Positions 1 through 37,102 of a stretch of 37,102 bases of DNA are shown one piece after another. This DNA comes from a virus: positions 1 through 37,102 of IMG/VR virus record IMGVR_UViG_3300045051_001513, one strand, 5' to 3'. Below the pieces are notes generated by a model. That model was not told the origin of the DNA and ran no database searches. It worked only from the letters and a program-made list of their open reading frames with translations. Each line of letters opens with the position of its first letter. The first letter of the stretch is position 1. Position numbers and translations under genes: made by a program.

Positions 1-822
1 TCACCGTCCCCGCGCTGTGCGGGAGCGACGAGACGAGATGAGCACCTCGCGGACAGGCTTCGACGTGCTGCCGCCGCCAACCGAGTACACCGTCTGCACC
101 GCCTCGATCTGGAAGCTGCGGAACGTCCGACGCACATCAGGCGTGTCGTTCAGCGAGAGGATGAAGCTGCCCTCCAGGGCACCAAGGACGGCAGCCAGCG
201 CCTCGAAGTCGTCTCGTCCGAAGCCTTGGCCATAGTCGCGCTCGCTGCCCCAATAGGGCGGGTCCAGATAGAACAGCGCGCCAGGTCGGTCGTACTTCGC
301 GATGCAGGCTTGCCAGGGCAGGCACTCGATCACGACGCCGGTCAGCCTGCAGTGCACGTCCTCCAGCAGCGGCACGATCTTGGTCACATCGAACCGAGCC
401 CCGGTCGTGTAGCTGACGCCGAACGCTCGGCCGATTACCTTGCCCCCGAACCCGCAGCGCTGGAGGTAGAGGAACCGGGCGCTGCGCTCGAGGTCGGTCA
501 TCGTGTCGGGCGGGGTCGCCATGAGGCGCTCGAAATCAGAGCGTGTGGTCAGCTGCCACCGGAGCATCTCCAGGAAGGCCTGATAGTGCCTTTGCAGCAC
601 CCTGAAGAGGGTTGCGACGTCCCGGCTCAGGTCGTTGATGACCTCGGCCGGCGGCGCGTGGCGCCTCCTCAGGAACACTCCTCCCATGCCGAGGAAGGGC
701 TCGCAGTAGAGTTCGTGCGGGACGGCTTCGATCCGCTCGACGATGCGTTCAGCAAGGCGACGCTTGCCGCCGATCCAGGGTGCGACAGGACGAACAGGTG
801 CGACGGCGCGCATAGACGCCAT
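1..822 (-). CDS. DNA adenine N6-methyltransferase (D12/Dam class)
   Basis: This 273-residue protein probably methylates adenine in DNA with S-adenosylmethionine as donor. The N-terminus carries PWIGGKRRL, the usual start of motif I in D12-class enzymes, followed by CEPFLGMGGVFL. The catalytic motif IV is DPPYWG near residue 186. GAGGT lies six bases before the ATG at 822, which supports that start over the in-frame ATG at 813. It is the last gene of the late operon, the place where Mu carries its DNA modification gene mom, so protection of packaged DNA from host restriction is a reasonable inference. No cognate endonuclease is beside it. The recognition sequence cannot be told from the sequence. 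Confidence 0.92.
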   Translation of the reverse strand: MASMRAVAPVRPVAPWIGGKRRLAERIVERIEAVPHELYCEPFLGMGGVFLRRRHAPPAEVINDLSRDVATLFRVLQRHYQAFLEMLRWQLTTRSDFERLMATPPDTMTDLERSARFLYLQRCGFGGKVIGRAFGVSYTTGARFDVTKIVPLLEDVHCRLTGVVIECLPWQACIAKYDRPGALFYLDPPYWGSERDYGQGFGRDDFEALAAVLGALEGSFILSLNDTPDVRRTFRSFQIEAVQTVYSVGGGSTSKPVREVLISSRRSRTARGR

Positions 823-965
823 GGGATGACCTCGATAGCCTGATCCCGCCCCTGCAGGGGTGGCGGGATGGCCGCAAGCGGCCGATTGTGGTCATGAGGG
901 CGCTTCCCCTCGGCTCGGGGCGCGCCAACGCCCCGTCCCCCGCCGGCCAACGCCGGCGACGAAAC
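823..965 (-). promoter_or_regulatory. Hairpin-rich leader before the methylase
   Basis: This 143-base non-coding stretch separates the last tail gene from the methylase. It holds four perfect inverted repeats: 941-947 with 952-958, 917-922 with 929-934, 870-875 with 878-883, and 843-850 with 862-869. The last encloses the palindrome CCTGCAGG and ends about ten bases before the methylase ribosome-binding site. No T-tract follows any stem, so a classical intrinsic terminator is not supported. Attenuation or translational control of the methylase is an inference. Confidence 0.5.
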
Positions 966-1217
966 TCAGCTCGCAGTTGATGCGACCGGTGCGTTGAACA
1001 GCGTGACCGTGTCGCCTGTGTTCTGCGCCACGAAGACCATCTCTCCTCCGTCCTCCGCGCTGATGATCAGCGCATCGCCCCGGTGAAGCAGGTGGGCCAG
1101 GCCGTCGAAGAAGCCCGGCTCGCGGATGGACTTAGCCACTCCGTGCGGCTTGTAGAGCCACAGCGTGAACCCGCTCGCGTAGGCCAGGACTGACAGCCTT
1201 CCGAGATCGGCCTTCAT
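966..1217 (-). CDS. Small hypothetical phage protein
   Basis: This is an 83-residue protein that I do not recognise. Its ATG at 1217 overlaps the stop of the preceding fibre gene as ATGA, the coupling seen throughout this operon, so I chose it over the longer in-frame extension. The sequence is a compact mix of hydrophobic and charged residues without an obvious signal peptide or membrane helix. Its place between the fibre genes and the methylase suggests an accessory to the tail fibres or a late accessory gene, but nothing in the residues proves it. Confidence 0.65.
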   Translation of the reverse strand: MKADLGRLSVLAYASGFTLWLYKPHGVAKSIREPGFFDGLAHLLHRGDALIISAEDGGEMVFVAQNTGDTVTLFNAPVASTAS

Positions 1218-1588
1218 GCGACGGCCGCCATTTCGAGGTCGAGCTCCCCGGCCTGCAACGTGATGCTCCCGCCAGCGATGATGTTCACTGCAGCGTTGAG
1301 CGATCCGACCCAGAAGCAATCGCCGCCGCTTGCCGCGGTGAAGACGCCGCAATGGGTGAACGCGCCGAGCGTGGCGCTGAACCCGGTGAACACGATGGCA
1401 GCCGCATTCGTCGCCTGCCGGCCGGTCCTGGTGATGGTGCCGATCGCCACGCGGGCATAGCCTCCCCCAGAGGCCTCGCCGGTAAGCCCGGCTGGGGCTT
1501 GGCCGGTACCGAGGCCCAGGAACAGCCCGGCACCGGCGACAGGCACCAGCGCCGCCGCAGCGCCTGCCTCAGTGAGATTGGTCGGCAT
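1214..1588 (-). CDS. Phage tail fibre-associated protein
   Basis: This 124-residue protein is rich in Ala, Gly and Thr. It has the segment YARVAI after a Gly-rich stretch and a C-terminal pattern of short alternating beta-like strands ending in ITLQAGELDLE. That pattern resembles small fibre proteins found after the esterase or fibre gene in many siphoviral prophages; the resemblance is by eye. It sits nine bases after the SGNH esterase gene and is coupled by ATGA to the next gene. A structural role in the fibre tip is inferred. Confidence 0.65.
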   Translation of the reverse strand: MPTNLTEAGAAAALVPVAGAGLFLGLGTGQAPAGLTGEASGGGYARVAIGTITRTGRQATNAAAIVFTGFSATLGAFTHCGVFTAASGGDCFWVGSLNAAVNIIAGGSITLQAGELDLEMAAVA

Positions 1589-1597
1589 GTGCTTCTC

Positions 1598-2797
1598 CTA
1601 CAGCGGTTCGACCACGACGCCGGTTTGGTGCGCGGCGACGTGCATCACGGGCAGGGTCGAAAACACGTCCTCGGCGTCCTCGCCGATCTGCGCGATGCTC
1701 CCAGGGTCTGCCCACATGGCGCGCGAGAGCAGGCCGCGCGGCGGCGTCACACCGTTGACGAAGCCCGTGTATTGCCCCGTACCGATCAGGTACCGGAGGC
1801 GCGCACCCGCGGTCACACCGCTCACGGTCAGGTCGCGCCAGGCATAGCCAGTGGTGGCCACGGCGCTGTTGTCGATCGCGCTTGCCGCGCTGATCGTGCC
1901 CGCGGTGAGCGAGAGGCCATGCCCGCCCTGCGCGCGCAGCGGGTGGCGCGCCGGCGAGACGAACGTGGCGCGCAGCGTCGTGGCGTTCAGCATGCGCGCA
2001 CGGCAGAGGCGCGGCTGGTCGGCGTAGGGGGTCGCAAGGCCCATGCGCCCGGCGATCTTCGGCGCTGCCATGCGCACGATGCGATGCGCGGTCGAGCGGA
2101 TGAAGTGCAGGAAGTCGGAGCTGGCCTGCCACCCGCCGTTCGCCACCTGGCTGCCGGGATGTACCGTGCCGATCGCGCTCGAGACGCGGGTCGCTCCGCT
2201 CTGCGCCGGCACGGTTCCGGCCGCGGCTTCCATCGCCACGCGCAGCTCGCTGAGCCGCGCCTCGTCTGACGACACGCGGGTGCCGGCAATGCAGGGCAGG
2301 ATCCAGAACGCGCCAAAGCTGGGCGCGCAAGCGGCCGTCAGCGCCTCGTAGAACGCGGTCAGGCCTTGGCCGTACTGCGTCGCGCTCCAATCGACGGAGT
2401 TGCCCGCATCGCCGCTGTGCAGGAAGTGAAGGTAAACCTTTGCGCGGGTCGGGCTGGCGCGGGCGAGGATGTAGTCACGCGTGGCGAGGCCGTGCGTCGA
2501 GAACTGCCCCGTGGCGCGGTTCCACCAGGCGGCCAGATTGCCGCCGGTGGTGTTCTCGACCAGCAGCGGGTTTCCCGACACGGCCGTGTAGGTCGGCGGA
2601 TCGCCGCCGTTGCTCTGCCCGCGCACGCTGACGGTGACGCCGGGGAGGAAGGCGGCGAGATCCTGCTCAAGGCGCGTCGCCGCCACCGGCTGCGCGGCCA
2701 TCGGCGTGTCGACGATCTCCGCCGAGCCGGTGAGCCCCATGATGGCGTTCGACTGGCCGCCGATGTCGACGTCGAGCGAGGGGAACAGGAAGCTCAT
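1598..2797 (-). CDS. SGNH-type esterase of the tail (sialate O-acetylesterase-like)
   Basis: This 399-residue protein probably removes acetyl or similar ester groups from host surface glycans during adsorption. Residues 13-17 read GGQSN, the block I pattern of the carbohydrate esterase 6/sialate O-acetylesterase branch of SGNH hydrolases, with Ser16 as nucleophile. HSGDAGN at 127-133 matches the position of a second block, and Asp228 with His231 in SDFLHF form the expected C-terminal D-x-x-H pair. The last 130 residues look like a beta-rich binding region. ATG 2797 overlaps the previous gene as ATGA. There is no signal peptide, as expected for a virion part. The substrate is unknown. Confidence 0.8.
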   Translation of the reverse strand: MSFLFPSLDVDIGGQSNAIMGLTGSAEIVDTPMAAQPVAATRLEQDLAAFLPGVTVSVRGQSNGGDPPTYTAVSGNPLLVENTTGGNLAAWWNRATGQFSTHGLATRDYILARASPTRAKVYLHFLHSGDAGNSVDWSATQYGQGLTAFYEALTAACAPSFGAFWILPCIAGTRVSSDEARLSELRVAMEAAAGTVPAQSGATRVSSAIGTVHPGSQVANGGWQASSDFLHFIRSTAHRIVRMAAPKIAGRMGLATPYADQPRLCRARMLNATTLRATFVSPARHPLRAQGGHGLSLTAGTISAASAIDNSAVATTGYAWRDLTVSGVTAGARLRYLIGTGQYTGFVNGVTPPRGLLSRAMWADPGSIAQIGEDAEDVFSTLPVMHVAAHQTGVVVEPL

Positions 2798-3789
2798 GCG
2801 ACCCTCGCGAGCAGGCGGTCGCAATTCGCCTGGATGTCGTTGTCGGCAGTCGGCGGCACTGCGTCATAACCGATCGAGTGCATCTCCCACCCGGTGCCGA
2901 ACCCGCCCGAGTTGGCGTTGCCGCCCCAGCGGTTGCGGTTGATGTTGGCGATCGTCGAGGCGTCGGCTGTGATGCTGGTCGCCGCCGTCGTCGAGGCGAT
3001 CTGCATCGTTGCCAGGTTGCCGCTTTTCGCCTTGGCGTGCATGAAGCTGGTAGAGCCGCCGGAGCGGTTGAGGGTCCAGGCAACCGCCGTCCAGACGTTG
3101 GCGTTCATCAGCCCGCCGCCGCCGAAGTTGACCTGCTGGTACGTGCCGCTGGTGTCGCCCTCGCGGATGATGTTGAGCCCGCCGGTGCTGCCCAGGATCA
3201 ACGCGTGCGAGCGTCCGTACTCTCGGGTGTAGACGCCCGAGTTTGCACCGACACGGATCAGCGTCGCAGTGCGCGCCATCGGCAGCACGGGCACGCGCAG
3301 CAGCAGGTAGAAGATCCCCACGACGTTGCTGCCGGACTGATGCCGCGTCGCGATGGACGGCATCTGCAGCCAGTCGCCGGCGGCTTCGTCGGTTGCCGAG
3401 GCCGAGGTGAAGGAGAGCGTGTCGTTGGCGCCGCTGTGCGCCGGCTGGTTGGCGGCCGTCGGCTGCGTGATGGTGCCGGCGAAACCCTGCCCGCTGGTGA
3501 GCGCCGAGACGGCGCCGTTGGCTGTGGTCACCAGCAGGTCATTGTCGGCGCGGAAGTCGAGCAGGCCGGCGGTGTAGATCAGCTCGTTGTTGGCCAGCCC
3601 GCCGGCGACAGCGCCGAGCAGCCCCTCGCCGATGAAGCTGGCCGAGGTGAACTGGGTGCCTGGAGGCGGATCTGGCGGAGGCGGAACAGCGCTGGAAGGT
3701 CCGGCGAGCGCGATGCGCCCGACACCCACTCCGCGCACAGCGATTGGTGGCCGTATGCCTCGTCTGATCTGTCCGGGTGTACGTGCCAT
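2794..3789 (-). CDS. Tail fibre or receptor-binding protein, LamG-like
   Basis: This protein has 331 residues. GAGGAG four bases before the ATG at 3789 sets the start and excludes an in-frame extension to 3870. A basic N-terminal segment is followed by a proline-rich hinge near residues 35-45 and then about 280 residues rich in Ser, Thr, Gly and Asn with strand-like periodicity, such as FMHAKAKSG and WTAVAWTLNRSG. Such wording is common in concanavalin-like (LamG-type) jelly-roll domains of fibre proteins. It is translationally coupled to the SGNH esterase, so the two may form one receptor-binding and glycan-processing unit. The fold assignment is uncertain. Confidence 0.6.
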   Translation of the reverse strand: MARTPGQIRRGIRPPIAVRGVGVGRIALAGPSSAVPPPPDPPPGTQFTSASFIGEGLLGAVAGGLANNELIYTAGLLDFRADNDLLVTTANGAVSALTSGQGFAGTITQPTAANQPAHSGANDTLSFTSASATDEAAGDWLQMPSIATRHQSGSNVVGIFYLLLRVPVLPMARTATLIRVGANSGVYTREYGRSHALILGSTGGLNIIREGDTSGTYQQVNFGGGGLMNANVWTAVAWTLNRSGGSTSFMHAKAKSGNLATMQIASTTAATSITADASTIANINRNRWGGNANSGGFGTGWEMHSIGYDAVPPTADNDIQANCDRLLARVA

Positions 3790-3847
3790 GCCGCTCCTCT
3801 TCGGCGACACTCGCCCGACGCAGCGATGCCTCTCAGGCTGATCGACG

Positions 3848-4294
3848 TCAGCCTTGCAGCATCCGTGCATCAGGGTCGTAGGCGAGGAGCTCCGCGACGC
3901 GCGTCTCGCTCCAGCTCATCGCGGCCGCCGCGCCAAGGACGCGGGCATCGTCGTTCCAGAGCCAGCGTGCCGCCTCCCAGAGCAGGCGGTCACGGACGGG
4001 CAGTGTCGCGACGATCGTGCTCAGGTCAACTGCTTCCTGATCCGACATGCGCTCGATCAGCGTGGAGCGCAGCACGCGCCACCTTCCAGCCTCGCGTCCG
4101 GTCGCCTGACGCCACGCGGCGAGGTATGGGCCGAAGGCCTCCAGGTCGACGGGCGTGCTTCCTGCGTCTCGCTCTGCGAACCCCACCTCTCCATCCCAGT
4201 GCAGCGCACGCACCCCAGAGGGCAGCGTCACAGCGCAGGCCGCGCCGACGCCGTCGACGACCACCATGCCATCAGCGGAGACAGAGACGCGCAT
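3848..4294 (-). CDS. Tail fibre-region hypothetical protein
   Basis: This 148-residue protein begins with short strands and has the segment ALHWDGEVGFAE, followed by an LEAFGPYLAAW block. A similar N-terminal arrangement (a strand-rich segment, an xxQWDG-type motif, then a helix with YxxxW) occurs in small proteins next to tail collar fibres in many phages; I compare from memory only. The C-terminal half is helical, with WEAARWLWNDDARVL. It starts ten bases after the collar fibre gene ends, so a role in fibre assembly is plausible but not shown. Confidence 0.6.
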   Translation of the reverse strand: MRVSVSADGMVVVDGVGAACAVTLPSGVRALHWDGEVGFAERDAGSTPVDLEAFGPYLAAWRQATGREAGRWRVLRSTLIERMSDQEAVDLSTIVATLPVRDRLLWEAARWLWNDDARVLGAAAAMSWSETRVAELLAYDPDARMLQG

Positions 4295-4304
4295 CGCTGC
4301 CTCC

Positions 4305-5144
4305 TCAGGTCTTGATCACTGAGTTGACGACGGCCGTGGGCTGCACATTCGGATGGGCCTCGCCGCCGCCGGCTGCGGTGATCGTGAGCCCGTGAGTGTG
4401 TGCTCCGGCAGAAGACGTCGCGCGATCGGTCACACCTGAACCGGATGCATTGTCACCGTTGGAGTAGCCGCCCGTAGCGAAGGTGGGATCGAAGATGGTG
4501 CCGTTGACCGTGTGCGTGTGAGCGCCCGCGCTGTCGGTCGACCCTGCATGCGTGTGCGAAGGGATCTGCGGCGTCCCGAGCGTGTGCCTGTCGGAGCCGC
4601 CGGCGCCGCCGAGGACCTGCCCGTTGAGCCCTGGGTTGCCCGTGCCGGTGTTGGTCAAGCGCCCAGCAGCCGTTCCGCCCATGTTGTCTCGGCCGGCCCG
4701 CACGCGGCCGCGCAGGTCGGGCAGGTTGAACGTCGTCGATCCGTCTCCTGCGCCCCAGGTGGTACCGATCGCCGCGAAGAGCGCCGCCTGCGTCGTGCGA
4801 CTGACTGGCGAGCCATCGCAGAGCAGCCAGCCTGCCGGTGGCGTTGCACCTGCAAAGTCCATTATGAACCCCGGCGGGATCGCAGCGCCGGAGGCCAGTT
4901 TCGAGGCGGCGACGCTGCCGTCTGCGAGCTGACTTCCAGGGATGTTGGCCGGAAGGTCTGCGATCACCAGGCTGCTCTTTGTCGCCAGCGCGCCTAGGCC
5001 GAGCGTCGTTCGCGCGCCGCCGGGAGTCCCTGTCGAGCCGAGCGTGTCTCGGATGACATCCAGCACCGCGTTGAGAGCGGTCCTGAAACCGCCTTGCGTG
5101 ACGCCTGAGCCGGTGAGGTCGTTGTTCGGCGGAAGCGTGGCCAT
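4305..5144 (-). CDS. Tail collar domain fibre protein
   Basis: This 279-residue fibre protein has a phage tail collar domain (PF07484 type). The segment PAGWLLCDGSPVSR near residues 103-116, followed by FAAIGTTWGAGDGSTTFNLPDLRGR, is the hallmark of that domain. Three later His-x-His motifs (SHTHAG, AHTHTV, AHTHGL) are typical of metal-binding trimeric tips such as T4 gp12. The N-terminal 100 residues look like a shaft and attachment segment. It follows the J-like tail tip gene by nine bases, so it probably attaches there and helps adsorption. Confidence 0.88.
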   Translation of the reverse strand: MATLPPNNDLTGSGVTQGGFRTALNAVLDVIRDTLGSTGTPGGARTTLGLGALATKSSLVIADLPANIPGSQLADGSVAASKLASGAAIPPGFIMDFAGATPPAGWLLCDGSPVSRTTQAALFAAIGTTWGAGDGSTTFNLPDLRGRVRAGRDNMGGTAAGRLTNTGTGNPGLNGQVLGGAGGSDRHTLGTPQIPSHTHAGSTDSAGAHTHTVNGTIFDPTFATGGYSNGDNASGSGVTDRATSSAGAHTHGLTITAAGGGEAHPNVQPTAVVNSVIKT

Positions 5145-5153
5145 GGGTCCTCC

Positions 5154-8100
5154 TCAGTATCCGAAGATCGATGCATCAACGGTGGCGGCCACACCCGTGC
5201 CGGTCGCATCGAGCGCCTGCACGAGAGGACCAAGCACCTGGTCCTTATCGATCAGGAGCGCAGTGCGTGCCGTGGTGCCGCCCTGAAGCGTGAGCTGGAC
5301 GGCGCCGATCGCGGCATAGGTCTTGGTGATCGGGAGGCGCGTGCCTCCGGCGGCGATCGCGACGTCGGCGAGCTGCTCGACGACCGACTTCGCATCAAGC
5401 ACCCCGCGCAGGCGGCGGATCGCGCCGCGGGAAGCACCCGCACCGATCTCGACGCGGATCTCGAACGCGCCCTCAGAGGCTGGCACGACACCAGGCCAAG
5501 CGGACCATGACGCGCCGCCAGTGCCCCACATCGGATCCCCGTCACCCGTCCAGAATGACGCTCCATCGTCTGTCCACAGCGCGGCCGTCTTCCGCCAGAG
5601 CAGCCGCGCGCCGTCGCCCTCGAACTCGGCCTCGATCAGCACGCGCGCATCTGACGGCGGCGAGGGGAACGCGACTGCGTCCTCGTAGGCCATCGAGGAC
5701 CACACATCGGGCGGCCACATCGCACCGCCGGGGCTGTGCCACATCGCCGCCGCGTCGTCGGGCCACATCGGGGCGCTGCCGTCCAGCGTCGCGACCAGGT
5801 CTCCACCCGAGACCTCGGCCGAGACGCGCGGTCCGGGCCAGGTGAGCGCGCGATAGTTGATGGCTGCCGCAGCGTTCTCGGGCACGGGATCGCCGAGGCC
5901 AACGATGATCCGCGCGGGCGTCACGCTCTCGTTGCCGCTGCTGTCGATGGCCTTGATCAGGATCGTCACATCGCCGGCGATCGCGGGCGGCAGCGTGAAT
6001 GGGCTCGACGTGAGGAGGCCCCCATGCGCGGGGACCGCACGCTCCCATTCGACCGATGTGCCAGCAGCCCAGCGGATGATGTAGCCGGCCAGGTCAAGGT
6101 CCGGCACGCTCGACCAGTCGACGTCTCGGCCGGCGATCGAGAAGCGCTGCACATCGGAAGGCGAGGCTGCCTTGCCAACAGCCTGGTGCAAGGTGCTGTC
6201 TGACCACGCGCTGGCGGCACCGACGCGCGTGGTCGCGCGCACCTGGAGCTCGTAGACCGCGCCGTCTTCGACCGGGCTGGCGTAGAGGGTGTGCCGTACA
6301 CCTTCAGCCGCGGGCCCGATCTGCCACGGCTCGGCGCTGTCTGCACGGCGCCAGCGCAGCTGCATGAACCCGAAGAACGGCTCGTCGCGCGCAGCGACAC
6401 CGACGGCAATGCGGCTGATGATCGACCCGTCGCCACCGCGGATCAGGCCGCGCGAGCCGGAATAGACCTCATCGATCGCGGGCACGAGCGGGGGCGTGCC
6501 AGGCGGCGGGAACGGCAGCGTCATGCCTGGATCGAACGGCGGGATGACGCCCCCCGCATCCGCCGCGTGAACATCCGGCGCGGCGTCGACGAGCGTCAGC
6601 CGCGCGGTGAGGTCCGGGCCGGGCTGGATCTGCTTGACGAGCAGGAGAGCACTTTCGCGGCCTGCCTCGCCGAACTGCACCAGGTCGCCGATCGCAGGAG
6701 CATCCAACAGCGGGATCGGCACCGCCAGGGTGAGGCGTCGCGTCAGGCCATCAGCGTCGATCTCCGGCACCACGGAGTAGACATGGCCGGTAGCGTCGGA
6801 CCGCCTGACGCGCAAGGTGTAGAGGCGGTCCGCTCTGGCCTCCATCGCTGCATCGATCGTGACGGCGACGACATCGCCGCCCTCTTCCTCGAGCTCGGCG
6901 ACGCGGCCCCAGCCGATACCCCAGAGCGGCACGTCGTGGGCGACGCGCACGAGATCACCCCGCGTGGCGATCAGGTGCTCGACGTCGCACGAGATCTCGT
7001 AGGTCTCCGGCCTCAGCTGCGCGACGGCGAGATGATAGCGGCCCTCCCGCCATGCCTGAGCTCGCCTGGTGCAGCCCCACATCTCCAGCGTGTCGAGCCG
7101 CTGCGCGGTGTTCTCGTCGAAGCCGTCGGCGTAGACGATCACCTCCTGCTGCTGCCATTCCCTCTCGGGCTCGACATAGCGAACGCGGACACCCTGCGCC
7201 CGATCGGGGAAGAGCTTCCGACCACTGAAGTTCCAGCTGTTCCGCGGTGTGAAGTGCTGGATGGGCACGATCTGCGGGATGTCGCGCACGATCGAAAACC
7301 GGCCATCGCGCATGCCGAAGGCAGCTCTGCCGGAGGCAGCGATGTCGCGCAGCAGCTCGAACACGGTGGTCTCGGCATCGACGACCGCGTCGAAGGTCCA
7401 GCGCGGGGCTACACCATCCGGCGCGGCCGCATCACAGTCAGCTGCCCAGTCCACGAACGCCTGGAGGTCGATGCGGTCATCCGAGATCGGCCGGGGGTTC
7501 GCAGCACCGCGCAGCACCTCGAGGTAGGCCCAGGCATGGTTGCGCGTCGGCTGCCTGACCCACTCTGCCCCGTTCCAGACCGGCAGGAGGGCCTGCGCCA
7601 CGGCGCTGAACTGATCCACCACACCCGAGAGCTGGTCGGTCGCCTTGATCCGCATTGCGACGATGCATCGGCCTGACCTGCGCAAGGGATAGTCAGGCTG
7701 GATCGAGCGCACGGCCGTGACGAACATCTCGTCCCGCACCGTCGCGCTCGCAGTGTCAGGCGTGAGCCTCGTGAAGCGGAGAGCATGGCGGCCCGGCGTC
7801 GGGAATACGATGCGCACGCCTTGCCGAACGGTGGACGTCGTCGCGGCCGTCACCGTCGTCTCACCGGCGCTGACCCACTCGCCATCAGGCAGAAGCCGCC
7901 ATTCCGTCCGGAAGCTCACGCTGCGGTTCTGCTGCGAACCATCCCCACCGAAGGTGACCAGGCCACCGAAGGCCACGTCGATCGTCGTCTCTGCCGCCGC
8001 GTCGCGGGTTTCCAGGATCTGCGGGCCGCCGGCTTCCGTGATCTTGAGCGAGTACTCGTCCTGCCGGATGGTGCGGCTGTAGAGCGTGGCGGGTGCGTCT

Positions 8101-8903
8101 TCCGGATAGCCCTGGCGGATCTCGATCTCGACGCCCTCGAACTGCTCGATCGGCACGGCGCCAATCCGCAGGTCGGAGAGCTCGAGTGGCCCATACCCGA
8201 AGTCGAAGAGAAGGCGCAGGAACTGCTGGTCGCCCTCCGACTCAGTGACCGGCCGCGCCGCCATCGGCGGGTAGACGCGGTGACGGCCGAACACCCTCGG
8301 CACCGGCCCATAGGGGTTCGAACGGTTCGCGCTCCCGGTGATGGTCAGCGTCGGAGACGTGCGCGTGCCACCACCGAAGGTCAGGGACGAGAGCGATGGC
8401 TTCGGTGGGGGGACGAGAGCATTGATCGCGAGCGTGCCGACTGCAGTAATGAGGAACCCACCGAGTGCGGTCGCAAAGGCTCCCGAGCTGACGCCAAGGA
8501 TAGTCGCAGGCACCAGCGCAGCGCTGCCGTAGATCCCTGCCAATATGGTCGATCCGAGCGCGGGCCCGAGGAAGAACGCAGCCGCGATCACGGCGATCGA
8601 GAGGATCGTCCGCAGGGGGTTCTTGCCGCCACCACCGCCGCCCTGCGGCACGACGCGGAGCTGGAGCAGCATGCCTTCGCGCGGCCTGACCAGGTGCCAG
8701 TTCTCGCGTGGTATCCATGCGGGATCTGCGACACCGTTCGGGTCAACGAGCCACACCTGGGTGAACGCACGAAGCGCGGGATCGATCGGCGCGTCGTTGA
8801 GCAGCTGCGCGACGGTCAGGCCAGCCGGCGCGAGATAGTCAGTTCGATCAGAGCCGAACGGACGCGGCAGCGCGATGACGCGCACTTCACCGGGGGCAGT
8901 CAT
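5154..8903 (-). CDS. Tail tip / host specificity protein, J-like
   Basis: With 1249 residues this is the largest protein of the window and corresponds to the central tip protein J of lambda-like tails. The N-terminal 100 residues are compact and end in a run of six glycines. A hydrophobic stretch to about residue 170 precedes FGRHRVYPP, a region typical of J-like proteins. The middle holds hub and tip-attachment domains, and a fibronectin III-like unit with WSSVPDLDLAGYIIRW lies in the C-terminal third. After it come Trp-rich short units such as MWPDDAAAMW and LWTDDGASFW. ATG 8903 overlaps the NlpC gene as ATGA. It should determine receptor choice and tail tip assembly. Confidence 0.9.
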   Translation of the reverse strand: MTAPGEVRVIALPRPFGSDRTDYLAPAGLTVAQLLNDAPIDPALRAFTQVWLVDPNGVADPAWIPRENWHLVRPREGMLLQLRVVPQGGGGGGKNPLRTILSIAVIAAAFFLGPALGSTILAGIYGSAALVPATILGVSSGAFATALGGFLITAVGTLAINALVPPPKPSLSSLTFGGGTRTSPTLTITGSANRSNPYGPVPRVFGRHRVYPPMAARPVTESEGDQQFLRLLFDFGYGPLELSDLRIGAVPIEQFEGVEIEIRQGYPEDAPATLYSRTIRQDEYSLKITEAGGPQILETRDAAAETTIDVAFGGLVTFGGDGSQQNRSVSFRTEWRLLPDGEWVSAGETTVTAATTSTVRQGVRIVFPTPGRHALRFTRLTPDTASATVRDEMFVTAVRSIQPDYPLRRSGRCIVAMRIKATDQLSGVVDQFSAVAQALLPVWNGAEWVRQPTRNHAWAYLEVLRGAANPRPISDDRIDLQAFVDWAADCDAAAPDGVAPRWTFDAVVDAETTVFELLRDIAASGRAAFGMRDGRFSIVRDIPQIVPIQHFTPRNSWNFSGRKLFPDRAQGVRVRYVEPEREWQQQEVIVYADGFDENTAQRLDTLEMWGCTRRAQAWREGRYHLAVAQLRPETYEISCDVEHLIATRGDLVRVAHDVPLWGIGWGRVAELEEEGGDVVAVTIDAAMEARADRLYTLRVRRSDATGHVYSVVPEIDADGLTRRLTLAVPIPLLDAPAIGDLVQFGEAGRESALLLVKQIQPGPDLTARLTLVDAAPDVHAADAGGVIPPFDPGMTLPFPPPGTPPLVPAIDEVYSGSRGLIRGGDGSIISRIAVGVAARDEPFFGFMQLRWRRADSAEPWQIGPAAEGVRHTLYASPVEDGAVYELQVRATTRVGAASAWSDSTLHQAVGKAASPSDVQRFSIAGRDVDWSSVPDLDLAGYIIRWAAGTSVEWERAVPAHGGLLTSSPFTLPPAIAGDVTILIKAIDSSGNESVTPARIIVGLGDPVPENAAAAINYRALTWPGPRVSAEVSGGDLVATLDGSAPMWPDDAAAMWHSPGGAMWPPDVWSSMAYEDAVAFPSPPSDARVLIEAEFEGDGARLLWRKTAALWTDDGASFWTGDGDPMWGTGGASWSAWPGVVPASEGAFEIRVEIGAGASRGAIRRLRGVLDAKSVVEQLADVAIAAGGTRLPITKTYAAIGAVQLTLQGGTTARTALLIDKDQVLGPLVQALDATGTGVAATVDASIFGY

Positions 8904-9310
8904 GCCAGGTCCCAGTGCCGGTAGAGACCGAACCGGCGGCTTGCCCACCGCATCCCGTCCAGCCGATCAAGCGCGCTGTTCGTCCCGCGCTCGACGTGCA
9001 GCATCCATCCAGGGGCTACAACCAGGCCCACATGCGTCGGCTGCCCCATGATGCGGAACAGGGCAACGTCGCCGGCGCGCTCAGGCACGCCGAGCACAGG
9101 CGTCCAGTCAGGAAGAGCGCGCGCGACCGTCGCGGCAACAGCGTGCCGATCGGCAGTGTGAGCGTAGCCGCCGAGGTAGCTCGGCACCTCCGCGTCGAAC
9201 ACCTCCGCGAGCACCAGGCGTACCAGGCCCCAGCAGTCACAGCCGGATCGATCCCTGCCGCATTCGGCGAAGGGGAGCCCGACATATTCGGCAACCCATG
9301 CCGGCACCAT
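8900..9310 (-). CDS. NlpC/P60 cysteine peptidase of the tail tip
   Basis: This is a 136-residue NlpC/P60 domain protein that probably cuts peptidoglycan peptide bonds during DNA entry or assists tail tip assembly. The catalytic Cys26 lies in CDCWGLVRLV, His93 in PTHVGLV, and the third polar residue is probably His105 in MLHVERG. The order DUF1833, NlpC, J-like matches the tip modules (lambda L, K, J analogues) of siphoviral prophages. Start and stop overlap both neighbours (TGATG and ATGA). It lacks a signal peptide, so it is a virion enzyme rather than a secreted endolysin. Confidence 0.92.
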   Translation of the reverse strand: MVPAWVAEYVGLPFAECGRDRSGCDCWGLVRLVLAEVFDAEVPSYLGGYAHTADRHAVAATVARALPDWTPVLGVPERAGDVALFRIMGQPTHVGLVVAPGWMLHVERGTNSALDRLDGMRWASRRFGLYRHWDLA

Positions 9311-9783
9311 CAGAAGAGCCCGGGGTAGTCGGCCGGCACGTAGGCGTCAGCCGGATACCTCGCGTTCAGCACGTCCTCGAACACCAGCTCGCCTTCGACC
9401 GTCAGCGTGTCGTAGCTGCCCTGGCGCAGCGTCATCCTGAACGGCCCAGCCTCCACCAGGTCGGGCTCGCTCGCGCGCACCACTTCAATCGCGACGCTCG
9501 GCGGCGACGTCAGCGCCCGCAGCGCCGCGACGATGTCCCGATGCACGTTGTCGATCTTCAGCGTGACGCGCGGCACGCTGTCGGCATCGTCGCCTGGCAG
9601 GTCGATCTGGAAGGGATATGCGACGAAGAGGTTGCCGCGGCTGGTGATGCCCTGGCCGTCATTCACGACGCGGATCGGTGACGCGAGGCCCTCAGCCTCG
9701 ATCGTGAGCAGGATCAGCCAGGCCTCGGGCGTCTCCTCGGCCGTGAGCGACTGGCGTGCTGCCAGGGAGAGGGCGCGGCTCAT
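9310..9783 (-). CDS. DUF1833 family minor tail protein
   Basis: This 157-residue protein matches the DUF1833 pattern: LLTIEAEGLASPIRVVND near the start, then a strand pair, and YDTLTVEGELVFEDVLNARYPADAY near the end. The family corresponds to minor tail or tip-adaptor proteins lying before the NlpC gene in many siphoviral prophages. ATG 9783 overlaps the previous gene as ATGA, so the longer in-frame reading from 9816 is not needed. It likely forms part of the ring between tail tube and tip. Its catalytic role, if any, is unknown. Confidence 0.82.
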   Translation of the reverse strand: MSRALSLAARQSLTAEETPEAWLILLTIEAEGLASPIRVVNDGQGITSRGNLFVAYPFQIDLPGDDADSVPRVTLKIDNVHRDIVAALRALTSPPSVAIEVVRASEPDLVEAGPFRMTLRQGSYDTLTVEGELVFEDVLNARYPADAYVPADYPGLF

Positions 9784-10133
9784 GGCAGGATCTCCATCCG
9801 CAGGCTTGCTCGCCACAGCGCGCCTGCATCCTCCGGCCGCAGCTCGGGCGGAGCAGTGAAGCGAACGCGCGAAGGCTCGCCGGTGCGTGGATGCGTCCAG
9901 TCGAACGACAGCGACCCCGCGGCCGTCGTGTCCCGCCAGAACGCCATGAGCGTGACGGTCTGGGCGGCCGACATCAGCATCGTGCCTTCGATCGCGGTCA
10001 CCCCGGCCGTGTATCGACGACGCACCTTTGCGGGGCCGACGTCCATCGGTGTCCGGATGGCTAGGTCAGTGGGGCGCTCGCTGTAGCCGTCGATCTCTGA
10101 TGCGCCAGGGAGGGTGGAGGGCCAAGCTGGCAT
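9780..10133 (-). CDS. Minor tail protein (between tape measure and DUF1833)
   Basis: This 117-residue protein starts at the ATG in TGATG, sharing a base with the tape-measure stop. The key segment MDVGPAKVRRRYTAG, followed by FDWTHPRTGEPSRVRF, is a pattern I know from small proteins after the tape measure gene in B3-like and other siphoviral prophages. Position and size match the distal tail (lambda M-like) protein, so a role in the tail tip ring is inferred. The upstream TTG in the same frame adds one residue and is unlikely to be used. Confidence 0.75.
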   Translation of the reverse strand: MPAWPSTLPGASEIDGYSERPTDLAIRTPMDVGPAKVRRRYTAGVTAIEGTMLMSAAQTVTLMAFWRDTTAAGSLSFDWTHPRTGEPSRVRFTAPPELRPEDAGALWRASLRMEILP

Positions 10134-11935
10134 CAACCAGCTCCCCGCCGGCTGAGGCCGTAGCTTGCCTGCATCTCACGATCGAGCGCGCCGTCGGCGA
10201 CCGCGCGTCGCACTTCCTGCCGCACGACCATCCTGATCATGCGCTGCCCGTCCGGCCCACGGCTCTCAGTGGTCTCGATTGGTGGGGCGCCCGCGCCACG
10301 CTGGTCGATCACCTGCACGATCACGTCGCCGCCACCGGCGGGTGCCAGCGCGCGCATCTGCGCCGGGGTGAAGACGCCCTCGCCACGTTCAAGGATCGCT
10401 GGCACTTCGTTCGGACGGATGATGCCCCCAGTGTGAAGGCGGGGCGCTTCAGCGAAGATCGCCTGCGAGACCACACGACGCGCCCCGTCACCGGTTCCCA
10501 CGATCCCACCGGTGTGCAACGGCGTCGCCGTGACCGGCACGATGGGATATGTTCCTGAGCTTCCAGGAGACATTCCGAAGCCAAATGCCCCCGCGAGCGA
10601 CGACAGGCCGCTTCGCAGCAGCACCGAGGCCGCCTGTGTCAGTGGCCCGGTGATCTGCTCGTAGATCAGCTTCTCCAGCACGCCTGAAGCGAGCCGCTGC
10701 AGCAATCCGCCGATGCCACCATCGAGCGCGCGCACGCCGGTGAAGGCATCAGCAAGCGCGCGGGCGGACTCGCGACCGAAGCCTTGCACCTCGTCGCCGA
10801 GCTTCTCAAACGCCGCCTCGAGGCCGCCGATGTCGGTCGTCGCGCCGCTGGCAGCTTGCTGGGTCTTCGCGAGGTCTTCGCCTGCGCGGGCGAGAGCACG
10901 CTGCCAGGTCTCCTGGGAGATAAGGCCGAGGTCGAGCAGGGTGTTCAGACGCGCCTGCTCGTCGTTGTAGCGCTCGAGCGGCGTGCGCACCTCCTGCTCA
11001 AGCGACTGCGCGGACTGTCGTAAGGCCCTGAAGGGATCATCCACGGTGGTGCTGCGCGTGGCACCTGCAGCTCGCGGGCGCTCTGGCCGCGCTTCAGGCT
11101 GCCCGCTCGGCAGGGGCGCATTGAAGATCTGCCGCTCAGCGGCCGCCAGGGACTGAAGCTGCCCTTCCAAAAGCCGAAGCTCGTTCCGGTACTGCGCGAT
11201 TGTGGCTTGAGCACCGTCGCGGAAGTTCTGGAAGTCGAAGGAGCCGTCACCCTGCTGCTGCCTCTGCGCGGCGATCTCGCTCTCAAGCCCCTGAGCGGTG
11301 GCAAGCGCGATCGCACGGCGGCGCTCGATCTGCACCCGAGCGTTGGCGATCGCCGCGACGCTGTTCTGCCGCTGCTCGATCGTGAGGCGTCGCGTTCTGG
11401 CCTCGCTCGTCTCAAGGGCGGTCGAAACCCCGTCGAGAGCCTTCCGCAGAGCGTCCTGCGCGCTTGCGAAGGTGGTTGTCTCCTGAGCCGCTGTGCCGAA
11501 GATGTTCGACGTCGCGAGCATCTGCGCGCCAACCGCTGCGACCTGCACCACAAGGCCGGCAAGCCCGCCGGCGAGCGCACCTGCCAACTGCCCGCCCTGC
11601 TGCGCGAACGCGGTGAAGGCAGAGCCGCCGGCCTGGACCTGCGTGACGAAGTCGCCGACCTGGAAGCCGATCTGGCCGAAGTTCTGCCGCACGCGCTGGA
11701 GAGCGGTTCCGGTGCGGCCAGCCAACGCGCCTTCGACCTGCGCACCAGCTCGTGCAGCGGCAGTGCCCACGGTGGCGAGTGAGCGGCTGGCGGACGCAGC
11801 CGCAGCATCGATCTCACGGGCGGCCGCCGTCCCTGTTGGGCCGAGCGCGCCGATCGCGCTCTGCGTGCGGACAAGCTCCGCCCGCGCAGCCGAGCCATCA
11901 GCATTCAGGACGAGCTTGACGGTCAGGTCGGTCAT
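10133..11935 (-). CDS. Tail tape measure protein
   Basis: This 600-residue protein sets tail length and moves through the tube during DNA delivery. The first 120 residues have repeated Ala-rich helical segments, followed by FTAFAQQGGQLAGALAGGLAG, which is typical of tape measure proteins and membrane-active. Long coiled-coil stretches fill residues 170-400. The C-terminal third has HTGGIVG and HTGGIIRPNEVPAILERGEGVF, a common C-terminal tape-measure signature. The size is small for the class, pointing to a short siphoviral tail. ATG 11935 overlaps the frameshifted assembly chaperone reading frame by four bases, the usual position for this gene. Confidence 0.93.
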   Translation of the reverse strand: MTDLTVKLVLNADGSAARAELVRTQSAIGALGPTGTAAAREIDAAAASASRSLATVGTAAARAGAQVEGALAGRTGTALQRVRQNFGQIGFQVGDFVTQVQAGGSAFTAFAQQGGQLAGALAGGLAGLVVQVAAVGAQMLATSNIFGTAAQETTTFASAQDALRKALDGVSTALETSEARTRRLTIEQRQNSVAAIANARVQIERRRAIALATAQGLESEIAAQRQQQGDGSFDFQNFRDGAQATIAQYRNELRLLEGQLQSLAAAERQIFNAPLPSGQPEARPERPRAAGATRSTTVDDPFRALRQSAQSLEQEVRTPLERYNDEQARLNTLLDLGLISQETWQRALARAGEDLAKTQQAASGATTDIGGLEAAFEKLGDEVQGFGRESARALADAFTGVRALDGGIGGLLQRLASGVLEKLIYEQITGPLTQAASVLLRSGLSSLAGAFGFGMSPGSSGTYPIVPVTATPLHTGGIVGTGDGARRVVSQAIFAEAPRLHTGGIIRPNEVPAILERGEGVFTPAQMRALAPAGGGDVIVQVIDQRGAGAPPIETTESRGPDGQRMIRMVVRQEVRRAVADGALDREMQASYGLSRRGAG

Positions 11936-12599
11936 GCGTGCATCGCCGCGAGCGCCTCGCGTTCGAGGTGCCGCACCTGTTCGAGCACCGTCTCGGTGAG
12001 GACGATGCCGCTCGCATCAGCCACAACCGGCATAGCAGCGTAATCGAGGCCCGTCGGGAGGCCCTTGAAGCCGGCGCGCCGCCACTGTGTGCCCATCCGA
12101 ACGAACACCGTCACCGCCTGCCAATTGTCGGGGAAGACTTCGACGGCTGCCGGAACACGGGCCGAGATGTCTTCAACCATCTCCGCCGTAGCCCCCAGCG
12201 CCGCCGCTTGCCGCGCCTGCTCCGTTGCCGCTTCCGCACCGCCGCGTGGCTCGGCCAAGGCACGCGCGACGGCCGTCAGTTTTTTCGGGCAGCTCCGCCG
12301 CTGATTGCCTCGGCATAGGCCTCTGCCAGCCCCGTCAGGACGTAGGGGATCGAGACCAACGCCTCCGCAGCAGCCTGGCTGAATGGGACGTTGTTCTTGT
12401 TCTCGTCCGTGATGTCGCTCCACCCGACCAGCGCTGCGGCCAGCAGCGCACGCGTGTCGCCGGCGAGCGCATCCACACGCTCTCGCGGCAGCAAGCGAAA
12501 CCGGGCGTTGAAGCGCTGGATCTCGTGCTTCCCGTCATCGATTGGCACGCGCACGATCACCGGCCAGGTGAACTGCGGGTCCTTGGCCATCACAAACAT
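11932..12599 (-). CDS. Tail assembly chaperone G-T, made by -1 frameshift
   Basis: This is the extended product of a frameshift from the G-like frame into the DUF1799-like frame at the A AAA AAC site (12285 to 12279). The downstream frame continues as KLTAVARALAEP and contains FPDNWQAVTVFVRMGTQW followed by GLDYAAMP, the DUF1799 signature. That frame has no convincing start of its own. G-T fusion proteins link the tail tube protein to the tape measure during tail assembly and are absent from finished virions. The fused protein would be about 222 residues. Confidence 0.85.
12276..12599 (-). CDS. Tail assembly chaperone G
   Basis: This 107-residue protein is the unshifted product. GAGGT with seven bases before ATG 12599 supports the start at MFVMAKDP. 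FTWPVIVRVPIDDGKHEIQ is followed by LVGWSDITDENKNNVPFS, a pattern typical of tail tube chaperones in this class. The stop at 12276 comes directly after the slippery heptamer, so most ribosomes end here and a minority continue into the DUF1799 frame. It lies between the tail tube gene and the tape measure, as in lambda. Confidence 0.85.
   Translation of the reverse strand: MFVMAKDPQFTWPVIVRVPIDDGKHEIQRFNARFRLLPRERVDALAGDTRALLAAALVGWSDITDENKNNVPFSQAAAEALVSIPYVLTGLAEAYAEAISGGAARKN
12279..12285 (-). other. Programmed -1 frameshift slippery site A AAA AAC
   Basis: Read on the minus strand, the zero frame is CGA AAA AAC TGA and the heptamer is A AAA AAC, one of the most efficient bacterial slippery sequences. 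The -1 frame reads AAA AAA CTG and stays open to 11932. About twelve bases past the heptamer the RNA has CGCGTG and then CACGCG twelve bases later, a possible stimulatory stem. Confidence 0.88.
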
Positions 12600-12608
12600 G
12601 TCGTCACC

Positions 12609-13538
12609 TCAGCTGATGGAGAGCGTGATCTCGTCGTCGCCGACGTTCGGCAGTGGCACCAGGTCCATGTCGAGCATCGCGATGCCATCGCTGTCGCGAT
12701 ACCGGGGGTTCAGGATCTGCACGCGCGGCAGGTTGATCTCGGCGATGTTTCCCGCCGACGTGCCCTGCCGGCACCGGACGAGAACTGGTGTCTGCGCATC
12801 CGCGAGCGCGAAGAAGTTCTTCGTTCCCAGCGCCGGCGCCTCGATGGACACGGTGGCGGCCGGCGTGCGGCCGGTGATCTGCACCGATCGCGTGCCAACG
12901 AGGTCGCGATAGACCACGTCGTTCGCGTGCGTGTAGCTGAAGCTCTCCATCGCCAGCGCCGTGAAGCCATCGATCTCGATGAGCGGAGTGTCGACGAAGC
13001 CGACAGGTCGCGGGTCCTTCCACGCAGTGAGCGTGACAGCCGGCAGCGCGACGGCCGTCGGCTGCGTGAAGAAGGCCTGGTACTCGAAGCGCAGTCGGGG
13101 GAAGGCGTTCGCGTTGAGCTCGAGCGACCAAGTGCCCCGCCCGCCGAGGCCGCGATGCTGCGTGCCGTCGAGGTTGTAGATCAGCGTCAGGCTTTCCTCA
13201 CCAGCAGAGACTGGCGTGAAGTCGACGCGGGTGGATGGCACGACGGTCTGCGCCATCGCGCAGCCGCGCAGCAACGGGCCGAAGGCCGGGATGTCACCCG
13301 CAGCGCCCGCCCCGGCGAGATCCACGGTGGCGGAGAGACGCATGCGCTTGCCGGCCAGCACGTAAGGCCGCGCACCGAAGTAGGGACGGATCAGCGGGCG
13401 CTCGATGCGCTCAGCCTCCATCGGCGTGACCTCGGCCTCCTGGAGCAGCACCGCGTTGGCAGCACCGGTGGGCACACTGTCGACGCCATAGGTGGTCTCG
13501 ATCTTTGCCAGCGTCGCGACGCGGTTCGTGCGTGCCAT
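12609..13538 (-). CDS. Major tail tube protein
   Basis: This 309-residue protein should polymerise into the tail tube. GGGAGG stands before ATG 13538. The N-terminal segment RVATLAKIETTYGVDSVPTG with NAVLLQEAEVTPMEAE is typical of siphoviral tube proteins of B3-like prophages. The rest is strand-rich, with alternating polar and hydrophobic residues and no membrane helix. It is followed by the chaperone pair and the tape measure, the standard order. The length suggests an additional Ig-like or decoration domain at the C-terminus beyond the minimal tube fold. Confidence 0.88.
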   Translation of the reverse strand: MARTNRVATLAKIETTYGVDSVPTGAANAVLLQEAEVTPMEAERIERPLIRPYFGARPYVLAGKRMRLSATVDLAGAGAAGDIPAFGPLLRGCAMAQTVVPSTRVDFTPVSAGEESLTLIYNLDGTQHRGLGGRGTWSLELNANAFPRLRFEYQAFFTQPTAVALPAVTLTAWKDPRPVGFVDTPLIEIDGFTALAMESFSYTHANDVVYRDLVGTRSVQITGRTPAATVSIEAPALGTKNFFALADAQTPVLVRCRQGTSAGNIAEINLPRVQILNPRYRDSDGIAMLDMDLVPLPNVGDDEITLSIS

Positions 13539-13541
13539 GGA

Positions 13542-13733
13542 TCAGCCTCCCTTCCGCTTCACCGCGGTCGCCTTCGGCGGCAGCTCCGGCAGGTTCGGCT
13601 CGACCACCTTCGGCGCGTCGATCGGCGTGCCGTCGGCCTCGCACGGCTTCGGCAGCGCAGGCGTCTCGGTGCCGCCGATGCGCCGCCGCGAGCCATCGGG
13701 CAGCAGCTCGTATGAACCACCCTCTGCAGCCAT
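13542..13733 (-). CDS. Small Lys/Pro-rich protein before the tail tube gene
   Basis: This 63-residue protein has the motif YELLPDGSRRRIGGTE followed by a proline-rich linker and a basic end. It starts at ATG 13733 with GAGGAG ten bases upstream. It resembles small head-tail joining or scaffold-like proteins found before tube genes, but the only firm evidence is its tight spacing with both neighbours (three bases on each side). No function is assigned. Confidence 0.6.
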   Translation of the reverse strand: MAAEGGSYELLPDGSRRRIGGTETPALPKPCEADGTPIDAPKVVEPNLPELPPKATAVKRKGG

Positions 13734-13735
13734 GC

Positions 13736-14164
13736 TCAGACACTCCTCAACGTGCTGCGAACCTGGAACTCGGCCTGCCACACGACGTAGCCCTCACTCG
13801 CGTCGACGAGACGGCCGCGGAGATAGGTGATGGCGTCGTGGCTACCGTCCGGCGCCCAGCCGACGAGCGCCTGGAGGCAGAACGCGCGCACCGGCTGAAG
13901 CAACGCCTGAGCTGCCTCGCCGCGGTGGTCGCGCACGCTGGCGACGATCATGACCACGGCGAAGGTCTCGGTGAGACGCTGACGCACCGCACTGGTGGCG
14001 AGCGAGTTCTGCCCGGCCTCATCGGCGAGCTCGATGACGTAGGCCGCCGGGCACCGCGCAGCCGGGGGCGGCGCCTGCAGCGCGGCGTACTCCGCTGCGC
14101 CGGCGACGGTGCGGAAAGGGTTGCCGAGGACTGCCTGCAGGCGCGTGGCGATGGCGCCGATCAT
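13736..14164 (-). CDS. Tail terminator-like protein (gp37-like)
   Basis: This 142-residue protein starts at the ATG in ATGA shared with the virion morphogenesis gene stop. The segment RLQAVLGNPFRTVAGAAEYAAL, cut here by a long alanine-rich region, and ETFAVVMIVASVRD followed by LVGWAPDG resemble tail terminator or gp37-like proteins of Mu-like phages. In this position it would cap the tail tube and join it to the head. Identification rests on position and length more than on a decisive motif. Confidence 0.7.
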   Translation of the reverse strand: MIGAIATRLQAVLGNPFRTVAGAAEYAALQAPPPAARCPAAYVIELADEAGQNSLATSAVRQRLTETFAVVMIVASVRDHRGEAAQALLQPVRAFCLQALVGWAPDGSHDAITYLRGRLVDASEGYVVWQAEFQVRSTLRSV

Positions 14165-14667
14165 GCCTGGCTCCCGCCGCGCGCCAGGCGGTCGCGCAGC
14201 CAATCAGTCGTGATGGCGACGATCTCCGCCCGATCCTCCGCATCAACGCCAAGGAACGGCCGAGCCGGGATCGTCACCTGGCGGCGGACGACGAACTTGT
14301 CACCGATCCGGAACCGCAGGCCTTTCGACGTCTTCGCGCGAATGGTGGCGCCGAGCTGATGTACGCCGGCATAGACCAGGTTGCTGCCGACTTCGACCCG
14401 ATCAGACGAGGGCCGATGAGTGATTGAGGCGCGCAGGCGCCCGCTGTCGACGAGTGTCTGACCGCCGACAGAGGCCGCGCGCGCGCTGCGCTTCCAGGGC
14501 ACTCCAACTGGCCCGCGCGCCGTCTCAAAGCGAAACTGCGTGCTGGCCACCAGCGACGCGCCGATCTGATCCATCAACGAGGTGAGGTCGCGCGTTGCCG
14601 CAGCTGCTCTGCCGAGCGCGCTGGCGATCTCGGCATCGTTCACAGTGATGTCGACGCGCGCGACCAT
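14161..14667 (-). CDS. Phage virion morphogenesis protein (Mu gpG / P2 gpS-like)
   Basis: This 168-residue protein fits the virion morphogenesis family. The diagnostic stretch is LVDSGRLRASITHRPSSD followed by VYAGVHQLGATI and a C-terminal IPARPFLGVDAED segment, which is nearly the consensus of the family. It starts at ATG 14667 in TGATG. In Mu the homologous gene G lies next to F; here it is located after the capsid gene among neck proteins. It probably helps head-tail joining or tail completion. Confidence 0.9.
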   Translation of the reverse strand: MVARVDITVNDAEIASALGRAAAATRDLTSLMDQIGASLVASTQFRFETARGPVGVPWKRSARAASVGGQTLVDSGRLRASITHRPSSDRVEVGSNLVYAGVHQLGATIRAKTSKGLRFRIGDKFVVRRQVTIPARPFLGVDAEDRAEIVAITTDWLRDRLARGGSQA

Positions 14668-15092
14668 CAGCGCGTGAAGTCCGCGAGCTGGTCGCGCGAG
14701 AGCTGCCGGCCCGGCGCGTCGATGCGCACCTGGCCGGCCACACTGGACGACGCCGGCGGTGCGGCGCCAGCGATCTCGGCGCGGCCGTCAGCCAGGTCGC
14801 GCAGGAGCCGAATGGCATCGTCGTAGTCACGGCGCACGGCGTCGCCGGCGCTCTTGCCGTGCAGCTTGTATCGCGCGATCGAGAGGCACGCCTCGCCGAG
14901 GAAGACCGGCGCCGGCGAGACTGGCACGGCGTAGCGCCGCGCCAGATAGCCATCGATCTCTGACGATGCGCCAACGAGAGCCGAGGCAACGACGGCGGCA
15001 TCGATCGTGTTGCCGCCGGCGCGGTTCGTCAGCTGGACGAGCTCGTCCGTGCCGAACCTGGTCTCCAGCTCGGCCTGCGTGGCGTAGGGCAC
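14667..15092 (-). CDS. DUF1320 protein (Mu gp36-like)
   Basis: This 141-residue protein belongs to the DUF1320/gp36 family of Mu-like phages, which contribute to the head-tail connector. The opening YATQAELETRFGTDELVQLTNR is close to the family consensus, and the middle has EIDGYLARRYAVPVSP and CLSIARYKLHG. The stop at 14667 shares a base with the next start. The gene lies six bases after the low-complexity gene with hairpins. Confidence 0.92.
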   Translation of the reverse strand: MPYATQAELETRFGTDELVQLTNRAGGNTIDAAVVASALVGASSEIDGYLARRYAVPVSPAPVFLGEACLSIARYKLHGKSAGDAVRRDYDDAIRLLRDLADGRAEIAGAAPPASSSVAGQVRIDAPGRQLSRDQLADFTR

Positions 15093-15097
15093 GGCGG

Positions 15098-15508
15098 TCA
15101 GGCCTTGGTGCGCTTGGCCCGCGGCTTCGACGCAGGGGCACTGGCCGGCGCAGCCTTACCCTCGGCTGCGCCGGCTCCCGTCTGGTCAGTCGCTGCGGGG
15201 GGCATGGGGGGCGGCAGCGGAGACGCCTCCGCTGCCGAGGCGGGGGGCACTGTGCCCCCGCCTGTCGCGCCGTCAGCAGGGGCGTCCTGCTGGCCGACCG
15301 CTGCCGCGCCGTCCGAAGCAGTGGACGGCGAGGTCGCGGGCGGCAGCGCCGTGAATTGAGTTGCCTGCGTCGCGTGGTCGGTCTCGGGCCAGATCACCCC
15401 CTTGTCGATCAGGCTCGCTGCGAGCTGATCATCGCAGGTGATGATGGCGCCCACCGGATATGCGACAAGGTCGTGATCGAGAGGGGAGATGACCCGATAG
15501 CGGTGCAT
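15098..15508 (-). CDS. Hypothetical phage protein with low-complexity Ala/Pro tail
   Basis: This 136-residue protein starts three bases after the capsid gene stop. The first 45 residues (MHRYRVISPLDHDL and AIITCDDQLAASLIDKGVI) look like a small folded domain often seen downstream of capsid genes. Residues from about 50 onward are Ala/Pro/Ser-rich and end in a basic tail with KPRAKRTKA. The DNA for that tail contains five strong inverted repeats (see separate entry), so the reading frame may be constrained by RNA structure. No function is assigned. Confidence 0.7.
   Translation of the reverse strand: MHRYRVISPLDHDLVAYPVGAIITCDDQLAASLIDKGVIWPETDHATQATQFTALPPATSPSTASDGAAAVGQQDAPADGATGGGTVPPASAAEASPLPPPMPPAATDQTGAGAAEGKAAPASAPASKPRAKRTKA
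15144..15330 (-). repeat. Array of five perfect inverted repeats
   Basis: Five non-overlapping perfect inverted repeats follow in 187 bases: 15144-15155 with 15164-15175 (12-base arms), 15212-15221 with 15228-15237 (10), 15243-15250 with 15252-15259 (8), 15274-15280 with 15286-15292 (7), and 15307-15314 with 15323-15330 (8). They lie inside the low-complexity gene, just downstream of the major capsid gene in transcription order. Arms differ in sequence, so this is not one repeated unit. Confidence 0.85.
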
Positions 15509-15511
15509 GGC

Positions 15512-16441
15512 TCAGGCCACCGCGTCCTGGAAGAGGTAGCCGAGATCGTTCGCGCTCACGACCTCCGCCACACTCTCGCCGACGCGCACGCGCGTGCCGC
15601 CGATGATGCCGGCGTGCGGCTCTGGCATCTGGCCGGAGAAGCGCGTACCGAACTGCGCGGTGAACCCGAACGTGGTGCGCATCTGCGGCCCAGCCAGGCT
15701 GTCTCGGTGTATCAGCGCGCAATGCTTTCCCCAGACCCTCTGCATGTTCGCTGCCTGGCCCTTGCGAGCGGTGTTGAGCCAGCCTTCGCCGACAAGCACA
15801 TCTTCGAGCTCGAAAAGCGCCGCTACCTGCTGACGGGTCACGATGCCGCTGTCGTTCGCATAGCCCATCACCGCCTTCACGATCTGCGGGTGCATCGACA
15901 GGCGCGTCCAGGCCTGGCGGCCAATGACCATGACGTTGCCGCGCATGACCATCGTGTCGAGCGCGGTGGTGATGTTCACGAGCGGCGTCGAGTTGGTGAA
16001 GTCGGACCACTGGCTCGTGCCGGAGAGGGTCGTGCGCTGAGCTGCCGGATAGGTGTTCAGCGCGAAGACGATGTCCGCCACTCGCTTCTCGCGGTCCAGG
16101 AGCACAAGGTCGGTCAGGCCCTGAACCGCGCGCTCGACCGGGTTGTAGCCCTCTGGCGCGTTGTTGATGTCGCGCTGCGGGATGACATCATCCAGACCGT
16201 AGTCCAGACAGGCAGCCGCCACTTCGACGGCAGTGAACTCGAGTTCGTTCGGACGCGACCGACGGCCGATGCGTGTGTCGGGGATCGTGAAGCCCTCGGA
16301 CATCGCGTGACGCATGTACTTGAACTCCTGCGTGCCGACGGGCACGCGGGGCAACACAGCATCGGCAATCAGCGTCGAGTTGCGATACTGGACCGCGATC
16401 GCGGTCAGGGTCTGCTGGATCGGAAACGGCGCGTTCGGCAT
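15512..16441 (-). CDS. Major capsid protein
   Basis: This 309-residue protein is probably the main head protein. GAGGAGG stands before ATG 16441. Its features include IADAVLPRVPVGTQEFKYMRH, then FVTAVEVAAA-like strands and a helix with LLDREKRVADIVFALNTY. It keeps the fixed order protease/scaffold, decoration, capsid. The protein reads as an HK97-fold-like capsid of the B3-like type rather than Mu gpT; the fold is inferred. It should be the most abundant late product. Confidence 0.85.
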   Translation of the reverse strand: MPNAPFPIQQTLTAIAVQYRNSTLIADAVLPRVPVGTQEFKYMRHAMSEGFTIPDTRIGRRSRPNELEFTAVEVAAACLDYGLDDVIPQRDINNAPEGYNPVERAVQGLTDLVLLDREKRVADIVFALNTYPAAQRTTLSGTSQWSDFTNSTPLVNITTALDTMVMRGNVMVIGRQAWTRLSMHPQIVKAVMGYANDSGIVTRQQVAALFELEDVLVGEGWLNTARKGQAANMQRVWGKHCALIHRDSLAGPQMRTTFGFTAQFGTRFSGQMPEPHAGIIGGTRVRVGESVAEVVSANDLGYLFQDAVA

Positions 16442-16454
16442 GGGTCAGGCCTCC

Positions 16455-16829
16455 TCAGCCCTGGAACGAGCCCGGCGCGAGCAGCACCGGGATGATGTCG
16501 CCGCTGGCAGCGGACACGAGCGCGATGCCGATGACGCGGACGTTCGAGCCCGCAGCCGCGGTTGCGGCGATCACCGCGCCGTTGGCGTCGGAGGTCAGGA
16601 GTGCGCCGCGGGTGATCGTGCCGCCAGCAACGACCTCGGTGACCCCAGCCACGTCCACGTCGCAGCGCTCGCCGGAGACAGCGCCGCCTGGCTGCCGGCA
16701 GACGCCGATCAGCGCGCCGGTCGCTGCAGCAGCCTGAACCACAGCCCCATCAGCGGCGCCGGGGATGACGACGCGGTTGAGGCCGATCGTGCCGCCGGCG
16801 GTGAAGGTGCGGGTGAGTGTCGGGGTCAC
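16455..16829 (-). CDS. DUF2190-like head decoration protein
   Basis: This 124-residue protein is rich in Ala, Gly, Val and Thr. It matches the DUF2190 (capsid cement) pattern: TAGGTIGLNRVVIPGAADG, then CDVDVAGVTEVVAGGTITRG and a C-terminal VRVIGIALVSAASGDIIPVLL. It lies between scaffold and capsid genes, exactly where decoration proteins are found. GTG at 16829 overlaps the protease stop as GTGA. The protein likely trimerises on the capsid and stabilises it. Confidence 0.82.
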   Translation of the reverse strand: MTPTLTRTFTAGGTIGLNRVVIPGAADGAVVQAAAATGALIGVCRQPGGAVSGERCDVDVAGVTEVVAGGTITRGALLTSDANGAVIAATAAAGSNVRVIGIALVSAASGDIIPVLLAPGSFQG

Positions 16830-17290
16830 TGCTGGGCCTCCCTGCTGATGCGGACCACGGCGTCGGCGAAGCTCAGCGCGTGACCCTTGTCGGCCTCGGC
16901 TTTGATCAGCGCCTCGGCGCCGCGCGTGATGCTGCGGTGGTCGGTAAGGTCGACGCGCTCGATGCCGTCACCGGCGACCTCGCCGAAGGCCACCTGCCTC
17001 GGCATGCCCTTGAGCAGAGCCTTCAGCGCGTCGGCCGGCACCACCTCGCCAACCTCGCAGAATGCCAGCGGCTTGGTGAGGTCGACCTTTGGATCGGCGA
17101 GCGTGCCGAGCAGCTGCACGACCAGCTCGCGCGATGCCTTCGGCAGCTGCGACGCCGCGACGAGCTCGTCTGCGAACTGCACAGCCTGCTCGCGATGCCG
17201 CTGGCGCTCGAGCTCGGCGACCGCAGCCTCACGGCGCACCAGCTCCTTCTCACGCGCGGCAAGCTCCGCCGCGCGGTCCTGATCGGGCAT
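16826..17290 (-). CDS. Nested scaffold protein (Mu Z-like) from internal start
   Basis: Within the protease gene an in-frame ATG at 17290 is preceded by AAGGA seven bases before it. It would give a 154-residue protein, starting MPDQDRAAELAAREKEL, that contains only the coiled-coil scaffold part. In Mu the Z scaffold is made in the same way from the 3' part of gene I. The internal start is inferred from the ribosome-binding site and the known arrangement. Confidence 0.65.
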   Translation of the reverse strand: MPDQDRAAELAAREKELVRREAAVAELERQRHREQAVQFADELVAASQLPKASRELVVQLLGTLADPKVDLTKPLAFCEVGEVVPADALKALLKGMPRQVAFGEVAGDGIERVDLTDHRSITRGAEALIKAEADKGHALSFADAVVRISREAQQ

Positions 17291-17956
17291 GGGATCGTCC
17301 TTCTTCGGTGTATCGGTTGGCCCCGGCTCGCTGTAGGCGGGCGTCGGCGGCGGCATCGGCAGCGAGGGGGCGTCGGAGATCAGATCGAGATCGCCGGATG
17401 GCAGCACGCGGTCAGCCGTCTCCTGGCCGAACTGCGTGAGCATGAACTCGCGCATGCGGCGTAGCGCGGAGCCGACGATGCCGAGCGTCCAGGTCTCGGC
17501 CAGCTCGACCACACCCTCTTCGCCAGAGGCGAACGAGATGGGCTTCAGACCCTTCACCGCCGGTGGCTGCGCGCCCAGCACCCCGACGTGCCTCAGATAC
17601 CAGCTGCCCGGCTTCGGGTTGTTCGGTGCGTCAGGGCTGTAGAGGCTGACTGAGACGCGCTTGTAGCGACCGGCGCGCACCAGCTCGGCGAACGCCGGGT
17701 CAACCTGCTTCGGCTGGGCGAGCAGAGTGCCGCCCTCAACCCGCAGGCCCTGCACCCAGCCATAGGCGGGCGCATCGACCTCGGGGTGCCCGACCACGAT
17801 GGGTGCCTCGTGCACCGCGGGGTCGTAGCTCTCGGCGAGCTGCGCCAGGTCAGCATCGGTGAACGCCACGGTACGGCCTGCAGTATCGGTGTGCCGGCCT
17901 GACCGGAACACTTCGATGGGCGCGGTCGTGGGATCGGTGTTGCGGTTCGTCGTCAT
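16826..17956 (-). CDS. Mu I-like head maturation protease with scaffold C-terminus
   Basis: This is a protease-scaffold protein of 376 residues from ATG 17956; an upstream in-frame GTG at 17989 would add eleven. The N-terminal half reads like the Mu I protease family: APIVVGHPEVDAPAYGWVQ, then VRAGRYKRVSVSLYSP with the probable catalytic Ser and LRHVGVLGAQPPAVKGL. The C-terminal half, from about residue 225, is a coiled coil with REKELVRREAAVAELERQ. The protease is expected to cleave scaffold and capsid during head assembly. The gene is preceded by an unusually long non-coding gap. Confidence 0.88.
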   Translation of the reverse strand: MTTNRNTDPTTAPIEVFRSGRHTDTAGRTVAFTDADLAQLAESYDPAVHEAPIVVGHPEVDAPAYGWVQGLRVEGGTLLAQPKQVDPAFAELVRAGRYKRVSVSLYSPDAPNNPKPGSWYLRHVGVLGAQPPAVKGLKPISFASGEEGVVELAETWTLGIVGSALRRMREFMLTQFGQETADRVLPSGDLDLISDAPSLPMPPPTPAYSEPGPTDTPKKDDPMPDQDRAAELAAREKELVRREAAVAELERQRHREQAVQFADELVAASQLPKASRELVVQLLGTLADPKVDLTKPLAFCEVGEVVPADALKALLKGMPRQVAFGEVAGDGIERVDLTDHRSITRGAEALIKAEADKGHALSFADAVVRISREAQQ

Positions 17957-18325
17957 CGGGGGCACCGTAGGCAGGTGCCGAGCAGGCACTCAGGCTGACG
18001 CTTTTCAGCCCGCGAGGGGCGCCGGAAACGCTCGCGGCCGCAGCGTCGCTCTCCAGGCTGACCCGCCCCCGAAAAACATCGACGCTAATACCCAGTCTGA
18101 AAGCCGCTGAGGGGGGTCTGCGCCCTGGGTGGTAGCTCCGGGCCAGAAACGGGCACAGGCCACTGTATGGGCTTCCTACGGCCTCGCCGCCGGCGGGCGT
18201 GCATGATCGGGCACGATCGCGTATGGTTCGCAGGTGGCCGGCAACGCCGAGACGGTAGGCGTCGGGCGCTCCCGCAGGGGACTGTCCGAGAGGTAGCGGG
18301 GACCGCACTACCCCGGCCACGGCAC
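17957..18325 (-). other. Non-coding gap inside the head operon
   Basis: About 370 bases lie between MuF and the protease, by far the longest gap in an otherwise tightly packed operon. I see no supported gene. The 9-base word CAGGCTGAC occurs at 17991-17999 and again at 18054-18062, and a palindromic CCGCCGGCGG occurs near 18185-18195. It may hold an internal promoter, a processed RNA, or the remains of a deleted gene; none is proven. Confidence 0.5.
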
Positions 18326-19717
18326 TCACAGAGCCCCGGAGATCACCCGATACCGGTTCGTGTCCGTCAGGACGCGGAGTTCCACCAGGCCGGCTGTCAC
18401 CACGCCTGAGCCGTCGACAAGGCGCCGCGCGCCTCGCTCCTGCCGTCGGCGCGTCAAACCGCTCCGCACCACAATCTTTCCGAGCCGCGCATCCTCCGGG
18501 CGGCCGGGAGTGAACACGAACAGCAGCTCGCCTCCCTCGAGGTCGAGCAGCACCGCGTCGGGCTGGTCGATCAGATCCGGCAGCCGCAGGACCATCGCCT
18601 GCGAGATGGCCTGGCCACGCTCGGCCTTGGTCGACCGAACCAGGTGGATCAGCTCGGCGTCACGGATCCAGATCGCCGCCGTCGCCGGCGGCCGCCCGGC
18701 GGCAGTGACGGCGGCGATCTCGGCAGGCTTCAGCGCGCCGACGACGCGAAGCTCGCCACGCGCCTCGCCGCGCTGGAGCGTCGCGGCCGCCCAGAGCATG
18801 AAGTCGGCCGCTGCGGCCGCGCGCACGTCGGCGCCCCACCTGGCGGCAGAGGCCGCGCCGAGATCTGCATCGACCTGCAGCAGCGCATCGTGCAGCCGCC
18901 GCGAGGCATCGCGCGCCCTGGGGCCGATAGCCGCCGCATCTGCGAGCGACGTGGCGGCCAGGCCCGCCGGTGGCGTGATGTCCTGCGGCGTGAGCGGCGC
19001 TGACCAACCCGGCAGCGGGCCGCCGCCACGCGCCGCGCGTTCGGCCTTGCCGACGTTGTGCGCCCAGCCCTCATCGATCCCAGGCGGCAGCTCAACGATC
19101 CTGTTGCCGTCGCGGCCGCGGATCGATCGTGGCGCCGTGCCGCTCGGGGGCGCGGGATCCGTGATGGTGAAGCCAAACCGCGCCAGGTCACGCTGCGAGA
19201 GGCTCTGCGCCGTGCACCGGCAGCCCCAGCCGTTCGGCGGGAAATGCGTGTCCCAGAACGGGTGATCAACCGGCAGCACGGTCCCGTGCCAGGCGCGATG
19301 CTGCGGCCGCGTCCGGTTGTCGAGCACCGCGACGTAGCGGACATAGGGCCTTGCGGTCTTGAGCCGTTCGATCTGCGCCCACTTCCCCGCGGCATAGGCC
19401 GTGCGGAGGTTCGTCTCGAAGATCACGCGCGACCGCCAGCCGAACTTGCCGCGCAGCTCGAGGCCCGTGCGCGCCATGATGTCGCGCAGCTCGCGGCGGA
19501 AGTCGTCCAGCGTGGTGCCGTTGGTGATCGCACCGTCGATCGCCGTGCGGATCGCCTGCAGCGCTTCCATGTTCCGGACGCCGGCGACCGCGAAGGATGT
19601 CGTGTAGGCCTCGGCCGAGAGGTCACGCCACCCATCGGTGCCGATGTTCAGCTTGTCGCGGAAGAACCTGATGGCCTCATCGAACGGCACCGCGCCTGGC
19701 TGTGGGGCGATCGCCAT
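18326..19717 (-). CDS. MuF-like minor head protein with C-terminal nuclease-like domain
   Basis: This is a 463-residue protein. Residues 1-200 carry the MuF head morphogenesis domain: RDLSAEAYTTSFAVAGVRN, FETNLRTAYAAGKW and the signature HRAWHGTVLPVDHPFW with PPNGWGCRCT. It attaches near the portal. Residues 347-463 form a separate domain with IWIRDAELIHLVRS, LRLPDLIDQPDAVLLD and TDTNRYRVISG, which resembles the PBECR group of barnase/EndoU/RelE-like nuclease domains described at the ends of phage head proteins. That match is by eye and not certain. If correct, the domain could be injected with DNA. The start follows AGGT with seven bases spacing. Confidence 0.88.
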   Translation of the reverse strand: MAIAPQPGAVPFDEAIRFFRDKLNIGTDGWRDLSAEAYTTSFAVAGVRNMEALQAIRTAIDGAITNGTTLDDFRRELRDIMARTGLELRGKFGWRSRVIFETNLRTAYAAGKWAQIERLKTARPYVRYVAVLDNRTRPQHRAWHGTVLPVDHPFWDTHFPPNGWGCRCTAQSLSQRDLARFGFTITDPAPPSGTAPRSIRGRDGNRIVELPPGIDEGWAHNVGKAERAARGGGPLPGWSAPLTPQDITPPAGLAATSLADAAAIGPRARDASRRLHDALLQVDADLGAASAARWGADVRAAAAADFMLWAAATLQRGEARGELRVVGALKPAEIAAVTAAGRPPATAAIWIRDAELIHLVRSTKAERGQAISQAMVLRLPDLIDQPDAVLLDLEGGELLFVFTPGRPEDARLGKIVVRSGLTRRRQERGARRLVDGSGVVTAGLVELRVLTDTNRYRVISGAL

Positions 19718-19720
19718 GCA

Positions 19721-21250
19721 TCAGACCTGGTCAGCGATATCGGATCGACCGGATAGGCCAGCCACGAGCAGGGCCTGTGCCATCAGCTGCGCCAGGCGAT
19801 CGTCGGAGATCTCCGGCACCAGCGCGACCAGGCCATCGGCGACGTCCTGCAGCGTGGTGGCCCGCGCGACGAGCGCGTCGATCGCCGCCATCAGAGGATC
19901 CGACCCGGTGCTGAGCATCGTGCCGAGCTGGTCGGTCAGATCGTCAGCGGTGTCGCGATCCGCCCCTTCGGCCGGCAGCGTCGATCGCTGGCGGGCAGCA
20001 CGGCCCGCCTCGGCGAAGAGGCGTGCGAGGTCATTGTCCTGGCCAGGCGCCGGCTGCGCGGCTTCAACCCGCGGCTCCCAGCCCTCGCCATAGGTCTCGG
20101 TGACATAGTCCAGCGTCGGGCGGAACCCGAGCGCATAGACCTTGGTGTCGCGCTCTGCCTGCGCAGCCAGGTCCTTCGGCTCCGACACGTCCCACCACAG
20201 GCGCGGCAGCGGCGCACCTGGCATGTTCACGTCGACGATCCAGCGCACCAGGCTGTCATTCAGCGTCTGCGACAGAAGGTCCGCGTCGGCCTTTGTGATC
20301 TCGAGCCGAACCTCGTTTTGCACATCGCCCAGCGCGCGCGATCCACCGGTGCCGTTGCTGGTGGTGAGCGTCTCGCCAAGCACGACCTTGCTGATCGCCT
20401 CGTCCATGTAGCGGGCGAGCTTCTCATAGCTGTCGAACGAGCCGCTGCGCTTCGCCTCGATCAGCTCGATCACCATGCCTTCGGGCACGGTCACGCCCGC
20501 ATCGGTTGCGATTGCCTGCAGCGCCTCGAGGAGCTTCTGCTGCTCGCTCTCCGGGGTGCCCGACGGATACTTCCCCAGCGCGGTGGGCTGGCCGAACTTC
20601 TCCAGGCCGCCGAGCCAGAAAGCCACACCCTGGCGCTTGAAGAACACGGGCCAGAACAGGCTGTGGCCGAGGCCAAGGCCCCAGGGGTTATCGTAGCGTC
20701 CGCCGAAGCGGTGAACGATCATCTTCCGCGCTGGCAGCCTGATGCCTTCGAGCGGCGAGCTGCGAGTCAGCATCCGAAGCGAGGGCTGCAGCACCCCGGC
20801 GGCATCTGCCTCCGCGACGAAGGTGAAGCGGCGCGGGTCGCGGTGCTTCAACGCGGCCGGCAGGATGCCCTCCGCCGTCGCGGCCCAGATCACCTCGACG
20901 ATTGAGATGCCCTTCATCACGGCGTCGAGCAGGTCATGCACCAGGCGCTCGAGGCCACGGTTGCCGAAGGCGCGCGAGACAAGCTCGGCCGCGGCCGCGG
21001 CTCGCGCGTCGTTATCCGCAGCAGGCTCGACTTCCCAGCGACGGCCGACCAGGGCAAGGCGCCGTTTCTGCAGCACGGTCGCGACCTGGTCATCACGCTC
21101 GAGCTCGTCGTAGAGCCACAGCCCCTTGCCGGCACCGCGGCTCGTGAGCGTCGAGTCCTCATGAGCGATGCGATTGCCGAACAGCATGCGGTTCGGATCG
21201 GTCGCGATGGTCGCGATCTCGTTCCGCAGTTCGGTGGGAAGGCGCGCCAT
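19721..21250 (-). CDS. Portal protein (DUF935, Mu gp29-like)
   Basis: This 509-residue protein matches DUF935/gp29, the portal family of Mu-like phages that forms the dodecameric DNA gate and nucleates head assembly. Visible marks are the N-terminal TDPNRMLF, YDELERDDQVATVLQKRRLAL, LLDAVMKGISIVEVIWA and GLGHSLFWPVFFKR, then ETLTTSNGTGGSRALGDVQ near residue 300. GGAGG six bases before ATG 21250 sets the start. It lies between terminase and MuF, the standard order. The C-terminal 120 residues are Ala- and Asp-rich and probably flexible. Confidence 0.94.
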   Translation of the reverse strand: MARLPTELRNEIATIATDPNRMLFGNRIAHEDSTLTSRGAGKGLWLYDELERDDQVATVLQKRRLALVGRRWEVEPAADNDARAAAAAELVSRAFGNRGLERLVHDLLDAVMKGISIVEVIWAATAEGILPAALKHRDPRRFTFVAEADAAGVLQPSLRMLTRSSPLEGIRLPARKMIVHRFGGRYDNPWGLGLGHSLFWPVFFKRQGVAFWLGGLEKFGQPTALGKYPSGTPESEQQKLLEALQAIATDAGVTVPEGMVIELIEAKRSGSFDSYEKLARYMDEAISKVVLGETLTTSNGTGGSRALGDVQNEVRLEITKADADLLSQTLNDSLVRWIVDVNMPGAPLPRLWWDVSEPKDLAAQAERDTKVYALGFRPTLDYVTETYGEGWEPRVEAAQPAPGQDNDLARLFAEAGRAARQRSTLPAEGADRDTADDLTDQLGTMLSTGSDPLMAAIDALVARATTLQDVADGLVALVPEISDDRLAQLMAQALLVAGLSGRSDIADQV

Positions 21251-21252
21251 CG

Positions 21253-22752
21253 TCAGCCTCCGATGAAATCCTGCAGGCCACTGGCCATGCGCTGCTTGCC
21301 TGTCGTCTGATGCTCCATCGGCACGACGTCGCTTCGCGATGCGGCGTAGGCCAGCGCCAAGGCGATCGCGCCGTCGCCGTGCCGCGTCTTGCCCTTGGTG
21401 CCGGTCCGAAGGTCAGGGACACGCGCGATCCCGCGCACGAGGCGGACCAGGCGGAGATCGTCGACGATCTCACGATCCCGCGGCACCACGACCAGATCGT
21501 CCTCGAAGGCGGCCTTCAGCGGCGGCATGTGCTCGCGGTACCAAGCCTCCGAGAAGGTCACCATCTCGATGCGGTTCGGGCCGAACTTCTTCATGGTGTT
21601 CTCGGCCGTGGTGAACCCCTGGCCGCCGGCGTCCATCTTCCCGCTGCGGAAGCGCGGCAGACGCTCAATCACGTACCTGAGGATCCACTCCTGCTCTTCG
21701 GAGGGCACGTTGCGCAGCTCGAGCACGAAGGGCGTACGCCGCTTGAGGTTAGCCTCGATCGCTAGAGGCCAGAGCACCGTGAGGTCGTGGTAGCGGCCGA
21801 AGTCCCAGCCGAAGCAATGGGGCGTGCCGGCGTCGAGCTTCTCCATCTCCGGCAGCAGGCGCGCGATGCACCAGGCCAGCACCTCGATCCGCCTCTGCGT
21901 CTCGGGCAGCAGCACGAACTCCTTCGTGCACTCCCAGCGCAGCACTGGAATGTCGGAGGCCGAGCGCGCCTCGATGAGCGCCGCCGACAGCCAGGTTCCG
22001 CTACCCGAGGACGGAATACAGAACAGCTCCTCGTCAGCGGCGGAGCCGTAGAACGCGATGATGCTATCGCGCCACGCCTGCTCACCCTCGGCCGTCCAGG
22101 TCTCGCCCTTCACCATGCAGATGCGCTGGTACAGGCCGTCGGCCAGCGCGTCATCGAAGGTGCAGCGGAGGAGGTGGTACGGCTTTCGGGCCGCGCGGAT
22201 GTCGTTGACGAGGACGTTGAAGGGGTTCGCGTCACCATCGTGCGTCGAGATGATCAGGACGCGGCCGCCCCAGATCAGCAGCGCGAACGCCGCCTTCAGC
22301 AGCTCGTCGAGATCGTCATGGAACGCCGCCTCGTCGATGATTACCAGGCCCTGCATGCCACGCAACGCCCGCGGCACGGACGGCAGCGCCACCACCTTGT
22401 GGCCGGAGGCGAACTCGATCCGGAACGCCTTGATCTCGCGCTCGGGGGTTTCAGGATCGGTGAACAGGAACTCGGCGACTTCGACCGCGGCTGGTGAGAG
22501 CTGTCGTGCCCAATCCGCGACATAGTCGATGAACTCGCGCGCCATCTCCAGGTTGTAGCCCATGTAGAGCACATCCTGGCCGCCGGCGGATCGCGTCGCA
22601 CCGGCAGTCAGCGCGGCGATGGCGCCCGCAGCCCATGAGTAGCCTGTGCGCCGGCTCTTCTCGACGACGGTCACGGCGTGCGCAGAGACCGCCGCCATCA
22701 GCTCCTGCTGGTAGCGGAGAAAGACGGGCGGCAGTGCGCCCTGATCGACCAC
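21253..22752 (-). CDS. Large terminase subunit (Mu gp28-like)
   Basis: This 499-residue protein packages DNA into the head. The ATPase part has a deviant Walker A, EKSRRTGYS, at residues 31-39, Walker B VIIDEAAF with the acidic pair at 140-141, and ISTHDGDANPF as a likely coupling motif. The nuclease part has WDFGRYHDLTVLWPL and, near the C-terminus, HGDGAIALALAYA, typical of the RNase H-like terminase nuclease. It starts at GTG 22752 just after the Acb2-like gene. As in Mu it should cut flanking host DNA by headful packaging. Confidence 0.93.
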   Translation of the reverse strand: MVDQGALPPVFLRYQQELMAAVSAHAVTVVEKSRRTGYSWAAGAIAALTAGATRSAGGQDVLYMGYNLEMAREFIDYVADWARQLSPAAVEVAEFLFTDPETPEREIKAFRIEFASGHKVVALPSVPRALRGMQGLVIIDEAAFHDDLDELLKAAFALLIWGGRVLIISTHDGDANPFNVLVNDIRAARKPYHLLRCTFDDALADGLYQRICMVKGETWTAEGEQAWRDSIIAFYGSAADEELFCIPSSGSGTWLSAALIEARSASDIPVLRWECTKEFVLLPETQRRIEVLAWCIARLLPEMEKLDAGTPHCFGWDFGRYHDLTVLWPLAIEANLKRRTPFVLELRNVPSEEQEWILRYVIERLPRFRSGKMDAGGQGFTTAENTMKKFGPNRIEMVTFSEAWYREHMPPLKAAFEDDLVVVPRDREIVDDLRLVRLVRGIARVPDLRTGTKGKTRHGDGAIALALAYAASRSDVVPMEHQTTGKQRMASGLQDFIGG

Positions 22753-22755
22753 AGC

Positions 22756-23163
22756 TCAGAACGTCTCCGGCTTCGCGACGGACCGCACGAGGCACATGTA
22801 GCCCTTCTGTAGATCGGTGCGCGCCTCCGCCAACCAGCGAGGGTCGGGCGTCAACAGGATCGCCGAGCTGCCCTCGTTGAGCGGCAGACAGAAGTTCTTC
22901 ACACGCTCCACGAGCTCGCGCGTTGCCTCGGCATGCGCCTTGATCTCGTTGATCAGCGCGACCTCCTCCGCAGCGAAGGAGCGGTAGCCGGTGATCTGCG
23001 GTGGTGGCTGCGATACGCCAGGGTCAGTCGCGAAGTCGCGCAGCAGCTGGGCGATGGCCACACGAGGCTGACTGCCCTCTCCGAGTTCCAAGTGCGCCGG
23101 CAGCTCCAGGAAGTCAGCCCACTCAGCGGCCTTCCGAAGTCGGTCGTTCTGGGTCACTTGCAC
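22756..23163 (-). CDS. Acb2-like anti-CBASS cyclic nucleotide sponge (candidate)
   Basis: This 135-residue protein has a C-terminal half (residues 57-135) that closely resembles the Acb2/Tad1 hairpin domain. It reads ITGYRSFAAEEVALINEIKA, then PDPRWLAEARTDLQKGYM and ends CLVRSVAKPETF. Acb2 proteins bind cyclic oligonucleotides made by CBASS defence and so block effector activation. Acb2 was described in Pseudomonas phages, including the B3-like transposable phage PaMx33, which fits this prophage. An extra N-terminal segment of about 55 residues is not part of the minimal domain. The gene lies directly before the terminase, not in a typical anti-defence locus. Binding residues were not checked. 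Confidence 0.72.
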   Translation of the reverse strand: MQVTQNDRLRKAAEWADFLELPAHLELGEGSQPRVAIAQLLRDFATDPGVSQPPPQITGYRSFAAEEVALINEIKAHAEATRELVERVKNFCLPLNEGSSAILLTPDPRWLAEARTDLQKGYMCLVRSVAKPETF

Positions 23164-23351
23164 AGATCCTTTTCGGTGGTGATGACATGCCGATGCAGGT
23201 CACGCATGTCGTAGAAGGCGAGGAAGTCTGCGAGCCGGCGCTGGCGAAGGCCGTCGATCGACCGGCGCATCCAGGTGCCTAAGACCTGGCTGAACTGCGC
23301 GGCATCGCTCCCGGAAGCCTGGACCGCTGCTTCATCCATGGCCGACGACAT
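23154..23351 (-). CDS. Small hypothetical phage protein
   Basis: This 65-residue protein contains SQVLGTWMRRSIDGLRQRRLADFLAFYDMRDLHRH, here noted as helices at residues 20-55, with no signal peptide. It overlaps the following Acb2-like gene by ten bases and the preceding gene by twenty. Two in-frame ATGs (23351 and 23339) are possible. I do not recognise the family; position suggests a small accessory of the packaging module or an early-late accessory gene. Confidence 0.55.
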   Translation of the reverse strand: MSSAMDEAAVQASGSDAAQFSQVLGTWMRRSIDGLRQRRLADFLAFYDMRDLHRHVITTEKDLCK

Positions 23352-23532
23352 CCGGCCCGGAAATCATGCGCCGCGCCTTTTCCGAGGCGGCCACCAGCGC
23401 GCGCGCCATTTCAACAGCCTGGTCGGGAGACATGAGAGCCGAAACCCGCTGTCCGGCCTGTGGCGTGATCAGCACCTTCACGCCGTCTCGAGAGACCAAC
23501 ACACTCAAGCCGACGACCTGATCGCCACTCAC
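23332..23532 (-). CDS. Small hypothetical phage protein
   Basis: This 66-residue protein starts at GTG 23532, overlapping the DUF3486 stop as GTGA. It begins with two short strands (VVGLSVLVSRDG, VKVLITPQAG) and ends in a helix with PDQAVEMARALVAASEKARR. This beta-beta-helix layout is common among tiny phage regulators and cofactors, but no family is clear. Confidence 0.58.
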   Translation of the reverse strand: MSGDQVVGLSVLVSRDGVKVLITPQAGQRVSALMSPDQAVEMARALVAASEKARRMISGPDVVGHG

Positions 23533-24062
23533 GCCGCCACCCCGAAGATGCGCGCCTTGATCGTGTCGACCGTGTCGGCCGAGAGGCCCTTCTCGCGCCC
23601 CAGGGCTTCGACTGCCTCAACCGCCGCATCAGCACGCTGCTTCGTCTCAGCGCGCAGCCGCGCCTCGATCTGCGCCTTCACCTGGTCGACGCCGACGAGA
23701 TCCTTCACCGCGCGGGCGAGGTAGTGGATGTCCTTCGGATCGGCGGATGTCTTGTCGGCCATGCTGGTGAAGGCGAGCGTCTTCAGCATCTCGGCCAGCA
23801 GCCTGCCGACGTCGCCATCAGGATCCGCTTGGAACTGCGACACCCAGCGGCCCGCGACCTCCTGCGCCTCGCGGTAACGCGCCAAGCTGTCCTCGAAGTC
23901 CTTCCGATATCGACCGACCGCGCTGCGGCTGGCAATGCCGCCGTGCGCGGCGATCAGCGCGACCAGCTCGTCGATCGTGGCACGGCCTTCCCTTATGGCC
24001 GCGTCTACCGCCTCGCGGATGCGCGGATCGAGCTTCGCGACTGTGCTGCGGCTCCGGGGCAT
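23529..24062 (-). CDS. DUF3486 protein (Mu gp27-like, small terminase candidate)
   Basis: This 177-residue protein fits DUF3486, the Mu gp27 family that precedes the large terminase and is considered the small terminase subunit. It begins MPRSRSTVAKLDPRIREAVD, followed by a helix-turn-helix-like part with ATIDELVALIAAHGGIASRSAVGRY. Later helices include LAEMLKTLAFTSMADK and DIHYLARAVKDLVGVDQVK. DNA recognition at the phage end is the expected role. It starts four bases after the winged-helix gene. Confidence 0.9.
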   Translation of the reverse strand: MPRSRSTVAKLDPRIREAVDAAIREGRATIDELVALIAAHGGIASRSAVGRYRKDFEDSLARYREAQEVAGRWVSQFQADPDGDVGRLLAEMLKTLAFTSMADKTSADPKDIHYLARAVKDLVGVDQVKAQIEARLRAETKQRADAAVEAVEALGREKGLSADTVDTIKARIFGVAA

Positions 24063-24066
24063 CAGG

Positions 24067-24366
24067 TCAGGTTCCCGGCCTGCGGCGCTTCACGCCCGGC
24101 ACGGTGGCTCGTCCGAGGGCCACATCGCCGCCGCGCTCCGTCAGCGTCGCGACCACGAGGCCTGCCGTGTCTCGCGTCGTCACAAGCCCCTGCTCGGCGA
24201 GCCAGGCGAGGTCAACGCGCACCTGGTCGGACGATGCCATGTGGCCAAAGCCGTCGAGCGCGCTCTGAAGCAGTGCCTCGTTGGCCGTCGCACCTGGCGC
24301 TCCCTCGATCAGGATCAGCAGCGACAGGCGACGATCGGCGGCGACGGCTTCGGTGTAGCTGCTCAC
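24067..24366 (-). CDS. Winged-helix protein, Mu gp26-like
   Basis: This 99-residue protein has a LILIEGAPGATANEALLQSAL helix pair followed by a VRVDLAWLAEQGLVTT recognition helix and a beta wing with AGLVVATLTERGGDVA. That is the winged helix-turn-helix layout of Mu gp26-like proteins, which lie between DUF2730 and DUF3486. It starts at GTG 24366 in GTGA. It probably binds DNA or assists terminase; this is an inference from position. Confidence 0.85.
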   Translation of the reverse strand: MSSYTEAVAADRRLSLLILIEGAPGATANEALLQSALDGFGHMASSDQVRVDLAWLAEQGLVTTRDTAGLVVATLTERGGDVALGRATVPGVKRRRPGT

Positions 24367-24728
24367 GACCCGCTCCGCTTCATGTACTCGTCGATCAGCT
24401 CGACCTTGCGCATGTGCGACGTCAGCAGATCGCGCGTGCCGACAAGCTGAGCGTTGGCCACCTTAACGTCGCCGCGCAGGGCCTCGATCGACAGGCTGAT
24501 CGATGTGATCTGATCGGCCGTGGGCAGCGTGTCCAGGCGGGCTTCTATTGCCACTACGCGCTGGTCCACGTGCCGAACCTGGTCAGCAACCGCGCTGACC
24601 TGCTGCACGCTCGCGCGCCCCTCAAGCATCTTCTGCACCTGCGTACGGAAGGCCCAGCCAGCGACGGCGATGAAGAGGCTAACGGCCAAGGCGAAGAGGC
24701 CCTGGAACTTCTGGAGGATCTCGAACAT
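24363..24728 (-). CDS. DUF2730 membrane-anchored coiled coil (Mu gp25-like)
   Basis: This 121-residue protein has one N-terminal membrane helix (FALAVSLFIAVAGWAF, residues 12-27) followed by a long coiled coil with VQQVSAVADQVRHVDQR and SISLSIEALRGDVKVANAQL. This is the DUF2730/gp25 type. ATG 24728 forms TGATG with the preceding stop, which I prefer over GTG 24731. It lies at the head of the Mu-type packaging block (gp25, gp26, gp27). Its role in phage growth is unknown. Confidence 0.88.
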   Translation of the reverse strand: MFEILQKFQGLFALAVSLFIAVAGWAFRTQVQKMLEGRASVQQVSAVADQVRHVDQRVVAIEARLDTLPTADQITSISLSIEALRGDVKVANAQLVGTRDLLTSHMRKVELIDEYMKRSGS

Positions 24729-25057
24729 CACCGGCGCACCGTGAGCGGCTTTCCGGCATCGGTCGCGAGTTCATCCATGCGCGCTGCGGCCACAAGCATC
24801 TCGCGATGTGCCTCCTGCACCCTGTTCCAAGCCTTGCCGACGCTGTGATGCAGACTGACGAGCACGATGCCGCCGGCGAGCACGTCGCCGTGTCGGCCTG
24901 CACCGTCGGCGCCGAGGTCAGCTGCCTTCAGCTGCTGCACGGCCATCGCAAGCGCATCGAGAGCGCCAGCTCGGGCGGCGCGCGCGTCATTGAAGTCAGA
25001 AGCCGCGCGCTGCCACGCGGCTTCCGCCGTCATGGCAGCGCTGTCTGTCGCCGGCAC
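24728..25057 (-). CDS. Hypothetical helical protein
   Basis: This 109-residue protein is almost entirely helical and Ala-rich, with coiled-coil-like segments AAWQRAASDFNDARAARAG and AWNRVQEAHREMLVAAAR flanking a short glycine-rich part. It starts at GTG 25057, or possibly ATG 25033. There is no signal peptide. It lies where other Mu-like phages carry lysis genes, but no lysis motif is visible. The call rests on operon position and coupling to DUF2730. Confidence 0.6.
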   Translation of the reverse strand: MPATDSAAMTAEAAWQRAASDFNDARAARAGALDALAMAVQQLKAADLGADGAGRHGDVLAGGIVLVSLHHSVGKAWNRVQEAHREMLVAAARMDELATDAGKPLTVRR

Positions 25058-25060
25058 GGG

Positions 25061-25273
25061 TCAGCCCGCGTCGGGAGGCGTAGTGTTCGCCGGGCTTGTC
25101 GGCGAGTTGGGCGTGCCGTCGAGCGGCGCGTCGCCGGTGACCTGTGGACCTGGGATGTAGGGCTTGGCGCCGGGCGCCGGCGTGCCCGCGGGACGCTGCT
25201 CGGCGCCGGTGCCGATCGAGGCGTCGCCGCCGGACGGCAGATCATCACCCGAGACGGGCTTGGTGGTGTTCAT
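25061..25273 (-). CDS. Small Pro/Gly-rich disordered protein, first late gene
   Basis: This 70-residue protein is rich in Pro, Gly, Thr and Asp and should be disordered; PGAKPYIPGPQVTGDAP is typical of it. The perfect AGGAGGT four bases before ATG 25273 makes real translation likely. It is the first gene of the late operon, after a divergent control region. No family is recognised. Confidence 0.68.
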   Translation of the reverse strand: MNTTKPVSGDDLPSGGDASIGTGAEQRPAGTPAPGAKPYIPGPQVTGDAPLDGTPNSPTSPANTTPPDAG

Positions 25274-25446
25274 GGAGACCTCCTGCGTGGGTGCTTGCGC
25301 ATCAGCGGTATGGGAGGCACCATGACGACGGACCGACGGACCGATTAGGCTGAAGCGAGTCAGCCCGTTGTGGCTGCGTCCGGTTCTGGTGTGGAAAGCA
25401 ACGACACCGCAGCTATGGAACAGCGTCCTATGGTAGGATCGCTGTC
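25274..25446. promoter_or_regulatory. Divergent control region before late operon
   Basis: These 173 bases separate the minus-strand late operon from a plus-strand gene. They contain a tandem GACGGACC twice at 25327-25342 and a perfect inverted repeat GGCTGA/TCAGCC at 25348-25353 and 25360-25365. No good -35/-10 pair is visible in the late direction, consistent with an activator-dependent promoter, and a Mor-family activator is encoded 1.3 kb away. That link is inferred. Confidence 0.5.
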
Positions 25447-25758
25447 ATGGAACACCCGCCGCTCGTCCTGATCGAATGGGAAGACAGCCGGCAGCCGCTC
25501 TCCGGGTGGCTGCGGGTGACCGATTACAGCCCGAACGATGCCTGCGTGTGCCTGTCAGTAGGCTTCCTGCTGCATGATGGGACGGACACCAAGGCTCTGG
25601 CGCCGAATGTCGCTGATCTCGGCGACGAGCAGGATATGCAGGCGTCGGGAATCATCCATATCCCGACGCGCTGCATCCGCCGAATTGCCCCGCTCGAGTT
25701 GAACCGGGGCGCCGTGACTACTTTCCCTTGCCCTTCGGCTTGTTCGACGCCTGAGTGA
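25447..25758 (+). CDS. Plus-strand hypothetical phage protein
   Basis: This 103-residue protein is the only plus-strand gene apart from the repressor. An AGGA lies eight bases before ATG 25447. The sequence has VLIEWEDSRQPLSGWLRV, then VCLSVGFLLHDGTDTKALAP and IIHIPTRCIRRIAPLE, a compact strand-rich pattern seen in small phage proteins of unknown role. Its 3' end overlaps the opposing gene by 41 bases. Expression outside the lytic programme, such as in the lysogen, is possible but not shown. Confidence 0.68.
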   Translation: MEHPPLVLIEWEDSRQPLSGWLRVTDYSPNDACVCLSVGFLLHDGTDTKALAPNVADLGDEQDMQASGIIHIPTRCIRRIAPLELNRGAVTTFPCPSACSTPE

Positions 25759-25870
25759 GCGCCGAGGCAGCGACGGACTTCGCTGCCTTTGACGTCGAGC
25801 TGCTCGACAACTGCTTCGACGCCAGGGTGGCAACGCGGGGGGATGTCGTTTCGTTCTTGCCTTTCGGCAT
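25718..25870 (-). CDS. Small conserved Lys/Ser/Ala-rich protein
   Basis: This 50-residue protein begins MPKGKNETTSPRVATLASKQ and continues SKAAKSVAASALTQASNK. Short proteins with the SPRVATxASxxL...SKAAKSVAxSALTQ layout are widespread in phages and bacteria with unknown function; I compare from memory. AGGAGCT with six bases before ATG 25870 supports the start. The gene is convergent with the plus-strand gene. It is rich in lysine and lacks tryptophan and cysteine. Confidence 0.72.
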   Translation of the reverse strand: MPKGKNETTSPRVATLASKQLSSSSTSKAAKSVAASALTQASNKPKGKGK

Positions 25871-25972
25871 AATCAGCTCCTGCGGCTGGGATGTTGCACT
25901 CGGCACACGATACCGATTGGCCCGGTCGAGTCGCTACACCGATCGCAGGAGCTCGAGGACTGGCTTGATCGG

Positions 25973-26158
25973 CTAACCTGGCCTCTCGGACCCGCGCCGA
26001 AGGCCGCAAGACGATATGGCTTGCGGGTCATGTCGGCGCGCTGCAGCTCGAGCTCTAAGGCACTCAGCCCGCGTGGCGAAGGCCCGCTGCTCCGCCACAG
26101 AGCAGAACCCGGACGGACCGGGGTGAGTGCACAGCCAGACGGTGAGAAGCCAAGCCAT
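25973..26158 (-). CDS. Small exported-looking cysteine protein
   Basis: This 61-residue protein starts MAWLLTVWLCTHPG, a short hydrophobic N-terminus that could be a signal or membrane anchor, and has three further cysteines. GGAG seven bases upstream supports ATG 26158, three bases after the lipoprotein gene. It may act with the lipoprotein at the envelope, but nothing in it identifies a lysis role. A possible stem CCGATC/GATCGG (25939-25944 with 25967-25972) follows the stop. Confidence 0.6.
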   Translation of the reverse strand: MAWLLTVWLCTHPGPSGFCSVAEQRAFATRAECLRARAAARRHDPQAISSCGLRRGSERPG

Positions 26159-26161
26159 TAG

Positions 26162-26545
26162 TCAGCTCCGCTCTTCAGCCTCGCACTCTGTTGCCCATTT
26201 GCTGAAGTTCCCAAGGCCGTAAAGATCACCCCAGATCGACTTCAGCGTCGTACGGTGCTGGAGCAGTGTCGTGCCATCATCGCGACCGATGAACGTGATC
26301 TCCCACATCGGCGTCGGCGCCATGCCCGGCATGAGGGTCATCAGCATCGCGCGGCGCTCCCGCTCCCGAACCACGGGGGTAAGGAGGAAGCCGAAGGGCT
26401 GCTGCTTCTCCGTGAAGCAGGCGAGCATCTCCTTCCAGTCGGCACGGGCCTCTGCCGTGCCAACCGGCTCCGACTCCCGGATGGCGCCAACGCTCTGGCA
26501 CCCCGCCAGCAGTAGCCCGGCTAGAATGGTCGCTCTGATGCTCAT
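26162..26545 (-). CDS. Prophage lipoprotein of unknown function
   Basis: This 127-residue protein has a lipoprotein signal: MSIRATILAGLLLAGC with the lipobox L-A-G-C and Cys16 as the modified residue. Gln follows at +2, which suggests sorting to the outer membrane. The mature part of about 110 residues is soluble, with WKEMLACFTEKQQPFGF and MWEITFIGRDDGTTLLQHRT, and contains two more cysteines. ATG 26545 overlaps the Mor gene as ATGA. It could be an envelope-altering (superinfection exclusion) protein or part of lysis; no family is recognised. Confidence 0.75.
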   Translation of the reverse strand: MSIRATILAGLLLAGCQSVGAIRESEPVGTAEARADWKEMLACFTEKQQPFGFLLTPVVRERERRAMLMTLMPGMAPTPMWEITFIGRDDGTTLLQHRTTLKSIWGDLYGLGNFSKWATECEAEERS

Positions 26546-26946
26546 CCTGCTCTCCTGTCGCTGAACAACTCGCGCTGGCGATCATCGCGCAGCTTCGCCT
26601 TCACCGCATGCACTGTTCGCACATGCAGCCCCGTCGCGGCGGCGATGTCGTTCGCCGTCCGCCCGGCGGCCGTCATCTCCGCGATCATTCGGCGCCGCAG
26701 CCGCACGTCGTCGCGTGGACCTTTCGGGATGACGATGCGCTCCAGCTTGTCGTGGCGCTCGATGAGGAAGCGCAGCACCTTCACGCCGAGCTGCCGTGCG
26801 ATCGGATGATCTGCGTCCGCCTCGGCTGGCAAGCGCAGGTACTGCCCGCCCCAGCCGCGCGCCAGCGTGAGCGCCGCGTCCTCGCCGAACGCGTCGGCGA
26901 CGTCGCGCAGCAGCGCGGGCAGCCAGAGGCGTTCAGGTGGTCGCAT
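26542..26946 (-). CDS. mor: Mor-family middle/late transcription activator
   Basis: This 134-residue protein fits the Mor/C activator family of Mu. The N-terminal dimer part has LPALLRDVADAFGEDAALTLARGW followed by GGQYLRLP, written here as residues 9-40, and a second unit with LIERHDKLERIVIPKG. The C-terminal helix-turn-helix is TANDIAAATGLHVRTVHAVK. Mor binds upstream of middle or late promoters and recruits RNA polymerase. It ends the early operon core and is coupled to GemA by TGATG. No separate C-type gene is seen, so this one may control the late operon directly. Confidence 0.92.
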   Translation of the reverse strand: MRPPERLWLPALLRDVADAFGEDAALTLARGWGGQYLRLPAEADADHPIARQLGVKVLRFLIERHDKLERIVIPKGPRDDVRLRRRMIAEMTAAGRTANDIAAATGLHVRTVHAVKAKLRDDRQRELFSDRRAG

Positions 26947-27380
26947 CAGTCGAAAACGACAGCGCCGACGCGCCGCGCCCAGCCCTTGAGAGCTTCGACG
27001 ATCCGCACCTTCGCAGGTCCATCAGCCCAGCGCAGGCTGTCGATGCCCGTCTGCCGCTTCACGAACGCGTCCAGCGACTGCTCGGATGGGTTCTCTATTG
27101 CCCCGGCATCGGCGAGCGCGAGCCACAGCGCGCGGATCTTCTTCGAGAGCGGATCTGACGGCAGGCTGCGCTGCCCCGCGCCCTTGCCTGGCGTGCGCGG
27201 TGCGCCGCGCTTGTGCAGGGCATCGAGCACGCGGCCGAGCTCGCGGCCGTCCATCGCGCGCAGGCTCGCCTTGCCCGTCGTTGCCTCCAGGAAGCCGCGC
27301 CAGGCGACGTCATCATCGAGCCCAGCGACGCGCTTGCGGCAGGCGTGGATCGCGCCCGCGAGGCGGGCGGGAATGCTCAC
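26946..27380 (-). CDS. gemA: GemA-like regulatory protein (DUF1018)
   Basis: This 144-residue protein matches GemA/DUF1018. It has IHACRKRVAGLDDDVAWRGFL, then TGKASLRAMDGRELGRVLDAL, and after a basic linker SKKIRALWLALADAGAI with FVKRQTGIDSLRW. The two-part helical layout with the final G-x-D-x-L-R-W block is the family hallmark. GemA of Mu influences host gene expression and DNA gyrase-related functions in the early phase. GTG 27380 overlaps the preceding stop as GTGA, which I chose as start. Confidence 0.92.
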   Translation of the reverse strand: MSIPARLAGAIHACRKRVAGLDDDVAWRGFLEATTGKASLRAMDGRELGRVLDALHKRGAPRTPGKGAGQRSLPSDPLSKKIRALWLALADAGAIENPSEQSLDAFVKRQTGIDSLRWADGPAKVRIVEALKGWARRVGAVVFD

Positions 27381-27934
27381 GGCTGCACCTGGTCGACCAC
27401 GTCGACCGTCTGGACGCCCAAGGCGCGCGCGAGAGGGCCGCGGTAGTGCTGCCGCACCCAGTCGGCCCGGAAGCGGGTTCCAGCCACCAGAAGCGCGCTG
27501 CGGCCTTCGGTGAGGGAGACGACGCTCAGCGGCGCGATCCAGCTCCGGAACTCTGCGGCGCTGATGCCCCGTGCCTGGAAGGCTGGCCACCATGGATGGT
27601 TCACCTGATCTGACGCTGAAATTGACGCGTCAGATGCCGTCACAGTGGTGAACGGAGCGTAATCGAGGAACCGACTCTGCCGCAGCCACGTGGCGAGGTG
27701 CGGCACGTACATCGGGTCGATCTTCATCGTGCGGATCTCGGCGGCGAAGGCCTCGCCGGCCTCGGCGATCCGCGCCGGATCGTGCTCGCGACACACGAGG
27801 CGGAACGCGGCCTCGGCCTGAGCACGGGGGTTCGGGCGGCGTGGCGGATAGGCAGCCCATAGACGATCGAAGCCGGCCTTAAGCGGCCCCTTCAGCTGCC
27901 CTGAAGCGCCGAACAGGGGGATCTGGCGCGCCAT
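27377..27934 (-). CDS. Replication-type protein with DnaA domain I-like C-terminus
   Basis: This 185-residue protein has two parts. Residues 21-95 (FDRLWAAYPPRRPNPRAQAE, then YVPHLATWLRQSRFLDY) match the segment common at the end of phage replication initiators and replisome organisers. Residues 115-175 resemble DnaA domain I: ISAAEFRSWIAPLSVV followed by GTRFRADWVRQHYRGPLARAL, with the expected EF..WI.PL and RF..DWV...Y pattern. DnaA domain I binds helicase and accessory proteins. No AAA+ domain is present. It could recruit host DnaB to the transposition intermediate; this is inferred. Confidence 0.8.
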   Translation of the reverse strand: MARQIPLFGASGQLKGPLKAGFDRLWAAYPPRRPNPRAQAEAAFRLVCREHDPARIAEAGEAFAAEIRTMKIDPMYVPHLATWLRQSRFLDYAPFTTVTASDASISASDQVNHPWWPAFQARGISAAEFRSWIAPLSVVSLTEGRSALLVAGTRFRADWVRQHYRGPLARALGVQTVDVVDQVQP

Positions 27935-28470
27935 CAGATGTGCCTCTCGCAGTCGGGGCAGCGCGAGCCCGCGCGCAGTGCCGAGGCCGGGCCTTGCCAG
28001 CCGCATGCGCACTGGAGCTGCGGCTCGATCGGCGTCATTGCCGCGATCCATTCGGCGCGGTGGGCGTGAAGCGAGCAGCGGAGCAGCGCGAGCGCAGGGG
28101 TGCTCGCCAGCGCCTCGAACCACAGCAGCGCAGGGTCGCCTTCGCGGCGCCGGTTATGGCACCAGGCTTGCGCGTTCCCGCCGCGCTGGCCGGCAGACCA
28201 ATCCCATCCGTGCGGCACCACCTGGCGCGCGCAGTCGATCCTCTTCGACGCGCGCGGCAGGGGCAGAGGCGTGCGGGAGAGAGGGCTCAGTGCTGTCCAG
28301 GCCTGGCGCAGCTCGCAGCCCTGCCGCGTGACTCGCCAGCCAAGAGCGGCGAACACACGGGCGTCGAGGTCGCGCGATGCGGCGGCACCGTCCTCGAGCT
28401 CAACGATGACGCGCTCGATCTCGCCGAGGCTAGGGCGGATGCGCAGCGGGACGGTGGCGAGCGCCGTCAT
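27934..28470 (-). CDS. Phage ABA sandwich-like protein with zinc ribbon end
   Basis: This 178-residue protein has a core with SRDLDARVFAALGWRV, RQVVPHGWDWSAG and STPALALLRCSLHAHRAEWI, the pattern of phage ABA sandwich domain proteins. The C-terminus reads CACGWQG and then CPDC, four cysteines spaced as a zinc ribbon. The combination suggests nucleic-acid contact. ATG 28470 overlaps the previous gene as ATGA. The function of this family in phages is unknown. Confidence 0.65.
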   Translation of the reverse strand: MTALATVPLRIRPSLGEIERVIVELEDGAAASRDLDARVFAALGWRVTRQGCELRQAWTALSPLSRTPLPLPRASKRIDCARQVVPHGWDWSAGQRGGNAQAWCHNRRREGDPALLWFEALASTPALALLRCSLHAHRAEWIAAMTPIEPQLQCACGWQGPASALRAGSRCPDCERHI

Positions 28471-29027
28471 GCCTGGCCGTCCGGCACGAGGATGAACTGC
28501 GTGAGGTCGAGCATCTTGCGACGGTTGTTCACCAGCCGGATCTCATGATCCGTCAGCGGCCCCATCGCGTTGATGCGCACGCCGTGATCCAGACCCCAGC
28601 GTCGGATCGTCGCCTGATCGGCGCGTCCACCCGGCAGCGCCGGTGGAACTGGAAGAGGAAGTGCGGGATCGGGAGCCTTGGCCGGAATGCTCACCTGCGC
28701 GGTGGTCTGCGAGGTGCCGGGGCCAGCGTTGATCCTGCTCGGCGGACTGGCGGCCGCCGGCTCGGACAGGTTCCCTTGGTATGCTGCGACGTCCCGCGGC
28801 GAGGCGTCGACGCCGGAGCGTGACCCCTCTGCGCCACCCGGAGTTGCCCCGGTGTGCTTGGCGCGCGGAGCCCGCGGCCGATACTGCGCCTTCATCGGCA
28901 CGATCGGCGCGGCAGGCCCCGCGATCTCTTCGACAGGGCGCGCCGCGAGAGCGGGCATCGGCTGTGCGGCGAGCAGCCGCGCAACCTCCCGCCTGATCTC
29001 GCGGCGAAGGATCGCCCTGCTGATCAT
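28467..29027 (-). CDS. Hypothetical protein sharing a C-terminal module with the DnaA-like protein
   Basis: This 186-residue protein has a basic N-terminal helix (ISRAILRREIRREVARLLAA), a long Pro/Ala-rich linker, and a C-terminal 50-residue module beginning ADQATIRRWGLDHGVRINA and ending LDLTQFILVP. Nearly the same module ends the DnaA domain IV-like protein at 30417-30971. The module looks like a helix-turn-helix. Function is unknown; sharing a module with a replication-type protein suggests common partners or DNA sites. Confidence 0.72.
   Translation of the reverse strand: MISRAILRREIRREVARLLAAQPMPALAARPVEEIAGPAAPIVPMKAQYRPRAPRAKHTGATPGGAEGSRSGVDASPRDVAAYQGNLSEPAAASPPSRINAGPGTSQTTAQVSIPAKAPDPALPLPVPPALPGGRADQATIRRWGLDHGVRINAMGPLTDHEIRLVNNRRKMLDLTQFILVPDGQA
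28489..28619 (-). repeat. Duplicated module, copy A
   Basis: This 131-base segment aligns without gaps to 30439-30569 at about 105 of 131 positions (hand count). It encodes the C-terminal module of the gene at 28467-29027. Copy B lies two kilobases away in the same direction. Confidence 0.85.
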
Positions 29028-29143
29028 TTCGGCGTCGCCCGCACGATTGCCAGCGCGACGACGCGAAGCTCGAGCGGCAGCGTCAGCAGCATGCGGCGGA
29101 TTTGCCGCAGCCGACGACGACGCTGCCATGCCCTGAACGACAT
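29024..29143 (-). CDS. Tiny basic/hydrophobic protein
   Basis: This 39-residue reading frame begins MSFRAWQRRRRLRQIRRM and ends in a hydrophobic stretch LLTLPLELRVVALAIV. Its start shares a base with the Gam stop (TGATG) and its stop overlaps the next start (ATGA), the same coupling used by its neighbours, which supports it as a real gene despite its size. The arginine-rich head and hydrophobic tail suggest membrane or nucleic acid contact. Confidence 0.62.
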   Translation of the reverse strand: MSFRAWQRRRRLRQIRRMLLTLPLELRVVALAIVRATPK

Positions 29144-29667
29144 CACGCGCCACCGCCTGACAGCGGCAGGGCGACCGGCTGGACGAAGAAGTCCTCGCCG
29201 ACGCTGCCGACAGTGACGCCGGGCACCTTCGCGGCGACCTCCGGCTCGGCGAGGAGGGCCTGCTTGTCGATCTCCTCCTTCGTGCGGATGAAGCGCGCGA
29301 GGCCGAGGGACTTCAGCGTCTCCATCACCGCGCCGATGCTTGCGATGCGCACGCTCGGCGGCCGCAGGCGCCAGCCGATCTCGCCACCCGACATGGCGAC
29401 AGTCTTCCGGCCGCCCGCGCACAACGCCTCACGGTTCGCCTCGGCCCACACCTGCAGGCCCTTCGTCATCGCCGCGATCGCCGCGTTGATCGGTGCGGCC
29501 TCGGCTTCGGCCTTCGCCTTCAGCGCTGCCACCTGCTCATCCAGTGCGGCCTGGACGAGCTCGGCAGAGCGCACGAGATCGCCGATCTGCTTGAGCCACT
29601 CGTTGGCCTCATTCGCATCGCGCGGCACGGGCACATCGACCGCGCGAGACTTCATGCGCTTGCTCAC
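29143..29667 (-). CDS. gam: Host nuclease inhibitor Gam (Mu Gam-like)
   Basis: This 174-residue protein is a Mu Gam homologue that binds DNA ends and protects linear phage DNA from RecBCD-type exonucleases, like Ku. It has ANEWLKQIGDLVRSAELVQ and a long helix, AALKAKAEAEAAPINAAI, then the beta part AMSGGEIGWRLRPPSVRI and LGLARFIRTKEEIDKQAL. Its C-terminal end GVTVGSVGEDFFVQPV is also family-like. ATG 29667 overlaps the previous gene. It lies in the usual early region. Confidence 0.93.
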   Translation of the reverse strand: MSKRMKSRAVDVPVPRDANEANEWLKQIGDLVRSAELVQAALDEQVAALKAKAEAEAAPINAAIAAMTKGLQVWAEANREALCAGGRKTVAMSGGEIGWRLRPPSVRIASIGAVMETLKSLGLARFIRTKEEIDKQALLAEPEVAAKVPGVTVGSVGEDFFVQPVALPLSGGGA

Positions 29668-29927
29668 AACCCCTCCTTTCCCCGCGCTGCGGCGAGGCTG
29701 ATCTGGTTCTTGATCCGGTCTCGGAACTTCGCGATCGCGGCCGCCTGCGTCTCGCCAGCAGCGATCGGCAGCAGGTACGTCTCCTTGTCATCAGACACCT
29801 TCGCGTGCCGGGTGAGCGCAGCGCTGAGGGTGAAGAGATCGCCGTGCTGGATGATCAGCTGCGCGCCGGCGGGCATATGCCAGCCGAGGCGGATGACGCC
29901 GTTCGGCATGCAATAGGCGAGCGCCAT
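29664..29927 (-). CDS. Small early protein, paralogue of 30145-30423
   Basis: This 87-residue protein has two strands with IRLGWHMPAGAQLIIQHGD, then ALTRHAKVSDDKETYLLPIA and a C-terminal helix with AAAIAKFRDRIKNQI. The protein at 30145-30423 shows the same layout: PAG after a strand, an ALAR-like helix, a T-x-L-x-P strand and a final F-R-x-R helix. The two are probably duplicates. TGATG coupling marks the start. No function is known. Confidence 0.72.
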   Translation of the reverse strand: MALAYCMPNGVIRLGWHMPAGAQLIIQHGDLFTLSAALTRHAKVSDDKETYLLPIAAGETQAAAIAKFRDRIKNQISLAAARGKEGL

Positions 29928-30145
29928 CAGAGCGCTCCCTTCAGCGTCGCCAGGACGGCTTCCATGGCCTCGATTTCGGCCTGCGCCTTGGTTGGCTTCA
30001 TGCGGCCGTCCTGCACCCATCGTGGGTAGACGCGGCGGCGCATCTCGATCTCGCGCGTGACGCACGCGATCTGCTCAGCGATCGGGACGACGCGACGTCC
30101 GAAATCGAGGCCGGCCGCATCGCCGGCTGCGCCTGGCGCCGGCAT
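29927..30145 (-). CDS. Small coiled-coil early protein
   Basis: This 72-residue protein carries GRRVVPIAEQIACVTREIEMRRRVYPRW, here given as helix at residues 16-43, and a second helix KAQAEIEAMEAVLATLKG. The heptad-like pattern suggests a short coiled coil. It starts at ATG 30145 in TGATG. It lies between the two small paralogues in the early operon. No family is recognised. Confidence 0.68.
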   Translation of the reverse strand: MPAPGAAGDAAGLDFGRRVVPIAEQIACVTREIEMRRRVYPRWVQDGRMKPTKAQAEIEAMEAVLATLKGAL

Positions 30146-30423
30146 CAGCGCGCCGCCTTTCGTTCCGCGACTTCGCGGTCGATGTGCTTCGTCACGCGCT
30201 CGCGGAACTGCTGGAGGGCCGCCATTGCCTCGGCATGCGATGCGGCCTCTGGCATGCCAGGCACGAGCCAGGTGCGATTGTCGTAGGCAAGCCGAGCCAG
30301 GCTCTGGATCGCCCCCATGAGCAATCCGCCCGGGCCGATCGTAACGAGATAGTTGCCGGCAGGCTGACGTGGACCGACTGTCAGCCGCCCCTGCAGACTG
30401 CAACTCATCTTCGGCATCAGCAT
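30145..30423 (-). CDS. Small early protein, paralogue of 29664-29927
   Basis: This 92-residue protein starts at ATG 30423, or at ATG 30417 which forms TGATG with the preceding stop. It has GRLTVGPRQPAGNYLVTI, then SLARLAYDNRTWLVPGMPEA and the helix AMAALQQFRERVTKHI. The same order of elements is seen in the gene at 29664-29927, so the pair looks like an old duplication. Its role is unknown. Confidence 0.72.
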   Translation of the reverse strand: MLMPKMSCSLQGRLTVGPRQPAGNYLVTIGPGGLLMGAIQSLARLAYDNRTWLVPGMPEAASHAEAMAALQQFRERVTKHIDREVAERKAAR

Positions 30424-30971
30424 GCCCCCGTCGTTGCAAGGATGAAGGGTGCGAGGTCGAGCAGTCGGCGGCGGTTGTTCACCAGCGCCATGTCGATCTC
30501 GGTCAGCGGCCCGACAGCGTTGATCCGCACGCCGTGGTCCAACCCCCAGCGTCGGACCGTCGCCTGATCAGCCAAGCCGCCGCGCCACGCGTCGAGCTGC
30601 GCGGCGATTGGTGCTGGTTTCGATGCGGCCTCGCTCGCCTGGTGATCAGGCTGGCTCAGGACCTGAGCTTCGATCGCCGCGACGTGTCTCGCGAAGCTTG
30701 GATCGCGCGCGATCCGCTCGCGCACCCGATCGACGCCGTGCATCACCGTCGTGTGGTCGCGATGCATCGCGCGCGCGATCTGCGGGAACGACTGCAGCGT
30801 GCAGTGCCGCGCCAGGAACATCGCGACCTGGCGCGGCTCCATGATGCCGTCGCCGCGCCGCGTGCTCAGGATGTCGGCCGGCGAGACGCCGTAGGCCTCG
30901 CTGACGACGCGGACCACGTGAGCAACGCTAGCGACGCGCAGGTGCAGTGCCTCAGGGCGACGGTCACTCAT
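30417..30971 (-). CDS. DnaA domain IV-like DNA-binding protein
   Basis: This 184-residue protein contains the DNA-binding domain IV of DnaA without the ATPase. Residues 17-85 run from VVRVVSEAYGVSPADILSTR through QVAMFLARHCTLQSFPQIAR to HRDHTTVMHGVDRVRERI, where DHTTV is the motif that contacts DnaA boxes. A linker follows, then a C-terminal module (ADQATVRRWGLDHGVRINAV) shared with the gene at 28467-29027. It may occupy DnaA boxes in the host or phage and affect replication initiation. ATG 30971 overlaps the previous gene by eight bases. Confidence 0.88.
   Translation of the reverse strand: MSDRRPEALHLRVASVAHVVRVVSEAYGVSPADILSTRRGDGIMEPRQVAMFLARHCTLQSFPQIARAMHRDHTTVMHGVDRVRERIARDPSFARHVAAIEAQVLSQPDHQASEAASKPAPIAAQLDAWRGGLADQATVRRWGLDHGVRINAVGPLTEIDMALVNNRRRLLDLAPFILATTGAC
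30439..30569 (-). repeat. Duplicated module, copy B
   Basis: This 131-base segment aligns without gaps with 28489-28619 at about 80 percent (hand count) and encodes the C-terminal module of the DnaA domain IV-like protein. Confidence 0.85.
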
Positions 30972-31161
30972 GCGACTTCGCCTTCCGTGAGGAAGGGGCT
31001 GCCAGTCTGGCCGCGGTGAACTTGAGGTCTGCGCGAGACAGGCCGGCAGCTCGGGCGGCGGCGTATATCCGCGCCAGCTCTGCATCGAGCGCCTTCTTCT
31101 TGGCCTCGCACTCGGCGACGCGCTTAGCGAGAAGCTCAGCGGTGTGGCGACGATCACTCAT
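30964..31161 (-). CDS. Short DUF2312/GapR-like protein
   Basis: This 65-residue protein starts at ATG 31161 after GGAGG with five bases spacing. LLAKRVAECEAKKKALDAEL followed by IYAAARAAGLSRADLKFTAARL follows the DUF2312 pattern (helix with paired acidic/basic residues, then Y-x-x-A-x-x-x-G and a helix). It lacks the usual C-terminal helix and the GHNS start. It may be a truncated relative of the gene just before it. The match is weak. Confidence 0.62.
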   Translation of the reverse strand: MSDRRHTAELLAKRVAECEAKKKALDAELARIYAAARAAGLSRADLKFTAARLAAPSSRKAKSHE

Positions 31162-31477
31162 CGTCGCCTCCGCCTCGTGCGTGCACGACGCGCGTAGCAC
31201 GTGCCGTGCCATCTTCTGGAGAACGGCCCAGAACCTTGAGAACCCGCTCCATCTCGGCGGTCTTCTCGTTGGCCTTGTCCGGGTCCTTCCGATACTTCAG
31301 CGCGCCGCGGAGCGCGTCAGGCGGGAAGCCGAGGCGCTTCGCTTCCTTGTAGGCGTCGCTCTTCTCGGCGTTCAGGCCGGAGATCTCTTCATCGAGCTGC
31401 TCGATGCGTGAGGCGAGGCCGCGCAACGCCTTCTCGGCGGTCGCAGCGCTGTTGTGGCCAGGGCCCGGCTTGCTCAC
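31154..31477 (-). CDS. DUF2312 protein, GapR-like DNA-binding
   Basis: This 107-residue protein starts at GTG 31477 with GGAGGT five bases upstream, which outweighs the longer frame from 31678. It begins SKPGPGHNSAATAEKALR with the family's GHNS motif, followed by LASRIEQLDEEISGLNAEK, DAYKEAKRLGFPPDALRGAL and KYRKDPDKANEKTAEMERVL. GapR of Caulobacter is a nucleoid protein that binds overtwisted DNA ahead of replication and stimulates topoisomerases. A phage copy may help DNA replication by transposition; this is inferred. Confidence 0.88.
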   Translation of the reverse strand: MSKPGPGHNSAATAEKALRGLASRIEQLDEEISGLNAEKSDAYKEAKRLGFPPDALRGALKYRKDPDKANEKTAEMERVLKVLGRSPEDGTARATRVVHARGGGDDE

Positions 31478-31710
31478 AGAGCACCTCCGCTGCGGAGGCG
31501 ACGCAGGGCCTCGAGGTCGACCACACCGTCGGGAACGACCTGGCGCCGCGCGCCGATCGGCACGACCTGGCGCTCGAGCTGCTGCGCGTCCTCCACCAGG
31601 TCCGTGGCGATCGCCTCGATCGTGCGGAATGCCTGCGCGGCGTCGGGCACACCTTTCTCGCGATAGGCCTTGCACCACTTCGCGAGGTGGCGCAGCTGCT
31701 CACTCAACAT
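31474..31710 (-). CDS. Hypothetical early protein
   Basis: This 78-residue protein begins MLSEQLRHLAKWCKAYREKG and has helices DAAQAFRTIEAIATDLVEDA, then a short basic strand segment and DLEALRRLRSG. AAGGAG nine bases before ATG 31710 supports the start. It overlaps the HTH gene by eleven bases and the DUF2312 gene as GTGA. It is a common type of small helical early protein; no function is known. Confidence 0.7.
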   Translation of the reverse strand: MLSEQLRHLAKWCKAYREKGVPDAAQAFRTIEAIATDLVEDAQQLERQVVPIGARRQVVPDGVVDLEALRRLRSGGAL

Positions 31711-32089
31711 GCGTCGTCTCCTTCGAGAACCGTGATCGGGGGCACCGCCTGCAGGCTGCGAACATCCGGCGGCGGAGCTGGCCGGTGTCGTGGAACGCCT
31801 CGGCCTTGCCTTGCCACTCGAGGCAGAGGTCAGAAGCCAGCTCGCCGAGCACGGGGCACGGAACGGTGCCGCGCATCAGCACGCCGCGGATGCGCTGCTC
31901 GATGCGCGTCGTCTCGGCTGGGTAGCGGTTCCGCAGCACGGCGTTGACGGCGCTGCCGGAGATGCCGAGGCGCTGCGCGACCGCTGTCTGGCTGGTGGTG
32001 TCGCAGGCGGCCGCGAGCGCATCGATCCAGTCGGGAGTAGCCGCACCCCACGCGGCGCGCGCAGCGTCCTGGTTCCGTGACACGGTCAT
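31700..32089 (-). CDS. Helix-turn-helix protein
   Basis: This 129-residue protein has a Cro/XRE-like helix-turn-helix at residues 34-57, QTAVAQRLGISGSAVNAVLRN without the last residues, followed by a region with VPCPVLGELASDLCLEWQG and a C-terminal CRRCPRS with paired cysteines. ATG 32089 overlaps the previous stop as ATGA. It is a likely early regulator that binds phage or host operators. The second cysteine pair might bind a metal. Confidence 0.78.
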   Translation of the reverse strand: MTVSRNQDAARAAWGAATPDWIDALAAACDTTSQTAVAQRLGISGSAVNAVLRNRYPAETTRIEQRIRGVLMRGTVPCPVLGELASDLCLEWQGKAEAFHDTGQLRRRMFAACRRCPRSRFSKETTHVE

Positions 32090-32721
32090 GCTGCGCCTCC
32101 GACCTCAGGCGCGCCGGCATGCCAGGTGATCTGCTTCAGGTTCGGATCGAAAACCGCCTTCAGGCGCGTGATCTGTGGCGCATCAGGCCCGGTACTCTTT
32201 AGGAACCGGTACGTCGCTGTAACGCCTTTGCGCCCTCGCTTCGCAGGGACCTGGACCCGGAGGTAGCCAGCGCGGGCAAGGAACCGCACGTAGGTTTCCG
32301 CCTCGTGCTCCGAGATGACGCCACCATCGACACTCGAAGCGACCGCAAGGTCGCGCGGCGTGAAGACCTTCAGCATCTTCATCGTGCGCCAGAGGCGATC
32401 TCGGCCGCTGCCCTGCGTGGGGACCGTGCCGTCAGCGGCAAGCCGTGGCGGCGTGGGTCCGACGTCCCGCACCAGGACCCATGTCGCGCCGCCTGCAGGC
32501 CCCTTCTCCTCGCTGCGCGCCAGGATGCCAGCCGCCTCCAACGCTGCGACGTAGCTGCTGACCGTGCGCACCGGGACGTAGCTGATCTGGCCGATGCGCG
32601 TGCGCGTCATCGCGGCGCCTGGCGTCTCGGAGAGCTTCCGGATCGCGGCCCAGATGGCCGGGCGGCCGGTGAGCACGACCTCAGCAGCGCGGCGTGTGAC
32701 GGGCTTCACGCCTCGCGCCAT
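32086..32721 (-). CDS. Winged-helix DNA-binding protein
   Basis: This 211-residue protein has two winged-helix-like units. The first has VLTGRPAIWAAIRKLSETPG and TRIGQISYVPVRTVSSYVAAL then LEAAGILARSEEKG. The second has RLWRTMKMLKVFTPRDLAVA and EHEAETYVRFLARAGYLRV. A beta wing follows, KRGRKGVTATYRFLKS. ATG 32721 forms TGATG with the MuB stop. Similar proteins follow MuB in B3-like phages. It probably regulates or assists replication; partner sites are unknown. Confidence 0.78.
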   Translation of the reverse strand: MARGVKPVTRRAAEVVLTGRPAIWAAIRKLSETPGAAMTRTRIGQISYVPVRTVSSYVAALEAAGILARSEEKGPAGGATWVLVRDVGPTPPRLAADGTVPTQGSGRDRLWRTMKMLKVFTPRDLAVASSVDGGVISEHEAETYVRFLARAGYLRVQVPAKRGRKGVTATYRFLKSTGPDAPQITRLKAVFDPNLKQITWHAGAPEVGGAA

Positions 32722-33500
32722 CAGCGCGCACCCCGCTTCGCCGCAGACCACGCGTCATCGCGCGGCTGCACCTGGCCGGTGTAGAGAGGCCGCCCCGCCC
32801 ACCAGGCTGCGTCGATCGCCGCCGGCTGCTCAGTACAGGCAGCATCACGGATCAGGTCGAGGTTGATGCAGACGCGGCGCGCGCCGCCTTTCGCTGCATC
32901 GACCACCGCCTGGAGAAGATCGTCTGCCAGCGTCAGCCCTGCGCAGTACAGCCGCGACAGCTCGCGTGTGTCGTGAAGATCCACCGGCATCGCCGCGACC
33001 CATCTCAGCACCCGGTTGTGCACGCGCTCCACAGCGCGGAGCTTGGCTGGCAGCCGCTCCTCGCCGATCAGCGCGATCGCCGCGCCGCTGCTCTCGTGGA
33101 TGTCACGCACGATCTCGATCGCGCCGGCGGCCAGCACGTGATCGGCCTCGTCCAGGATGAGCGGCCGGCCCGACGCCCGCAGCTCGTCGGCGATCTGCGA
33201 CGACATCTCGTACACGCGCTGGGCTGGCTCGATGCCCATCTCGTGCAGGATCGCGCGGCAGAGAGCGCGCTTCGTCCAGGAGCTGCGCGCCTCTACGTAG
33301 TGGGCGCGGTGCAAGTTCGCGGACAACGTCGCGGCGAAGGTCTTTCCGTAGCCTGACGGGCCGTGGAAGACCACGAGCCCAGGCAGGTGCGGCGCGCGTG
33401 CCAATGCGGCGGTAAGGCCTTCGTGAAAGAGGGTGACGTTTCGCAACCTGGCGATGGTGCCAACGTGCGCAGCGTGGAAATCGGAATTCTCGGTGCTCAT
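32721..33500 (-). CDS. Transposition target ATPase MuB-like
   Basis: This 259-residue AAA+ protein should bind target DNA, activate the transposase and give target immunity. Walker A is GPSGYGKT at 47-54 and Walker B ILDEAD at 115-120; the sensor region follows with GAAIALIGEERLPAKL. The short N-terminal part is typical of B3-like B proteins rather than Mu B. ATG 33500 has GGAG five bases upstream. It lies right after the transposase gene, as expected. Confidence 0.92.
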   Translation of the reverse strand: MSTENSDFHAAHVGTIARLRNVTLFHEGLTAALARAPHLPGLVVFHGPSGYGKTFAATLSANLHRAHYVEARSSWTKRALCRAILHEMGIEPAQRVYEMSSQIADELRASGRPLILDEADHVLAAGAIEIVRDIHESSGAAIALIGEERLPAKLRAVERVHNRVLRWVAAMPVDLHDTRELSRLYCAGLTLADDLLQAVVDAAKGGARRVCINLDLIRDAACTEQPAAIDAAWWAGRPLYTGQVQPRDDAWSAAKRGAR

Positions 33501-33512
33501 CACGTCTCCGGG

Positions 33513-35834
33513 TTAGCTGGCGTTGGGGGAAGCGGCATGAGTGGTTGCGCGAGATCGGTAGTGACCGCGGCGGATGTCGATGCCGCGTGCTTGCGAGAGG
33601 GCGCGCAGGAACTCGGTTGTGGTCTCGTAGGCCTCGAACCAGGCGCGCTCGGCCTCAGGGATCACGGCGCCGCTGTTCAGGGCATCCCAGGCGGCCAGGC
33701 CGCGCGCGACGCGGGCGTTGCGTTCGGCCCGCGGATCGCGCGCCTCCTCCGCGCGCCTGCGCGATGCCAGGGCGACGAGCTGCGCATCGCGCCGCTCGTC
33801 TGCCGGGGTGCGCGCCGGCGCCACCGGCGCTTCCTCCGCTCGCGAAGCTCGGCCCGCCTCGTGGAGAGCCGGGGTATCGTGACGCTCGCTGTTCCTTGGG
33901 AAGGCGATGACGGAACTGGCCGCCCGGCGTGCAACGATGTCGCGAACGAGCTGATCAGGCTCAGGCAGCACGCGACGCCGCTTGTCCTTCAGCGCGCTGA
34001 TGTTTAGGCCGCGCAATGTCTTCGTCTGACGGCGGGCCTCCTCGGCGATCTCCTCGCGCGAGATGCCGGTGCGCTCTGGATCCTCCGCGATGCACACGAA
34101 CTCGCGGGCACCGTCGAACACGTAGATGCGGCCGGCATCGGTCGGGTCCTGCCGGCACTCGACCGTCTCGCCAACGAGGTCGCCGAGCTGCGGTGCAATG
34201 AACAGGCCGTTCTCGACCCTGATGCCCTTCTTGGTGACCGTCCGCATGCCATTCCCGCCGGCAAGCGGGGCGAGGAGCACGTCGAGCGCGCGCACGTCGT
34301 CGATCCGCCTGACGGCTCCCGTCCATCCAAGCGCCCTCAGTGCGGGTGTCGTTGAGATGCCGTCGTGCGGCCTGTTGTGGTAACCGGCGCACCAGTTGTC
34401 GCAGAAGGCCTGCAGCTCCTGAGCCGTCAGCGAAGCCTGTATCGGCCTGGCCCCACTGTTGCGGTCGAAGAGACGCGAGATGAAGCTCTTGCGGCTCTCG
34501 ATCTTCTGGCGGCTGGCCACGTCATGGCCGACATAGCCGCCGAGGAGCTTCAGAAGCCCATGTGAGAACGTCTTGAAGAAGCGCTCAATGAACGGCTTCT
34601 GTTCCGGCGCGCCTACCGTCGCGCGCCAGTGCTCGATCTCCAGCCGGGCCAGCACGCGTTGCACATGCTCGCTGACGAAGTCGCTGCCGTTGTCGGTATG
34701 AACCGCTTCGGGGACGCCGTACTCGATCAGGCCTGCGCGAAGCAGCGCTGCGACAGCGGGTCCGCTTGACGTGCGGTGAACGCGCATCATCGCGCGGCGA
34801 GAGAATACGTCGATGAAGGCGACGATCGTGTAGCGGAGACCGTCGGCGAGCATGATGTCTGCCTTGGTGGCGTCGAACTCCCAGCGCTGATTGAGGCGAG
34901 TGACCTGCTCGTCAGCCTTGCCGAATGCCGGGCGGAACTTCCCCTTGTGCGCATCCGGGCTTTCGAGGAACGCAAAGTCGCGCTTGTTCTTCCTCTTCCA
35001 GTCCGCGAGCCAGCGCTGGCATGCCCTCTCGCTCGGCGCCCTAAGGCCGAGCTCGCTGGCGCGCAGATCAATCGCGGCATTAAGATCGGCGCCGGAGAGA
35101 TGCGGCCACTGCACGATCATCGCTTCGGCGAGGTCGAGCAGCTCGGGCGTGGCGCTGATCGTCGCCTCGCGCGGCTTGTAGGCACCGGCCAAAGCGATCG
35201 GCCCCTGCGTGCGGAGCAGACGCTCCCAGGTCAGCAGGCTCTTCACACAGAAGCTCGGGATCGCGGCGCGAACCTGCTCCGGAATGTCGAAGGCGCCGTC
35301 CGCCCATTCCTGGGCGAAGACCTCCGCGCGCTGACATCCTCCGATGCCTCGCCAACGGCGGAACAGGTCAACGATCCGGAGCCGAGCATCTGCGCGTACC
35401 GCCTGCTTCGGCGGCAGCGCATCCAGCTGTGGCCCCTGATGGAGCCGGAGGTTCCACTCCTCAGGTGAGCACAGCTGAGTGGCTTGGCCGGCGAGGCGAA
35501 CGTCAGGCCAATAGTGATCGACGCGGCGGCGGATTGCCTGTCGAAGCGCGGGCGGCAGGCTGTAGAGGTTCCAGACATAGGTGCCGGCGTGACCACCAAC
35601 ACCCGGCACGACCGTGTAGAGCGCGCCGACGCCCTTCAGATGCCTGACTACATGCGCCGCGCGGGCCGGCAAGCCCTCTACACGCAAAGCCAGCAGATCT
35701 GCGGCCGTGAACTCGGAGAAAAGGCGCTGACCGCTATCGCCGCGCGCGTACGTGCTGATCTGTGGCGGCACGTCGGGGGGAGGCGTGAGCATGCTCCCAG
35801 ATGCGCCATGGCGCAGCTCGCTGAGCTGGCTCAC
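33513..35834 (-). CDS. Transposase MuA-like (DDE integrase fold)
   Basis: This 773-residue protein cuts and joins phage ends during integration and replicative transposition. The N-terminal part resembles the MuA DNA-binding domains (FTAADLLALRVEGLPARAAH). The catalytic triad is Asp321 in RWEFDATKAD, Asp381 in AVHTDNGSDF, and Glu417 in KPFIERFFKTF, spaced as in MuA. The C-terminal part is charged and long, likely the MuB-contacting region. The start is GTG 35834 (GTGA overlap) or ATG 35792. Confidence 0.95.
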   Translation of the reverse strand: MSQLSELRHGASGSMLTPPPDVPPQISTYARGDSGQRLFSEFTAADLLALRVEGLPARAAHVVRHLKGVGALYTVVPGVGGHAGTYVWNLYSLPPALRQAIRRRVDHYWPDVRLAGQATQLCSPEEWNLRLHQGPQLDALPPKQAVRADARLRIVDLFRRWRGIGGCQRAEVFAQEWADGAFDIPEQVRAAIPSFCVKSLLTWERLLRTQGPIALAGAYKPREATISATPELLDLAEAMIVQWPHLSGADLNAAIDLRASELGLRAPSERACQRWLADWKRKNKRDFAFLESPDAHKGKFRPAFGKADEQVTRLNQRWEFDATKADIMLADGLRYTIVAFIDVFSRRAMMRVHRTSSGPAVAALLRAGLIEYGVPEAVHTDNGSDFVSEHVQRVLARLEIEHWRATVGAPEQKPFIERFFKTFSHGLLKLLGGYVGHDVASRQKIESRKSFISRLFDRNSGARPIQASLTAQELQAFCDNWCAGYHNRPHDGISTTPALRALGWTGAVRRIDDVRALDVLLAPLAGGNGMRTVTKKGIRVENGLFIAPQLGDLVGETVECRQDPTDAGRIYVFDGAREFVCIAEDPERTGISREEIAEEARRQTKTLRGLNISALKDKRRRVLPEPDQLVRDIVARRAASSVIAFPRNSERHDTPALHEAGRASRAEEAPVAPARTPADERRDAQLVALASRRRAEEARDPRAERNARVARGLAAWDALNSGAVIPEAERAWFEAYETTTEFLRALSQARGIDIRRGHYRSRATTHAASPNAS

Positions 35835-36055
35835 GCGCCGTCACCCGGAGCTGGACTGTTGTCGTTGGCGAGAAGCTCGTGCTGGCGACGCAATACAAAC
35901 TCGTCGCGCGCCTGCTCCATGAGCTCTGGAACCATGTTGTCGATGTCGTCGAGCAATAGGAAAAATGCCCACTCGACCCTGGCGAGAGCGCGGTAGGCGT
36001 CGAGTAGCGAGCACTCGATTTCGGCACGCAGGCCGGCGGCTACGATGCTCTCCAT
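35831..36055 (-). CDS. Small acidic early protein
   Basis: This 74-residue protein starts at ATG 36055 (TGATG with the Ner stop). It is helical, with LRAEIECSLLDAYRALARVEW, here residues 9-29, then FFLLLDDIDNMVPELMEQARDE. The acidic helix may mediate contacts. It lies between Ner and the transposase; other Mu-like phages also have a small gene here. No family is recognised. Confidence 0.68.
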   Translation of the reverse strand: MESIVAAGLRAEIECSLLDAYRALARVEWAFFLLLDDIDNMVPELMEQARDEFVLRRQHELLANDNSPAPGDGA

Positions 36056-36318
36056 CAAGCGGCAAGCTCCCTTGCGCGCCGCTGGCGCTCGCGCTTCGCC
36101 CAACGCGTTGGCCAGATCACATCTGGAGGCACGCCGATCGCGGCAGCGATCTCACGCTCAACTCGCGGATATGGAACCCGAAGCGCGTGCCAGGCTGTTG
36201 ACGGCTTAATCCCGAGGCGCCTGGCGACCTCGGAGATGCTGAGGCTCCGCTTCTTCAGCGCAGCGACGACATCTGCCGGATGCCAATCGGCGAGCGGGGC
36301 GACGCCATCATCGGTCAT
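36055..36318 (-). CDS. ner: Ner-like early transcription regulator
   Basis: This 87-residue protein has the Ner/Nlp family pattern: DWHPADVVAALKKRSLSISE, then VARRLGIKPSTAWHALR, and after PYPRVEREIAAAIGVPPDV the end IWPTRW, which is nearly the consensus of the family. Ner represses the early promoter and repressor promoter during the lytic cycle. It is the first gene of the early operon and is divergent from the repressor. ATG 36318 lies 43 bases from the repressor ATG. Confidence 0.95.
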   Translation of the reverse strand: MTDDGVAPLADWHPADVVAALKKRSLSISEVARRLGIKPSTAWHALRVPYPRVEREIAAAIGVPPDVIWPTRWAKRERQRRARELAA

Positions 36319-36407
36319 GTGATACCGTTATTCCTTCGCAGTTTTGCGGGATGACTATCGCATGAAGCTGAAACACCAGTCAACAGGTTCACGCGAGAGT
36401 TCGCGTG
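36319..36407. promoter_or_regulatory. Early promoter and candidate operators
   Basis: On the minus strand there is TTGACT (36383-36378), an 18-base spacer and GATAGT (36359-36354), a good sigma70-type promoter for the early operon that lies within the first codons of the repressor. Two inverted repeats flank it: CACGCGA/TCGCGTG (36390-36396 with 36401-36407) just upstream of -35, and CGCA/TGCG (36337-36340 with 36345-36348) at the start point. They may be operators for the repressor or Ner. AAGGA is 13 bases before the Ner start, a weak spacing. Confidence 0.65.
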
Positions 36408-37102
36408 TTTCTGCAATCGATCCTGATCGGGTTGGCTTCGTGGCGCGGCTTAGGAAGCTGGCAGAGATTGCCGGCAGCCCAGCCGCACTCTCCTCGGCGG
36501 TTGGCATCGCTGACAGCACAATCCGAACCTACCTCAATGAGGACGGCGCCGAGCCGAAGAGATCGCAGCTTGTTGCGATCGCACGAGGTATGAACGTGTC
36601 GATCGCTTGGCTTTGCAGCGGCGACGGTCCGATGGAAGGTGACGATGCCTCTACAAGGCTACGGCGCGCTCTAGGTGTTGACGACGCCATCCTCGTCGAC
36701 GCTTATCCGATGGCGCTCACTGGCGGATCACCCTCTTGGGAGGTCGCAAACAGCCCCATCAACAAGGTTGCCGTGATGCGCACGCAAATCGCCGCCGCGC
36801 AGAGAGCAAGGGTATGTGCTGTTCAGGTCGTCGATGACGCGATGGATCCTGAGCTCCGGCTGGGCGAGTTCGCTGTCATCGATCTTGGTGACCGAGAGCT
36901 GCTGCCAGGCGGCGGCGTGTTCGTATTCGGATGGGAAGGCGGGCTCTACCTCCGTCGCCTCCTGCCCGAGCCCTCAGGTGCACTGCTGGTTCGCGCAGTT
37001 AATGCCGAGTACCAGACGTTTAGGGTCGTCAGCGAGCGGCGCGAGGATCTGATCGTTTACGGCCGGGCATTCCTTGCCGCCCGCAGCCAACAGATAACGT
37101 AG
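36362..37102 (+). CDS. C-type repressor, S24-like without catalytic dyad
   Basis: This 246-residue plus-strand protein maintains lysogeny. Residues 24-85 are an XRE-type DNA-binding domain (AALSSAVGIADSTIRTYLNE, then RSQLVAIARGMNVSIAWL). Residues 140-235 match the S24/LexA C-terminal domain: VCAVQVVDDAMDPELRLGEF and VFVFGWEGGLYLRRLLP. The catalytic serine position reads Ala160 (DDAMDP instead of GDSMEP) and the lysine position reads Arg198. Self-cleavage should be lost. An in-frame TTG at 36344 is an alternative start; I prefer ATG 36362. Confidence 0.92.
   Translation: MKLKHQSTGSRESSRVSAIDPDRVGFVARLRKLAEIAGSPAALSSAVGIADSTIRTYLNEDGAEPKRSQLVAIARGMNVSIAWLCSGDGPMEGDDASTRLRRALGVDDAILVDAYPMALTGGSPSWEVANSPINKVAVMRTQIAAAQRARVCAVQVVDDAMDPELRLGEFAVIDLGDRELLPGGGVFVFGWEGGLYLRRLLPEPSGALLVRAVNAEYQTFRVVSERREDLIVYGRAFLAARSQQIT

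Follow-up and report, generated by a model that had tools for sequence, protein, structure and literature searches.

The N-terminal winged-helix domain of phage replication initiators binds the origin. Phage Mu requires PriA and DnaT in Escherichia coli (PMC3325207), and the contacts with DnaB in E. coli DnaA domain I are Glu21 and Phe46 (PMC5448010). PMC6813254 lists Bac_DnaA_C with phage and offered no passage on DnaA of use here. In the literature searched, no paper was found on phage proteins of the two types described below, P0001 and P0002, and no characterisation was found of phage proteins in which DnaA domain IV stands alone.

The window, i.e. the whole stretch of 37,102 nucleotides of viral DNA that was analysed, carries the genes of P0001 and P0002 in one early gene block on the minus strand, together with MuA, MuB, Gam, GemA and Mor, in agreement with the common early operon proposed in an earlier, sequence-only reading. 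The block comprises a MuA-like transposase (33513-35834; PF09299 and PF00665; phrog_310, E=2.6e-86), a MuB-like ATPase (32721-33503; phrog_296, DNA transposition protein, E=9.7e-59), a GapR-like DNA-binding protein (31154-31678; PF10073, E=1.6e-10), a Mu Gam-like end protection protein (29143-29667; PF07352, E=9.8e-35) and GemA (26946-27380; PF06252, E=3.7e-32), followed by a Mor-like activator (26542-26946), for which the match to PF08765 (E=1.6e-4) was below the cut-off. The ORF directly upstream of P0001 (27934-28470, minus strand) has a zinc-ribbon-like CxC...CPxC motif at its C-terminus and is conserved (98% in locus L074 and 70% in locus L070); its stop codon is overlapped by the ATG start of P0001.

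P0001 (27377-27934, minus strand, 185 aa) is proposed to be an origin-less adaptor for the primosome or for helicase recruitment. The protein had been described as ending in a DnaA domain I-like segment, and residues 124-170 (27425-27565, minus strand) matched PF11638, DnaA_N, in the profile search (E=1.4e-9, 38 bits; cut-off 24.6 bits). The model of the C-terminal domain, with a pLDDT of approximately 70-86, showed the alpha-alpha-beta-beta-alpha-beta order of DnaA domain I, and the best four PDB matches obtained with Foldseek were all DnaA domain I (4tps, 2e0g, 2wp0; probability 0.98-1.00). Profile match and predicted fold agree, here as in P0002. E128 and F155 of P0001 are the equivalents of Glu21 and Phe46 of E. 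coli DnaA domain I. A separate domain I profile, for which most sequences came from alphaproteobacterial DnaA and two were plasmid RepA tails, found P0001 at approximately E=8e-15 (Z=1000) and ranked P0001-family proteins only, across all loci scanned. No domain IV was found in P0001 and no domain I in P0002 by profile search, and neither protein matched an AAA+ domain III with Walker motifs, as had been noted before. Scores against the NCBIfam DnaA equivalog were 13.4 bits for P0001 and 81.1 bits for P0002, neither of which reaches the cut-off of 343.9 bits.

At the N-terminus of P0001, a helical domain (residues 17-109; 27608-27886, minus strand) matched phrog_270, replication initiation protein (E=2.7e-12), and phrog_9327, primosomal protein (E=8.8e-8). 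According to the profiles, it corresponds to the domain that phage replication initiators of the lambda O-like and DnaD-like kinds carry at the C-terminus, and in the P0001 family it matched families of replication initiation proteins, primosomal proteins and DnaD-like helicase loaders. Such families were likewise matched by all 44 other phage proteins carrying a domain of this type, 16 of which also have an HTH_36 winged-helix domain; DnaA_N was absent among the families listed for these 44 proteins. In many phage initiators the domain is located at or near the C-terminal end. P0001 begins at this initiator C-terminal domain and lacks the N-terminal winged-helix DNA-binding domain, no HTH match being obtained. 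The model of the N-terminal domain was poor (pLDDT approximately 36-51), and no convincing PDB sequence match was found for it. The dN/dS ratio of P0001 was 0.21 in comparison with L070, at a dS of approximately 1.0.

Nine members of the P0001 family from seven Mu-like lineages showed the same two-domain layout. DnaA_N was recovered in each member separately, most weakly in L152, and the initiator domain was present in 9/9. Trp25 is invariant, the Glu21 position is acidic in seven of the nine and the Phe46 position is aromatic in eight (F in seven, Y in one and I in the remaining one). Wherever the transposition region was available, the lineages were all Mu-like, and wherever the neighbourhood was read, the gene adjoined GemA and/or a Mor-like gene. 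P0001 was absent from 17 of 19 MuB loci of the same Mu-like class, and is therefore not essential for Mu-type replication. A tblastn search of the GenBank phage collection yielded no match to P0001 nor, at E up to 1, to its N-terminal domain alone. Neither the P0001 nor the P0002 family was found in the first 20 kb of RcapMu, and the RcapMu protein located between GemA and Mor is unrelated.

P0002 (30417-30971, minus strand, 184 aa) carries domain IV as its sole DnaA domain, together with an additional module at the C-terminus. The domain IV previously assigned to it by its DHTTV motif was confirmed: residues 17-83 (30723-30923, minus strand), which include DHTTV, matched PF08299 with E=2.4e-22 and 79 bits (cut-off 31.5), and the domain model superimposed on 1j1v with a target-normalised TM-score of 0.94 and an rmsd of 0.9 A. 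P0002 remained below the PRK06030 cut-offs of NCBIfam. Stand-alone DnaA domain IV is common among phages, being encoded by a short ORF at 66 of 67 IMG/VR loci. The C-terminal module (residues 131-184; 30420-30581, minus strand) was predicted as beta-helix-loop-helix-beta, with a pLDDT of approximately 84-91 over most of the module, and showed a dN/dS of 0.07 in comparison with L074. It is common to P0003 (28467-29153, minus strand), where it lies at about 28476-28640 and is 69% identical over 55 residues; profile searches gave no family match for P0003. Two points go beyond the sequence-only reading, namely the initiator domain in the first half of P0001 and the module common to P0002 and the protein at 28467-29153. 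GapR was also considered as a partner of domain IV, and no clear link was seen (13/75 loci with domain IV versus 5/22 without).

The proposal that P0001 and P0002 are halves of one DnaA-like initiator, which would come together at DnaA boxes and bring the helicase onto a phage origin, is very unlikely to be correct. It draws on the common early block and on the joint occurrence of P0001 and domain IV in three lineages (the window clade, L175 and L176). Against it, domain IV was lacking in four of the seven P0001 lineages in the regions read, six Mu-like loci (L017, L019, L021, L075, L162 and L166) carry domain IV without P0001, and domain I was found in 0/50 IMG/VR domain IV records tested. 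A domain IV protein accompanied P0001 in 3/7 lineages and occurred in 3/21 loci without P0001 (Fisher p=0.14), so there may be a weak association. Identity to an Elioraea prophage differs sharply between the P0001 and P0002 genes (98.8% versus 85%), and the two therefore look like different recombination blocks. The DnaA boxes expected on the phage did not materialise either: the TTATNCACA box occurs zero times in the whole stretch, TTTTGCACA occurs once, at 20316, outside the early region, and TTATNCACA sites were not enriched in other phages carrying domain IV proteins. The split DnaA was rejected on the distribution of the halves and the absence of DnaA boxes; independent inheritance, a complete two-domain P0001 with a non-DnaA half and the lack of TTATNCACA leave a cooperating pair unsupported. 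Of the DnaA-like helicase route suggested earlier, the route through domain I stands as the best explanation for P0001, while the joint action of the halves on DnaA boxes is not supported. It is hardly credible that the DnaA_N match arose by chance or is of the DciA type; DciA (8a3v), which has a DnaA-domain-I-like fold, did rank directly after DnaA domain I in Foldseek, but PF05258 (DciA) gave no match in P0001 at E up to 1, and the E-values obtained with DnaA_N and with the DnaA-based profile, which ranked the P0001 family only, argue against such a match.

An anti-host function of P0001 is unlikely, though well within consideration. Its domain I would compete with host DnaA for DnaB or a DiaA-like partner, or cap DnaA by dimerisation of the two domains I, and would thereby halt initiation on the chromosome and release helicase for use by the phage. 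Such a function is consistent with the competition of DiaA, DnaB and the prophage protein YfdR for the Phe46 face of domain I (PMC4776307, PMC5448010) and with lambda P, which blocks host DnaA while loading DnaB (PMC4776307). In the window clade, and in L175 and L176 where it appears as LW, the Trp6-type tryptophan points the same way, but it is lost in other lineages, and the initiator domain kept by every member would be superfluous in a pure decoy. For P0002, it is quite possible, at somewhat less than even chances, that the protein is a decoy competing with host DnaA on chromosomal DnaA boxes and not a transcription factor on phage or host promoters; TTATCCACA-type sites would then be the expected target. 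P0002 keeps the equivalents of the E. coli base-contact residues R399, R407, Q408, D433, H434, T435 and T436 and lacks domains I-III, and the absence of canonical boxes from the phage would leave the host chromosome as its main target. Acidic residues at the R401 and R405 positions argue against the decoy, as do substitutions in relatives (Q408 to H and T436 to S in L070, H434 to R in L175), from which it follows that the protein may recognise something other than a DnaA box.

We consider the chances about even that P0001 and P0002 are two separate early proteins and not a split DnaA, with P0001 as a putative primosome adaptor and P0002 as a putative independent DNA-binding regulator or competitor of host DnaA. 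In the adaptor model for P0001, MuA strand transfer would first make a fork. The N-terminal domain, to judge from its family labels, would be placed at the fork, or else on the loader or primosome of the host, and domain I, by analogy with the E. coli contacts, would dock host DnaB by its Glu21/Phe46 face, P0001 standing in for the DnaT and DnaC that serve Mu in E. coli. An origin-binding domain would be dispensable in P0001 since strand transfer supplies the forks of a transposing phage. Such an adaptor would fit hosts in which DciA is the loader and DnaT is not found; DciA is present in the Elioraea host MAG, and no match to DnaT was found in this possibly incomplete MAG. P0002 would act independently of P0001, either as an early DNA-binding regulator or by competing with host DnaA for boxes on the chromosome. 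We propose, tentatively and with some doubt, that some alphaproteobacterial Mu-like phages start transposition-dependent replication with a helicase recruiter of their own, made of an initiator C-terminal half and a DnaA domain I, which replaces the PriA-DnaT-DnaC step. The E. coli pathway is not simply transferable to helicase loading by Mu-like phages in bacteria without DnaT and DnaC, and the P0001 family offers a small candidate for this step with a named contact residue.

Among known systems, phage initiators of the lambda O, HTH_36 and DUF1376 type (phrog_270, phrog_9327, phrog_9474) share their C-terminal domain with the N-terminal half of P0001. Unlike lambda O-type initiators, P0001 lacks the N-terminal DNA-binding domain, adds a DnaA domain I and belongs to a transposable phage. 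It resembles DnaA domain I (PF11638) in sequence, predicted fold and helicase-contact residues, whereas in P0001 this domain stands apart from domains III and IV and forms the C-terminal part of a fusion with an unrelated domain, and the self-association residue Trp6 is not present in all members. DciA is similar to the C-terminal domain of P0001 in fold and in its proposed DnaB contact (PMC9825169), but P0001 has no PF05258 match and its domain is nearer to DnaA. YfdR of prophage CPS-53 is likewise phage-derived and acts at the interface of DnaA domain I and DnaB (PMC4776307); YfdR, however, binds a domain I, whereas P0001 contains one. In domain IV, DHTTV and short length, P0002 resembles the phage and alphaproteobacterial proteins in which this domain stands alone (NCBIfam PRK06030 models; ORF assigned at 66 IMG/VR loci), but it adds a C-terminal module otherwise seen only in the neighbouring P0003-type protein. 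The Acetobacteraceae plasmid RepA (PF04796; L114-L119) carries, like P0001, an independent DnaA_N tail on a non-DnaA replication protein, but it has a RepA_C initiator body and approximately 430 aa, and no relation to the N-terminal domain of P0001 was seen. DnaA domain I has thus been used as a detachable tail at least twice, in P0001 of phages and in RepA of plasmids, which bears on the evolution of helicase recruitment.

The 37,102-base IMG/VR record, which the window covers completely, is that of a Mu-like phage. All of its early genes are carried by the minus strand and read from right to left. They encode a Ner-like HTH protein (36055-36318), MuA (33513-35834), MuB (32721-33503), two phage regulators, a GapR-like protein (31154-31678), the domain IV protein P0002 (30417-30971), several small ORFs, Gam (29143-29667), P0003 (28467-29153), a small protein with a cysteine-rich end (27934-28470), P0001 (27377-27934), GemA (26946-27380) and a Mor-like activator (26542-26946). 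ORF 27934-28470 is conserved, ends in CxC...CPxC, overlaps the P0001 start at an ATGA junction and gave no match in a family search; it is a possible partner of P0001. A mosaic boundary relative to the Elioraea prophage L074 could be observed at about 30100-31150, protein identity being mostly 92-99% from there to the GemA/Mor side and 56-88% on the MuA side.

The sequence-only reading had noted a domain I-like segment in P0001 and domain IV in P0002, neither with domain III, and these observations were borne out. P0001 matched the Pfam DnaA_N profile at residues 124-170 (E=1.4e-9), P0002 matched Bac_DnaA_C at residues 17-83 (E=2.4e-22), and an AAA+ domain was found by Pfam search in neither protein. 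The model of the P0001 C-terminal domain (pLDDT about 70-86) showed the helix and strand order of domain I; it drew on no more than three closely related sequences and is unreliable over the N-terminal half. The best four matches in a fold search with the C-terminal model were DnaA domain I of B. subtilis, E. coli and H. pylori, followed by DciA, and the closest solved structures to P0002 were all DnaA domain IV. As profile scores and closest structures agree, the presence of both domains is genuine and well outside what chance would give.

Residues 17-109, the remaining half of P0001, had been overlooked in that reading; they matched phage families of replication initiation and primosomal proteins (phrog_270, E=2.7e-12; phrog_9327, E=8.8e-8). 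Scanned with the P0001 family alignment, viral contigs gave 80 loci; seven, from five lineages, matched along both domains, and most others had the N-domain only. All 44 N-domain-only proteins examined matched phrog_270, phrog_9327 and phrog_9474, and 16 carried an HTH_36 winged-helix domain, indicating that the P0001 N-domain corresponds to the C-terminal-end domain of lambda O/DnaD-like initiators. DnaA_N was absent among the 25 listed of the 27 Pfam families in these proteins, the other two having one member each. Two viral contigs in which no MuB match was found have a stand-alone domain IV gene directly upstream of a replication initiator gene (L211:6983-8420 and L229:6967-8327); the initiator gene carries the domain seen at the N-terminus of P0001.

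Seven lineages had full two-domain members: the window together with L074 (98% identical) and the viral contig L070 (72%); L175 (45%); L176/L177 (39%); L179 (32%); L150/L151, which match IMG/VR entries L178/L180 (31-35%); L152 (29%); and L264. Pfam found DnaA_N in each member individually (E 1.4e-9 to 2.4e-3), three scoring under the curated cut-off, and with a profile mostly from alphaproteobacterial DnaA domain I only family members were ranked among all loci scanned. MuB was present in every lineage whose transposition region was readable, and was not found in the stretch read of L150/L151. The P0001 gene adjoins GemA and Mor in the window, L074 and L070, and a Mor-like gene in L150, L151 and L152. 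Its dN/dS of 0.21 against L070 (dS about 1.0) shows purifying selection.

Stand-alone domain IV proteins of the P0002 type are common in phages. One IMG/VR scan yielded 67 loci, with an ORF of 81-239 aa assigned in 66 (L018 being the exception), and Bradyrhizobium phages not Mu-like in appearance have such proteins annotated as hypothetical. In other phages too, genes for GapR-like proteins are found close to domain IV genes, but they are about equally frequent in loci without domain IV. The E. coli DnaA residues that touch the DnaA box in the 1j1v structure are mostly retained in P0002, but there are changes among them in its relatives in L070 and L175. P0002 (30420-30581) and P0003 (28476-28640) have in common a C-terminal module of roughly 50 residues with the pattern DQAT[VI]RRWGLDHGVRIN...VNNRR, strongly conserved against L074 (dN/dS 0.07) and present in L070 in the P0003 relative only. 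Family searches gave nothing for the module, which has the look of a small helix-loop-helix and is reminiscent of the Lsr2 C-terminal domain. P0002 may act as a regulator that binds DNA, or may compete with host DnaA.

That the two halves work together on DnaA boxes, as had been suggested, is unlikely, because they occur independently, boxes are scarce and the genes seem to belong to separate recombination blocks. Fifty viral records carrying a domain IV protein gave no DnaA_N match. Domain IV was found without P0001 in six Mu-like loci (L017, L019, L021, L075, L162, L166), P0001 without domain IV in the region read of L179, L264, L152 and L150/L151, and both only in the window clade, L175 and L176/L177. 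Domain IV was present in 3/7 P0001 lineages versus 3/21 loci lacking P0001 (Fisher p=0.14), the loci not having been chosen for domain IV and several of the 21 being short fragments. The phage lacks TTATNCACA sites and has a single TTTTGCACA, at 20316 (0.12 expected for TTWTNCACA), and domain IV phages showed no enrichment of DnaA boxes (19 observed vs 17.1 expected for TTATNCACA). Separate recombination blocks are suggested by identities to L074 of 98-99% for P0001 and Gam versus 85% for P0002 and 78% for GapR.

We infer instead that P0001 serves the phage as a primosome adaptor. Its N-terminal part would be an initiator domain that does not bind an origin, a function that a transposing phage can do without, and its domain I would be the DnaB-docking part. 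In E. coli DnaA, DnaB contacts domain I at Glu21 and Phe46 (PMC5448010). Among nine P0001-family sequences, the Phe46 equivalent is F in seven, Y in one and I in one, the Glu21 equivalent is acidic in seven, Trp25 is invariant and Trp6 is kept only in part. The main rival is that P0001 is an anti-host decoy; the Phe46 face is also bound by DiaA and the prophage protein YfdR (PMC5448010; PMC4776307). As a primosome adaptor, P0001 would act at the fork and stand in for DnaT. Mu strand transfer in E. coli is followed by replication through PriA, DnaT, DnaC and DnaB (PMC3325207). The prophage-carrying Elioraea MAG gave a match for DciA and none for DnaT, the DnaT search matching E. coli only among the control genomes. 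In Caulobacter, DnaB is loaded by DciA, a protein with a DnaA-domain-I-like domain (PMC9825169).

Neither component of P0001 is a new kind of domain; their combination, together with the link to transposable phages, was not found in the open-licence full-text literature searched. Lambda O/DnaD-like initiators have an origin-binding domain, whereas P0001 lacks it and has DnaA domain I instead. That domain I is a portable tail is supported by six plasmid-type RepA proteins in Acetobacteraceae genomes (L114:1431-2744, L115:2449-3777 and L116-L119), as these end in a DnaA_N-like domain. All three that were checked against Pfam had PF04796; DnaA_N passed the cut-off in two of them and narrowly missed it in the third. 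In these RepA proteins, as in P0001, domain I is a tail on another replication protein.
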